Assembly (NCBI RefSeq): GCF_040515995.1
Contig: NZ_CP159485.1
Location: forward strand, 1-64,000
Length of the DNA: 64,000 nt
Reading direction: 5' to 3'
Source: Proteinivorax hydrogeniformans
Lineage (GTDB): Bacteria; Bacillota; Proteinivoracia; Proteinivoracales; Proteinivoracaceae
Part shown: in pieces, positions 1 to 64,000 of the stretch
Numbering within the stretch: position 1 is the stretch's first letter
Layout of the letters: the number at the start of each line of letters is the position of its first letter
The notes under the pieces: generated by a model
Told to the model about the DNA's origin: nothing
Database searches by the model: none
The model's input: only the letters and a program-made list of their open reading frames with translations
Program-made: the position numbers and the translations under genes

Positions 1-74
1 TCCACCCCCTTAATTACACTGCAAGTCATTATACCTTAATTTACTCTAAAATGTCAAGTTGTGAATAACTTGTA

Positions 75-434
75 TTATCCCCAAAAAAAATATAATACTG
101 GGGATAAAAAAGAGTAATTTTATTGAAGTCTGTGGATTAATTTGATAAACTATGTGTACTATGTAAAATATCCACAAGTAAATTTTATCAACAGGCTGTG
201 CATAAAGTTGTGGATAAAGTGTCTATATCCTCTTTTGTGGATTCTGTTGATTAGATTATAAAAATTACGTTCTTTCAGTGCTTTGTCTCTTGTGTATAAA
301 TTTTAGTTTCATGTTGATAAGACATAAAATTATATTAACAGTTCACATTAATTCATTGTCAATATTACAATTTGTGTGGATATTTTTTTTGGTTTTATTT
401 ATCCACATATGTTTAATCCACACCGTTTTTAAAT
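75..434. other. oriC: oriC, upstream DnaA-box cluster
   Basis: AT-rich gene-free stretch before dnaA with many 9-mers close to the DnaA box TTATCCACA in both orientations. Examples are 75-83, 99-107 (reverse), 131-139 (reverse), 169-177, 185-193, 209-217 (a perfect reverse box), 245-253, 312-320, 375-383 (reverse), 399-407 (a perfect forward box) and 414-422. DnaA-ATP would bind here to start replication and probably also represses dnaA. Together with the cluster between dnaA and dnaN it forms a bipartite origin as in Bacillus. The first 60 bases show nothing I can name. Confidence 0.88.
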
Positions 435-449
435 TTGGGAGGTTTGTTT

Positions 450-1802
450 ATGAATAACAGCTTAGAGGGTATATGGAAAAAAGTATTAGAACAGTTAGAA
501 AAGAAACTAAGTAAACCAAGCTATGAAACCTGGTTGCAAGGTACATCGGCTATTACGATGTATGATTCTACTTTGGTAGTAGGTGTCCCTAATGATTTTA
601 CAAAAGAATGGCTAGAAAATCGTTATGCTTCTTTAATTTCTGATATATTAGTAAATCTAACAGGAAAAAATCTAGATGTTAACTTTGTGGTCCCTCAAGA
701 AGATACCTTAGAAACCAAAAAAACACCTAAAAAAGTAGAAAAAACTAAACTTGTTCATGAGGATATTACTACCCAACTTAACCCTAAATATACCTTTAAT
801 ACCTTTGTTATCGGTAATAGCAATAGATTTGCTCATGCTGCATCTTTAGCTGTTGCCGAAGCGCCTGCAAAAGCTTACAACCCCCTCTTTATCTACGGTG
901 GGGTTGGTTTAGGGAAGACACATCTTATGAATGCTATTGGTCATTACGTTACTAATCATAATGACCAAGATAAAGTAGTTTATATATCATCAGAAAAATT
1001 TACAAATGAGTTTATTAACGCAATACGAGACAACAAAACTGTTGAGTTTAGGAATAAATATAGAACAGTTGATGTTCTTCTTATTGATGATATTCAGTTT
1101 CTAGCTGGTAAAGAACAAACTCAGGAAGAATTTTTCCATACATTTAATACGCTACATGAAAACAATAAGCAAATTATAATTTCTAGTGATAGGCCGCCGA
1201 AAGAAATCCCTACACTTGAAGACCGTTTAAGATCACGGTTTGAATGGGGATTAATAACTGATATTCAAAAACCTGATCTTGAAACTAGAGAAGCTATTTT
1301 ACGTAAAAAAGCTGAGCTTGAAAAGCTTGATATTCCAAATTCAGTCTTTATGTTTATAGCAAATAAAATCGCCACTAACATTCGTGAATTAGAAGGTGCT
1401 TTAACTAGGGTGATTGCTTTTAGTTCAATGACTGGTCAAGAGGTAACTGTAGAAGTTGCAGAACAAGCTCTAAAAGATATCATACCAGACAACGATAATG
1501 AGGTTATTGATATAGATAAAATACAAAAAAGTATTGCCAAACATTATCAGTTAAAAGTTGAAGATTTAAAAGCAAAAAAAAGAACGCGCTCAGTTTCATA
1601 TCCCCGTCAAATTGCTATGTATCTTTCAAGAGAGCTCACAGACTTCTCTTTGCCTAAAATAGGTGAGGAATTTGGAGGAAGAGATCATACTACTGTTCTT
1701 CACGCCCATGAAAAAATAAAAAAAGATATCAAAGACAATAAAAGTTTTGCTCTAGAAATCGAGAATTTAACAAAAGCTATCAAAGAAGGAAAGTTAGGTT
1801 AA
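450..1802 (+). CDS. dnaA: Chromosomal replication initiator DnaA
   Basis: AAA+ ATPase of 450 aa, the normal length, which binds oriC and opens the duplex. An N-terminal helicase-interaction domain is followed by a short linker. Walker A GGVGLGKT lies at about residues 150-157 and Walker B LLIDDIQF near 211-218. The C-terminal DNA-binding signature [15 protein letters not shown] is near 408-422. I chose the ATG at 450 because GGGAGG (437-442) sits seven bases upstream; the in-frame TTG at 435 overlaps that ribosome site. DnaA boxes flank the gene on both sides, so autoregulation is likely. Confidence 0.98.
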
Positions 1803-1830
1803 CTGTTAGTTGTTTTAATTGTTTTAAAAG

Positions 1831-1903
1831 TTATCCACATGAATATACTCAGTGGGTAATGACTGATAAGTAATGATTTTAACTACTTATCAACTTATCC
1901 ACA
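1831..1903. other. oriC: oriC, dnaA-dnaN intergenic DnaA boxes
   Basis: The 173-bp gap between dnaA and dnaN carries two perfect DnaA boxes, TTATCCACA at 1831-1839 and 1895-1903, and a near match at 1887-1895. The stretch after them (about 1904-1950) is almost pure A/T and is the natural candidate for the duplex-unwinding element. This matches the downstream subregion of the bipartite Bacillus origin. The unwinding role is inferred from position and composition. Confidence 0.85.
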
Positions 1904-1975
1904 GGTACTATTACTAATATTATTATTTCTATAATAAAAAAAATAGAATTATTACACCTTTAAAGGAGGATTATA

Positions 1976-3082
1976 ATGGAGTTTTATTGTTCCCAAGAAG
2001 AATTGTTAGCAGGAATATCTATAACACAACGAGGTATCTCCTCTAAAACTACTATCCAAGTTCTTTCTGGTATTATGCTGAAAGTATCAAACAATCATTT
2101 GTATCTAAAAAGTACTGACCTTGAAATAACCATAGAATATAAGGTCCCGGTTAAGACTGTTACCGAAGGTGAAATTATTTTGCCAGCAAAAATTTTAACT
2201 GATATTGTGAGAAAGATGCCTAAAGAAGAAATACACTTCAGTATGACAGAAGATAAAAATGTTAAGATTAAATCCTCCACCATAGAAATTGATCTAACAG
2301 GAGAAAGTACAGAAGAGTTTCCAAAGTTTCCACAATTACCAGAAGGTAAAATACTAGGCTTATCTGAGTTGAAATTGAAGAACATGTTAAAACAAACAGC
2401 TTTTGCAATCTCTACAGAAGAAAGCAGACCTGTATTAACCGGTGTTCTTTTTGAAATAAAAGGTTCCACTCTTAACTTAATAGCTACAGACGGTCACCGC
2501 TTAGCATACAAAGTTGCAGTGTTAGAAGATGAACCTAAGACACCATTAAAAGTAATTGTGCCTAGAAAGGCAATAACTGAGTTACAAAGAATTCTAGTAG
2601 ATGACGAGGACAATACTATAGATATATATGTAAAAGATTCAATAGTATTCTTTGTTTTTGAAAATGTTATATTTAGTTCTAGAGTAATTGAAGGTAAATT
2701 CCCGCCCTATCAACAAATAATCCCTAGTGATAATAATACTAAGCTAAAGGTAAATACTAAAATTCTACAGACATCTATAGAAAGAGCAGAGCTTTTATCT
2801 AGAGAAGGAGCCCGAAGCTTGGTTAAGTTTAAAATTTCAGATATACTATATCTAACATCAAACACACCGGATTTAGGAAGTTTATCTGAGCAGCTGCCAG
2901 TTGATAAGGAAGGAGAGGACTTAGAGATAGCTTTTAACGCTAAACTAATTACTGATTGCCTAAAAAATATTGATGTTCCTGAGGTTTATCTAGAGTTTAA
3001 CGGTTCCTTTAACCCTTGTTTGATAAAACCTGTTATAGGAGATGATTATTTACATCTTGTTTTACCTATAAGGACAGCATAG
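1976..3082 (+). CDS. dnaN: DNA polymerase III sliding clamp (beta)
   Basis: Beta clamp of 368 aa, full length, which forms a ring around DNA and tethers the replicative polymerase. The three-fold repeated clamp architecture is implied by length and by family-typical stretches such as ATDGHRLA near residues 170-177 and the C-terminal VLPIRTA, where the family usually ends in a hydrophobic -MP(M/V)R- tail. A strong ribosome site AAAGGAGG precedes the ATG. It follows dnaA across the origin boxes, the conserved order in Firmicutes. Confidence 0.97.
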   Translation: MEFYCSQEELLAGISITQRGISSKTTIQVLSGIMLKVSNNHLYLKSTDLEITIEYKVPVKTVTEGEIILPAKILTDIVRKMPKEEIHFSMTEDKNVKIKSSTIEIDLTGESTEEFPKFPQLPEGKILGLSELKLKNMLKQTAFAISTEESRPVLTGVLFEIKGSTLNLIATDGHRLAYKVAVLEDEPKTPLKVIVPRKAITELQRILVDDEDNTIDIYVKDSIVFFVFENVIFSSRVIEGKFPPYQQIIPSDNNTKLKVNTKILQTSIERAELLSREGARSLVKFKISDILYLTSNTPDLGSLSEQLPVDKEGEDLEIAFNAKLITDCLKNIDVPEVYLEFNGSFNPCLIKPVIGDDYLHLVLPIRTA

Positions 3083-3093
3083 GAGTGTTTTAA

Positions 3094-3303
3094 ATGGAAA
3101 AGATAAAGATAACTAGTGATTATATTCAACTGGATCAATTTCTAAAGTATGTTAATTTAGTTGGTTCTGGAGGAGAAGCAAAAATACTAATAAGCGAAGG
3201 TCGAGTTAAGGTTAACGATGCTGTTGAAATGAGAAGAGGTAAAAAACTAAGAACTAATGATATTGTTAGTATTGATGATGAAATCAGCTACTCTATTGAA
3301 TAG
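3094..3303 (+). CDS. yaaA: S4-domain RNA-binding protein YaaA
   Basis: A 69-aa protein made of a single S4 RNA-binding fold (signature around GGEAKILISEGRVKVN, residues 26-41). Its place between dnaN and recF identifies it as the YaaA/RlbA family, which is thought to act in ribosome assembly. It starts 11 bases after dnaN and ends 14 bases before recF, so it is almost certainly in the same operon. The molecular role is known only from relatives and is not clear from sequence. Confidence 0.9.
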   Translation: MEKIKITSDYIQLDQFLKYVNLVGSGGEAKILISEGRVKVNDAVEMRRGKKLRTNDIVSIDDEISYSIE

Positions 3304-3317
3304 GGGAGCTGATTCTC

Positions 3318-4409
3318 ATGTATATAAATAAATTAACCCTTGATAATTTTAGGAACTTTAAAAACAAAACAGTTCTTAACCTTGAAAACAGTGTAAATGT
3401 TTTTGTTGGAGATAATGCCCAGGGAAAAACAAACCTTCTAGAAGCTATACATTTTCTAGCTTTAGGAAAATCTATAACCAATCAAAAAAAAGATGAGTTA
3501 ATTCATTGGGATAAGGATTACTTTTATATAACTTGTACGTATTATAACTCTAAAAGTAACAAGATAGAGGTTGGTTATAACCAAGATAACCGGAAAATTA
3601 TTAAGATTAATAGTGTAGAGCAAAAGAAGTATTCAAGTTTATTAGGGAATATAAATGTTGTTATTTTTTCTCCAGATGACCTTTTACTAATTAAGGGAAG
3701 CCCCTCCTTAAGAAGAAATTTTTTAGATCAAGAAATTTCTCAATTAAGTCCTTACTACAATAACCTAATGACAAATTATAAAAAGGTGCTATTTAACAGA
3801 AATAAAATACTCAAAGAACGGCCTCATCATTTTATGGAGACATTAGACATCTATGATAAACAGTTAGCGGGATTTTCTGAGGAAATTCTTGTAAAGAGAA
3901 TAGATATCATAAGTAAGTTGAAAATTTTAGCAAGATTAACTCATAGAAAACTTACAGATAACACTGAAAACCTAGAAATAAAGTACGCATCTTTTGTGGA
4001 TAATTTAGAGCAAAAGATACCTGAGTTAAAGGTTCATATATATGAGCTTTTTAAACAAAGTCGGGAAAAAGATTTGTATACTAGGCAGACCAATATAGGT
4101 TTACATAGGGATGATATTGAGTTTTACGTAAATGGAAAAGATGTAAAAAAGTATTGTTCACAAGGTCAGCAGAGGACTACCATCTTGTCGTTAAAATTGG
4201 CAGAAATTGAAATGTTTATGTCGCAAAGAGGAACATATCCTATTTTATTATTGGATGATGTTTTTTCTGAACTGGACTATAAACGTAGAAGTTTTTTGTT
4301 AAAAGCTATCAAAGATAAAGTGCAAACTTTTATAACAACAACAGAAAAAGAGCAAGAACTTCTAGGTGCCTTTAAAGTTTTCAACATAAAAAATGGAATG
4401 ATTAAGTAA
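3318..4409 (+). CDS. recF: DNA replication and repair protein RecF
   Basis: SMC-like ATPase of 363 aa that helps load RecA at gapped DNA together with RecO and RecR (recR is also in this window). Walker A GDNAQGKTN is at about residues 31-39, the ABC-type signature SQGQQRTT near 281-288, and Walker B ILLLDDVFSELD near 309-320. The ATG follows AGGGGAG. Position, length and all three ATPase motifs agree with the family. Confidence 0.97.
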   Translation: MYINKLTLDNFRNFKNKTVLNLENSVNVFVGDNAQGKTNLLEAIHFLALGKSITNQKKDELIHWDKDYFYITCTYYNSKSNKIEVGYNQDNRKIIKINSVEQKKYSSLLGNINVVIFSPDDLLLIKGSPSLRRNFLDQEISQLSPYYNNLMTNYKKVLFNRNKILKERPHHFMETLDIYDKQLAGFSEEILVKRIDIISKLKILARLTHRKLTDNTENLEIKYASFVDNLEQKIPELKVHIYELFKQSREKDLYTRQTNIGLHRDDIEFYVNGKDVKKYCSQGQQRTTILSLKLAEIEMFMSQRGTYPILLLDDVFSELDYKRRSFLLKAIKDKVQTFITTTEKEQELLGAFKVFNIKNGMIK

Positions 4410-4421
4410 GGGGGATTTATT

Positions 4422-4709
4422 ATGTTTCTTCATTTAGGCGGAAATATAGTTATATCATTGAAAGGTGTTGTAGGTATTTTTGACTATTCTCTCAATGAAA
4501 CTAGTCAAACTACAAATAATTACTTAAACTTTGAAAAAGACAAAGAAGTAATAAAGATTGCGGAAAATGGTGATTATAAATCTTTTATCATAACTAACAA
4601 TAAGATTTATTTATCCCCCATAGCTACATCCACACTGAAAAAAAGAATTAGCTCTGAAAAATTTATAGATAAAATTAATATTTTACAAGATGATCCCACT
4701 TTAGATTAA
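4422..4709 (+). CDS. remB: RemB-like regulator (DUF370)
   Basis: A 95-aa protein starting MFLHLGGNIVISLKGVVGIFDY, the typical opening of DUF370/RemB (YaaB). In B. subtilis the related RemA is a DNA-binding activator of biofilm matrix and osmoprotection genes; the role of RemB is less clear. It lies 12 bases after recF and before gyrB, exactly as in Bacillus. The tail beyond residue 80 is variable and a little longer than usual. Family assignment is firm, function is inferred. Confidence 0.85.
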   Translation: MFLHLGGNIVISLKGVVGIFDYSLNETSQTTNNYLNFEKDKEVIKIAENGDYKSFIITNNKIYLSPIATSTLKKRISSEKFIDKINILQDDPTLD

Positions 4710-4779
4710 GTAGGTTTGTTGTGCAAAGATATACTAATGACAGTTGAAATTTCAAAATTATTATTCGTTAAGTTTATAG

Positions 4780-6768
<1,989 letters not shown>

Positions 6769-6783
6769 TGAGAGGTGGATTAA

Positions 6784-9225
6784 ATGTTAGAAACAAACAA
6801 TTCGAAAGTATTACCAAGAGATATAAATAGTGAAATGGAACAATCGTACGTTGATTATGCTATGAGTGTTATAGTAGGTAGAGCGCTTCCAGATGTGAGG
6901 GATGGTTTAAAACCAGTACATCGAAGAATTTTATTTGCTATGAATGAATTAAACATAGTTCATAACAAACCACATAAAAAATGTGCGAGAGTAGTTGGGG
7001 AAGTATTAGGTAAATATCATCCCCACGGAGATACAGCTGTATACGATGCATTAGTTAGAATGGCTCAAGACTTTTCTATGAGATACACGTTACTCGATGG
7101 CCATGGAAACTTTGGTTCTATAGATGGAGACGCTGCAGCTGCCATGCGTTATACAGAAGTACGTATGGATAAAATTTCTCAAATGATGTTAGCTGATATC
7201 GAAAAAGAGACAGTTGACTTTAGACTAAATTTTGATGAGTCCTTAGAAGAACCTTGGGTATTGCCATCTAAGATACCTAACCTTTTAGTAAATGGGGCAG
7301 CTGGTATAGCGGTAGGAATGGCTACCAATATACCACCTCATAACCTATCAGAAGTAATTGATGGAGCCGTTTCTTTAATAGACAACCCTGAACTTGAAAT
7401 TAAAGATCTTTTGACAACTATTAAGGGGCCCGACTTTCCTACAGGCGGTATAATTAAAGGTAAAGAAGGAATTAAAAACGCATATAAGACTGGTAGAGGT
7501 GTAATAAAGGTTCAAGGTGAGGTTAAGTACGAAAAATTAAATAATGGTAGAACAAGAATAGTAATTACAGAACTTCCTTACCAAGTTAATAAAGCAAGGC
7601 TTATAGAAAAAATTGCTGATCTTGTAAGAGATAAAAAAATAGAAGGAATTACAGACCTTAGGGATGAGTCTGACCGCAATGGGATGAGAATCGTAATAGA
7701 TATCAGGAAGGATGCGTATCACCAGCATATAACAAATCTATTGTTGAAACATACCCAATTGCAACAAACCTTTGGAATTATAATGCTAGCACTGGTAGAT
7801 AACCAGCCTAAGGTACTTAACTTAAAACAAGTACTAGAGCATTACATAAACCATCAAAGGGACGTCATTACAAGAAGGACAAAATATGATCTTAAAAAAG
7901 CGGAAGCTAAAGCCCATATACTAGAAGGTTTAAAAATAGCTTTAGATAATATTGATGAAGTTATTAAAACAATTAGGGGCTCAGCTAGTGCAGCGCAAGC
8001 AAAAGAAGAGTTGATAAATAGGTTTGCGTTGTCCCAAAAACAAGCCCAGGCTATCCTAGAGATGAGACTACAAAAGTTAACCGGCCTAGAAAGAGAGAAA
8101 ATTGATTCTGATTATAAAGAAGTAATGAATCAAATTACTTACTTTAAGGAGCTGTTAGCAGATACAGGCAAAATCGATGGGGTTATAAAGGAAGAGCTAC
8201 AGCAAGCCAAAGATCAGTTTGGTGATGAAAGAAAAACTAGAATTACTATAGATGAGCAAGAAATTGAATATGAGGACTTGATTGCTCAAGAAGACGTTGT
8301 TGTCACTATCACCCATCAAGGTTATATTAAAAGAATTCCTCTTTCGGCATATAAAAGACAAAAAAGAGGTGGAAAAGGTGTAACTGCTGTTGGCAGCAAA
8401 AACGATGATTTTGTGGAACATCTTTATATCACTTCGTCACACAATCATATAATGTTCTTTACAAATAAAGGTGTTGTATATCGTAAGAAGGTTTATGAGA
8501 TACCAGAGGGTGGAAGGCAAGCTAGAGGAACTGCCCTTGTCAATATTATTCCTATAGATAAAGAAGAACGTATAACAGCAGTTGTACCAATAAAAGAATT
8601 TAAAGAAAATAATTATTTGTTCTTTATCACAAAGCATGGTTATGTAAAAAAGACACAACTTACTGATTTTGACAGTAGCCGTAAAAATGGTTTAATCGCC
8701 CTTACACTTGGGAATGAAGATGAACTAATATCTGCAAAACTTACAGATGGTAAACAAGAGATACTAATTGGAAGTGTACTTGGACAAGGGGTAAGATTTA
8801 AGGAAACAGATGTAAGAAATATGGGAAGAACTGCTAGGGGTGTAAAAGGTATTAACTTAGTTAATAAAGATGAGGTAGTTGATGCAGTTATTGCAGATCC
8901 TTCTTATGATTTATTAACTGTTACCACAAAGGGTTATGGCAAAAGAACAAAGGTTGATGAGTATAGAACTCAAACCAGGGGAGGAAAAGGAATTAAAATA
9001 ATGAACTTAACAGACAAAAATGGTCAACTAGCATCATTAAAAGCTGTTAAGGAAAGCGAAGATATAATGATAGTTAGTAATAAAGGGTATATGACAAGGC
9101 AAGAAGTTAAAGGAATTGGTATATTTGGCAGAACTACTCAGGGCGTAAGACTAGTAAGACTTAATAAAGATGAAAAAGTTGTTGCAGTAGCAAGAGTAGT
9201 TACAGAAGAAGAGGATGAAGAGTAA
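6784..9225 (+). CDS. gyrA: DNA gyrase subunit A
   Basis: Breakage-reunion subunit of gyrase, 813 aa. The catalytic tyrosine is Tyr123 in AAMRYTE. The quinolone-pocket segment reads [11 protein letters not shown], with Thr at the usual Ser/Thr position. The C-terminal beta-pinwheel contains the GyrA box as QKRGGKG, which marks a true gyrase rather than topoisomerase IV. Expressed with gyrB and closed by a strong terminator just before the first rRNA operon. Confidence 0.97.
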
Positions 9226-9226
9226 A

Positions 9227-9270
9227 TAAAATGGAAAGCGGTATTTAAAGCCGCTTTCCATTTTATTTTA
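9227..9270 (+). terminator. Terminator after gyrA
   Basis: AAAATGGAAAGCGG and CCGCTTTCCATTTT form a 14-bp stem around a short loop, followed by more T. It directly follows the gyrA stop and separates gyrase from rRNA transcription. Confidence 0.85.
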
Positions 9271-9288
9271 ACAAGGTTATATATAGCA

Positions 9289-9414
9289 TTGACTTAACAT
9301 AAAACATATGGTAAAGTATATAACTGTTGTCGCACAAACTAGTATTCAAATCATTATTCCTTAAACAAAAGATTTTTAAAAAGTGTTGACATACAATCGA
9401 ATAAATGGTATAGT
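9289..9414 (+). promoter_or_regulatory. Tandem rRNA promoters P1 and P2 (rrn copy 1)
   Basis: P1: TTGACT (9289-9294), 17 bp, TAAAGT (9312-9317). P2: TTGACA (9386-9391), 17 bp, TATAGT (9409-9414). A leader follows with GGTCTTTGAAAATTG at 9451-9465, which resembles the boxA antitermination element of bacterial rRNA leaders. From 9451 onward the leader is identical to that of the second operon. Confidence 0.85.
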
Positions 9415-9556
9415 ATTACTTGTCGCTGAAACACGGCGGCAAACAAATTAGGTCTTTGAAAATTGAACAGCTAATGCAAAAGCCAGTAAGGTTTAAAGTT
9501 AATTTCTTTTTTATTATTTAAGTAAGTTGAGCTAAATTTTAGCTTTTCATAAACTA

Positions 9557-11087
<1,531 letters not shown>

Positions 11088-11196
11088 AGCTTTAACCTCA
11101 AGGTTAGTAGCATAGCTGTTTAATTTTGAAAGACCTAGTCTTTCAACTGATAAGCGATCGTTGAAATCACCCATAAAGAATATGGGGTAAAACTAA

Positions 11197-11219
11197 GAGC
11201 ACCTGCCTTGCAAGCACCA
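11197..11219 (+). pseudogene. tRNA-Ala(TGC) remnant in the 16S-23S spacer
   Basis: GAGCACCTGCCTTGCAAGCA matches the D-arm end and the whole anticodon arm up to the 3' stem of a bacterial tRNA-Ala with anticodon TGC, and is followed directly by CCA. The acceptor and T arms are missing. It lies between two near-repeats of a boxA-like block (GATCGTTGAAAT near 11156, GATCTTTGAAAT at 11232). The second operon has only one such block and no tRNA fragment. I infer that an ancestral spacer carried tRNA-Ala. Confidence 0.65.
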
Positions 11220-11335
11220 TTTTTTATACCGATCTTTGAAATTACCCATAAGGATAAAACTAAGAAGTATCAACCGATCGAGATATAAAAAAGCGTGGTA
11301 GATACAATTTCATTATGTTTAAACGAGAAAAACGA

Positions 11336-14409
<3,074 letters not shown>

Positions 14410-14450
14410 TTAGTTTAGATAATGACTTAGTTTTATTCCTTATGGTAATT

Positions 14451-14570
14451 TATCCAGTGACAAAAGCGAAGAGGATCCACCGGTTCCCATCTCGAACACC
14501 GCAGTTAAGCTCTTCAGCGCCGATGGTACTTGGGGTTTACCCCCTGGAAGAGTAGGACGTCGCTGGGTAC
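14451..14570 (+). rRNA. rrf: 5S ribosomal RNA, copy 1
   Basis: 5S RNA of about 119 nt. CCAGTGAC near the 5' end pairs with GTCGCTGG near the 3' end, and the core GTTAAGCTCTTCAGCGCCGA is the conserved loop region. Ends are approximate. Confidence 0.93.
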
Positions 14571-14572
14571 CT

Positions 14573-14612
14573 TAAAGCACCTAACCATATTATTTGGTTA
14601 AGTGCTTTTTTA
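14573..14612 (+). terminator. Terminator of rrn copy 1
   Basis: AAAGCACCTAACCA and TGGTTAAGTGCTTTTTT form a stem of about 13 bp (one mismatch against the copy 2 version) followed by a T-run. Confidence 0.88.
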
Positions 14613-14750
14613 TTTTTAATGAAAAATTTTATCTGAGGAAGGAATATTTACTTTTTTATTGCATAAGTATATAAGTGGTGTTTTTTTAATAACTTTATAT
14701 TATAGAGCAAAGTAATTTATTAAGGAGTTATTTGCAGATATATCACCTTA

Positions 14751-14797
14751 AATTTACGTAAATTGGGTTTGAGATTGTAACTAACAAAAGGTATAAT
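14751..14797 (+). promoter_or_regulatory. nrdG promoter with adjacent palindrome
   Basis: TTGAGA (14769-14774) and TATAAT (14792-14797) with a 17-bp spacer lie 20 bases before the nrdG start. A perfect 14-bp palindrome AATTTACGTAAATT (14751-14764) ends 4 bases upstream of the -35 and could be an operator. It does not look like an NrdR box. The rest of 14613-14750 is AT-rich and shows nothing else. Confidence 0.65.
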
Positions 14798-14816
14798 TTA
14801 ATTCGGAGTGATTAAC

Positions 14817-15314
14817 ATGAAACTAAAAATAGCGGGCGTGATTCCTGAATCGGTAGTTGATGCTCCTGGGGGTATTAGCTATACTATTTTTGCTCAAGGA
14901 TGTAAGCATCGTTGTAATGGATGCCATAATCCTCAAACTCATAGTTTTGAAGGCGGTAAATGGTTTGATATTGAGGAAGTATTGCAAGATATTTCAGATC
15001 ATCCTTTTACAAAAATAATTACTTTTTCAGGAGGAGACCCATTTTATCAGGCTAAGGAATTTAGTCTTTTATGTAGTAAACTAAAGAGAAAATATAAACT
15101 GGTGGCATACACCGGTTTTTTATTTGAGCAGCTTTTAGCAGATGAAGATAAAAAAGAACTCTTAAAGCATTTAGACCTGCTTATAGATGGTCCGTTTGTT
15201 AAAGAACTGCGAAATGTAGATTTAGACTTTAGAGGTTCTTCAAATCAAAGAATCATTGATGTACAAAAGTCAATCCAAGCTAACCAGGTTTGTTTGTTTA
15301 AGTTAGCTGATTAA
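14817..15314 (+). CDS. nrdG: Anaerobic RNR activating protein NrdG
   Basis: Radical SAM enzyme of 165 aa that makes the glycyl radical on NrdD using a 4Fe-4S cluster and S-adenosylmethionine. The cluster motif CKHRCNGC has cysteines at 29, 33 and 36 with CxxxCxxC spacing; the SAM-contact FSGGDPF is near residue 75. The ATG at 14817 has GGAG about 9 bases upstream; an upstream in-frame GTG at 14808 lies inside that site. It precedes nrdD by 19 bases, a two-gene operon for dNTP synthesis without oxygen. Confidence 0.95.
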   Translation: MKLKIAGVIPESVVDAPGGISYTIFAQGCKHRCNGCHNPQTHSFEGGKWFDIEEVLQDISDHPFTKIITFSGGDPFYQAKEFSLLCSKLKRKYKLVAYTGFLFEQLLADEDKKELLKHLDLLIDGPFVKELRNVDLDFRGSSNQRIIDVQKSIQANQVCLFKLAD

Positions 15315-15333
15315 TACTTAAGGGGGAGATTAA

Positions 15334-17535
15334 ATGAATTTTACACAGGTTGAAAACCTACAACAGCTACCAGAAAAGGTGGTAAAAAGAGATGGCAGGA
15401 TGCAAGATTTCCAGCCTTCTAAAATAACTGAAGCTATAAATAAATCTTTTAGTAAGAGCAAGGAAGGAAACTATACCGATTCCCTTATCTTATCACAGAA
15501 AGTGTTGAAAGCTATAAGTCGTAAAATGGGTTTACAGGAAATTAACACCCCCACAATAGATGAAATACAAGATATAGTCGAAGATATTCTTTTAGAATCT
15601 AAGTTTACTAAATCTGCGAAAGAGTATATATCTTATCGTAGACGAAGAGACGATATAAGAGAGTCTGGAGGTAAGTTTATAAAAGACTTATCAGATATAG
15701 TGAAAAGCAAAGATACGGAAAACGCAAATATAAACGGAGACACTGCTATGGGTAAAATGTTACAAGCAGGATCTGTAGCGGCTAAGCGCCTTTGTGAAAT
15801 AAGCTTAAAAAAGGAACATATTCAAGCACATAAGGATGGATATATACATATTCATGATATGAATTTTCTTCCTTTTGGTACAAAAACATGTTTACAAATA
15901 CCGCTAGTAAAGCTGTTTAAAAAAGGTTTTAATACTGGCCATGGGTTTATTCGCCCTCCCAAAGATGTAAAAACTGCATCTGCTCTTGTTTGTATTATTA
16001 TGCAGGCAAATCAAAATGAACAGCATGGTGGACAATCTGTTAAAGCTTTAGATTCAGACTTAGCTCCTTATGTAGAGAAGACCCAGCTAAAATACATTAA
16101 TCTGTTAAAAGAACTAGACTTTGACATAGCTAAATTAGAAGAAAAAGCTTGGGAACTGACTGAAAAAGATGTAGATCAAGCTATGCAAGGTATAGTTTAT
16201 AATTTAAACACTATGCAATCTAGGGCTGGCGCTCAAGTTCCATTTACCAGCATCAACTTCGGATTAGATACAACTAGAGCTGGTAGAATGATAAGCAAGT
16301 ACCTGCTACTAAACTTTGAAAAAGGTCTTGGAAAGGGAGAAACCCCCATGTTTCCTAACCTAATATTCTCCATGGCGAAAGGTGTCAACAAAGACCCAGA
16401 AGATCCTAACTACGATCTTCGAAGACTTTCTCATAGAGTGTCATGCAAACGTTTATTCCCTAATTACTCAAACCAAGATTCTACATTTAATAAACCATTT
16501 TATAGAAGAGAAAAAGATCCACAAGTGGTAGGATATATGGGTTGTAGAACACGAGTAATGTCTAATGTTTGTGGTGATGAAGTTACCGATGGAAGAGGTA
16601 ACTTATCCTTTACTTCGATAAACTTACCTAGAGTAGCTATTGAAGCCGACGGGGATCTAGAGACGTTTTTCCATTTGTTAAAAGAAAGATTTATGCTAGT
16701 ACGCAATCAATTGCTGGAAAGATATGAAATTCAAAAAAATAAAAAGGTTAAGGAATTCCCATTTTTACTTGGGCAAAAGTTATATCATAACTCTGACCAT
16801 TTAGGCCCTGAAGACACCATTGAAGATGCTATAAAAAATGGAACGTTATCAATAGGATTTATTGGTCTTGCCGAAACACTTGTTGCCTTGACAGGAGAGC
16901 ACCATGGAGAAAGTGATGAAGCACACAGTCTCGGTGTTAAAATTGTCAGTACGTTGGATTCTTGGTGTAAATCAGAATCTCAAAAGTACACTCTTAATTT
17001 TTCGCTGCTAGCTACTCCAGCTGAGGGTCTTTCAAGTCGGTTTGTAGAGCTAGATAGAAAGCGTTTTGGAGTAATCAAAGGTGTTACGGATAAACAATGG
17101 TACACTAACTCATTCCATATTCCGGTAGAATATAACATTTCTGCTTACAAAAAAATTGAAAAAGAGTCAGTTTATAATCAGTATACGCCTGCTGGGCATA
17201 TAAACTATGTGGAGTTAGAAAATGCTCCTAAGGGCAACTTAGATGCTTTTGAGCAATTAGTTAACGCTGCTTTTGATAATGACTGTGGTTACTTTAGTGT
17301 AAACTTCCCTGTAGACCAGTGCATGGGTGAAAACTGTTCATATATAGGAATTATAGATGAACAAGGCTGCCCAAAGTGCAAATCTAAAAAAGTAAGAAGA
17401 ATAAGAAGAGTAACTGGATATTTAGGAATTTATGAAGAAAGTTATGAAAGTGGAGAGAAAAGTTCTTTCTTTAATAATGGTAAGTATAACGAGGCTAAAA
17501 ACAGAGTAGCTCATCTTAATAACTTTAACAAATAA
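15334..17535 (+). CDS. nrdD: Anaerobic ribonucleoside-triphosphate reductase (class III)
   Basis: Glycyl-radical enzyme of 733 aa that reduces ribonucleoside triphosphates to dNTPs in anaerobic cells. An N-terminal ATP-cone (about residues 15-105) gives allosteric control. The C-terminus has the zinc cysteines C663, C668, C679 and C682, and the radical glycine G695 in RVTGYLG. The enzyme is destroyed by oxygen, which supports an anaerobic lifestyle. The cell also has class II NrdJ at 60986. Confidence 0.96.
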   Translation: MNFTQVENLQQLPEKVVKRDGRMQDFQPSKITEAINKSFSKSKEGNYTDSLILSQKVLKAISRKMGLQEINTPTIDEIQDIVEDILLESKFTKSAKEYISYRRRRDDIRESGGKFIKDLSDIVKSKDTENANINGDTAMGKMLQAGSVAAKRLCEISLKKEHIQAHKDGYIHIHDMNFLPFGTKTCLQIPLVKLFKKGFNTGHGFIRPPKDVKTASALVCIIMQANQNEQHGGQSVKALDSDLAPYVEKTQLKYINLLKELDFDIAKLEEKAWELTEKDVDQAMQGIVYNLNTMQSRAGAQVPFTSINFGLDTTRAGRMISKYLLLNFEKGLGKGETPMFPNLIFSMAKGVNKDPEDPNYDLRRLSHRVSCKRLFPNYSNQDSTFNKPFYRREKDPQVVGYMGCRTRVMSNVCGDEVTDGRGNLSFTSINLPRVAIEADGDLETFFHLLKERFMLVRNQLLERYEIQKNKKVKEFPFLLGQKLYHNSDHLGPEDTIEDAIKNGTLSIGFIGLAETLVALTGEHHGESDEAHSLGVKIVSTLDSWCKSESQKYTLNFSLLATPAEGLSSRFVELDRKRFGVIKGVTDKQWYTNSFHIPVEYNISAYKKIEKESVYNQYTPAGHINYVELENAPKGNLDAFEQLVNAAFDNDCGYFSVNFPVDQCMGENCSYIGIIDEQGCPKCKSKKVRRIRRVTGYLGIYEESYESGEKSSFFNNGKYNEAKNRVAHLNNFNK

Positions 17536-17540
17536 ACTAT

Positions 17541-17574
17541 TAGAAACCTACCTTTTAAAAAAGGTAGGTTTCTT
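17541..17574 (+). terminator. Terminator after nrdD
   Basis: AGAAACCTACCTTTT and AAAAGGTAGGTTTCT form a perfect stem of about 14 bp, followed by TTGGTTTT. It ends the nrdGD operon before the NHEJ genes. Confidence 0.85.
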
Positions 17575-17638
17575 TGGTTTTAGCTGTGAATATATATTGT
17601 TATATTGGTAAACGCTAACACAAAAAGGGGTGATAGCT

Positions 17639-18460
17639 TTGAGAACAATGTGGAAAGGCGCCGTAAGTTTTGGACTTGTCAATGTTCCTATCAAAATGTT
17701 TACGGCAACGGAGAATAAGTCAGTTAAGTTTAGAAATTTACATAAGGACTGTAACACTCCGATTAAATATCAAAGGGTTTGTCCAAACTGCGAACGTGAG
17801 GTTGAAAGTGAAGAAATAGTAAGAGGCTATGAGTATCAAAAAGGGACTTTTGTAGTGATAAACGACGAGGATATAGAAGCTATACCAAACGAGAACACGA
17901 AGTCAATTGACATTATGGACTTTGTAAACCTTAAGGATATAGACCCTGTCTTCTTTGATAAAACTTATTACCTAGCTCCAGAAGAAACAGGAAAAAAAGC
18001 TTATAACCTTTTGACTGAAGCACTATCTAAGACAAAAAGGGTTGCGGTAGCAAAGGTTGTCATAAGGTCAAAAGAATCACTGGTTGCTATAAGAGTATAT
18101 AAAGGTACCTTAGTGTTAGAAACAATGCATTTTCCTGATGAAGTTAGAAATGTAAAAGAAGTACCAGGTGTAGGAGAAAAAGTGAAAGTGTCTGATAACG
18201 AACTAGATATGGCAAAAGAACTAATAGAAAAGCTTTCGGCAAAATTTGACCCTGAAAAGTATACCGATGAGTATAGAAACCAACTAATGAGTCTCATCGA
18301 ACAAAAAGTACAAGGGAAAGAGATTGCTCAACCTAAAGCAAAAAGAGATGATAGCGTAGTGGACTTAATGGAAGCTTTAGAGAGTAGCCTAAATGCCGTC
18401 AAAAAAGAAGCTGTTACTAGCAGTAACAAGAAGAAACCTAGAAAAAAGAAAACTGGTTAA
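17639..18460 (+). CDS. ku: Ku protein, bacterial non-homologous end joining
   Basis: Ring-forming DNA-end binding protein of 273 aa that recruits ligase D in bacterial NHEJ. The N-terminus MRTMWKGAVSFGLVNVPIK is the classic Ku start, which fixes the TTG at 17639 as start, with AAGGGGTG about 6 bases upstream; the GTG at 17630 lies in that site. The single Ku core fills most of the protein, and the tail is a lysine-rich extension (KKKPRKKKTG) that in relatives modulates DNA binding. The ligase gene starts one base after the stop, so the three genes act as a unit. Confidence 0.95.
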   Translation: MRTMWKGAVSFGLVNVPIKMFTATENKSVKFRNLHKDCNTPIKYQRVCPNCEREVESEEIVRGYEYQKGTFVVINDEDIEAIPNENTKSIDIMDFVNLKDIDPVFFDKTYYLAPEETGKKAYNLLTEALSKTKRVAVAKVVIRSKESLVAIRVYKGTLVLETMHFPDEVRNVKEVPGVGEKVKVSDNELDMAKELIEKLSAKFDPEKYTDEYRNQLMSLIEQKVQGKEIAQPKAKRDDSVVDLMEALESSLNAVKKEAVTSSNKKKPRKKKTG

Positions 18461-18461
18461 A

Positions 18462-19361
18462 ATGAAACAAATTACCCCAATGGAGCCAGTTTTAAAATAC
18501 GATTTAATCAACTGCAATGATAGTATCTATCAAGTCAAATGGGATGGCATAAGAATATTAACATATAAAGAAAACAAAGATATTTATCTAACTACAAGAA
18601 AGGGCAAGGATAAAACAAATGTCTTCCCAGAGATTCAGGAACTAAAACAACTATCATCTACTTTTGTTTTAGACGGTGAAGCTATAATAATTGAAGAAGG
18701 ATTTAACGATTTTTCTAAAATTCTAACCAGAAATCAATTGAAAAACAAACATCAAATAAATATCGCCATAAAAGAGCAACCTATAACCTATATGGTTTTT
18801 GACATAATATACTTAAACGGTAAGTGGTTATCTAACTTACCTTACTCAGAACGATACAAAATATTAACGCAAGAGATTGAAATCAAAAACCTCAATCATA
18901 CAAAGGTATGTAAAAACTATGATGACGGGGAAAGCTTATTTAAAGGCACTAAACTACAAAAATTAGAAGGTGTTTTAGAAAAAGACTTGAAAAGCAAATA
19001 CACCTTTACCAAAAGTAAGTATTGGAAAAAGTATAAACATACTAATGATATTGATGCCTTTGTAGGAGGTATATATATCAAAAATAACACAATATCTTCA
19101 CTAGCTCTAGGAACGAAAGAAAATGGGTTCCTTAGGTATATAGGCAATGTAGGAGTAGGACTTGATAACGAAAACATCAAAGAAATACTTTCCCTTGCTA
19201 ACAGTTTAGTATCTTTAGAAAGTCCCTTTAAAAACAAAAAGATAAAAAAGCATATTTTTTTAAAGCCTAATATAAAAGTTAATGTAGAGTTTATGCAATG
19301 GACTCCCCATAAAACCATGAGGTCGCCAGTTTTTAGAGGAATAAAGAAGGAGAATGTTTGA
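18462..19361 (+). CDS. ligD: ATP-dependent DNA ligase, LigD ligase domain
   Basis: Stand-alone ATP-dependent ligase of 299 aa for NHEJ. The adenylation motif is KWDGIR near residues 25-30, with the nucleotide-accepting Lys; DGEAIII (near 72) and the later TLRYIG-like segment (NGFLRYIGNVGVG) fit the nucleotidyltransferase and OB folds. In many bacteria this domain is fused to polymerase and phosphoesterase in one LigD; here it is separate. The start at 18462 (MKQITPMEP) fits family N-termini, but no strong ribosome site is seen, so translation is probably coupled to ku. Its stop overlaps the next start. Confidence 0.9.
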   Translation: MKQITPMEPVLKYDLINCNDSIYQVKWDGIRILTYKENKDIYLTTRKGKDKTNVFPEIQELKQLSSTFVLDGEAIIIEEGFNDFSKILTRNQLKNKHQINIAIKEQPITYMVFDIIYLNGKWLSNLPYSERYKILTQEIEIKNLNHTKVCKNYDDGESLFKGTKLQKLEGVLEKDLKSKYTFTKSKYWKKYKHTNDIDAFVGGIYIKNNTISSLALGTKENGFLRYIGNVGVGLDNENIKEILSLANSLVSLESPFKNKKIKKHIFLKPNIKVNVEFMQWTPHKTMRSPVFRGIKKENV

Positions 19362-20269
19362 TGAACTACTTAAAAATTGGAGATAAAGAGGTTAGGGTGA
19401 CTAATCTGGATAAGGTTTACGATGACAAAAATAATATAAGTAAAAAGGATTGCATCAACTACTACATAAAAGTCTTTCCTTATATAAAACCCTTTATTGA
19501 AAATAGGCCTGTTTCTTTAAAAAGATTTCCAAATGGATTTAATGATAAAGGGTTTTACCAAAAAAATGTTGATGAAACATTTCCTAAGTGGATACAAGTA
19601 GTAGAAAAAAAAGGATTAGAAAAGTACCCTCTAATTAACAATATTGAAACATTCATTTACTTGACTAACCTAGGCACAATTGAGTTTCACCCATGGATGT
19701 CCACTATACATGATTTAGAAGCTCCAGAGTATGGAGTGTTTGATATAGACCCAATGAAGCGTTTTACCTTTAAAGAAGTAATCAAGGTGGCAAAAACTAT
19801 TTATAGCGTTTTAGAATTATTGAAACTAAAATCTGCTGCTAAGTTGTCTGGCTCTACCGGTATTCAAATTTACCTTCCGGTAAAAGATGGTTATAGCTAT
19901 GAAAGAGTTAGGGAGTTAGTTAGAAAAATATCTGTTGTAGTTAACAATAAGTTAAGTGATACAACAACACTTGTAAGAAAACGTGAACTTAGGTCTGAAA
20001 AAATATATTTAGATTTTCTGCAAAATGTCAAAGGCCAAACTATAGTTGCTCCTTTTAGCATAAGACCTAAACCAAAAGCGCCGATATCAGTTCCTGTTTG
20101 TTGGGATAAGATGTTAAAAAGCGATACTGTTAATAGCGCTCAGCATTACAATATAAACAACATAGACTTGCAAGAGATAAAAGAAGGTCACCACTTATTT
20201 ATGGAGATTCTTTCACAAAAACAAGAAATTGAACCTGCTGAAAACATATTATCAAAAATATTAAAATAG
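19361..20269 (+). CDS. LigD-type primase-polymerase
   Basis: Stand-alone archaeo-eukaryotic-primase-type polymerase of 302 aa, matching the LigD polymerase domain that fills gaps at broken ends and prefers ribonucleotides. The metal-binding FDIDP motif is near residue 128. The KLSGSTGIQIYLPVK stretch around 165 and VAPFSIRPKPKAP near 228 are typical. The ATG overlaps the ligase TGA as TGATG, with AAGGAG about 8 bases upstream; the in-frame TTG at 19358 is less likely. No phosphoesterase module is present in or near the cassette. Confidence 0.92.
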   Translation: MNYLKIGDKEVRVTNLDKVYDDKNNISKKDCINYYIKVFPYIKPFIENRPVSLKRFPNGFNDKGFYQKNVDETFPKWIQVVEKKGLEKYPLINNIETFIYLTNLGTIEFHPWMSTIHDLEAPEYGVFDIDPMKRFTFKEVIKVAKTIYSVLELLKLKSAAKLSGSTGIQIYLPVKDGYSYERVRELVRKISVVVNNKLSDTTTLVRKRELRSEKIYLDFLQNVKGQTIVAPFSIRPKPKAPISVPVCWDKMLKSDTVNSAQHYNINNIDLQEIKEGHHLFMEILSQKQEIEPAENILSKILK

Positions 20270-20412
20270 TCTAAAAAAGAGGATTTAAACATAAAATCAC
20301 GAAATAATACATAAAATTTTTTTTAAATAAAACTTTCAAAATATTAAAACATAAAAGGAGGACGGTTCTACGGTTTAACTGGAAATAAAAACTAGCCAAG
20401 GAGGAGATTGTT
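20270..20412 (+). promoter_or_regulatory. Leader of the EF-G paralogue with an orphan Shine-Dalgarno
   Basis: AT-rich 143-bp gap. AAAAGGAGG (20353-20361) is a perfect ribosome site, but no ATG, GTG or TTG follows at usable distance. The downstream frame would read TVLRFNWK and stop. The true EF-G ribosome site GAGGAG is at 20401-20406. The first SD may belong to a leader peptide with an unusual start or to a vestige; I see no strong hairpin. Confidence 0.35.
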
Positions 20413-22494
20413 TTGAATAAGCACCCTGTTGAAAAGATCAGAAACATAGGGATTATTTCCCATGGAGGTGCAGGAAAAACGTCGCTGGTAGAGAGTTTAT
20501 TGTTTACAGCTGGTGCAGTTAAAAGACTAGGGAGAGTTGATGAAGGTACTAGTATCATGGATTATGACAAAGAGGAAATAAAAAGGAAGATAACTATAAA
20601 TACTTCTTTAGCTCCATGTCAATACAACGACTGTAAATTCAATCTAATAGATACCCCAGGTTACTTTGATTTTGTAGGTGAACTTAAAGGGGCTTTAAGG
20701 GTAGCAGACAGCAGTATACTAGTAATGTGCGCTGCTTCTGGAGTTGAGGTTGGGACAGAGCTGGCTTATGACTACTCAACAGAATACCAGCTTCCGAAAC
20801 TAGCTTTTATTAATAAAATGGACCGAGAAAACGCAAACTTCAATCAAGTTTTAGATCAAGTGAAGGAAAAGTTCGATAAAACTTTAGTCGTCCCTTTAAC
20901 TATTCCTATAGGTCAAGCTGAGAGCTTTGAAGGCATTGTGGATATATATAACCTTAAGGCTACCTCGTACAAGGATTTAAAGGGGGAAGAGATAGAAATC
21001 CCTGAAAGTCTAAAAGAGGAAATAGAAATGCACCGAGAAGCGTTAATAGAAGCTGCCGCAGAAGGTGATGATGAGCTGTTAATGAAGTGCCTTGAGGGTG
21101 AAGAGCTTACTAAAGAGGAAGTACTACTTGGTCTTAAAAAAGGTGTTAAAAATGGAAAGGTATTACCTGTCTTAGCTGGATCAGCATATAAAAATATGGG
21201 AGTTGATATACTTTTAGAGTATGCCATTACACTAATGCCATCTCCTCTAGAAAGAGGAGAATTAACAGCGTTTGATGATGGTAAAGAGATATCCATCAAA
21301 GTAGATAAAGGCGAAGACTTTACTGCTTTAGTTTTTAAGACTATGGCTGATCCATATGTAGGAAAGTTAACTTTTTTTAGGGTATATTCAGGGGTTTTGG
21401 AATCGGACTCCCAGATTTATAATGCCAGCAAAGGAACAACAGAAAGAGTAGGTCAGCTGTTTTTAATGCAAGGGAAAGATCAGATGCCTGTAGACTATGT
21501 TCAAGCTGGTGATATAGCTGCTGTTGCAAAACTTCAAGAGACAGGTACAGGAGATACGCTATGTAAGGATAAAAGTGAGATCAGAATAGAACCAATTAAC
21601 TACCCTAAACCTGTAATTTCTTTTGCTGTTGAGCCCAAATCCAAAAATGACGAAGAAAAAGTTGGTATGGGGATAGCTAAGTTTCTAGAGGAAGATCCAA
21701 CTATAACAGTGGAAAGAAATAAAGAAACAAAAGAAACAATACTATCGGGCATGGGTGAAATGCATCTAGACATTCTAGTTAACCGTCTATCTTCGAAGTT
21801 TGGTGTAGAAGTGGAATTAAAAAAGCCTAGAATCCCTTATAAAGAAACTCTAAAAAGCAAGATAAAAGTAGAGGGCAAGCATAAGAAACAATCTGGCGGT
21901 AGGGGGCAGTTTGGGCATGTATGGATTGAGTTTGAGCCATTAACTAGAGGGGAGCAGTTCGAGTTTGTAGATAAAATTTTCGGAGGAGCTGTTCCTAGAA
22001 ATTATATTCCAGCAGTAGAAAAAGGTTTAATTGAAGCAATGGAAGAAGGGGTAATAGCAGGATACCCTGTTGTAGATATAAAAGCTACGCTATTTGATGG
22101 TTCATATCACAGTGTAGATTCCTCAGAGATGGCATTTAAAATTGCCGCTTCTCAGGCGTTTAAGGAAGCAATGCTAAAGGGGCAAGCCTCAATTTTAGAG
22201 CCAATCATGGATGTAGAAGTAACTGTGGATGAGCAGTTTATGGGTGATATTATGGGTGATATGAATTCTAGAAGAGGGAAAATCATTGGTATGGACCCGT
22301 TATCAGGTAACATGCAGAAAATAAAAGCTCAAGTACCTTTAGCGGAGATGTATCAATACAGCATTGACTTAAGATCTAAAACTCAAGGTAGGGGTCACTT
22401 TACTATGGAATACTCGCACTACGAAGAAGTACCTCCTCAAGTGGCTCAAGAAATAGTTAAAGAAAAAGAAGGTGTAGAAGTAGCAGGAAAATAA
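20413..22494 (+). CDS. Elongation factor G-like GTPase (EF-G paralogue)
   Basis: Translational GTPase of 693 aa with full EF-G domain length. G1 reads SHGGAGKTS near residue 16 and G4 reads NKMD near 136. G3 is DTPGYFDF, with Tyr where canonical EF-G and EF-Tu have the catalytic His (DTPGH). This variant is known in EF-G paralogues often named FusA2 or EF-G-like, whose roles are poorly defined. The gene is not in the str operon context of true fusA, so a second canonical EF-G is expected elsewhere. TTG start chosen from the GAGGAG site 6 bases upstream. Confidence 0.9.
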   Translation: MNKHPVEKIRNIGIISHGGAGKTSLVESLLFTAGAVKRLGRVDEGTSIMDYDKEEIKRKITINTSLAPCQYNDCKFNLIDTPGYFDFVGELKGALRVADSSILVMCAASGVEVGTELAYDYSTEYQLPKLAFINKMDRENANFNQVLDQVKEKFDKTLVVPLTIPIGQAESFEGIVDIYNLKATSYKDLKGEEIEIPESLKEEIEMHREALIEAAAEGDDELLMKCLEGEELTKEEVLLGLKKGVKNGKVLPVLAGSAYKNMGVDILLEYAITLMPSPLERGELTAFDDGKEISIKVDKGEDFTALVFKTMADPYVGKLTFFRVYSGVLESDSQIYNASKGTTERVGQLFLMQGKDQMPVDYVQAGDIAAVAKLQETGTGDTLCKDKSEIRIEPINYPKPVISFAVEPKSKNDEEKVGMGIAKFLEEDPTITVERNKETKETILSGMGEMHLDILVNRLSSKFGVEVELKKPRIPYKETLKSKIKVEGKHKKQSGGRGQFGHVWIEFEPLTRGEQFEFVDKIFGGAVPRNYIPAVEKGLIEAMEEGVIAGYPVVDIKATLFDGSYHSVDSSEMAFKIAASQAFKEAMLKGQASILEPIMDVEVTVDEQFMGDIMGDMNSRRGKIIGMDPLSGNMQKIKAQVPLAEMYQYSIDLRSKTQGRGHFTMEYSHYEEVPPQVAQEIVKEKEGVEVAGK

Positions 22495-22501
22495 AATAAA
22501 T

Positions 22502-22537
22502 AAGGTCTAGGTAAATCCTAGACCTAGACTATTTTTT
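22502..22537 (+). terminator. Terminator after the EF-G paralogue
   Basis: AGGTCTAGG and CCTAGACCT form a 9-bp stem with a TAAAT loop, followed after a few bases by ATTTTTT. Confidence 0.75.
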
Positions 22538-22620
22538 CTAAGTATTTTCATTAGGAAATAATTTGGTATAATAGTAATAGCTTTAAAATTGATTTACGAG
22601 GAGTAGGGAGGAGTAATAAC

Positions 22621-23763
22621 ATGCAAACTAAGTATTTAGCGTTACCAGGGCCTACAAGTGTTGACAATGAAGTTCTTAAGGAAATGGCTTCGGAGGTATT
22701 TAATCATAGAGGTAAAGAGTTCTCAAAGATTCTTGCAAATTTAACAGCTAAAACCCAACAGTTTTTAAACACTAAAAATGAGCTTCACTATCTAACTGCT
22801 TCAGGAACAGGAGCTATGGAGTGTGCTATAGTTAATAGCTTTTCAAAAGGGGACAAGGTATTAGCTCTTATAAACGGTGCCTTCGGGCAGAGGTATGCTG
22901 ATATAGCTAAAAGTTATGGTTTAGATGTTATAGAGTTTTACGGTAAGTGGGGACAAAGTTTTGACTATGATAAGCTTAAAGAAACAGTGGAAAATATAAA
23001 TGACCTAGCAGGGATCACTGTTATTCAAGGGGAGACTTCTACAGGAGTAGTAAACGACTTAAAGAAGATAAGCGAGATAAAAAATGATAAAACCTTGCTA
23101 ATTGTTGATGGAATAAGCTCTATAGGAGCTGAAAACATCGATATAGACGGTTGGGGTATAGATGTTGTAATTACAGGTAGCCAAAAAGTACTAGCTTTGC
23201 CTCCTGGTCTAGCTATTATCTGTTTAAGTAAAAAGGCCTTAGAGGCATATAGACAAAGTGACCTGCCTAAATACTATTGGGATATAGGCAAGTATAAAAA
23301 GTTTACAGAGATAGGACAAACACCTTATACACCTGCCATATCTTTGATTAAAGCTGCTGAAAAGCAAATAGAAAAAATAGCTAATCAAGGAATGGATAGC
23401 GAAGTTAAAAGACACGAAACTATAGCCAACATGGTAAGGGAAGGTATCAAGGCTTTAGGTTTGGAGCTATTTAACGAAAAAGGGTGCCGCTCTAATGTTG
23501 TAACACCAATAAAGCCACCTGAAGGTATAAAAGTATCTCAAATACGTAAACTAATGTTAGATAAATATAAAGTTGAGGTAGCAGGAGGACAGGGGAAATT
23601 AAAAGAATCTGTTTTTAGGATAGGGCATTTAGGAAACGTGGATCCTTTATTTGTAATATCTGTTTTAACAGCGTTGGAAATGTCTTTGATAGAATTAGGG
23701 CATAATGTTAAACTAGGCACTGCAGTTACAGCAGCCCAAAAAGCACTATGTAATTCCAAATAG
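22621..23763 (+). CDS. Class V aminotransferase (serine/alanine-glyoxylate type)
   Basis: PLP-dependent aminotransferase of 380 aa, alanine-glyoxylate / serine-pyruvate family. The PLP lysine is in TGSQKVLALPPG near residue 190, the cofactor-phosphate region is TASGTGAMECA near 60-70, and the Asp contact is VDGISSIGAE near 162. Relatives in Clostridia are often next to serA and may make or use serine. Here the next gene is serS, which fits a serine theme, but substrates cannot be read from sequence. TATAAT at 22567-22572 is a possible -10; the -35 is poor. Confidence 0.85.
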   Translation: MQTKYLALPGPTSVDNEVLKEMASEVFNHRGKEFSKILANLTAKTQQFLNTKNELHYLTASGTGAMECAIVNSFSKGDKVLALINGAFGQRYADIAKSYGLDVIEFYGKWGQSFDYDKLKETVENINDLAGITVIQGETSTGVVNDLKKISEIKNDKTLLIVDGISSIGAENIDIDGWGIDVVITGSQKVLALPPGLAIICLSKKALEAYRQSDLPKYYWDIGKYKKFTEIGQTPYTPAISLIKAAEKQIEKIANQGMDSEVKRHETIANMVREGIKALGLELFNEKGCRSNVVTPIKPPEGIKVSQIRKLMLDKYKVEVAGGQGKLKESVFRIGHLGNVDPLFVISVLTALEMSLIELGHNVKLGTAVTAAQKALCNSK

Positions 23764-23766
23764 TTC

Positions 23767-24032
23767 TTGACTTTTTTATGATTAGATGGTAATTTTACAT
23801 TTAAGTTATGAAAAAATAAAATAGACAGTTATGAGGAAAAGTAGTTATAAAAGAGCTACCCAGAGAGTCGGTGATAGCTGGAAACCGATTAGCTTATTAT
23901 AATGAATCCACCTCTTTGTGATTAAATTAGGGTGATTCCTTTATAAATTATTAAAGTGGACTGTTTTCAGTCAAACAGGGTGGCAACGCGGAATTTTCGT
24001 CCCTGACCTTATAAGGTCAGGGACTTTTTATA
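23767..24032 (+). promoter_or_regulatory. T-box riboswitch, serine tRNA sensing, with promoter and terminator
   Basis: Leader of serS. Promoter TTGACT (23767-23772), 17 bp, TAATTT (23790-23795). Stem I contains AGAGAGTCGGTGATAGC near 23862-23878. In the specifier loop GAA is followed by TCC (23907-23909), a serine codon. The T-box proper AGGGTGGCAACGCGG is at 23977-23991. The terminator pairs GTCCCTGACCTTA with TAAGGTCAGGGAC (23999-24025), then TTTTT. Uncharged tRNA-Ser would favour antitermination and serS expression. A matching tRNA-Ser(GGA), which reads UCC, lies at 26346. Confidence 0.93.
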
Positions 24033-24062
24033 TTTTAAAACTATTTTAAGGGAGGCTATCAA

Positions 24063-25334
24063 ATGATAGATTTAAAAATACTTAGAAAAGAACCAGAAAC
24101 ATTTATGGAGGCTATAACAAAAAGGGGGGGAGATCCAGAGGTAGTTAAAAAGATACAAGAGCTAGATAAGAAAAGACGAGAACTTTTGGGTGAAACAGAA
24201 AATTTAAAAAGAAAACGTAATGAAGTCTCCAAAGAAATAGCACAACTCAAAAGAGAGAAAAAAGACGCTGAAGAAAAAATCAAAGCTATGCGAAAAGTTG
24301 GAGATGACATAAAAGGGATTGATACACAGCTAGCTGATATAGAAGAAAAAGTAACAACACTGGCCTTAGAAATACCCAATGTTCCCAATGAATCAGTTCC
24401 TGTAGGGACAAGTGAAGAGCAAAACCAACAAATAAAAAAATGGGGAGAGATACCAAAGTTTGAGTTTCAGCCCAAAGCTCATTGGGACGTCGGAGGAGAT
24501 TTAGATATATTAGATTTTGAAAGGGCTGGCAAGGTAACAGGAACACGATTTGTGTTTTTAAAAGGTTTGGCAGCTAAGTTAGAAAGAGCGTTAATTAACT
24601 TCATGCTTGACACACATCAAGAGCATGGCTATACTGAGTTAATGACTCCTTACATGGTTAACAGCGAAAGCATGCAGGGAACAGGTCAATTTCCAAAGTT
24701 TAAAGAGGATGCTTTTTCTGTGGAAAACAAATACTATCTTATCCCTACAGCAGAAGTGCCTGTGACCAATTTTCATAGAGATGAAATTTTAGCTAGTGAT
24801 GAATTGCCCCGAAAGTTTACAGCTTTCACACCTTGTTTTAGGGCAGAAGCTGGAGCACACGGTAGAGATACTAGAGGACTTATACGACAGCACCAGTTTA
24901 ACAAGGTAGAGTTAGTAAAAATAACAAAACCAGAAGAGTCTTATTTTGAGTTAGAAAAGCTTTTAGAAGATGCCGAGAGAATACTTAGGTTGTTAAAATT
25001 ACCATATAGGGTGGTAAACCTTTGTACAGGGGATTTAGGTTTTTCTGCTGCTAAAACATATGATATAGAAGTGTGGTTTCCAAGTTTTGAGACTTACAGA
25101 GAAATCTCCTCATGTAGTAACTTCGAGGACTTTCAAGCAAGAAGGGCCAACATTAAATATAGAGAGCAGCCTAAACACAAAGCTAAGTTAGTGCACACTT
25201 TAAATGGTTCAGGACTAGCAGTAGGAAGGACTGTTGCTGCAATCTTAGAGAACTACCAAAATGAAGATGGAACGGTAACAATTCCAGAAGTTTTAAGACC
25301 CTATTTAGGTGGAAAAGAGAAGATTTCAAAATAA
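24063..25334 (+). CDS. serS: Seryl-tRNA synthetase
   Basis: Class II synthetase of 423 aa that charges tRNA-Ser. The N-terminal long coiled-coil arm (about residues 30-100, rich in K/E) grips the long variable arm of tRNA-Ser. Motif 2 is visible as [24 protein letters not shown], here spanning about 259-282, and motif 3 as [16 protein letters not shown] near 382. It is preceded by a serine T-box and followed by a tRNA cluster with two serine tRNAs, so enzyme and substrates are neighbours. Confidence 0.97.
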
Positions 25335-25350
25335 TTAATTATAATTTTGG

Positions 25351-25439
25351 TTGACATAAAGACAAAAATGATATATAGTATATAAACGTAAGGTTGAGCA
25401 ACAAAAAAACTTGACATTGAACCTCGAAGGTGATATACT
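25351..25439 (+). promoter_or_regulatory. Tandem sigma-A promoters of the tRNA cluster
   Basis: Promoter 1: TTGACA (25351-25356), 17 bp, TATAGT (25374-25379). Promoter 2: TTGACA (25411-25416), 17 bp, TATACT (25434-25439). Both are near consensus and 60 bp apart, as expected for stable RNA genes; the first tRNA starts 15 bases after the second -10. Confidence 0.85.
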
Positions 25440-25453
25440 TTTGAGGTGTCCTT

Positions 25454-25540
25454 GGAGGGGTGTCCGAGTGGCTTAAGGAGCTGGTCTTGAAAACCAGTGA
25501 CACGAAAGTGCCGTGGGTTCGAATCCCACCCCCTCCGCCA
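25454..25540 (+). tRNA. tRNA-Ser (anticodon TGA)
   Basis: Class II tRNA with long variable arm. Acceptor GGAGGGG pairs with CCCCTCC, discriminator G, encoded CCA. Anticodon loop CTTGAAA gives TGA, reading UCA and related serine codons. Confidence 0.96.
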
Positions 25541-25556
25541 CAAACTACAAACAAGT

Positions 25557-25652
25557 GGAGAGGTGCCCGAGTAGGCTGAAGGGGGTCGCCTGCTAAGCGA
25601 TTAAGCGAGATTAAACCTCGCTTCGAGGGTTCGAATCCCTCTCTCTCCGCCA
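25557..25652 (+). tRNA. tRNA-Ser (anticodon GCT)
   Basis: Class II tRNA with a long variable arm (AGCGAG TTAAAC CTCGCT type stem). Acceptor GGAGAG region pairs with CTCTCC, discriminator G, encoded CCA. Anticodon loop CTGCTAA gives GCT, reading AGC/AGU. Confidence 0.95.
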
Positions 25653-25658
25653 TAATAT

Positions 25659-25735
25659 GTGCCCGTAGCTCAGCTGGATAGAGTGTTTGACTACGAATCA
25701 AAAGGTCCCAGGTTCGAATCCTGGCGGGCACGCCA
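25659..25735 (+). tRNA. tRNA-Arg (anticodon ACG)
   Basis: Acceptor GTGCCCG pairs with CGGGCAC, discriminator G, encoded CCA. Anticodon loop CTACGAA gives ACG. Its A34 must be deaminated to inosine to read CGC; the deaminase TadA is encoded 150 bases downstream. Confidence 0.96.
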
Positions 25736-25755
25736 TTTTATCATAAGACTACTAT

Positions 25756-25785
25756 AAATATTTGGTTTTGGCCAAATATTTTATT
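25756..25785 (+). terminator. Hairpin between the two arginine tRNAs
   Basis: AAATATTTGG and CCAAATATTT pair around a TTTTGG loop, then TTATTTATT. It looks like a terminator or attenuator after the first three tRNAs; TATAAT at 25789-25794 may restart transcription, though I see no good -35. Confidence 0.6.
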
Positions 25786-25801
25786 TATTATAATTTAAGA
25801 T

Positions 25802-25877
25802 GCGCCCGTAGCTCAGGGGATAGAGCAGTGGTTTCCTAAACCGCGTGTCGGAGGTTCAAGTCCTTCTGGGCGCACCA
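25802..25877 (+). tRNA. tRNA-Arg (anticodon CCT)
   Basis: Acceptor GCGCCCG pairs with TGGGCGC, discriminator A, encoded CCA. Anticodon loop TTCCTAA gives CCT, reading AGG. It ends only about 4 bases before the first possible tadA start. Confidence 0.95.
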
Positions 25878-25890
25878 TACAGTGGTGGGT

Positions 25891-26334
25891 GTGATTATAT
25901 TGGTACCTATGCAGGTAGCCCTTAAACAAGCGCAAAAAGCTCTGAGGTTAAATGAAGTTCCTATAGGAGCCGTAGTGGTTAAAAAGGGTGAGGTTATTTC
26001 AGTAGGTCATAATCTTAGAGAAACATTAAAAGATCCAACTGCTCATGCTGAAATGGTAGCGTTAAGAAGAGCTGCGCAAACCTTAGGTGGTTGGAGGTTG
26101 ATTGACTGTCAGATTTATGTTACAGTTGAACCGTGCTTTATGTGCACCTCCACGATAATACAAAGCAGAATTAAAAAAGTGGTTTTTGGTGCTTCGGAAC
26201 CTAAAATGGGTGGACTTGGTTCCAAAATAGACATGCCTAAACAATTACAAACTAACATTGAAGTTGTTTCAGGGGTTTGCGAGCAAGAATCTATAGAGTT
26301 ACTAAATACTTTCTTTTCTAAATTAAGAAGATAA
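25891..26334 (+). CDS. tadA: tRNA-specific adenosine deaminase TadA
   Basis: Zinc deaminase that converts A34 to inosine in tRNA-Arg(ACG), whose gene is nearby. The zinc and catalytic motifs are HAEM (TAHAEMVALRRA) and PCFMC (VEPCFMCTST). The start is unsure: in-frame GTG at 25882 and 25891, TTG at 25900 and ATG at 25909 are possible, with GGTGGG as a weak ribosome site. I list 25891, giving about 147 aa. The gene is embedded in a tRNA cluster and so is probably co-transcribed with tRNAs. Confidence 0.92.
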   Translation: MIILVPMQVALKQAQKALRLNEVPIGAVVVKKGEVISVGHNLRETLKDPTAHAEMVALRRAAQTLGGWRLIDCQIYVTVEPCFMCTSTIIQSRIKKVVFGASEPKMGGLGSKIDMPKQLQTNIEVVSGVCEQESIELLNTFFSKLRR

Positions 26335-26345
26335 CAAATAAATAT

Positions 26346-26440
26346 GGAGAGGTGGCTGAGTTGGCTTAAGGCGCTCGCCTGGAAAGCGAGTAGATGGGGA
26401 ACGCCCTGTCTCGAGGGTTCGAATCCCTCCCTCTCCGCCA
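26346..26440 (+). tRNA. tRNA-Ser (anticodon GGA)
   Basis: Class II tRNA with long variable arm. Acceptor GGAGAGG, encoded CCA, anticodon loop CTGGAAA inside stem CTCGC/GCGAG gives GGA, reading UCC/UCU. This is the tRNA expected to pair with the UCC specifier of the serS T-box. Confidence 0.96.
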
Positions 26441-26453
26441 TAAAGTTAAAAAT

Positions 26454-26721
26454 GGCCGTACTAGATGGGGAGGTAGCGGTGCCTTGTACCTGCAATCCGC
26501 TATAGCAGGATCGAATACCTACAGTGAGGCTTGATGCTTGTAGGGCTGGCCTAGACAAGTGGTGACGACGATTGGGTCCTACGCAATCACACTCCATAAA
26601 CCCCGTCAGGTCCGGAAGGAAGCAGCGGTAAGTGGTTGCTGTGATGTGCCGTGGGGGTGCCTGATTTGAGCTAACTATCTAGGTATCGCCTATGACATCT
26701 AGTCGAATGTAGGGTACGGCC
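26454..26721 (+). ncRNA. ffs: Signal recognition particle RNA (long Firmicute type)
   Basis: RNA of about 268 nt of the protein-targeting particle. The universal domain IV core GTCAGGTCCGGAAGGAAGCA is at about 26605-26624. The ends GGCCGTAC (26454-26461) and GTACGGCC (26714-26721) pair, which sets the boundaries and shows the long form with an Alu-like domain. It sits between tRNA-Ser and dnaX, as in Bacillus (scr). Confidence 0.95.
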
Positions 26722-26734
26722 TTAATTTTTATTA

Positions 26735-26761
26735 AAAGCACCTAGTAGGTGTTTTTTTTTA
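26735..26761 (+). terminator. Terminator after SRP RNA
   Basis: GCACCTA and TAGGTGT pair in a compact hairpin (26738-26752), followed by a run of T. Confidence 0.8.
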
Positions 26762-26769
26762 TAACTTTG

Positions 26770-26799
26770 TTGTCAATCACTATCTGGTTTTGGTAGAAT
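26770..26799 (+). promoter_or_regulatory. dnaX promoter
   Basis: TTGTCA (26770-26775), 18 bp, TAGAAT (26794-26799), 20 bases before the dnaX ATG and its AGGAGG site. Confidence 0.6.
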
Positions 26800-26818
26800 A
26801 GAGACAGGAGGTTAAAAT

Positions 26819-28351
26819 ATGGGATATAAGGCTTTGTACCGTAAGTTAAGACCGACAAACTTTGAAGAAGGCTATGTTGCTCAAAAACATATAAGGCGCA
26901 CTTTACAAAACAGCTTAGAAAACAATCAAATAGCTCATGCTTATCTCTTTTCTGGACCAAGAGGAACGGGTAAAACTAGTACTGCAAAAATCTTAGCAAA
27001 AGCTGTAAATTGTAAAGATGGACCTCAAAAGAATCCATGTAACACTTGTTCAAGTTGTGAAAAGATAAATGAAAATAACAGCTTAGATGTACTTGAGATT
27101 GATGCTGCTTCAAACAGGGGGATAGACGAAATTAGAGAACTTAGAGAAAGAGTTCGATATGCGCCTTCTGAAAGCAGGTACAAAGTGTATATTATCGATG
27201 AGGTACATATGTTAACTGTGGAGGCATTTAATGCACTACTTAAAACCTTAGAAGACCCTCCTCAACATGTTATTTTTATTTTAGCCACTACAGAAGCTCA
27301 TAAGTTACCGTCTACCATCCTATCTAGGTGTCAGAGATTTGATTTTAGAAGGTTTAGCATCGAAGAAATAGCTGGATACTTAACGGAAGTCTGTTCTAAT
27401 GCCGGGGCTTCCATTGATAGAGAGTCTGCAGAAATTATCTCCCGCAGGGCTGATGGGAGTTTGCGTGATGCTTTAAGCTTACTAGACCAGATTCTTGTCT
27501 ATAAACAGGGAGATGAGGTAAAAAAAGAGTTGGTTTTATCTTCGCTGGGCGTAACTTCCAATGATACAGTTTGGGAAATGGTTGACGATATTTCAGGTAA
27601 AAAAGTAGCAGCAGCCATGGATAAAGTAGACTGGATTGTGGAAGAGGGAAAGGATATACATCAATTTTTAAGTGATTTAATCTCAGCATATAGGGATATT
27701 ATGCTAAAAAGCGTCAGCAAGGAAAAAGCTGATGTTGGCGTATCCCCTATGGAAGCAATCACTACTATAGAGGTCTTGACAGAAGGGCAAAAGCAAATAA
27801 GGTACTCCTCTCATCCTAAGATTTTATTGGAAACTTTAATAATAAAAACCATGGAGGGGAAAGACAGAAAGATTGTGGAGCTGGAAAAAAAGATCTATGA
27901 TTTAGAAAACAAGTTTGACACAAAGGAGTTTTCGCCTCCCCCTTCTAATCAAATGCAACAAGTAAACAATATTGACCCAGGGCCTAAACAAGGTGTTAAC
28001 CTAAAATATATTAGGGATAACTGGGATAAAATATTGTATAATGTAAAAAAAGAGAATGTCTCTACACACGCCTGGTTAAAGGAAGGGGTAGTTGATAGTT
28101 TAGAGGGAAACACCATAATTATAAAATATGGTGATAAGTTTATATTACATGCTGATAATGTCATGAAAGAACAGCATAAGTCTGTAATAGAAAAAGTTTT
28201 ACAAGATGTATGTAACGCAGAGTTAAAGATTAAATCACAAAAAAAACATAGCAAAACAGGTCCTGTTAAAAAAAAACAGCAGAAAAGCTCAATGGTAGCT
28301 AAAGCTCAAGAAATCTTTGGAGAGGACCTTGTAGAAATAGAAGAAAATTAA
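26819..28351 (+). CDS. dnaX: DNA polymerase III subunit tau/gamma
   Basis: Clamp-loader ATPase of 510 aa. Walker [10 protein letters not shown] is near residues 45-53, a zinc module has CNTCSSCEK near 74, Walker B is IIDEVHML near 124, and the sensor/SRC arginine finger is LSRCQRF near 167. It works with HolB (43124) and DnaN to load the clamp. The tail after about residue 370 is low-complexity and lysine-rich, as in tau. I see no programmed frameshift signal. First of dnaX-ybaB-recR. Confidence 0.96.
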
Positions 28352-28364
28352 GGAGGAATGTCAA

Positions 28365-28688
28365 ATGTTTAAAGGTGGAAATATGAATAAGGCTATGAAA
28401 CAGATGAAAAAAATGCAATCTGATATGGCTAAAATGCAAGAAGAATTAAAGGAAAAAACAGTTGAAGCTACAGCTGGAGGCGGAGCAGTCAAGGTAGTAG
28501 CTAATGGGCACAAAGAAGTAAAGGACATCGCAATCGATCCAGAAGCTGTAGATCCAGATGATGTGGAAATGCTTCAAGATTTAGTTTTAGCAGCTGTAAA
28601 TGAAGCGCTAAAAACTGCAGACGATATGGTGGAGAAGGAAATGCAAAAAGTTACAGGAGGAATGCAACTCCCTCCAGGGTTGTTTTAG
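28365..28688 (+). CDS. yaaK: YbaB/EbfC nucleoid-associated protein
   Basis: Small DNA-binding protein of 107 aa (YaaK in Bacillus). It has a methionine/lysine-rich amphipathic start ([19 protein letters not shown]) and the family end [10 protein letters not shown]. The exact role is unclear; it is thought to bind the nucleoid and always travels with dnaX and recR. GGAGG precedes the ATG. Confidence 0.93.
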
Positions 28689-29288
28689 ATGGAAGGACAG
28701 TCAGTTTATCTTACTCAGTTGGTGGAATCTTTACAGATGCTGCCAGGAGTGGGAAAAAAGTCGGCGCAGAGATTGGCGTATTACATAATGAAAATGCCAC
28801 AGCAAGAAGCAAAAAGGTTGTCTGAGTCAATTTCTAACGTTCGAAATAAAGTAAAAGAATGTATAGTGTGTAGTAATTTCACTGAAAACGAAAAGTGTCC
28901 TATATGTATGAATGAAAAAAGGGATAAAGAATCAATATGCGTTGTTCAAGAAGCTAAAGACATTGGGGTTATGGAAAGGATAGGGGAGTATAACGGCTAT
29001 TACCATGTGCTAAAAGGAGTCATATCTCCTATGGAGGGGATAGGGCCCGACGAATTAAATATACCCTCACTATTAAATAGGATAAGAGAAGGTAAAATAA
29101 AGGAAGTAATTGTAGCAACCAACCCAAATGTTGAAGGAGAGGCTACGGCAATGTATCTGGCTAAGCTTATAAGGCCTTTGGGTGCGAAAGTTACTAGAAT
29201 TGCACATGGCTTACCGGTCGGTGGGGATATTGAATATGCCGATGAAGTCACTTTATCAAGAGCCATGCAAGGAAGAATGGAAATATAG
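28689..29288 (+). CDS. recR: Recombination protein RecR
   Basis: Recombination mediator of 199 aa that acts with RecF and RecO at gaps. It has an N-terminal helix-hairpin-helix (LPGVGKKSAQR near residue 19), a C4 zinc finger (CIVC and CPIC, near 58-75) and a Toprim domain (VVQEAKDIGVME; ATNPNVEGEAT). The ATG follows the ybaB stop without a gap and no strong ribosome site is seen, so translational coupling is likely. Confidence 0.96.
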   Translation: MEGQSVYLTQLVESLQMLPGVGKKSAQRLAYYIMKMPQQEAKRLSESISNVRNKVKECIVCSNFTENEKCPICMNEKRDKESICVVQEAKDIGVMERIGEYNGYYHVLKGVISPMEGIGPDELNIPSLLNRIREGKIKEVIVATNPNVEGEATAMYLAKLIRPLGAKVTRIAHGLPVGGDIEYADEVTLSRAMQGRMEI

Positions 29289-29290
29289 TC

Positions 29291-29328
29291 ACAAAAACCA
29301 CGAATCTGCATTCGTGGTTTTTATTTTT
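29291..29328 (+). terminator. Terminator after recR
   Basis: AAAAACCACGAAT and ATTCGTGGTTTTT form a stem of 13 bp with a short CTGC loop and T-rich tail. Confidence 0.88.
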
Positions 29329-29414
29329 TAATACAATACCTATAAAATGTATGACCTTAATAATCTTAGTCAATAATTAAACCTAGGATAAGAAAAAGTT
29401 AAGGTGGTGTAGGT

Positions 29415-29696
29415 ATGATAAGGTTAGTAAAACTTTTAAAAGGAATAAAAAACTATTTTCTAGAGGATGGTAACCCAGTAGATGTTCCTCAATCTAAAAG
29501 TGCTATCCAGTTACTAGAAGAGGCAAAAAAAGAATGGCAATGTGCTAGAGAGTATTTCAATAATGTAAGCGACCCAGAGTTAGTTGATTACGCTATTTTC
29601 TCAGTTCAAGCTGCAGAAAAACGCTATGAGTATCTATTAAAAAAAGAAAAACAAGTAAATAAGGAAAAAGAGTATATTTTAAAAAGAAATGAATAA
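29415..29696 (+). CDS. yaaL: DUF2508 protein, YaaL-like
   Basis: A 93-aa protein of the DUF2508 family, recognised by the WQCAREYFNNVSDPELVDYAIF-like core (about residues 37-58) and by its place between recR and bofA. It is soluble and helical with a charged C-terminus; no function is established for this family. The 86-base gap before it has no clear promoter that I can name. Confidence 0.75.
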   Translation: MIRLVKLLKGIKNYFLEDGNPVDVPQSKSAIQLLEEAKKEWQCAREYFNNVSDPELVDYAIFSVQAAEKRYEYLLKKEKQVNKEKEYILKRNE

Positions 29697-29726
29697 CTTT
29701 ATAACAAAGCAAGCAGGGGGTGGGTT

Positions 29727-29996
29727 ATGGAAAAAAACTACGAGTTGCTTTTTATTGTTATAATGCTTTTGTTTGCAACAGCAATTATTTTAAGACCTTT
29801 GCTAAGGCAAGGAAAGTCGATGTTAAAACTATTAGTTTTTGCAGGCGTTGGTTTGGCGTCGCTGGTTTTCTTGAATTTGTTTGGACACTTTTTCAACATG
29901 TACTTACCGATAAACTATGTCACGGTTTTAGTTTCTGGAGGGCTCGGATTACCAGGTGTTATATTGTTGACTGCATTAAAGTTTATTCTTATGTGA
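29727..29996 (+). CDS. bofA: Pro-sigma-K processing inhibitor BofA
   Basis: Small membrane protein of 89 aa. In Bacillus, BofA holds the SpoIVFB protease inactive in the mother-cell membrane until engulfment is complete. Hydrophobic segments lie at about residues 5-23 and 33-55, and the conserved tail LGLPGVILLTALKFI is present. The stop codon is inside the following terminator stem. The AGCAGGGGGTGGG ribosome region precedes the ATG. It marks the organism as a spore former. Confidence 0.9.
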   Translation: MEKNYELLFIVIMLLFATAIILRPLLRQGKSMLKLLVFAGVGLASLVFLNLFGHFFNMYLPINYVTVLVSGGLGLPGVILLTALKFILM

Positions 29997-30028
29997 TCTT
30001 ATTTTTTTAGATCACATAAGATTTTTTT
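29988..30028 (+). terminator. Terminator overlapping the bofA stop
   Basis: CTTATGTGATCT (29988-29999) and AGATCACATAAG (30009-30020) form a perfect 12-bp stem followed by ATTTTTTT. The TGA of bofA lies inside the left arm. Confidence 0.9.
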
Positions 30029-30037
30029 AAAACATTG

Positions 30038-30066
30038 TTGACTTAATTTCAAAGGTGTGGTATAGT
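30038..30066 (+). promoter_or_regulatory. rRNA promoter (rrn copy 2)
   Basis: TTGACT (30038-30043), 17 bp, TATAGT (30061-30066). Only one promoter is seen, against two before copy 1. The boxA-like GGTCTTTGAAAATTG follows at 30096-30110. Confidence 0.85.
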
Positions 30067-30201
30067 AGTATTTGTCGTCGAGAGATGACGGACAAGGTCT
30101 TTGAAAATTGAACAGCTAATGCAAAAGCCAGTAAGGTTTAAAGTTAATTTCTTTTTTATTATTTAAGTAAGTTGAGCTAAATTTTAGCTTTTCATAAACT
30201 A

Positions 30202-31733
<1,532 letters not shown>

Positions 31734-31897
31734 AGCTTTAACCTCAAGGTTAGTAGCATAGCTGTTTAATTTTGAAAGACCTAGTCTTTCAACCGATCTT
31801 TGAAATTACCCATAAGGATAAAACTAAGAAAGTATCAACCCGAGATATAAAAAAGCGTGGTAGATACAATTTCATTATGTTTAAACGAGAAAAACGA

Positions 31898-34971
<3,074 letters not shown>

Positions 34972-35012
34972 TTAGTTTAGATAATGACTTAGTTTTATTC
35001 CTTATGGTAATT

Positions 35013-35132
35013 TATCCAGTGACAAAAGCGAAGAGGATCCACCGGTTCCCATCTCGAACACCGCAGTTAAGCTCTTCAGCGCCGATGGTACTTGGGGTTT
35101 ACCCCCTGGAAGAGTAGGACGTCGCTGGGTAC
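35013..35132 (+). rRNA. rrf: 5S ribosomal RNA, copy 2
   Basis: Same sequence as copy 1 over the whole gene as far as I can see. Confidence 0.93.
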
Positions 35133-35134
35133 CT

Positions 35135-35174
35135 TAAAGCACCTAACCATATTATTTGGTTAGGTGCTTTTTTT
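35135..35174 (+). terminator. Terminator of rrn copy 2
   Basis: AAAGCACCTAACCA and TGGTTAGGTGCTTT form a perfect 14-bp stem followed by a T-run. Confidence 0.9.
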
Positions 35175-35425
35175 TAATGTCTTTTGTAGAATAATGTTTT
35201 CAATAGCCTATTTTTTTACTGATTTTAAGATTTACGAACTTAGCATACACAAGGATATTTGACTATATCTGACCATTATTGTCTCTAATGTTTCTAAATA
35301 GGCTTAATGCAATTAGAACCGTCTTAAGAAGCTTACAGGCTGTCTGACTATCTTTGACCAATGTATAACCGCATGTTACCATTAATAGGTGCGAAATACA
35401 TAAGAAAAAACGAGGAGGCAGATCA
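35175..35425 (+). promoter_or_regulatory. Upstream region of the opu operon with repeated motif
   Basis: Gene-free stretch before opuAA. A motif TGACTATATCTGACCATTA (35260-35278) recurs as TGACTATCTTTGACCAATG (35345-35363), 85 bp later, which is about eight helical turns. TTGACC (35354-35359), 17 bp, TACCAT is a weak possible promoter overlapping the second copy. The repeats could bind an osmotic regulator; this is speculative. Confidence 0.4.
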
Positions 35426-36628
35426 TTGTCTGATAAGTTAATAGTAAAGGACTTATATAAAGTTTTTGGCAAAAAACCCAAAAGGGGCGTTGAGCTTCTT
35501 AATAAAGGTAAATCTAAGGAAGAGATTTTAAGAAAGAACAATTTAACTGTGGCAGTTAACAATGCAAACTTTACTGTTAAAAAAGGTGAGGTTTTTGTAA
35601 TTATGGGGCTGTCGGGAAGTGGGAAGTCAACTCTTGTCCGCTGTCTAAATAGACTTTTAGATCCGACTGCTGGAGAAGTTATCTTAGATGGTAAAAACAT
35701 CTCCAACCTTAACGATACAGAGCTTAGAAAGGTACGTAGAAAGTCAATGAGTATGGTCTTTCAAAACTTTGCCCTACTTCCTTCACGGACCGTGCTTTCA
35801 AATGTGGAGTATGGCCTGGAAGTTCAAGGAATAGAAAAAGAAGAAAGAGAAAAGAAAGCAATGACTGCGCTTAAACAAGTTGGTTTGTCTGGCTATGAGC
35901 ACAACCTACCTAGTCAGCTAAGTGGAGGTATGCAGCAAAGGGTCGGTCTAGCCAGAGCTTTAGCTAACAACCCTGATATTTTGTTAATGGATGAAGCTTT
36001 TAGCGCGTTAGACCCACTAATTAGAAGTGATATGCAGGATGAACTTTTGGATTTACAAGAAGAAATGCAAAAGACCATCATTTTTATCACTCATGATTTA
36101 GATGAGGCGCTTAAAATTGGTGATAGAATAATGCTTATGAAAGATGGAGAAACAGTTCAAATAGGAACAGCTGAAGAAATTCTTTCTAACCCTGCTAATG
36201 ACTATGTGAAGCGCTTTGTGCAGGGAGTTAATAGAAGTGAGATTTTAACAGCTGAAGATGTGATGGCAAAGCCGTTTACTACAGTTGGTGGTAATCAGGG
36301 ACCGAGGGTTGCACTTAAAGAAATGAGAGAGCACGGTATCAACTCCGTATTAGTAACAGAGAAAAGAAAACTAAAAGGCGTTGTTCACATCGACGATGTT
36401 TATAAAGCCATAGAACAAGGTAAGAAAGAATTAAATGGGATAGTAAAAGAAAACGAGGTTAACACTGTGTATCCAGATACAAGCATACAAGAACTAATAG
36501 AGGTAACAGCTAGTGATTCCTTACCTACCGCAGTAGTTAATAAAGAAAATAAGCTGCTAGGTGTGGTTGTAAAGGGAAGCGTGCTAGAAGCCCTAATACC
36601 AGAAAGGGGTGAAGACAATGTTTCCTAA
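35426..36628 (+). CDS. opuAA: Glycine betaine/proline ABC transporter, ATPase
   Basis: ABC ATPase of 400 aa. Walker A GLSGSGKST is near residue 60, the ABC signature LSGGMQQR near 170, and Walker B ILLMDEAFSALD near 188. The C-terminal third (about 270-395) holds two CBS domains, which in OpuA sense ionic strength or cyclic-di-AMP and gate uptake. Starts at TTG with GAGGAGG 7 bases upstream. First gene of the opuA operon for uptake of osmoprotectants. Confidence 0.93.
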   Translation: MSDKLIVKDLYKVFGKKPKRGVELLNKGKSKEEILRKNNLTVAVNNANFTVKKGEVFVIMGLSGSGKSTLVRCLNRLLDPTAGEVILDGKNISNLNDTELRKVRRKSMSMVFQNFALLPSRTVLSNVEYGLEVQGIEKEEREKKAMTALKQVGLSGYEHNLPSQLSGGMQQRVGLARALANNPDILLMDEAFSALDPLIRSDMQDELLDLQEEMQKTIIFITHDLDEALKIGDRIMLMKDGETVQIGTAEEILSNPANDYVKRFVQGVNRSEILTAEDVMAKPFTTVGGNQGPRVALKEMREHGINSVLVTEKRKLKGVVHIDDVYKAIEQGKKELNGIVKENEVNTVYPDTSIQELIEVTASDSLPTAVVNKENKLLGVVVKGSVLEALIPERGEDNVS

Positions 36629-37724
36629 AATTCCTTTAGGAGAAGGAGCAGAATGGGTTGAAAACTTTTTAGTAGACAACTTTGGACTTCTTTTTAATTT
36701 AATTCGAGATGGAGTAGATGGTATAGTAGGTTTTTTACAAACAATGCTATATATGCCAATATATTGGGTTCCGCTAGCATTTGCTCTAATTTTTATGTTG
36801 CACTTTAAAATAGGCTTATCTGTTAATGATTTTAAACTTCCAAAATGGTTGACAGTTATCTTGTCTCTGATTATATCGGTTTTTGTAATACAGGGTCTTA
36901 ACCTTGTGCTATTACCTTTCCTTTCGGTTAACATTGTTGGGTTAGCACTATTATTTTTTCTAACAAGATCTGTAAAGGTGACAGCTGCTCAAATCTTAAT
37001 GTTTGTGGTGGCGTATGCGACTGGTATATTCGTACCTGAACTAACATCACCTATTATGTTTGCGGTTTTTATTGGTTCTTTAGCCTATACTCGCTCTGGA
37101 ACTGGAGTAGCTGTTTTTGCTGCTTTAGGCATAATGCTAATAAGTAACATTGGGTTATGGGAGCAATCAGTACAAACTATTTCACTAATCTTAACTTCAA
37201 CTCTTTTAGCATTAGTTATTTCAATACCATTAGGCATCTTAGCTGCAAAAAATGACACAGTTGATGCATTTTTAAGGCCTATTCTTGACTTTATGCAGAC
37301 AATGCCTGCATTTGTGTACTTAATACCAGCGGTTGTGTTGTTTGACATAGGCTCTACTCCGGCGGCAGTTGCTACAATAATCTTTGCTATGCCTCCGGCT
37401 ATTAGGCTTACAAATTTAGGTATAAGACAGGTGCCTGAAGAGTTAGTTGAAGCAGGGAAAGCTTTCGGTTCCACGCCTTCACAAATGCTTTTTAAAATTC
37501 AACTGCCACAAGCTATGCCTACTATCATGGCAGGTATTAACCAATGTATAATGCTTTCGCTTTCTATGGTAGTAATTGCTTCGATGATTGGTGCGAGAGG
37601 CTTAGGGAGTGTAGTAATGAGAGGTGTAAGCCAACTTGAGACAGGAGTAGGTTTTGAAGGTGGTATAGCTGTTGTTATTATTGCTATCATTCTAGATAGG
37701 CTTACCCAAGGGGTAAGCAAATAA
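36618..37724 (+). CDS. opuAB: Glycine betaine/proline ABC transporter, permease
   Basis: Inner-membrane permease of 368 aa with many hydrophobic helices. The permease-ATPase contact loop is near VEAGKAFGSTPSQMLFKIQLP (two parts around residues 275-295). The N-terminal region adds extra helices, as in OpuAB/ProW. The ATG at 36618 overlaps the end of opuAA by 11 bases and has AAAGGGG upstream; the GTG at 36609 is less likely. Confidence 0.92.
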   Translation: MFPKIPLGEGAEWVENFLVDNFGLLFNLIRDGVDGIVGFLQTMLYMPIYWVPLAFALIFMLHFKIGLSVNDFKLPKWLTVILSLIISVFVIQGLNLVLLPFLSVNIVGLALLFFLTRSVKVTAAQILMFVVAYATGIFVPELTSPIMFAVFIGSLAYTRSGTGVAVFAALGIMLISNIGLWEQSVQTISLILTSTLLALVISIPLGILAAKNDTVDAFLRPILDFMQTMPAFVYLIPAVVLFDIGSTPAAVATIIFAMPPAIRLTNLGIRQVPEELVEAGKAFGSTPSQMLFKIQLPQAMPTIMAGINQCIMLSLSMVVIASMIGARGLGSVVMRGVSQLETGVGFEGGIAVVIIAIILDRLTQGVSK

Positions 37725-37767
37725 AGAAAAAATAGATACAAAAATTTTTAAGGAGGTTTTTAGTTTT

Positions 37768-38673
37768 ATGTTTAAGAAAAAAGGTTTTGTTTTATGTTTA
37801 GTTATCGTTTCAATTTTTGCGCTAGTAGCTGTAGGATGCGCTAACGGTGAGGCAGAAGTCCCTGGTGAAACTACGGATGAATCAGTTGTAGATAAGTTTG
37901 ATGGAGAAATAACAGGGATCGACTCTGGAGCAGGTGTCATGGGAGCTGCAGAAGATGCGATTGCAGAATATGGTTTAGATATGGAACTAGTTGAGAGTAG
38001 CGATGCTGCAATGACAGCAAGTCTACAAAGAGCTTATGAAAATGAAGAGTACATTGTTGTAACAGGATGGGCACCACACTGGAAGTTTGCTGATTTTAAC
38101 TTAAAGTTTTTAGAAGATCCTAAGGGTGTTTTTGGTGGAGAAGAGACTATTAACACTATAACTAGGCAGGATTTTGCAGATGAGCACCCAGAAGTAAACC
38201 AGTTTTTAGAAAACTACTTCTTAGGTGCAGAAGATTTAGCTGGAGCGATCGGTATGATGGAAGAGATAGATGATAGAGATGAAGCTGCGCAAGCTTGGAT
38301 TGAAGAAAATAGAGAGCTTGTTGACAGCTGGACTGAAGGAATTGAAGTAAGTGAAGCAGGCGAACTAAGCGTTACCTATGTAGAGTGGGCCTGCGCAACA
38401 GCAAGTACTTATGTAGTAAGAAACATTCTTCAAGACGAGTTTGGATACGATGTAGAAGTTGATGCTCTACAAGCAGGAGCTATGTGGCAAGGGGTTGCTT
38501 CTGGTGCTGCAGACTTCTTATTAGCAGCTTGGTTGCCAGGAACTCATGAGAGTTACTATGCTGATTACAGTGATGATATCGTAGACTTAGGTCCAAACTA
38601 TGAAGGGGCGGCTATAGGATTAGTTGTTCCAGAATATGTAGATGTGGACTCTATTGAAGAATTAGTTGAATAA
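37768..38673 (+). CDS. opuAC: Glycine betaine-binding lipoprotein
   Basis: Substrate-binding protein of 301 aa, anchored outside the membrane. The signal peptide has a KKK start, a hydrophobic core and a lipobox ending in Cys24 (AVGC). The mature chain is rich in Asp and Glu, a feature often seen in salt-adapted organisms. Tryptophans in GWAPHW, EWACATAS and AAWLPGTH could form the aromatic cage for the trimethylammonium group. Last gene of the operon. Confidence 0.92.
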   Translation: MFKKKGFVLCLVIVSIFALVAVGCANGEAEVPGETTDESVVDKFDGEITGIDSGAGVMGAAEDAIAEYGLDMELVESSDAAMTASLQRAYENEEYIVVTGWAPHWKFADFNLKFLEDPKGVFGGEETINTITRQDFADEHPEVNQFLENYFLGAEDLAGAIGMMEEIDDRDEAAQAWIEENRELVDSWTEGIEVSEAGELSVTYVEWACATASTYVVRNILQDEFGYDVEVDALQAGAMWQGVASGAADFLLAAWLPGTHESYYADYSDDIVDLGPNYEGAAIGLVVPEYVDVDSIEELVE

Positions 38674-38679
38674 ATTTTT

Positions 38680-38716
38680 TAGGAATTGGTCATTTATATG
38701 GCCAATTCCTTTTTAC
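38680..38716 (+). terminator. Terminator after opuAC
   Basis: AGGAATTGGTCAT and ATGGCCAATTCCT pair (with one G-U) around a short loop, then TTTTTA. Confidence 0.88.
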
Positions 38717-38767
38717 TTTATGATTTAAATACATAAGTATTAATGTGCTAGAGTTAATAAGAATACA

Positions 38768-38950
38768 TTGAAAAAAAGTTTTTTTATGGTATAATATTTC
38801 CTTAATAACAAAAAAGCATTTTGCCCCGTATAATCATTGGAATTGGCTGATGAGTATCTACCGAAGAACCAAAATTCTTCTGCTACGAGGGTATAGTACT
38901 CCTATACCCTCATTAGACTCTTTCTTTTAAGGCTAATGGGGATTTTTATA
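38768..38950 (+). promoter_or_regulatory. Purine (guanine-type) riboswitch before guaB
   Basis: Promoter TTGAAA (38768-38773), 16 bp, TATAAT (38790-38795). The aptamer at about 38824-38890 has the family signatures CGTATAATC, ATCTACC and CTACG; the ligand-pairing base is C38883, which predicts guanine rather than adenine. The right arm of P1 overlaps GAGGGTATAG (38887-38896), which pairs with CTATACCCTC (38902-38911) as an antiterminator. Without it CCTCATTAG (38908-38916) pairs with CTAATGGGG (38933-38941), followed by ATTTTTA, a terminator. Guanine should therefore switch guaB off. Confidence 0.9.
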
Positions 38951-38968
38951 TTAAAAAAGGAGTGTTAA

Positions 38969-40423
<1,455 letters not shown>

Positions 40424-40426
40424 TTG

Positions 40427-40455
40427 GTATATTATCACTTTAGATGGAAAACATA
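40427..40455 (+). promoter_or_regulatory. Sigma-F/G-like promoter of gin
   Basis: GTATA (40427-40431), a 14-bp spacer and GGAAAACATA (40446-40455) resemble the forespore consensus GYATA and GGNRANAMTW with one mismatch in the -10. B. subtilis csfB is forespore-expressed, which supports the call. Confidence 0.5.
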
Positions 40456-40477
40456 GCCTTAAAAGGGCGGTGTTTAA

Positions 40478-40663
40478 ATGGATAAAAAGTGTATCATATG
40501 TAGTTTTCACAAGCAAAAGGGTATGAAGATATTAGACAGTTTTATCTGTACAAGATGTATTAACTTGATATCTACTACCGAGGTGGAAAATCCTAATTAC
40601 TCCGATATTTTAAATAGGATGAAAAAAATTTGGAATTGTGATGGACAAGCGGCAGAAAGTTAA
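40478..40663 (+). CDS. csfB: Anti-sigma-G factor Gin (CsfB)
   Basis: A 61-aa zinc protein. In Bacillus, Gin binds sigma-G (and sigma-E) to stop early or wrong-compartment activity during sporulation. Two CxxC pairs are seen, CIIC at residues 5-8 and CTRC near 27-30. A forespore-type promoter appears upstream, and the gene end is part of a terminator stem. It keeps the Bacillus position upstream of the yaaO-like gene. Confidence 0.85.
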   Translation: MDKKCIICSFHKQKGMKILDSFICTRCINLISTTEVENPNYSDILNRMKKIWNCDGQAAES

Positions 40664-40690
40664 CTTGATGCGTGCTTGTCCTTTTTCTTT
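40643..40690 (+). terminator. Terminator overlapping the gin 3' end
   Basis: GGACAAGC (40643-40650) and GCTTGTCC (40674-40681) pair, with TTTTTCTTTT after. The stop codon lies in the loop. Confidence 0.8.
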
Positions 40691-40752
40691 TATCCACCTT
40701 ATATTCTTTTCTGTTATAATATAGTTAAACCTCAAAATAGGAGGACAAAAAA

Positions 40753-42141
40753 TTGTCTTTATTTGATATAATACCTACAAGGCAAAATAAAAGTAATCGA
40801 GTTAGTTTCTATATGCCGGGTCATAATTGCGGCTTGCTTTTACCTAACAGGTTTAAAAGTAAATTATATAGATATGATACAACTGAGGTAGACTGTTTTG
40901 ATGACTACCACAAACCTAAAAGAATAATTAAAAATAGCGAGAAAATGTTAAGTAAAGTTTTTGATAGCATAAGCAGCTTTTATCTTGTAAACGGTTCAAC
41001 TAGCGGTATTTTAGCGGGGATGTCCTTTTTATTTAAAGAAAATAAAAAGGTACTAATACCTAGAGACTGCCATAAATCTATTATTAATGGGTTAATAGTG
41101 ACAGGTGCAACCCCAGTATACATAACACCTAAATACGATGCTGTATTAGACATGACTTTACCTACTACTTTGCAGGATATAAAAAAGGCTCATAACAAAA
41201 ATAGTGATATCGAAGGGATAGTTCTAACATATCCAAACTATTATGGCCTATATCCGACAAACTTACGAGAGATTATAAAATACTGTAAGCAACAAGGATT
41301 AAAAGTATTATTAGATGAATCACATGGCGCCCACCTATACTTTACTGATTTTAAAAAAAAACTAGGAAACTTATGTAATGCTGACATAGTTGTTAATAGC
41401 TGTCATAAAAACTTATTTGGACTTACACAAACAGCAATGTTACATGTAAATAATAATGAATATAGTAGTAAGGATATAAAAAATCATATTTCATTATATA
41501 AAACTACTAGCCCATCTTATATACTCTTAGCTTCTATAGACTATACAAGAAAGATTTATAAAGTTAACGGAGAAAAAATCCTTGAAGATACTGAGAAAAT
41601 AAGCGGTTATATGCAGGAATTATTAAAAAAATATAAAATACAATATATTAAAGAATTTCCAACCGATTATTTTATAGACCCAACTAAAGTAACTGTAATG
41701 TTTGATCATTCTAATGTAGCAGCAAAAGTGGGAAGGTTTCTTAACGCACATGGGGTTTACCCTGAGCTTATCGAAGGTAGAAAAATGCTGTTTTTGTTAA
41801 AACCTAATCATAGCAAAAAAGATATTAAAAAAACTGTACTTTTGATAAAAAGAGGTTTAAACGGTTTTAATTTAGAAGAAAAAAATGAGTTAAAATTTGA
41901 GCTGCCTAGCCAAATGCAACAGGCTATTACTCCAAGAACTGCATTTTATAATTCTTCTAAATGGGTGCCGATTAGAAAGGCAATAGGCAAAGTTTCAAAT
42001 AACACCATAACCCCATACCCGCCTGGAATCCCTATTGTTATGCCTGGAGAAGTAATTACAAAAGAGGCAATAGATTATATACAAAAATTCATAGGAGTTA
42101 TTCACGGCATTGAAGGTGGCCATATACAAGTAAATAGATAG
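40753..42141 (+). CDS. Orn/Lys/Arg decarboxylase family protein (YaaO-like)
   Basis: PLP enzyme of 462 aa, fold-type I. The PLP-binding stretch is VNSCHKNLFGLTQTA near residue 216, preceded by LLDESHGAH near 193. It belongs to the short Firmicute decarboxylases (YaaO/SpeA type), which may act on arginine, lysine or ornithine for polyamine or cadaverine synthesis. The substrate cannot be read from sequence. TTG start supported by AGGAGG; TATAAT at 40715-40720 is a possible -10. It precedes tmk by 11 bases, as in Bacillus. Confidence 0.88.
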   Translation: MSLFDIIPTRQNKSNRVSFYMPGHNCGLLLPNRFKSKLYRYDTTEVDCFDDYHKPKRIIKNSEKMLSKVFDSISSFYLVNGSTSGILAGMSFLFKENKKVLIPRDCHKSIINGLIVTGATPVYITPKYDAVLDMTLPTTLQDIKKAHNKNSDIEGIVLTYPNYYGLYPTNLREIIKYCKQQGLKVLLDESHGAHLYFTDFKKKLGNLCNADIVVNSCHKNLFGLTQTAMLHVNNNEYSSKDIKNHISLYKTTSPSYILLASIDYTRKIYKVNGEKILEDTEKISGYMQELLKKYKIQYIKEFPTDYFIDPTKVTVMFDHSNVAAKVGRFLNAHGVYPELIEGRKMLFLLKPNHSKKDIKKTVLLIKRGLNGFNLEEKNELKFELPSQMQQAITPRTAFYNSSKWVPIRKAIGKVSNNTITPYPPGIPIVMPGEVITKEAIDYIQKFIGVIHGIEGGHIQVNR

Positions 42142-42152
42142 GAAGTGGAAAA

Positions 42153-42758
42153 ATGGAAACAAAAGGAAAGTTCATAGTTATAGAAGGTCCTGACGGAGCT
42201 GGGAAAACAACTCAAGCCCAAAAGTTATGCGAACTATTTGAGCAAAAAAGGATAAACTATTTATATACAAGAGAACCAGGAGGAACAGACGTTGGAAATG
42301 AGATAAGAAAAATTTTGCTAGATTTTAAAGGGGATATTAACCCAATAACAGAAACAATATTATATAGTGCAGCAAGAGCTCAGCTGATTCAAGAAGTTAT
42401 AAAGCCGAAATTAAATGCCGGTGTTAACGTTATAGCTGATCGATATGTGTTTTCTAGTATTGTTTATCAAGGTCTAGGTTTGGGAGTAGAAGAAAATATA
42501 GTAGCTGAAATAAATAAAATAGCTACAGAAAACCTTCTGCCAGATTATACATTTTACTTAGACCTAGATATAGAAAGTTCGTTAGGCAGGATAACTGGCA
42601 AAAAAGATAGGATAGAGCAAAGGGGACTAGAGTATTTTAAAAAAGTAAAAGAAGGTTATATTTCTTTGTCTAAAAAGTACCCCATTATCACTATTGATGG
42701 TAATAGGAGTAAAGAAGATGTCTTTAAGGACATAGCCGGTCATATGGGGTTACTTTAA
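42153..42758 (+). CDS. tmk: Thymidylate kinase
   Basis: Kinase of 201 aa that phosphorylates dTMP to dTDP. The P-loop GPDGAGKTTQ is near residue 11, the DR motif is ADRYVFSS near 95, and the lid region follows at about 145. It completes the dNTP theme of the window together with both reductases, and is in an operon with darA and holB. Confidence 0.96.
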   Translation: METKGKFIVIEGPDGAGKTTQAQKLCELFEQKRINYLYTREPGGTDVGNEIRKILLDFKGDINPITETILYSAARAQLIQEVIKPKLNAGVNVIADRYVFSSIVYQGLGLGVEENIVAEINKIATENLLPDYTFYLDLDIESSLGRITGKKDRIEQRGLEYFKKVKEGYISLSKKYPIITIDGNRSKEDVFKDIAGHMGLL

Positions 42759-42775
42759 AAAAAGGAGGGGAAAAA

Positions 42776-43105
42776 ATGAAATTAGTAGTGGCGGTTATTC
42801 AAGATAAAGATAGCGGCAAATTGTTAGAGGCTTTAGTTGAAGATGGATTTAAAGCTACTAAGCTAGCTAGTACGGGAGGCTTTTTAAAGGCGGGTAATAC
42901 GACAGTTTTAATAGGAGTAGAGGATAACAAAACCCAGCAAGTAGTTAAGCTTATTAAAAAGATATGTAAGGCTAGAGAGAAGACTGTAACTACGATGTCC
43001 CCAATCGGTGGGGCAGTGGAATCATATGTACCTTATCCTGTAGAAATTGTAGTTGGAGGCGCTACTATATTTGTTTTAGACGTGGACCAGTTTGAAAGAG
43101 TATAG
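42776..43105 (+). CDS. darA: Cyclic-di-AMP receptor DarA (YaaQ)
   Basis: PII-like protein of 109 aa that binds cyclic-di-AMP, a signal for potassium and osmotic balance. The T-loop/B-loop areas TKLASTGGFLKAGNTT (about residues 29-44) and the C-terminal VGGATIFVLDVDQFERV are family features. Its downstream target is not settled. It sits between tmk and holB; the yaaR gene found next in Bacillus is missing. Confidence 0.93.
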   Translation: MKLVVAVIQDKDSGKLLEALVEDGFKATKLASTGGFLKAGNTTVLIGVEDNKTQQVVKLIKKICKAREKTVTTMSPIGGAVESYVPYPVEIVVGGATIFVLDVDQFERV

Positions 43106-43123
43106 CATAGAAGGAGTATTATA

Positions 43124-44062
43124 ATGGAGGTAATAGGACAAAATCACATACTAGATTATTTTAAAAAAGTGACAAATCATAATCAGTTGAGCCACTGTTA
43201 CATTATTCATGGTAATAAAGGAACAGGCAAAAAAACCATTTCTAGAAAAATAGCTCAGATAATTGCCTGCTCTAAAAATGGCTGCGGCCATTGTCGAACC
43301 TGTCAAAACATCCTAGGTGGAAGCCATCCAGATGTTTTAATGTATAGAAACGATGGGAAAAACGTGAAGCTTGAAAATATTTCAGAGTTTAAAAACGGGG
43401 GGAAATTTTCCCCCCTAGAAATCTCTAAAAAGATTCTTATTTTAGAAGATACCGAGATGTTAACTCCACAAGCTGCAAATAGCATCTTGACGATGATAGA
43501 AGAGCCTCCGGAATATCTTGTAATAATATTACTGACAAATAATTTAGATAAAGTGCTGCCTACGGTTAAATCTCGGGCAGTTCCATTTAAAATTATGCCG
43601 CTAAAGAAAAGCATATTAGAAAAATATTTATGTGAGAACAAACACTTAGACAAAAAAGAAGCTTTATCCATAGCAAACTTTAGTCAAGGATCGCTAGGAC
43701 AAGCTATAAGATTAGCGGAAACTAATTTTTTAAGTGAAAGAGAGAAGGTTATTGAACTAATTCTAAAATTTAAAGATAACAGCATTTCATATGCTGACAT
43801 AGAATCTAACGTGAAGGATATGGATCACCATTTAATTTTAGACTTGCTTACTTTTTGGTATAGAGATGTATTATACTTACAAAAGGGTGGAGACAAAACA
43901 AAAATCGTAAATTTTGAATACTATGATATACTAATAGAAAGGGAATGGTTAGACCCTTTTTTGGCAATGAAAAAAATAGATGAGGTCAGAGTTAACTTAG
44001 ACTATAAAGGAAACTTTATACTCAATCTAGAAGTCCTTTTTATGAGACTACAGGAGGTTTAA
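43124..44062 (+). CDS. holB: DNA polymerase III subunit delta prime
   Basis: Clamp-loader subunit of 312 aa with AAA+ fold. A P-loop-like GNKGTGKKT is near residue 27, the zinc cysteines are CSKNGCGHCRTC near 48-59, and the Walker-B-like ILEDTEML is near 109; delta prime is usually ATPase-inactive. The arginine-finger SRAVPFKI is present. It partners with DnaX (26819). Confidence 0.92.
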   Translation: MEVIGQNHILDYFKKVTNHNQLSHCYIIHGNKGTGKKTISRKIAQIIACSKNGCGHCRTCQNILGGSHPDVLMYRNDGKNVKLENISEFKNGGKFSPLEISKKILILEDTEMLTPQAANSILTMIEEPPEYLVIILLTNNLDKVLPTVKSRAVPFKIMPLKKSILEKYLCENKHLDKKEALSIANFSQGSLGQAIRLAETNFLSEREKVIELILKFKDNSISYADIESNVKDMDHHLILDLLTFWYRDVLYLQKGGDKTKIVNFEYYDILIEREWLDPFLAMKKIDEVRVNLDYKGNFILNLEVLFMRLQEV

Positions 44063-44063
44063 A

Positions 44064-44876
44064 ATGGAATTATATGATGTAGTAGGAGTACGCTTTAAAA
44101 AAGCAGGCAAGATATATTACTTCAGCCCAGACAAGTGGGAACTAGAAGTTGGAGATAGTGTTATTGTAGAAACAGCTAGGGGTTTAGAGTATGGAGATGT
44201 TGTTGTTTCCCCTAAGGAAGTAGAAGAAAGTGAGTTAATCCTACCTTTAAAAAAGGTTATAAGGAAGGCTACATCTAACGACAAAAAAATGATGGAAGAT
44301 AACATAGAAAAAGCTGAAGAAGCCTTTAAAACTTGCACAGAAAAGATAGAAAGTCACAATCTAGACATGAAATTAATTGACGTGGAATACACATTTGACG
44401 CTTCAAAAATTATTTTTTACTTTACTGCTGATGGTAGAATTGACTTTAGAGAGCTTGTTAAGGATCTTGCGGCTGTTTTTAGAACTAGGATAGAACTACG
44501 CCAAATTGGAGTTAGGGATGAAGCAAAAATGTTAGGTGGCCTAGGATGTTGTGGAAGACCTCTTTGCTGCAACACCTTTTTAGGAGAGTTTGAGCCGGTA
44601 TCTATAAAAATGGCAAAAGAACAAAACCTATCCCTAAACCCCAATAAAATATCCGGCATTTGTGGTAGGCTTATGTGCTGCTTAAGATATGAGAATGAAC
44701 ATTATAAGGAAGCTAACAAAGAGTTGCCCAATGTAGGACATAGGGTAAAAACTAAGGTAGGAAAAGGTAAGATAGTAGAAGTGAATCCACTAAAGTCTAA
44801 CGTTAAGGTAGAGCTCGATGATAGCAGAACCTGGGTGGATTTCCCCGCTGCAGAAGTAGAAATCGATAAGGAATAG
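44064..44876 (+). CDS. ricT: PSP1-domain protein RicT (YaaT)
   Basis: A 270-aa protein of the PSP1 family. In Bacillus, RicT forms an Fe-S complex with RicA and RicF that helps RNase Y mature mRNAs and affects sporulation. The cysteine-rich centre ([15 protein letters not shown] at about 154-168 and CGRLMCC near 201-207) is consistent with Fe-S binding. One base follows holB, so translation is likely coupled. Confidence 0.92.
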
Positions 44877-44886
44877 GGGGAGGGTA

Positions 44887-45186
44887 ATGGAACAAGAAAT
44901 TAGGTTATTAGAAGATAAGCTTGAGGAGTTTTACCGAACTTTAAAGGACTTAAAGGAAAAGGCCAATACCTTAAAGCAAGAAAATCAAAGATTAGAAAAA
45001 GAAAATAAATGGCTAAAAGAACAGCTTCCAAACTCTAAAAAGAAAAAGAATGTAACAACTGTAAAAGAAGGCCAGGACGCTCTAGCTAGACTGTATAATG
45101 AGGGTTTTCATATATGTCACTTACATTATGGCAGCTTAAGGGAAGAGGGAGACTGTTTGTTTTGCATTTCGTTGTTAAAAAAATAA
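44887..45186 (+). CDS. yabA: Replication initiation control protein YabA
   Basis: A 99-aa negative regulator of replication initiation that bridges DnaA and DnaN (both in this window). The N-terminal leucine-zipper coiled coil spans about residues 2-55, and the C-terminal zinc site is [24 protein letters not shown] precedes the ATG. Confidence 0.92.
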
Positions 45187-45204
45187 TATCGTGTTTATTT
45201 ATAA

Positions 45205-45244
45205 GCAGCAGCTCTATCTTCACAAAGAAGGTTAGAGCTGCTGT
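45205..45244 (+). other. Inverted repeat after yabA
   Basis: AGCAGCTCTATCTT and AAGGTTAGAGCTGCT form a nearly perfect 14-bp hairpin (one bulge). No T-run follows, so it may be an mRNA-stabilising or processing hairpin rather than an intrinsic terminator. Confidence 0.6.
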
Positions 45245-45267
45245 CGTTAGATGTATTTAAAAAGAAG

Positions 45268-46014
45268 GTGAGCGCAATTAAGTCCAAAAATATTAGAGTA
45301 GATGATTTGCAGCGTAAAGACTTAAAGATAGTACAAGACCCCAATCTATACATGTTTACCATGGATGCAGTGCTACTTTCTCACTACGCAACCGTTAAAA
45401 ATAACTGTAAGGCCATAGACCTTGGGACAGGAACCGGTGTAATCCCCCTTTTAATGTCAGCTAGAGGTAAGTTTAGTATAATTTTTGCCGTAGAAATACA
45501 AAAACAGCTGGCAAGCCTTGTAAAAAAGTCTGTCCAATTAAATAAGCTAAACCATTTAATTAAAGTGGTAAATGAAGATATAATGAAGGGACTTCCAGGT
45601 ATCCCTAAAAATTATTTTGATTTAGTTACTATAAATCCTCCTTACTTGAAATATGATAAAAACATAGAAAAAACTTCTAAAAATATTGGCAAACGTGAGC
45701 TTTGCGGTGATTTAGAAGGTTTTATTTCAATAACAGGTAAACTGCTGAAAGTGGGAGGAAAAGTTGCTATGGTACAATCAGCTCATCGGCTTGCTGACAC
45801 TTTGGAACTGCTAAAAAAGTATAAATTAGAACCAAAAAGGTTTAGGCTTGTGCAGCCTAATTTAGAAAAAGAACCTACAGTCTTTTTAGTAGAAGCTATA
45901 AAGGGAGCAAAGCCTGGACTTAAGGTTAATAAAACCTTAATAATCAATAAAAACGATAAAGAGTACACACAAGAAGTATCCAACTTATACTTTGGAGAAG
46001 GTGGTCTTTTATAA
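45268..46014 (+). CDS. trmN6: tRNA1(Val) adenine-N6 methyltransferase-like (YabB)
   Basis: SAM-dependent methyltransferase of 248 aa. The SAM motif is IDLGTGTGVIPLL near residue 50 and the N6-adenine catalytic motif NPPY near 125, as in TrmN6/YabB. The start is unsure: GTG at 45268 overlaps the AAGAAGG ribosome site, and there is no better canonical start nearby. It overlaps rsmI by one base. Confidence 0.9.
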   Translation: MSAIKSKNIRVDDLQRKDLKIVQDPNLYMFTMDAVLLSHYATVKNNCKAIDLGTGTGVIPLLMSARGKFSIIFAVEIQKQLASLVKKSVQLNKLNHLIKVVNEDIMKGLPGIPKNYFDLVTINPPYLKYDKNIEKTSKNIGKRELCGDLEGFISITGKLLKVGGKVAMVQSAHRLADTLELLKKYKLEPKRFRLVQPNLEKEPTVFLVEAIKGAKPGLKVNKTLIINKNDKEYTQEVSNLYFGEGGLL

Positions 46015-46826
46015 TGGGAAAACTTTTTTTAGTATCAACACCTATAGGAAATCTTGAAGATATATCATATAGGGCTATTAGAACTTTAAAAGAGGTTGAT
46101 ATGGTAGCGGCAGAAGACACAAGAAGGACAGGAATACTCTTAAAAAAGTTTGACATTAAAAAACCTATGATTTCTTATCATAAGTTCAATGAAAAAAAGC
46201 AAGTGGAAAAAATAATAACACACCTACAAGAAGGGAACGAGGTAGCCTTAGTCTCAGATGCTGGGACCCCGGCAATATCCGATCCAGGATATATACTAGT
46301 GGAGAAGGTAATAGCAGAAGGCTTTGAGGTTTCAGCAATACCGGGACCCTGTGCTTTTATTTCTGCCTTGGCAATGTCTGGCCTAGATACAACATCCTTT
46401 ACCTTTTTTGGATTTATGCCTAAACAGAAGGGTAGAAAAAACGAATTTATAAAAGAGATGTTAGAGCATAACAAAACCTCAGTTTTTTACCAAAGCCCTC
46501 ACGACTTCTCAGATACCTTAGAACAAATATACAAGCTACAGCCCAACAAAAAAATCGTCGTAGTAAGAGAGATAACAAAGGTATTTGAAGAAAGAAAGGA
46601 TGGAACTGCGGAAGAACTTTTAGCATATTTTTGCAACGGGATAAAAGGTGAGATAACAATGCTGTTGCCTAAGGCAGAAAAAAAGAAGCCTAAACTTGAA
46701 GAGGGGGCAGTCATGGTAAAAGAGCTTGTAGATGACGGGAGGTTTCTAAAAGAGGCGTGTAAAGAAGTAGCCCTAAACACAGGCCTATCTCAGAGAGATT
46801 TATACCAGCATTATATTAAGAAATAA
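46014..46826 (+). CDS. rsmI: 16S rRNA 2'-O-methyltransferase RsmI
   Basis: Enzyme of 270 aa that methylates the ribose of C1402 in 16S RNA. The signature LVSTPIGNLEDIS at the N-terminus and VAAEDTRRTG near 36, plus LVSDAGTPAISDPG near 80, are diagnostic (tetrapyrrole-methylase fold). The ATG overlaps the previous stop. Confidence 0.96.
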   Translation: MGKLFLVSTPIGNLEDISYRAIRTLKEVDMVAAEDTRRTGILLKKFDIKKPMISYHKFNEKKQVEKIITHLQEGNEVALVSDAGTPAISDPGYILVEKVIAEGFEVSAIPGPCAFISALAMSGLDTTSFTFFGFMPKQKGRKNEFIKEMLEHNKTSVFYQSPHDFSDTLEQIYKLQPNKKIVVVREITKVFEERKDGTAEELLAYFCNGIKGEITMLLPKAEKKKPKLEEGAVMVKELVDDGRFLKEACKEVALNTGLSQRDLYQHYIKK

Positions 46827-46841
46827 TATGGTTTTCATTGT

Positions 46842-46876
46842 ATAAAAAAAAAGACGGGTCTTTACCCGTCTTAAAA
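46842..46876 (-). terminator. Terminator of abrB
   Basis: AAGACGGGT and ACCCGTCTT pair around a CTTT loop. Read on the minus strand the stem is followed by a long T-run (the A-run at 46844-46852), so it mainly serves abrB; it may also slow transcription from rsmI. Confidence 0.8.
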
Positions 46877-46900
46877 TATATAAATAGCCAGCAAACTTAC

Positions 46901-47137
46901 CTACTTAAGTTCAGCTTTACAATTTTCGCATACATTTTTAGATTTAAAGTGTGTAATACCCTCAGCTTCTCCACAAAAGATACACGCAGGATTATACTTT
47001 TTAAGTACAACTTTTTCACCATCAACATAGATTTCTAGAGAATCTTTTTCGCTGATATTTAAAGTTCTTCTAAGTTCTATAGGTAACACGACTCTTCCAA
47101 GCTCGTCCACCTTCCTAACGATACCTGTTGACTTCAT
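46901..47137 (-). CDS. abrB: AbrB-family transition state regulator
   Basis: DNA-binding protein of 78 aa. The N-terminal swapped-hairpin domain MKSTGIVRKVDELGRVVLP is the AbrB/SpoVT signature. The C-terminal part has two CxxC pairs (CIFC and CENC), a small zinc-ribbon typical of clostridial AbrB. AbrB proteins repress stationary-phase and sporulation genes. The ATG at 47137 has GGGAGGGG just upstream on this strand. It is one of only two genes on the minus strand, at its Bacillus position before metG. Confidence 0.93.
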   Translation of the reverse strand: MKSTGIVRKVDELGRVVLPIELRRTLNISEKDSLEIYVDGEKVVLKKYNPACIFCGEAEGITHFKSKNVCENCKAELK

Positions 47138-47173
47138 AGGCTCCCCTCCCTTTCTACAAATTTCGACATTTTC

Positions 47174-47202
47174 ATTGTACCAATTAATTCCATGACAGTC
47201 AA
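47174..47202 (-). promoter_or_regulatory. abrB promoter
   Basis: On the minus strand TTGACT (47202-47197), 17 bp, TACAAT (47179-47174), about 36 bases before the abrB start. It points away from nurA, whose start is only 31 bases from the -35. Confidence 0.8.
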
Positions 47203-47233
47203 TAACCAAAAAGTAAATAAATGGAGGTTTGTG

Positions 47234-48172
47234 ATGGTATTTGATAACGAGTTAATAAGAAAAATTAAGAAAGTTAACGAAGATTTGTCGACTGCTCAAA
47301 AAAACACCCCTTCTAGGTTAGAGCTAAAAGAGAAACTAGCAGAAGCGGGAGGCATATTTTCTAAAATTAAAGAAAATGTAAACCTAGATATTAATCTTAT
47401 GGGAGTAGATGGTTCTTTTAATAGTTATGGGGCCAATTATCCCCATCAAATTTTTGTGTTTCGAGCATTGGCAAAGACGACCAAGGGGTATGAGCACGTG
47501 GTAAGTGATGTGCTTTACCCTATGGATAGTGAGGTTAGGGCACAAATTACCAAGATAAGTAGTGAAAAAAACATTTCCCAAAATGATGCTATGGCCAAGC
47601 TAATTAAGGTGAAGCTGGCATCTATGGAGGTTCAAGCAGCCTTAGGAGGTTTAGAAAAAACTAAACCCGATGTTATATTTATGGATGGCTCTTTAATTAG
47701 ATACAAAATTGAAGATGCCGATGGGTGGGGAGAGTTACAAGCTAAATGCTTATCTAACGATATAAAACTAGGCGGTGTTATAGAAGAAATAGGGACAAAC
47801 ACACTTTCTAGAAAGATAGACTTAGAAGGTTATGACCGGGAAACTCTTTTTAATTTGTTTGAACTTTACGAGCAACTAACATTTCACCAGATTAAGGAAG
47901 GGCTTTCCACGGTGTTTTATCGTCCTAGTAAAGACCCTCACCCAGTGGCTATGGATTGCTTAACTAACCAAAAAGAAGGAATTGACGAGTTAATTGGGTT
48001 AGCCAGTAGTCTTACCCCTAAAAGAGGGAGAGGTATACCTGTCTGGCTTGATATTGTTGATAATGAAGTAAGGGTGACAAACAAAGCTATTAACGCTTTA
48101 ATAGAAAACCATTTAGATGAAAAAGTAAAAAGGGTGTTTTTGTCACCTAAAAGAGATAAAAGAATAATCTAG
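47234..48172 (+). CDS. nurA: NurA-domain nuclease
   Basis: A 312-aa protein of the NurA family, 5'-3' nucleases that resect DNA ends together with the HerA translocase in archaea and some bacteria. The metal-binding Asp motifs are MGVDGSF near residue 55 and FMDGSLIR near 147; the late VWLDIVDNEVRV segment near 272 fits the conserved C-terminal strand. The ATG at 47234 has GGAGG 6 bases upstream. Fourteen bases separate it from herA. The pair sits between abrB and metG, where Bacillus has neither. Confidence 0.85.
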   Translation: MVFDNELIRKIKKVNEDLSTAQKNTPSRLELKEKLAEAGGIFSKIKENVNLDINLMGVDGSFNSYGANYPHQIFVFRALAKTTKGYEHVVSDVLYPMDSEVRAQITKISSEKNISQNDAMAKLIKVKLASMEVQAALGGLEKTKPDVIFMDGSLIRYKIEDADGWGELQAKCLSNDIKLGGVIEEIGTNTLSRKIDLEGYDRETLFNLFELYEQLTFHQIKEGLSTVFYRPSKDPHPVAMDCLTNQKEGIDELIGLASSLTPKRGRGIPVWLDIVDNEVRVTNKAINALIENHLDEKVKRVFLSPKRDKRII

Positions 48173-48186
48173 GGAGGGATAAAGCA

Positions 48187-49962
48187 GTGCAAGTAGTAGG
48201 AGAAACGACCCAACAACAGGTTTGGATTGCAACCGAAGAGAGGAAAATAAGGATAAACGAAATAATAATTATCGAGGATAAAGACTTAGGCAACTTAAGG
48301 GGAGAGGTAGTAGAAACTATGAGCTATAATCCTTTCATCCCACTAAACTTAAATGGCAGCTTAATGGAAAGCAATGTAGTTGAATCCCTTTCTAAGTTAG
48401 GTTATGACATAGGGGGAAGTGAAATAAATATAGCTAAAGTGAGCCTATTTACTGAAGCGCCTTACCCTGTCAGTACGGGCTGCAAAGCTCGGGTTCCTGA
48501 ATTTGAGGAAGTGAAGGATTTAATTTTGTTTGGCAGCAAGGAAGAAGGATTGGTACTTGGAGAAATAAAGAGTACACAAGGGATGTACGAGTCTTTGCCA
48601 GAATCTTTAAAGGACATAGCAAAAGTTTTAGAAGGTAAAGAGCTGTCACAAAACGGAGTGCCTTTTATATTCCCAGTTAAGGAAATGCACCAATACCCGC
48701 ATATGGGGATATTCGGAGGGTCAGGATCAGGCAAATCATATGGTATAAGAGTATTACTAGAAGAGGTAATGAGACAACAAGTTCCTATGTTAATTTTCGA
48801 CCCTCATTATGAGATGGAGTTCAAAGGGGAGGCGATGTTTGAGTCTAGATATTCTGTGGTAACTTTGGGCGAGGATGTGGGTGTTGAGTTTTCCAGCCTT
48901 ACTACAAGGGACCTTATAAATCTTTTAGGAGCGTCGCATACACTTACTGAGTCTATGGTTAATGCTGTCGAAGTTTTACATAAAAGGAATGATTCTTTGT
49001 TAAGCTTCACCAAAAGAATAGAGGACCTTTTGACAGCCCTGGAACTGGGAAAAGGAAGCTTAGAAAAAATTGACTTTAATGCAGATAACGATCCTAAAAA
49101 AACACAGCGGCTTAAAAGCCTACTAGATCAATATGGCAGTGTTCCTTTAGCTTCTGTCAAAGGTATACAGTGGAGGTTAAAGAGGTTAGAGTATGCGGGG
49201 CTATTTGTACAGAATACCGACAAAATAGAACTAGCCATTTTATCTAGGAAATCAGCTGTTATACAAGGTCCAGTTTGGCTTTTAGGAGTTTTTGCTACCT
49301 ATGTAATAGGACATTTTTATCACCAAAGAAGGCAGTACAAAGATGGGAGCAAAGATGAATTTTATCCGCCCTTTATCATCGTGACTGATGAGGCTCATAA
49401 CTTTGCTCCTAAGGGATACGAGTCTCCCTCAAAATCGGTTATAAAGGAGATTGCTCAAGAAGGTAGAAAATATGGGGTGTTTTTATTGCTGGCAACCCAA
49501 AGACCAACCCTGCTAGATGAGACAGTAACAGCACAGTTAAATACCAAGCTCATTTTCCGTACAGTAAGAGGTACGGATATAGCAACTTTGAGAGAAGAAA
49601 CGGATTTAACTGAGAGGGAGTGCAAAAGATTACCCTATTTAAAAAGTGGAGACGTTTTTTTATCTTCAGCTATTTTTGGAAGGACCATAGCTGCCAGAAT
49701 TAGAGTGGCACTTACAGAAAGTCCATTTTCTCAAAACCCTTTTGACGAGCTAGAAAGTGTGTCATTAAACAAAACTGAAGATATATTTAAAAGCATCATT
49801 CCTTTTTTGCCAATAACTAGCGCAGACTTTGCCGATGTTTTGAAAAAGTTAGAGGACATTAACTCTATAGAGGAGTTATCGCAGAAGCTTTCTGATCTTT
49901 CTGCGGAAGGTTATATTTATGAAGAGAAAACTCCTTTTGGTAAGCTATATAAAGAAAAATAA
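48187..49962 (+). CDS. herA: HerA-like DNA translocase (DUF87 ATPase)
   Basis: Hexameric FtsK/HerA-type ATPase of 591 aa. An N-terminal HAS-barrel-like region precedes Walker A FGGSGSGKSYG at about residues 175-185. Walker B is FIIVTDEAHNF near 395-405, and the arginine-rich ATQRPTLLDETVTAQLNTK region follows near 437. HerA motors feed DNA to NurA during end resection. GTG start with GGGAGGG upstream. Relatives also occur in phage-defence pairs, but with NurA as partner the repair role is more likely. Confidence 0.87.
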   Translation: MQVVGETTQQQVWIATEERKIRINEIIIIEDKDLGNLRGEVVETMSYNPFIPLNLNGSLMESNVVESLSKLGYDIGGSEINIAKVSLFTEAPYPVSTGCKARVPEFEEVKDLILFGSKEEGLVLGEIKSTQGMYESLPESLKDIAKVLEGKELSQNGVPFIFPVKEMHQYPHMGIFGGSGSGKSYGIRVLLEEVMRQQVPMLIFDPHYEMEFKGEAMFESRYSVVTLGEDVGVEFSSLTTRDLINLLGASHTLTESMVNAVEVLHKRNDSLLSFTKRIEDLLTALELGKGSLEKIDFNADNDPKKTQRLKSLLDQYGSVPLASVKGIQWRLKRLEYAGLFVQNTDKIELAILSRKSAVIQGPVWLLGVFATYVIGHFYHQRRQYKDGSKDEFYPPFIIVTDEAHNFAPKGYESPSKSVIKEIAQEGRKYGVFLLLATQRPTLLDETVTAQLNTKLIFRTVRGTDIATLREETDLTERECKRLPYLKSGDVFLSSAIFGRTIAARIRVALTESPFSQNPFDELESVSLNKTEDIFKSIIPFLPITSADFADVLKKLEDINSIEELSQKLSDLSAEGYIYEEKTPFGKLYKEK

Positions 49963-49976
49963 ATATAGTAGGGAAA

Positions 49977-50263
49977 TTGACATATAATAACATAGAGGAT
50001 ATAATATTTTTACAATTGAAAAGACATAAGTGCATTGACGTAAAATGAGTAATTGGATCCTAAAATTACAGAGAGTTGCCTATTTGGTGGAAAGGTGACA
50101 TTTTAGACTGGTGAACATGGTTTTACAGAGCACTTACGGTAGTTACGTTATAACTGAAGTCTACTGACTTGACTGAGAATGTCCAAGTGGCATTAAAGTT
50201 AGGGTGGTACCGTGGAGTTTATGCTTCGCCCCTACATACCTAAAGGGCGAAGCTTTTTGTTTT
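49977..50263 (+). promoter_or_regulatory. T-box riboswitch, methionine tRNA sensing, with promoter and terminator
   Basis: Leader of metG. A consensus promoter TTGACA (49977-49982), 17 bp, TATAAT (50000-50005). Stem I carries AGAGAGTTGCC. The likely specifier is ATG (50117-50119) in GTGAACATGG; a one-base shift would give CAT (His), but the gene is metG. T-box AGGGTGGTACCGTGG at 50201-50215. Terminator GCTTCGCCC/GGGCGAAGC (50223-50253) then TTTTTGTTTTTT. Confidence 0.93.
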
Positions 50264-50295
50264 TTAATAGATAATACTAAAGGGAGGTTTTTAGT

Positions 50296-52242
50296 TTGAC
50301 TAAAAAAAGATTCTATATAACAACACCTATTTATTACCCAAGTGATAAGCTACATGTGGGACACTGCTTAACTACAGTTATTGCTGATGTAATTAGCAGG
50401 CACAAAAGATTTACTGGATACGAGGTTAGATATTTGACCGGCACAGATGAGCATGGGCAGAAGATTCAAGAAAGAGCTAAGCAAGATGGACAAACCCCAG
50501 AAGAGTTTGTGGCGAAAATTAGAGAGTGGATTAAGGATCTATGGGAAGTGTTGGACATACAATACGATGACTTTATTGCAACAACAGAGAAAAGGCACAA
50601 AAAAGTAGTACAAATGATATTTGAAAAGTTACATGCAAAAGGTGATATTTATAAAGACTACTATGAGGGGCTTTATTGTACCCCATGTGAATCGTTTTGG
50701 ACACAAAGGCAGCTAGCGGAAGGAAACTGTCCTGACTGTGGGCGTCCAGTAAAGAAAGTTAAAGAAGAAAGCTACTTTTTCAAGCTATCTAAGTATGCAC
50801 CACAGCTAATTGAGCATATCGAAAAAAACCCTGACTTTATCCAACCTCAATCCCGTAAAAATGAGATGTTGAATAACTTCCTAAGGCCGGGGTTAGAGGA
50901 CTTATGTGTTTCGAGAACCACGTTTGACTGGGGAGTAAAAGTGCCCTTTGATGACAAACACGTGGTATATGTTTGGCTAGACGCTTTAGTTAATTATATT
51001 TCCACCATTGGCTTTGGAAAGGATGAAGAAACCTTTAATAAGTGGTGGCCAGCAGACCTTCATTTAATGGCTAAAGACATCGTGAGATTTCATTCAATAT
51101 ACTGGCCGATATTCTTAATTGCTCTAGACTTACCCTTGCCTAAAAAGGTTGTAGCACACGGATATTTGTTGTTTGATAATGATAAAATGTCAAAATCTAA
51201 AGGAAATGTAGTAGATCCTAGAGTTTTAGTGGATAAATACGGAGTAGATGCATTAAGGTACTATTTATTAAAAGAATCATCGATTTCAAGTGATGGCAAT
51301 TTTTCCGAAGAAGCATTGGCTAAAAGAGTAAATTATGATTTAGCAAACGATCTAGGAAATCTGGTAAGTAGAACAATTACTATGATTGAAAAGTATAATG
51401 ATGGAACTATTTTGCCGCCTACAAATCCTGAAAAGATAGATGAAGAGCTTATACAGATGGCGAGTGCGCTGCCAGAGAAAGTAGAGCATAACGTAAACAG
51501 CGTAAATTTAAGTGAAGTCATGTCAGACATTTGGCAGCTAGTTTCCAGAACAAACAAATATATCGATGAGACTACACCATGGATTTTAGCAAAAGATGAA
51601 GAAAACAAGGAACGTTTAAGCACAGTTTTATACAACCTAGCAGAATCCATACGAGTAACAGCTGTGATATTAACGCCCTTTTTACCAAACACGTCGGAGA
51701 AAATTTTTGCTCAGCTTAATGTAGCAAAAAAAGAGCAAAATTGGGACCATAAAGACTGGGGGCTTTTAAAAGAAGGGACAAAAGTTCAAAAGCAGCCTCC
51801 TATGTTCCCGAGAATAGACCTAAAGAAGTTTGAAAAGGATGCTAGTAGTAGTAAAGGTGATAAAAAAGATGTCAAGGCTACAAAAGAGAAAACAAAAAAA
51901 GAGGCCGATAAAACTCAGCAAATTGACATTAACCACTTTTCACAAGTTCAACTAAAAGTTGCAGAAGTTTTAGAAGCAGAAAAAGTGGAGAAGGCAGACA
52001 AACTGCTAAAAGTTAAACTAAGTGTAGGTGATACACAGCGCCAAGTAGTAGCAGGCATAGCCAAAAGCTACGCTCCCCAAGAGTTAATCGGGAAAAAGGT
52101 TATATTTGTAGCTAACCTTAAGCCAGCTAAGTTAAGGGGAATTGTATCTGAGGGTATGATTTTAGCAGCAGAGGATGCACAAGGAAATCTAGTGTTATCT
52201 AGTTTAGACAAAGAGATAGAAAGTGGAACAGAAGTTAGGTAA
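50296..52242 (+). CDS. metG: Methionyl-tRNA synthetase
   Basis: Class I synthetase of 648 aa. The HIGH-like motif is HVGHCL near residue 17 and KMSKS is at 297-301. A zinc knuckle has C128, C131, C145 and C148. After a lysine-rich linker (about 515-540) the C-terminal EMAP/Arc1p-type tRNA-binding domain runs from about 545 to the end. TTG start with GGGAGG 8 bases upstream. Under T-box control, first of metG-tatD-rnmV-rsmA. Confidence 0.96.
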
Positions 52243-52254
52243 AGGAGGTATAAA

Positions 52255-53037
52255 ATGCAATTAATAGATAGCCACTGTCATATAGACAATGAAAAATATA
52301 CAGAAACTCCGGAAGAAATAGCTATAAAAGCAAAAAGCCACGGTGTTAAGGCGATGATAAATGTGGGTTATGATCTTAATTCATCCAAAAACGCTGTCAA
52401 GCTGAGTGTAAAGATACCTCAATTGTACAGCGCCGTAGGGATACATCCTCATGATGCAAAAAAAGCTCCCACTGGTTACCTTAACCAATTAGCGGAGCTG
52501 ACAAAAAATCAGAAGGTGGTAGCTTTAGGGGAAATAGGACTTGATTATCACTACAATTTCTCATCGCCAGAAATTCAAAAAAAAGTTTTTAAAGAGCAGC
52601 TACAGTTAGCCTACGATTTAGACATCCCTTTTATAATTCATCAACGGGAAGCAGTAGGGGATATGTTAGAAATTATAAAAAGATTTCCTAAACCCCCTCA
52701 AAAAGCAGTTTTCCATTGTTTCTCGGGAAGTTCTGAACTGGCTAAGGAGTTAATTACCATGGGTTATTATATATCTGTAGGAGGTCCTGTTACATTTAAA
52801 AATGCAAAAAAACCAAAACAAGTTGCAAAAGATATATCTTTGGAAAACTTACTGGTGGAGACCGACTGCCCTTACCTAACACCCCATCCTTTTAGAGGAA
52901 AAACAAACTACCCTCACTATGTTAAATATGTGGTGGAGGAAATAGCGGCCATTAAAGGAATATCAAAAGAAGAAGTGGCCAGTAAAACCTTAGAAAATAC
53001 AGAGCAATTGTTTGGGATGAAAGTAAACAGCTTATAG
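52255..53037 (+). CDS. tatD: TatD-family metal-dependent DNase
   Basis: TIM-barrel nuclease of 260 aa (YabD). Metal ligands appear in DSHCHID (residues 4-10), ALGEIGLDYH near 91, HQRE near 127, HCFSG near 152 and ETDCPYLTP near 203. TatD enzymes act as 3'-5' exonucleases in repair or DNA turnover. AAAGGAGG upstream. Confidence 0.95.
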   Translation: MQLIDSHCHIDNEKYTETPEEIAIKAKSHGVKAMINVGYDLNSSKNAVKLSVKIPQLYSAVGIHPHDAKKAPTGYLNQLAELTKNQKVVALGEIGLDYHYNFSSPEIQKKVFKEQLQLAYDLDIPFIIHQREAVGDMLEIIKRFPKPPQKAVFHCFSGSSELAKELITMGYYISVGGPVTFKNAKKPKQVAKDISLENLLVETDCPYLTPHPFRGKTNYPHYVKYVVEEIAAIKGISKEEVASKTLENTEQLFGMKVNSL

Positions 53038-53048
53038 GGGGTAAAATA

Positions 53049-53597
53049 TTGAAGGAAGTCATAGTTGTCGAAGGAAAGAACGATTATCATGCTGTTAAGC
53101 GGGCAGAACCAAAAGCGGAGATAATCACTACCAGCGGTTTTGGTATAAGTGCTGAAACCATGGCCAGAATAAAACGGGCATATAAAAAAAGAGGGGTTAT
53201 AATACTTATGGACCCAGACCATGTAGGAGAGATCATACGCAAAAAGTTAGCTGCCCAATTTCCAAAAGCTAAGCACGCCTTTGTTTCGAGAGAAAAAGCT
53301 ATAGAAAATGATGATATAGGGATAGAAAATGCTCAGCCGGGTGAAATAAAAAGGGCTTTAAGTAAAGTGAGGACTACAGGTTCACAGATAGAGCAGGAGT
53401 TTAATATGGACGATCTTTTGTTTGCAAAACTTACTATTTCCTCTAAATCTGCAAAAAGGCGAGCAAAACTTGGGGCTCTTTTAGGGATTGGCTATGGAAA
53501 TAGCAAGACGTTTTTAAAAAGGTTAAATCAGTTTGACGTAACGAGAGAAGAGTTTAATGAAGGGCTAAAAAAGCTGGATGGTGAACAAAATGTCTAA
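53049..53597 (+). CDS. rnmV: Ribonuclease M5
   Basis: Toprim nuclease of 182 aa that matures the 5S rRNA precursor; two 5S genes are in this window. The Toprim motifs are VVEGKND near residue 5 and MDPDHVGE near 55. TTG start with AGGGGG upstream. It overlaps rsmA by 8 bases, as is common. Confidence 0.95.
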   Translation: MKEVIVVEGKNDYHAVKRAEPKAEIITTSGFGISAETMARIKRAYKKRGVIILMDPDHVGEIIRKKLAAQFPKAKHAFVSREKAIENDDIGIENAQPGEIKRALSKVRTTGSQIEQEFNMDDLLFAKLTISSKSAKRRAKLGALLGIGYGNSKTFLKRLNQFDVTREEFNEGLKKLDGEQNV

Positions 53598-54456
53598 TGT
53601 AACAAAGGTACAGCAAATTAAGGAGTTTATGGCACAGCAAGGCTTTAGCATAAAGAAGAAGTTTGGTCAAAATTTTTTAATAGATAAAAATGCACTAGAA
53701 AAAATAGTTACTGCTACAGAGCCCGATAACAATACAACAGTTTTAGAAATAGGTCCAGGCTTAGGAGTGCTTACCAATAAGTTAGCTGACAGTGCCGGCA
53801 AGGTGATATCAATAGAGATTGATAAAACCTTAGAAAGTCATTTAAAGGAGCTTGAAAAAAAACGCGAGAATATTAACGTTGTTTTTTCTGATGCATTGAA
53901 GCTAGACTTAAGTGAACTATTAAAAAAAGATATCAGTGAGGGCCGCAAGTTAAAGGTCACAGCGAACTTGCCTTACTATATAACCACTCCATTACTTTTC
54001 AAAATGCTAGAAAGTAAAGTGGAATTTGAAAGTTTAACATTAATGATGCAGTTAGAGGTCGCCCAGAGGATACTAGCAAGTCCTGGAGGAAAGGAGTATG
54101 GCAACTTAACTGTTGCTGTTCAGTATTATGGAGAGGCTAGTATGGTTACAAAAGTACCACCTAGCTGTTTTTACCCTCAGCCTAAGGTAGACTCCGCAGT
54201 GATAAACATAAAGCCCAGAGACAAAAGCGTTAAAGTGTTAGATGAGACATTTTTCTTTAGGCTAATTAAACAAGCTTTTAGCAAAAGAAGAAAAACTTTA
54301 GTCAATAATTTAGAGCCGTTAGCTGACTTAAGTAAATGCGAGCTAACTCAAATACTAGAGGAGCTAGACATAGATGGAAAGAGAAGGGCTGAAACCCTTA
54401 GCATAGAAGAGTTTGCGAAAGTAAGTGATGAATTAATTAAATACGTCAAGAAATAA
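53590..54456 (+). CDS. rsmA: 16S rRNA dimethyladenosine transferase RsmA (KsgA)
   Basis: Methyltransferase of 288 aa that dimethylates A1518 and A1519 of 16S RNA. KKFGQNFLID near residue 24, the SAM motif LEIGPGLGVLT near 51 and the catalytic NLPYYITTP near 126 are diagnostic. I prefer the ATG at 53590; the ATG at 53578 is also in frame. It overlaps rnmV. Confidence 0.95.
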   Translation: MSNVTKVQQIKEFMAQQGFSIKKKFGQNFLIDKNALEKIVTATEPDNNTTVLEIGPGLGVLTNKLADSAGKVISIEIDKTLESHLKELEKKRENINVVFSDALKLDLSELLKKDISEGRKLKVTANLPYYITTPLLFKMLESKVEFESLTLMMQLEVAQRILASPGGKEYGNLTVAVQYYGEASMVTKVPPSCFYPQPKVDSAVINIKPRDKSVKVLDETFFFRLIKQAFSKRRKTLVNNLEPLADLSKCELTQILEELDIDGKRRAETLSIEEFAKVSDELIKYVKK

Positions 54457-54491
54457 GGGAAGGTGCCTAAATTGGTGCCTTCCCTTATTTA
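54451..54491 (+). terminator. Terminator after rsmA
   Basis: AAATAAGGGAAGGTGCC and GGTGCCTTCCCTTATTT form a near-perfect 17-bp stem; the rsmA stop lies in the left arm. Confidence 0.85.
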
Positions 54492-54497
54492 TAGCAA

Positions 54498-54525
54498 ACA
54501 AATATTTTATCAGCTACATATACTA
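54498..54525 (+). promoter_or_regulatory. Sigma-K-like promoter of yabG
   Basis: ACA (54498-54500), 16 bp, CATATACTA (54517-54525) fits the late mother-cell pattern AC and CATANNNTA. B. subtilis yabG is sigma-K dependent, in agreement. Confidence 0.6.
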
Positions 54526-54549
54526 AATTAGAATAAGGGGGGTGAAATA

Positions 54550-55407
54550 ATGGAATTTAAAGTTGGTGATATTGTGGCTAGAAAATCTTATAAATGCGAT
54601 ATCTACTTCGCTGTTTATGAGATTGATTGGGATAAGAAGATAGCTTATTTAAAAGGTTTAGACTTAAGAATTCAAGCCGATGCCCCTTTAAGAGATCTAA
54701 AAAAAATAAACTCAAAAGAATTAATTAAGCACAAAAGAGAAATGATGATTACTAAGATGAAATGTATTAACAAAATAGAGTCCGCTCGTAAACAAGAGCA
54801 GATTAACTTGGGGATTCAAAGAGGAGACTCTAAATCAAAATATTATGAAATACCGGGAAAGATAGTTCACATTGATGGAGATAAGGAGTATCTCAAAACA
54901 TGTACCCTAACTTACAGACAATTAAACCTAAATGTTGTGCCATTTTTTATAGCAGAAAAAGATCAACCTAGAGAGGTTGGAAGAATAGTTAAAGAACATT
55001 CCCCTGACATACTAGTAATTACAGGACATGATGGTATCAATAAAGAGAGCAAATACTACCGCAACTCTAAACACTTTATTTTAGCTGTAAAAAAAGCTAG
55101 AAAAGTAGAGCCAAATAAAGACGACTTGTTTATTTTTGCTGGAGCATGTCAAAGTGATTATGAAGGAGTAATTGAAGCTGGGGCAAACTTTGCTAGCTCC
55201 CCAAACCGAGTTTTGATACATTGCCTAGACCCTGTTATAGTAGCACAAAAGGTAGCTTATACACCTATATCAAAGATAATTAGTATTGAGGAAGTTATTG
55301 AAAATACTATAACCGGAATGGACGGTATAGGTGGCATTGAAAGTGTAGGAAAGTTTAGACTAGGATTACCAAAGTATAAGGAGGACAGCAAAAATGAGAG
55401 GCATTAA
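54550..55407 (+). CDS. yabG: Sporulation-specific coat protease YabG
   Basis: A 285-aa protease that processes spore-coat proteins in Bacillus and cortex-lytic pre-proteins in C. difficile. FKVGDIVARKSYKCDIYF at the start and the VITGHDG and FAGACQSDYEG segments (about residues 158 and 202) are family features with likely catalytic His and Cys. A sigma-K-like promoter precedes it. The gene overlaps the next one by 14 bases. Confidence 0.93.
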   Translation: MEFKVGDIVARKSYKCDIYFAVYEIDWDKKIAYLKGLDLRIQADAPLRDLKKINSKELIKHKREMMITKMKCINKIESARKQEQINLGIQRGDSKSKYYEIPGKIVHIDGDKEYLKTCTLTYRQLNLNVVPFFIAEKDQPREVGRIVKEHSPDILVITGHDGINKESKYYRNSKHFILAVKKARKVEPNKDDLFIFAGACQSDYEGVIEAGANFASSPNRVLIHCLDPVIVAQKVAYTPISKIISIEEVIENTITGMDGIGGIESVGKFRLGLPKYKEDSKNERH

Positions 55408-56104
55408 AAACGTTAATATCTCTAAAGATAACACGAAATCCACGGTGGATATCAAAATCCAAGGTGGCTTTAAATATGATATAGACAGTGACAGCCAAGA
55501 CATTAAGGTAAATATAGAGCCTAAGGAAGACTTTAAGCCCAGTCCACAACCAGGGCTAAAACCTTTAGAGGGTAAAACAATAGTATTAGATCCTGGGCAT
55601 GGAGGGTCAAATACTGGCGCTGTAGGTAACGGACTTTTAGAAAAGGAGGTAGTCCTTGAGATTTCTCTGATAGCTGAGAAAAAGCTAAAAGACCAAGGAG
55701 CAAATGTACTTTTAACTAGGCGACAGGATAGAAGAGTAAGCTTATCGGAGAGGGTGAGGGTAGCTAATGATAACAATGCTGATATCTTTGTCAGCGTTCA
55801 TGTCAATGGATTTACAGATCCAACTGCTAGAGGAACGGAAACTTACTGGTACACAAGGGGAAGTAGCAGTAGTAGGCGTCTTGCCCAAATAATGCAAAGA
55901 AGAATGCTCTCCGCCCTCAACAGAAGAGATAGGGGGGTAAAACAAGCTAACTTTTACGTTTTAAGGGAAACTGATATGCCTGCGGTATTACTAGAGCCAT
56001 TATTTATAACAAACCCTGAAGAAGCAGAGCTAATTCAAAGAAAAGAAACTAAAGAAAAAATAGCAGAAGTAATTTTAAATGGAATAATTGAATTTTATTC
56101 TTGA
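55394..56104 (+). CDS. N-acetylmuramoyl-L-alanine amidase (Amidase_3)
   Basis: Zinc amidase of 236 aa that cleaves peptide from peptidoglycan glycan strands. The catalytic zinc motifs are LDPGHGG near residue 65, the Glu in LEKEV near 83, and SVHVN near 133; the second Glu is in LLEPLF near 196. The first 45 residues look like the last strands of an AMIN domain. I see no signal peptide, which is odd for a wall enzyme. The start has AAGGAGG inside yabG and overlaps it, so the two are co-expressed, perhaps in the mother cell; a CwlD-like cortex role is possible. Confidence 0.85.
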   Translation: MRGIKNVNISKDNTKSTVDIKIQGGFKYDIDSDSQDIKVNIEPKEDFKPSPQPGLKPLEGKTIVLDPGHGGSNTGAVGNGLLEKEVVLEISLIAEKKLKDQGANVLLTRRQDRRVSLSERVRVANDNNADIFVSVHVNGFTDPTARGTETYWYTRGSSSSRRLAQIMQRRMLSALNRRDRGVKQANFYVLRETDMPAVLLEPLFITNPEEAELIQRKETKEKIAEVILNGIIEFYS

Positions 56105-56170
56105 CAACATGGGCATTACCTTGCTATAATAATACTTTTATTTGACAATAGGTAATAAAAATGTTAGAAT
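56101..56170 (+). promoter_or_regulatory. Two sigma-A promoters of veg
   Basis: Promoter 1: TTGACA (56101-56106), 18 bp, TATAAT (56125-56130). Promoter 2: TTGACA (56142-56147), 17 bp, TAGAAT (56165-56170). The strong veg promoter is a well-known feature in Bacillus. Confidence 0.85.
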
Positions 56171-56209
56171 ATAATAAATTAAATTTATTATGTTAAGAGG
56201 TGATGCCTT

Positions 56210-56518
56210 TTGGCTAAGCAGACTCCTTTGGCTAAAAAGAACTTGGCTAATAAGAACCCCTTGACCACAATTCGTACAGATCTTGAAGCATACATTGGAC
56301 AAAAAATCATGCTTAAGGCAAATAGGGGCCGTAAAAAAGCTATTGAGAGAACAGGCGTTTTAGAACAAACGTATCCGTCCCATTTTCTAGTCAGAATAGA
56401 TGAGGAAAACTTTAAGCGCAGGCTTTCATTTTCCTACGCCGATGTCTTGACAGAAACAGTGGAGTTAACTCTCTTCAAGCCTGACACCGACGAAAAGGTG
56501 AGATTTTCTGTTTCATAG
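56210..56518 (+). CDS. veg: Veg protein
   Basis: A 102-aa protein with the Veg core IRTDLEAYIGQKIMLKANRGRKK-like segment (residues 21-43) and SFSYADVLT. In Bacillus, Veg stimulates biofilm formation through SinR-related control; how is unclear. TTG start with AGAGGTG upstream, driven by two strong promoters. The N-terminal lysine-rich stretch (about 15 residues) is longer than in Bacillus. Confidence 0.92.
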   Translation: MAKQTPLAKKNLANKNPLTTIRTDLEAYIGQKIMLKANRGRKKAIERTGVLEQTYPSHFLVRIDEENFKRRLSFSYADVLTETVELTLFKPDTDEKVRFSVS

Positions 56519-56540
56519 CAATAAAAAGATATATATAAAA

Positions 56541-56574
56541 AAAACACAGCAAATAGCTGTGTTTTTTTTATATA
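56541..56574 (+). terminator. Terminator after veg
   Basis: AAAACACAGC and GCTGTGTTTT pair around AAATA, flanked by A-run and T-run. Confidence 0.88.
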
Positions 56575-56630
56575 TATATCTTAAACTTTTAGCAAATTAG
56601 GAATATATATAATATAAAGGGGGGAGCAAA

Positions 56631-57497
56631 ATGACAGTGGGACTAACCTTAAGTGGAGGGGGACAAAAAGGCATAGCCCATCTTGGAGTTATAAAGGGAA
56701 TAGAAGAGGACGGGTTAAAATTTAACTGTATGAGCGGAACAAGCGCAGGCGCCATAATTAGTTCGTTATATGCTACAGGCAAAAGTTTTGATCAAATCTT
56801 GAGAATCGTTAAAAGCTTAGAAAGGTCTGATGTTTTAGATCTTAATATCAATTTTTGGCAAGTAGTTACACTGAAGTTGGCGTTGCTTTTTAAAGTGTTT
56901 GACTTTGAGCAAACAGTGTACTGGGGATTGTTTGCCGGTGAACGGCTGAAAAGTATACTAGAAAAAAACCTTCCTAATGTTCCGATTAAAGATGTGGACG
57001 CTACTCCACTGGCTATCACTGCAGTTGATGTGCATACCGGGCAGGATGTAATTTTTACAAATAGGAAAGAAAAGCTTGCTCATTTTGGAAACGTTATTGA
57101 CGATATACCTTTACCGCTAGCTGTTAGGTCGAGTATGGCTATACCCTTTATTTATACCGGAGTTAAATGGAAGGACTACTACTTTATAGACGGTGGTTTA
57201 ACTAACAACATCCCCACTAAGCTTATTAAGTTTTTAGGAGCGCAAAAATCCCTAGCTGTTGATGTTTCAGAAAAACCACCATATAAAGAAAAGCCAACTA
57301 ATATAATTGATATGGGCGGGCGTATAATAAGCATAGCAATTGATAGCAGTAAGTACCACACAAAACCAGATATTTTGTTAAAGCCCAATATTTCTTCCGT
57401 AAGCTTAGGTGACTTTAGTAGCACCGAAAAGCTAGTTGAATTAGGATACGAAGAATATAAAAGAAATAGAAAGTCACTATTGGGACTATTCAAATAG
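56631..57497 (+). CDS. Patatin-like phospholipase
   Basis: Serine hydrolase of 288 aa with the patatin Ser-Asp dyad: nucleophile Ser38 in GTSAG, Asp187 in DGGL. The oxyanion loop is SGGGQKG near residue 8. It resembles the RssA/YjjU-type bacterial patatins; the lipid substrate is unknown. No signal peptide, so it is probably cytoplasmic or membrane-associated. TATAAT at 56608-56613 is a possible -10. Confidence 0.9.
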   Translation: MTVGLTLSGGGQKGIAHLGVIKGIEEDGLKFNCMSGTSAGAIISSLYATGKSFDQILRIVKSLERSDVLDLNINFWQVVTLKLALLFKVFDFEQTVYWGLFAGERLKSILEKNLPNVPIKDVDATPLAITAVDVHTGQDVIFTNRKEKLAHFGNVIDDIPLPLAVRSSMAIPFIYTGVKWKDYYFIDGGLTNNIPTKLIKFLGAQKSLAVDVSEKPPYKEKPTNIIDMGGRIISIAIDSSKYHTKPDILLKPNISSVSLGDFSSTEKLVELGYEEYKRNRKSLLGLFK

Positions 57498-57521
57498 AAA
57501 AATATGACTAAACTTTTTATT

Positions 57522-57564
57522 TGACTAAAGATAGATTAAAAAGCTATCTATAGTCATTTTTTAT
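57522..57564 (+). terminator. Terminator after the patatin gene
   Basis: GACTAAAGATAG and CTATCTATAGTC pair imperfectly, followed by ATTTTTTA. Confidence 0.65.
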
Positions 57565-57594
57565 GTTTAACTTGAATAAGTTTGTGGTAAAGGT

Positions 57595-57624
57595 TATTTT
57601 TTAATGTGTTTTGAGCATACAATT
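57595..57624 (+). promoter_or_regulatory. Sigma-E-like promoter of the SPOCS/LysM gene
   Basis: CATACAAT (57616-57623) is an exact match to the early mother-cell -10. The -35 at the usual distance (TATTTTT near 57595) is only a partial match. SipL-type genes are under sigma-E in C. difficile. Confidence 0.5.
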
Positions 57625-57658
57625 TATATAACTTTAGATTTTGAAAGGAGGAAAGTTA

Positions 57659-59170
57659 ATGGAACAAGAAAACCTTAATGTAGAAGTAATCAATGAGCCT
57701 GTTTGTTTAAATCAAGTTATCGGCGAAGAAATAAACCAAATTAGTTTAACCGAAGAAATAAACCTAAGCAAAAAGTTAGATAAGGTAGTAGAGGTAGAAG
57801 TTTTTGTGCCACAACATAAAATAGAAGTCAACGTTTTAGATGACAAAGTATCTGTTGAAGGTAAGCTGACACGAATAGTTTATGGAATTACATTAGGTGG
57901 AGACCTAGTTGAAGAAGTGCTGCCGGAAATGCAGTTTTCTCATTTTATCCATATGCAGGGAGTCCAGCCAAAGGATAGTGCTTTAGTCAATGTGACGTTA
58001 GAAGATTATGATGGGAAGCTTAATGGGAGTGAAACACTGCAAGAGGAAGCAAAGCTTGAGCTGTTTGTTAAAGTTACAACCACAAAAAAGGTTGATATTT
58101 TTAAAGATATAGGTAAGGATATCAACCAAACGAAAGACCTTACCAGAATACAAAACCTTATTGACCAAAAAGAAGTAGAAATTCCAACAGAATTTGATGT
58201 TGAGTTTGACACTGAAGTTAGCCAGTTCATCGAAACAGAGGCAGAGGTTATACCAAAAAACTTGCGAGTAGCCGATAATAATGGAGAAATTGAAGCGGAT
58301 ATAATTTACAGGATTTTATACCGAACTGAAGATGGCAAGCTTAAAGAAACCAAAGGCAAAGAAGTTTTTAGTAAAAAAGTTGACCTGACAGGCGTAGATA
58401 CTTCTATGGAAATGTGGGCAGACCTCAAGGTCAAACACGTTGAACAACAGCTTAAAGATTCTAAGTTAGCTGCGACCCAAATTTTAACTGTTTACTGTAA
58501 CTTAAAAATAATAGAAACGAGTCAGATGGAGTTAGTTACACATGCCGAAAATGTAGATACCTATAATGATAGATATACAGTCGAAAATATTGTTTGTGAA
58601 GAAGAGGAAAGCATAAACTCTCAGCAAAGCACAGAGTTTTCCACAGAAGTAGCAGAGATAGAGCGTATATCAAGCGTTTGCAAAATCATAGAAAACAAGG
58701 TTTTAGAAGATAAGGTAGCATTAAACCTAAACTTAACCCACATCGTGCACTATAAAGATGAAGACGATAAACAAAGAATAATTAAAGTAGCAGGAGAAAA
58801 CTTTACCCATTTCATTTATATGGCAGGAATTACAGAAGATATGAAAGCTTTGCTCCAAACAGATATCTCTGATGTAAAAGTAGAGATGACACCTGATTCT
58901 ATGGCGGCCACAATTTCTTGTCAAGCAAATCTTAAAGCTAAGGTTTTACAAAATGAACTAGTAGAACTAGTAACTGATGTTAATGTGTTAAAGGACCAAA
59001 CCCATGACGCGTCTGTAATAATATACTCAGTACAAAAGGGAGATACTATTTTTAAAATAGCAAAAAGGTTTGGAGTAAGACAAAAAGAAATTATAGGCGC
59101 AAACAAAGAAAACATAAAAGACCCAAATCAAATAAATTTAGGACAAAAGTTAATTATTCCTTGTAGTTAG
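57659..59170 (+). CDS. SPOCS (DUF3794) and LysM protein, SipL-like
   Basis: A 503-aa protein with repeated SPOCS/DUF3794 modules (about residues 30-140, 170-300 and 320-440) and a C-terminal LysM domain (about 457-502; YSVQKGDTIFKIAKRFGV). This architecture matches SipL of C. difficile, which anchors the SpoIVA coat base layer to the forespore. No signal peptide, as expected for a mother-cell cytosolic coat protein. ATG chosen from AAAGGAGG 9 bases upstream; the TTG at 57641 precedes that site. The terminator of this gene is split by an IS element. Confidence 0.88.
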   Translation: MEQENLNVEVINEPVCLNQVIGEEINQISLTEEINLSKKLDKVVEVEVFVPQHKIEVNVLDDKVSVEGKLTRIVYGITLGGDLVEEVLPEMQFSHFIHMQGVQPKDSALVNVTLEDYDGKLNGSETLQEEAKLELFVKVTTTKKVDIFKDIGKDINQTKDLTRIQNLIDQKEVEIPTEFDVEFDTEVSQFIETEAEVIPKNLRVADNNGEIEADIIYRILYRTEDGKLKETKGKEVFSKKVDLTGVDTSMEMWADLKVKHVEQQLKDSKLAATQILTVYCNLKIIETSQMELVTHAENVDTYNDRYTVENIVCEEEESINSQQSTEFSTEVAEIERISSVCKIIENKVLEDKVALNLNLTHIVHYKDEDDKQRIIKVAGENFTHFIYMAGITEDMKALLQTDISDVKVEMTPDSMAATISCQANLKAKVLQNELVELVTDVNVLKDQTHDASVIIYSVQKGDTIFKIAKRFGVRQKEIIGANKENIKDPNQINLGQKLIIPCS

Positions 59171-59174
59171 CCAT

Positions 59175-59195
59175 GAAAAAAACCTCGGTTTACAA
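59175..59195 (+). terminator. Left half of the terminator split by the IS
   Basis: AAAAAACCTCGG (59176-59187 region) is the left arm. Joined over the IS to CCGGGGTTTTTT (60895-60906) it would form a 12-bp stem with the loop TTTACAA and a T-tail. The IS has separated the two arms by about 1.7 kb. Confidence 0.8.
59188..59195. repeat. IS target site duplication, left
   Basis: GTTTACAA, repeated at 60887-60894 at the other end of the element. It corresponds to the loop of the interrupted terminator. Confidence 0.8.
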
Positions 59196-60886
59196 GAGGG
59201 CACTGAAAATCTGACTATATTTCAGTAAAGAAAATAGTATTCAACAAAAAAAGACGACTTTGGTTCAAAATTTTGAATCCAGAGTCGTCTTTTAATAATT
59301 TAATTATGTTCTTTTGTCTATATTTAATCCACTAGTTTCAAAATTCGCTTCAGATTTACTGCAAACATTGATATAGCTCCTTGCATCTCCATGCCAATTA
59401 GACCCGAGGATTTTGAAACATCATACCCGTGTCTATGTTTTAATTCACTATTTTTTGCTTCTACTTTATAACGCTCTTTAGATTTTTCTTTAAAGTATTC
59501 ACTTTCCTGAAACTTCGCCTGTTCACTATGTTCGTCAGATTTGATGCTTACAGAATAGGTCTTGCTTTTAGCTCCAGGTTTATAGCAGCCTTCTTTTAAG
59601 GGGCAAGCTTTACATTTCTCTACGTCAAAATAATATGTATCTGTTTGATTTTTAGATTCTTTTTTCTTACCTTGCCGAGCTTTACGTATAGCCATGTGAC
59701 CAGCCTTACAAACATACATTCCAGCATCTTTATTAAATTCAAATTCGTCTTCCTTTTTTCGAACTCCAGCAACAGCAGGGTTTAACTTAGAGACTAACTT
59801 TATATTATTTTCTTTGGCATATTTAATATTTCTTTTTTCAGAATAGGCAGCATCACCTATAACTGTATCCACCTTTATCCCAGCTTTAGCACTTTTTTCA
59901 ATCAGTTCTGTTAACTGCTTCCCATCATTTTTTTCCCCTGTTGTAACGGTTGCAGCTGTGATAATTCTTTCTTCGCTTAGAGCAATATGAGTCTTGTAGC
60001 CAAAAAAGGATGAATCAGCACTTTTGTGCCCTACTCTTGCATCTTTATCTTGAGATATTTGCAAGTGTTCAATATCATCAGCAACTGTTTCCTTTAGAAG
60101 ATTCAGCTGTTCTTTTACTTTCGGATGCTGAAGAAACTGGTCTTTTTTTGTAATCACTTCAATGAGTTTTTGGCAATAATCGAACTCATCTTCTAAGGCA
60201 TCATTTGTATTTTTAGATGGAAATTGTTCTTTCATGGTTTCATCTATCTTATATACAGCTTTTCTCAAGTTTTTAGCGCGATCAATAAGTATTTCTCTAG
60301 GTGATTTTTGGTTATATCTAGCTCTTGTATGAGTCGCATCCACAATAATTGAGTTGCTTTTTATTACTCCCTTTTCAATGGCTATTTCCACAGTTTTATT
60401 AATTAGCATATCCAGTAGGCTTACGTCTTTTAAACGTAGTTTTCGAAAATTAGTAAGAGAGCTAGGTTCAATAACTGGTTCTTCAGGAGCCATATCCAAA
60501 AAATATTTAAATGACATGTCATATTTTGAGCGTTCTACAACGTCAACATCAGATAAATCATGGATAGATTTTAACAGTAAATATTTAAACATACGTATAG
60601 GGTCTATGGCGTTTCTACCGTTATTGTGGCAGTATTTATCTTTAAGTTCACTATATACAAAAGAGAAATCTACCATATCATTAATTCTACGAAGTACATT
60701 ATCCTTTGGAACGACTAAATTATATATATCCATATATGGACTTAAATTCATCGACTGTTGTTTTTGAATCATGAAATCCACCTACTTTTAATTGATACTA
60801 CAATTATACAGCAAAAAAGGCATAATTGCCTTAGATTTTAAGGAATTATGCCTTTTTATGCTTTTGAGGACTTTTTCAGTGCCCTC
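59196..60886 (-). mobile_element. IS1182-family insertion sequence
   Basis: Element of 1691 bp with terminal inverted repeats GAGGGCACTGAAAA at the left and TTTTCAGTGCCCTC at the right (14 bp perfect), flanked by the 8-bp direct repeat GTTTACAA. It contains one intact transposase gene on the minus strand. Strong hairpins lie inside both ends, 59249-59293 (AAAAGACGACT with AGTCGTCTTTT) and 60814-60857 (AAAAAGGCATAATTGCCTTA with its complement). They probably stop outside transcription from reaching the transposase and end its own message. Confidence 0.9.
59324..60772 (-). CDS. IS1182-family transposase
   Basis: DDE transposase of 482 aa, apparently intact. The catalytic triad candidates are D145 (IIVDATHTRA), D307 (VIGDAAYS) and E438 (YKVEAKNSE). 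The N-terminal IDPIRMFKYLLL region and the cysteine set CKACPLKEGC near 390 are typical of IS1182. The ATG at 60772 has AGGTGG 6 bases upstream; the GTG at 60781 lies within that site. No frameshift is seen, so the element may still move. Confidence 0.93.
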   Translation of the reverse strand: MIQKQQSMNLSPYMDIYNLVVPKDNVLRRINDMVDFSFVYSELKDKYCHNNGRNAIDPIRMFKYLLLKSIHDLSDVDVVERSKYDMSFKYFLDMAPEEPVIEPSSLTNFRKLRLKDVSLLDMLINKTVEIAIEKGVIKSNSIIVDATHTRARYNQKSPREILIDRAKNLRKAVYKIDETMKEQFPSKNTNDALEDEFDYCQKLIEVITKKDQFLQHPKVKEQLNLLKETVADDIEHLQISQDKDARVGHKSADSSFFGYKTHIALSEERIITAATVTTGEKNDGKQLTELIEKSAKAGIKVDTVIGDAAYSEKRNIKYAKENNIKLVSKLNPAVAGVRKKEDEFEFNKDAGMYVCKAGHMAIRKARQGKKKESKNQTDTYYFDVEKCKACPLKEGCYKPGAKSKTYSVSIKSDEHSEQAKFQESEYFKEKSKERYKVEAKNSELKHRHGYDVSKSSGLIGMEMQGAISMFAVNLKRILKLVD

Positions 60887-60910
60887 GTTTACAACCGGGG
60901 TTTTTTGTTG
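60887..60910 (+). repeat. IS target duplication, right, with right terminator half
   Basis: GTTTACAA (60887-60894) followed by CCGGGGTTTTTT (60895-60906), the right arm and T-tail of the terminator interrupted by the IS. Confidence 0.8.
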
Positions 60911-60918
60911 CACTTTAT

Positions 60919-60971
60919 TTGCATTACTATATATAGTGTACTATAATATTAACTAACACAATATTTAGTAG
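60919..60971 (+). promoter_or_regulatory. nrdJ promoter with two NrdR boxes
   Basis: Promoter TTGCAT (60919-60924), 17 bp, TATAAT (60942-60947). Two 16-bp sites match the NrdR consensus ACACWATATATWGTGT: 60924-60939 (14 of 16) within the promoter spacer and 60956-60971 (13 of 16) near the transcription start. They start 32 bp apart, three helical turns, as expected for cooperative NrdR repression in response to ATP/dATP. Confidence 0.85.
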
Positions 60972-60985
60972 AAGAGGGGTAGATT

Positions 60986-63199
60986 ATGGGAAGTCAATTA
61001 AAGTTAAGCGCCAATGCATTAACAGTTTTAGAAAAAAGATACCTTACAAAGGAAAATACAAAGGTTGTGGAAAAGCCAGAAGAGATGTTTAGGAGAGTCG
61101 CAAAAAACATCGCAAATGTAGAAAAAGAGTTCGGAACTGACAAAGAAAGTATTAAAGAAGTTGAAGAAAAGTTTTATGAACTGATGGTTTCTTTAGACTT
61201 TTTGCCTAACTCACCAACCTTAATGAATGCAGGAAAAGACCTACAGCAGCTAGCAGCTTGCTTTGTACTTCCTGTGGAAGATTCTATGGAGAGCATTTTC
61301 GAGACGATAAAAAACGCTGCTTTAATACATAAAAGTGGTGGTGGCACAGGGTTTTCATTTTCTCGGCTTCGCCCAGCTAACGATAGAGTACAGTCAACAG
61401 GTGGTGTAGCCAGCGGCCCTATATCTTTTATGAAAGTATTTAACTCAGCTACCGAGGTGGTAAAACAAGGTGGCACTAGAAGGGGAGCCAACATGGCTAT
61501 CTTAAGAGTTGACCATCCTGATATCTTAGAGTTTATAACCGCAAAAGAAAAAGGTGAAGAGCTGACTAATTTTAATATATCAATAGGGTTGACCGAAGAG
61601 TTTATGGATGCAGTGATGGATGGAAGGGACTATCCTTTGATTAACCCTCAGAATGGCAAAGTTGTTAAAAGGATATCAGCAGCTAAAGTTTTTGGTATGA
61701 TTGTAGAAGCTGCACACAAAAACGGTGAGCCTGGAATTGTTTTTCTAGACAGAATAAACGATGAAAATCCCACCCCTAATTTAGGAGAAATAGAAAGCAC
61801 AAATCCTTGTGGAGAACAACCTTTGCTGCCGTATGAAGCTTGTAACCTAGGATCTATAAACCTTTCTAACATGGTAAAAGAAGGTGAACTGGATTTTGAA
61901 AGACTTAAAAAAACAGTGGAGCTTTCAGTAAGGTTTTTAGACAATACCTTGCAAGCCAGTAAATACCCACTAGAGAAAATAAAGCAAATGGTTCGAGGTA
62001 ATAGGAAAATTGGTCTTGGTGTTATGGGTTTTGCAGATTGTTTAATAAAGTTAAAAATACCTTATGATAGCGAAAAAGCTATAAATATGGCAGAAAAGAT
62101 TATGGAGTTTATCCAGTATTATTCAAAGGAATGTTCTCAAAAACTAGCACAAGATAGGGGGGCATTTCCTAATTTTGCAGATTCTCTTTATAGTCAAAAG
62201 GGTATAGAAATTCGAAACGCCACCACTACAACGATAGCTCCAACGGGAACTATCAGCATTATTTCCGGTGTTTCTAGTGGAGTGGAGCCTTTATTTGCTG
62301 TTTGTTATAAAAGAAATGTCTTAGACAATGAAAGCTTAGTAGAAGTTCATCCTTTATTTGAACAAATTGCTAAAGAAAGAGACTTTTATAGCGAAGAATT
62401 GATGGAGAAAATTGCACAAAAGGGGTCAGTTGCAGGGGTTCTAGAAGTGCCAGAAGATGTTCAAAAGCTTTTTGTCACAGCTCATGAAATATCGCCTCGA
62501 CGACATATTGAAATACAAAGTGCATTCCAGCGACATACAGATAATGCAGTTTCTAAAACAGTAAACTTTAAAAGTGACGCAACAAAGGAAGATATTTCTG
62601 AAGTTTTTATACAAAGCTATAAGCTTAAGTGTAAAGGAGTTACTGTATACAGAGATGGCAGTAGAGATGCACAGGTTCTAACTGTTGGCGATAAGAAAAA
62701 GTCAGATTCCATGGCAGAGGGAGTTCAGCCGCGACCAAGGCCAAGCACCACCTTCGGAACTACAGTAAAGAAGAAAATCGGTTGCGGCAACCTATATATA
62801 AGTGTAAACTCAGACCAGTATGGTATCTGTGAGGTTTTTACTAATACCGGTCGTCAAGGTGGGTGTGCTTCTCAATCAGAGGCAACTAGTAGGTTGGTTT
62901 CTATAGCTTTGAGAGCAGGAGTTGATAAGGACACTTTAGTGGAACAGCTTAAAGGAATTAGATGTCCTGCTTGTATCAGGAGAAACGGGATTGAAGTAAC
63001 TTCATGTCCTGATGCCATTGCTAAAGCCATAGACAGTATAGGCACTACTTTAAAGAATCAAGGCTCGATTGAAGAGGTGACCGCTGGCGAAGCAAACGAG
63101 AATAAGATTGTGGACAAGTGCCCTGAATGCGGAAAAAAGGTAAGATTTGAAAGTGGATGCAATATATGCCCGCACTGTGGGTATTCTAAGTGTGGATAG
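60986..63199 (+). CDS. nrdJ: Adenosylcobalamin-dependent ribonucleotide reductase (class II)
   Basis: B12-dependent reductase of 737 aa. FLPNSPTLMNAG near residue 75 and NPCGEQPLLPYEACNLGSINL near 272-292 are class I/II catalytic-barrel signatures with the radical-site Cys; the TTIAPTGTISIISG stretch near 414 binds nucleotide phosphate. The C-terminus has a TSCxDA-type extension and a zinc ribbon (CPECGKK, CPHCGYSKC). It tolerates oxygen, unlike NrdD, giving a backup under aeration. It is under NrdR control. Confidence 0.95.
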   Translation: MGSQLKLSANALTVLEKRYLTKENTKVVEKPEEMFRRVAKNIANVEKEFGTDKESIKEVEEKFYELMVSLDFLPNSPTLMNAGKDLQQLAACFVLPVEDSMESIFETIKNAALIHKSGGGTGFSFSRLRPANDRVQSTGGVASGPISFMKVFNSATEVVKQGGTRRGANMAILRVDHPDILEFITAKEKGEELTNFNISIGLTEEFMDAVMDGRDYPLINPQNGKVVKRISAAKVFGMIVEAAHKNGEPGIVFLDRINDENPTPNLGEIESTNPCGEQPLLPYEACNLGSINLSNMVKEGELDFERLKKTVELSVRFLDNTLQASKYPLEKIKQMVRGNRKIGLGVMGFADCLIKLKIPYDSEKAINMAEKIMEFIQYYSKECSQKLAQDRGAFPNFADSLYSQKGIEIRNATTTTIAPTGTISIISGVSSGVEPLFAVCYKRNVLDNESLVEVHPLFEQIAKERDFYSEELMEKIAQKGSVAGVLEVPEDVQKLFVTAHEISPRRHIEIQSAFQRHTDNAVSKTVNFKSDATKEDISEVFIQSYKLKCKGVTVYRDGSRDAQVLTVGDKKKSDSMAEGVQPRPRPSTTFGTTVKKKIGCGNLYISVNSDQYGICEVFTNTGRQGGCASQSEATSRLVSIALRAGVDKDTLVEQLKGIRCPACIRRNGIEVTSCPDAIAKAIDSIGTTLKNQGSIEEVTAGEANENKIVDKCPECGKKVRFESGCNICPHCGYSKCG

Positions 63200-63200
63200 C

Positions 63201-63240
63201 ACAAAAGCTGTTAAGAAGAAATTCTTAACAGCTTTTGTTT
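63201..63240 (+). terminator. Terminator after nrdJ
   Basis: CAAAAGCTGTTAAG and CTTAACAGCTTTTG form a perfect 14-bp stem, then TTTTGC. Confidence 0.88.
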
Positions 63241-63326
63241 TGCAATAAGCTAAAAAACTCTCCTGCATATTACCATAAATTAGGGTAAATACTATTATTA
63301 ACTAATAATAGGGAGTGAACTGCACT

Positions 63327-64000
63327 TTGGAAAAAATAGAAGGAAATCTCCTGATTATAGGAGGTGCTGAAGATAAAGAAAAGGGTTGTACTATACTAAA
63401 GGAGTTTGTGAAGCTGGCAGAAGAAGGGCGGGAAGCTAAGATAGTTATTATGCCAACTGCAGCTGAAAAGTCCGACAGTGTGGGTAGAATGTACAGCGAT
63501 ATCTTTAAGGATCTAGGTATTAGAGATGTGGAGGTCCTGAAAATAGACAGTAGGGCGGATGGCTTCAGTAAAGTAGCCCAAAGGACTATCGAAGAAGCTA
63601 CAGGCATATTTTTCACTGGGGGCGACCAGCTCAAAATAACCTCATTACTTGGTGGAACTCCAGTTGATTTCAGTTTACAAAAGGCTTATAAAAAAGGTGT
63701 AGTAATTGCAGGAACCAGCGCTGGAGCTGCAGCTATGAGTGCAACGATGATTATCGGAGGAAATGGTGATTCCACTCCCCAAATGGATATCTTAAATATG
63801 GCTCCAGGAATGGGGTTAGTCAATCAAGTAGTCATTGATCAGCACTTTGCTCAAAGAGGTAGATTGGGACGACTTATTTCAGCGGTAGCGCAAAACCCTT
63901 ATATTTTAGGGATTGGAATAGATGAGGACACAGCCATCTTAGTTGATGCGCAAGCAAATTTAAAGGTTATAGGTTCTCAAACAGTTACCATAGTGGATGG
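63327..64000 (+). CDS. cphB: Cyanophycinase (S51 family), 3' end outside the window
   Basis: Open reading frame of 224 codons without stop, cut by the window end; the family is about 270-290 aa. It starts MEKIEGNLLIIGGAEDKEKG; the nucleophile Ser131 lies in GTSAGAAAMS and the dimer/active-site segment is FFTGGDQLKITSLLGG near 92. Cyanophycinase hydrolyses the storage polymer cyanophycin (Asp-Arg) to dipeptides. TTG start with GGGAG about 11 bases upstream. A 9-bp inverted repeat CTATTATTA/TAATAATAG (63292-63311) lies just before the ribosome site. Whether cyanophycin synthetase follows is not visible. Confidence 0.88.
   Translation, partial: MEKIEGNLLIIGGAEDKEKGCTILKEFVKLAEEGREAKIVIMPTAAEKSDSVGRMYSDIFKDLGIRDVEVLKIDSRADGFSKVAQRTIEEATGIFFTGGDQLKITSLLGGTPVDFSLQKAYKKGVVIAGTSAGAAAMSATMIIGGNGDSTPQMDILNMAPGMGLVNQVVIDQHFAQRGRLGRLISAVAQNPYILGIGIDEDTAILVDAQANLKVIGSQTVTIVD

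Follow-up and report, generated by a model that had tools for sequence, protein, structure and literature searches.

An IS1182-family insertion sequence in Proteinivorax hydrogeniformans belongs to a clade that probably targets the apex of terminator palindromes

Hairpin targeting by the IS1182 family of insertion sequences is already known. The Staphylococcus elements IS1272, TnSha1 and TnSha2 insert in inverted repeats, with no primary-sequence specificity reported (PMC5678879, PMC4923244), and several IS1272/TnSha targets are transcription terminators, as confirmed by RNA-seq (PMC4923244). For IS1272 and TnSha1, the hairpin is lost at insertion and no duplication is made (PMC5678879, PMC4923244). 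As cited in both of these papers, Siguier et al. stated that some IS1182 members target palindromic sequences, a statement that, according to PMC5678879, came without detailed data. Fig. 13 of Wan et al. 2017 (PMC5678879) includes duplication of the loop only and duplication of the whole hairpin as alternative model pathways for IS1272. Outside this family, IS1397, ISKpn1, and IS621 (IS3 and IS110 families) insert in extragenic palindromes, namely particular REP sequences (PMC1525189).

Here, we describe an IS1182-family element in a stretch of 64,000 nucleotides from Proteinivorax hydrogeniformans (contig NZ_CP159485.1, positions 1 to 64,000; hereafter the window). Judged from its sequence and from that of its relatives, it is very probably an intact member of a distinct clade (clade A) that targets intrinsic-terminator palindromes at their apex. 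Like IS1272 and the TnSha elements, it belongs to the IS1182 family and has an inverted repeat as its target, but whereas insertion of IS1272 removes the hairpin, by deletion or replacement, without any duplication, the window element is flanked by an 8-bp duplication and retains both halves of the hairpin. Pathway c of Wan et al. predicts that the loop occurs twice, once on either side of the element, which is the arrangement in the window; that pathway is theoretical and the legend of Fig. 13 names no natural example, while clade A gives many. Clade A as a whole is unlike IS1272 in that 8–9 bp are duplicated at the apex and the target has a symmetric A/C...G/T pattern, and it departs from pathway c in the fixed 8–9-bp length, which does not correspond to the exact loop. 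It shares palindromic targets with the family description of Siguier et al., as cited, and extragenic palindrome targets with the REP-targeting elements, from which it differs in its transposase family and in that the sequence of the palindrome is free while symmetry and composition recur. Among open papers, we found no description of a loop-duplicating terminator clade, of a rule relating the register or parity of the cuts to the dyad, or of a split of insertion modes at clade level, and, on insertion in the loops of terminators, nothing nearer than the IS1272 papers. What appears to be new is a clade that duplicates the loop, the parity rule that it obeys, and the division of insertion modes among clades.

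IS1182 elements are typically about 1.3–1.95 kb long, with a single transposase ORF and terminal inverted repeats. The window element (59196–60886, transposase on the minus strand), whose ends and direct repeats were read directly, has this layout: it is 1691 bp long, with one ORF of 485 aa and perfect 14-bp inverted repeats. The repeat GAGGGCACTGAAAA at 59196–59209 (plus strand) is an exact match to its partner at 60873–60886 (minus strand), and the element end GAGG[G/C]CACTGAAAA is conserved across relatives. The transposase gene (59324–60781, minus strand) was identified from the ORF, Pfam, and NCBIfam NF033551 and encodes DUF772 and DDE_Tnp_1 domains, with Pfam matching both DDE_Tnp_1 and DDE_Tnp_1_6. 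Its product scored 383.6 bits against the NF033551 model (IS1182 family transposase), above the curated cut-off of 270, and the next best models were of IS5 type and fell below their cut-offs. Two subterminal hairpins with A- and T-tracts, predicted to be terminator-like in both directions, lie at 59249–59293 (-25.9 kcal/mol, z -7.9) and 60814–60857 (-25.6 kcal/mol, z -6.3), in agreement with an earlier reading of the sequence alone that had placed terminators at both ends of the element.

The element lies between two genes on the plus strand: upstream, a sipL-like gene for a SipL (SPOCS)/LysM protein (57641–59170; Pfam SipL 1e-20, LysM 1e-14), the putative terminator of which took the insertion, and downstream, nrdJ, encoding a B12-dependent ribonucleotide reductase (60986–63199; NCBIfam PRK08665, 1172 bits). 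The 8-bp target duplication GTTTACAA occupies 59188–59195 on the left and 60887–60894 on the right. Outside it, folding of the joined flanks identified the two halves of a split putative terminator on the plus strand, an A-tract with a C-rich arm (AAAAAAACCTCG, 59175–59187) and a G-rich arm with a T-tract (CCGGGGTTTTTT, 60895–60906). Joined without the element, the flanks read AAAAAAACCTCGGTTTACAACCGGGGTTTTTT, with a predicted folding energy of -17.1 kcal/mol (z -3.44) that none of 200 shuffles equalled; as RNA, it is predicted to form a stem of 14 bp, closed by the loop TAC and followed by six T, and it has the sequence of an intrinsic terminator. The sequence-only reading of an IS1182 element in a terminator loop was thus correct, with the element boundaries slightly further in than first read. 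Two of its particulars need amending. The terminator rebuilt by removing the element had been called perfect; the joined-flank hairpin is indeed strong, but the CCTCGG/CCGGGG stem is not perfect as DNA, since it contains one T:G position that pairs only as G-U in RNA. The duplication, which had been read as the loop plus one stem base, does sit at the hairpin apex, but the predicted stem continues via GGTT/AACC to the 3-nt TAC loop, so that the 8 bp cover GTT, TAC, and AA, with their centre half a base off the dyad.

None of the genomes searched contained an empty allele identical in sequence to the rebuilt window site. In the sister genome, from the same genus, no element lies between the same two genes, and a different hairpin is present there instead (GAGTCCAACTTTTTTAAGTTGGGCTC, -17.9 kcal/mol), indicating that the putative terminator at this spot is conserved in kind, not in sequence.

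Since the genome of P. hydrogeniformans contains just one full copy of the window element (besides short fragments at 329.6 kb and 299.9 kb), we used relatives, which are present intact in many genomes, as the test of target choice. The sample comprised 80 loci from a genome-contig scan, five copies in a same-family genome, and additional copies from other genomes in the phylum. For each relative, inverted repeats were located, flanks were read, and a direct repeat was then required; a site was counted only with a 7–10-bp direct repeat with at most one mismatch, and eroded or recombined copies were left out. In the transposase tree, the 11 sampled clade-A rows formed one side of a branch with support of 100/100, and the window element grouped with clade A.

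Across 90 distinct clade-A sites from Bacillota (several copies share a genome, though at different sites), a strong hairpin lay within 12 bp of the duplication in 72, and the hairpin dyad fell within 1 bp of the duplication centre in 64, compared to 0.85% of 2,926 random positions within the same flanks (Fisher p = 1e-89, odds ratio ~286). The window element, with its dyad offset of 0.5 bp, falls among such centred sites. Plasmid copies held out of the 90 gave the same result: all six, from Metabacillus, Peptoclostridium, Priestia, Bacteroides (60% protein identity), and Enterococcus (two, 55%), were in hairpin loops. Taken alone, the window case could not exclude that an ordinary insertion sequence had landed in one terminator by chance; with this enrichment and the held-out copies, such a coincidence is refuted and its probability practically negligible, and the hairpin-directed target choice first proposed from the window is strongly supported.

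About one in five clade-A sites nevertheless have no strong centred hairpin. Insertion into sequence without inverted repeats, which the earlier reading had named as evidence against itself, does occur, in only a few cases; L086 and L089 (Lachnospira/Lachnospiraceae) are real exceptions, with clade-A ends and 8–9-bp duplications yet no hairpin at the target. In these two elements, the region upstream of the transposase is also shorter (72 bp, compared to about 115).

The position of the cuts follows the symmetry of the target. A hairpin with an even loop has its dyad between two bases, whereas with an odd loop the dyad falls on a base. Clade-A duplications are 8 or 9 bp long, and among centred sites those of 8 bp accompanied 33 even and 8 odd loops, while those of 9 bp accompanied 4 even and 18 odd loops (Fisher p = 2e-6). 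Duplication length, therefore, tracks dyad parity, which indicates that the two cuts are placed symmetrically about the dyad. The window site, an 8-bp duplication on an odd-loop hairpin, belongs to the minority that break this rule by half a base.

The arms of the target are complementary without being alike. Complementarity over positions 1–8 was 0.60, compared to 0.36 when right arms were permuted among sites (z 14.7), and left arms were distinct in 85 of 89 sites, implying that there is no fixed target sequence. The targets nonetheless share a two-fold symmetric pattern, AAAA-nn-CCCC-loop-GGGG-nn-TTTT, which is stronger than in ordinary terminators: at hairpin sites, positions 9–12 from the duplication were A in 73–86% on the left and T in 74–86% on the right, and left positions 2–5 were C in 53–66%, the mirror positions on the right favoring G. 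The comparison set for this pattern consisted of 54 terminator-like hairpins of the same loci. An A- or T-tract was present at 58/62 targets versus 54/98 of the strong hairpins that form the background at these loci (p = 6e-8). Several poorly pairing clade-A sites still carry A/T tracts, and pairing may, on this sequence evidence, not be the sole feature read at the target.

Two readings of the symmetry have to be weighed. One is that the transposase recognizes an extruded cruciform or a single-stranded hairpin, with each clade cutting at its own place; the other is that it binds a two-fold symmetric motif in double-stranded DNA (A-tract, C/G-rich step, 8–9-bp gap, G/C-rich step, T-tract), terminators being simply the commonest sequences of such symmetry. 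Recognition of the duplex motif is favored by the A/T (positions 9–12) and C/G (positions 2–5) composition, which clearly exceeds that of background terminator-like hairpins, by the persistence of the tracts at weakly paired targets, and by the fixed 8/9-bp ruler. The same observations weigh against recognition of a folded structure: the clade-A duplication stays at 8–9 bp for loops of 3–10 nt, as expected of a fixed duplex ruler, and the A/T-tract pattern persists at some poorly pairing sites. Perfect palindromes are, moreover, two-fold symmetric as duplexes too. Complementarity between arms that have no fixed sequence, on the other hand, supports recognition of structure, and it exceeds what column composition alone would give, including at positions without a consensus, which speaks against the duplex motif.

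Under either reading, the register of clade-A insertions probably arises as follows. A transposase dimer would bind two mirror-image half sites, with each arm positioning one active site and hence, most simply, its own cut, and the 3' ends of the element would be joined to opposite strands 4–4.5 bp either side of the dyad. The spacing of the cuts shifts by one base, giving 8 or 9 bp, and thereby keeps its symmetry about the dyad.

Other clades of the family bear on the same question. In genome G048, 26 clade-E copies were identified (L254–L262, L339–L355), of which 25 were flanked by duplications of complete stem-loops, 19–35 bp long; two copies in genome G147 likewise had whole-hairpin duplications, of 19 and 18 bp. 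The P. hydrogeniformans genome contains a second IS1182-family element, in two nearly identical copies (L006, ~103.7–105.6 kb, and L007, ~644.7–646.6 kb of G000:C1) that had no target duplication and were flanked by the remnants AAGAA...TTCTT and AAAAAA...TTTTT. There, it looks as though a terminator stem had been replaced by the element, as with IS1272, and the flanks of ISBf3 are of the same kind (AAAAATAT|IS|ATATTTTT). An element in genome G190 had short duplications and no hairpin. In the transposase tree, the elements with whole-hairpin duplications grouped together, as did those without duplications, and insertion mode, therefore, follows transposase clade.

Because the duplications in G048 and G147 scale with hairpin length and not with a fixed ruler, they favor recognition of structure and speak against the duplex motif, as sister clades evidently measure the hairpin. 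Wan et al. 2017 (PMC5678879) proposed such a scheme for IS1272, with pathways b and c hypothetical. If structure is recognized, the cut would fall in the loop in clade A (loop duplicated), at the 5' feet in clades E and G (whole hairpin duplicated), and at the 3' feet in B/D and IS1272 (hairpin lost). On balance, we regard recognition of a folded structure as evenly poised between right and wrong, while the duplex motif is possible and, in our judgment, somewhat more probably wrong than right. The more specific proposition that IS1182 transposases read palindromes as cruciforms, with the clade setting the place of joining (apex, 5' feet, or 3' feet), is a tentative one that we place slightly short of evenly balanced. 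If true, a single structure-dependent scheme would have each of its three outcomes realized within one family, and the transposase clade would determine which.

Clade-A insertions are concentrated between genes. Forty-one of 48 sites lay outside ORFs of at least 100 codons, compared to 25% of positions drawn at random from their flanks, and the notion that the element spares genes is thus borne out as an outcome. This over-representation of intergenic sites is also what would be seen if elements inserted widely and only the survivors piled up between genes at terminators. We consider such selection in place of targeting very improbable, since selection for harmlessness cannot align the duplication with the dyad to within 1 bp, nor fix its length by parity, and another IS1182 clade (represented by the one element in G190) occupies sites without hairpins. 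Gene sparing follows from the choice of terminators, and a separate preference need not exist: through its targeting of terminators, the element would end up immediately behind genes, where it does little damage.

The earlier reading had also suggested that termination is restored; insertion itself breaks the hairpin, with a median of -15.4 kcal/mol for the intact target and -4.9 and -6.5 kcal/mol at the two junctions. Rebuilding of junction terminators by the C/G-rich tips of the element was considered and rejected, since their contribution was marginal (-3.9 and -5.9 kcal/mol with shuffled tips). Among relatives, a hairpin of -10 kcal/mol or better was present at 57/74 ends downstream of the transposase and 55/74 ends upstream of it. 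It is plausible, going by these predicted folds, that the subterminal hairpins at roughly 75% of relatives' ends take over the lost termination, so that the element's own end hairpins would replace the terminator it breaks.

Our data turn a brief remark on IS1182 palindromes into a sharp rule for a widespread element, in which the target is set by symmetry and the register by the hairpin dyad, and they supply natural examples for both duplication pathways that, in the Wan et al. model for IS1272, were so far only hypothetical. Since mode follows transposase clade, domain swaps between clades could locate the part of the protein that reads the hairpin. For genome evolution, the rule explains how an element can multiply while remaining mostly harmless behind genes. 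For the reading of genomes, clade-A insertions resemble broken terminators, and hairpin duplications flanking an element mark a related clade. A terminator-inserting transposase might also be used as a tool to deliver DNA between operons.

Several further observations concern individual loci. Similar terminators (AAAAAGATGAC-CCTG...CAGG-GTCATCTTTTT) were hit by clade A in several Paenibacillus and Bacillus species (L038 and L045, L043 and L042, L067, L068, L084, and L285), which points either to a hot spot that is hit repeatedly or to a family of repeated terminators. Some clade-A elements are ~180 bp longer (1.84–1.93 kb; L020, L022, L023, L025, L026, L028, L029, L031, L047, L081, L087, L272, L290, L296, and L331–L334), with the extra stretch upstream of the transposase where measured. 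Two clade-A copies in Bacillus dakarensis (L011 and L012) share their left flank and have different right flanks, which suggests an element-mediated rearrangement or an assembly join. In G048, the clade-E copy at L257 lies between two unlike hairpins, which suggests that copies have recombined.

The sister genome (G001) contains a counterpart of the L006 site downstream of a formate-tetrahydrofolate ligase gene (L365, ~2820–2890), where a hairpin (AAGGCTGTCTTA...TGAGACAGCCTT) resembles the end hairpin of the L006 element; going by this resemblance, it may be a solo end that remained at the site, or else a target similar to the element's own end. A further IS1182 element in the P. hydrogeniformans genome (L009, G000:C1 ~1367.5–1369.2 kb) is inserted close to the loop of one copy of a dispersed palindrome (GGGGTTGACACAGAGGTCAACCCC), which also occurs uninterrupted ~600 bp away. 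For this element and its relatives (clade C), a rule drawn from short duplications in repeated palindromes was rejected, as the copies were too few and partly duplicated. Another dispersed palindrome in the same genome (GGGACAGGAACCTTGTCCC) occurs at L002:1669–1689 and L010:1008–1030, and at L010 a degraded IS1182-family remnant apparently lies within a copy of it.
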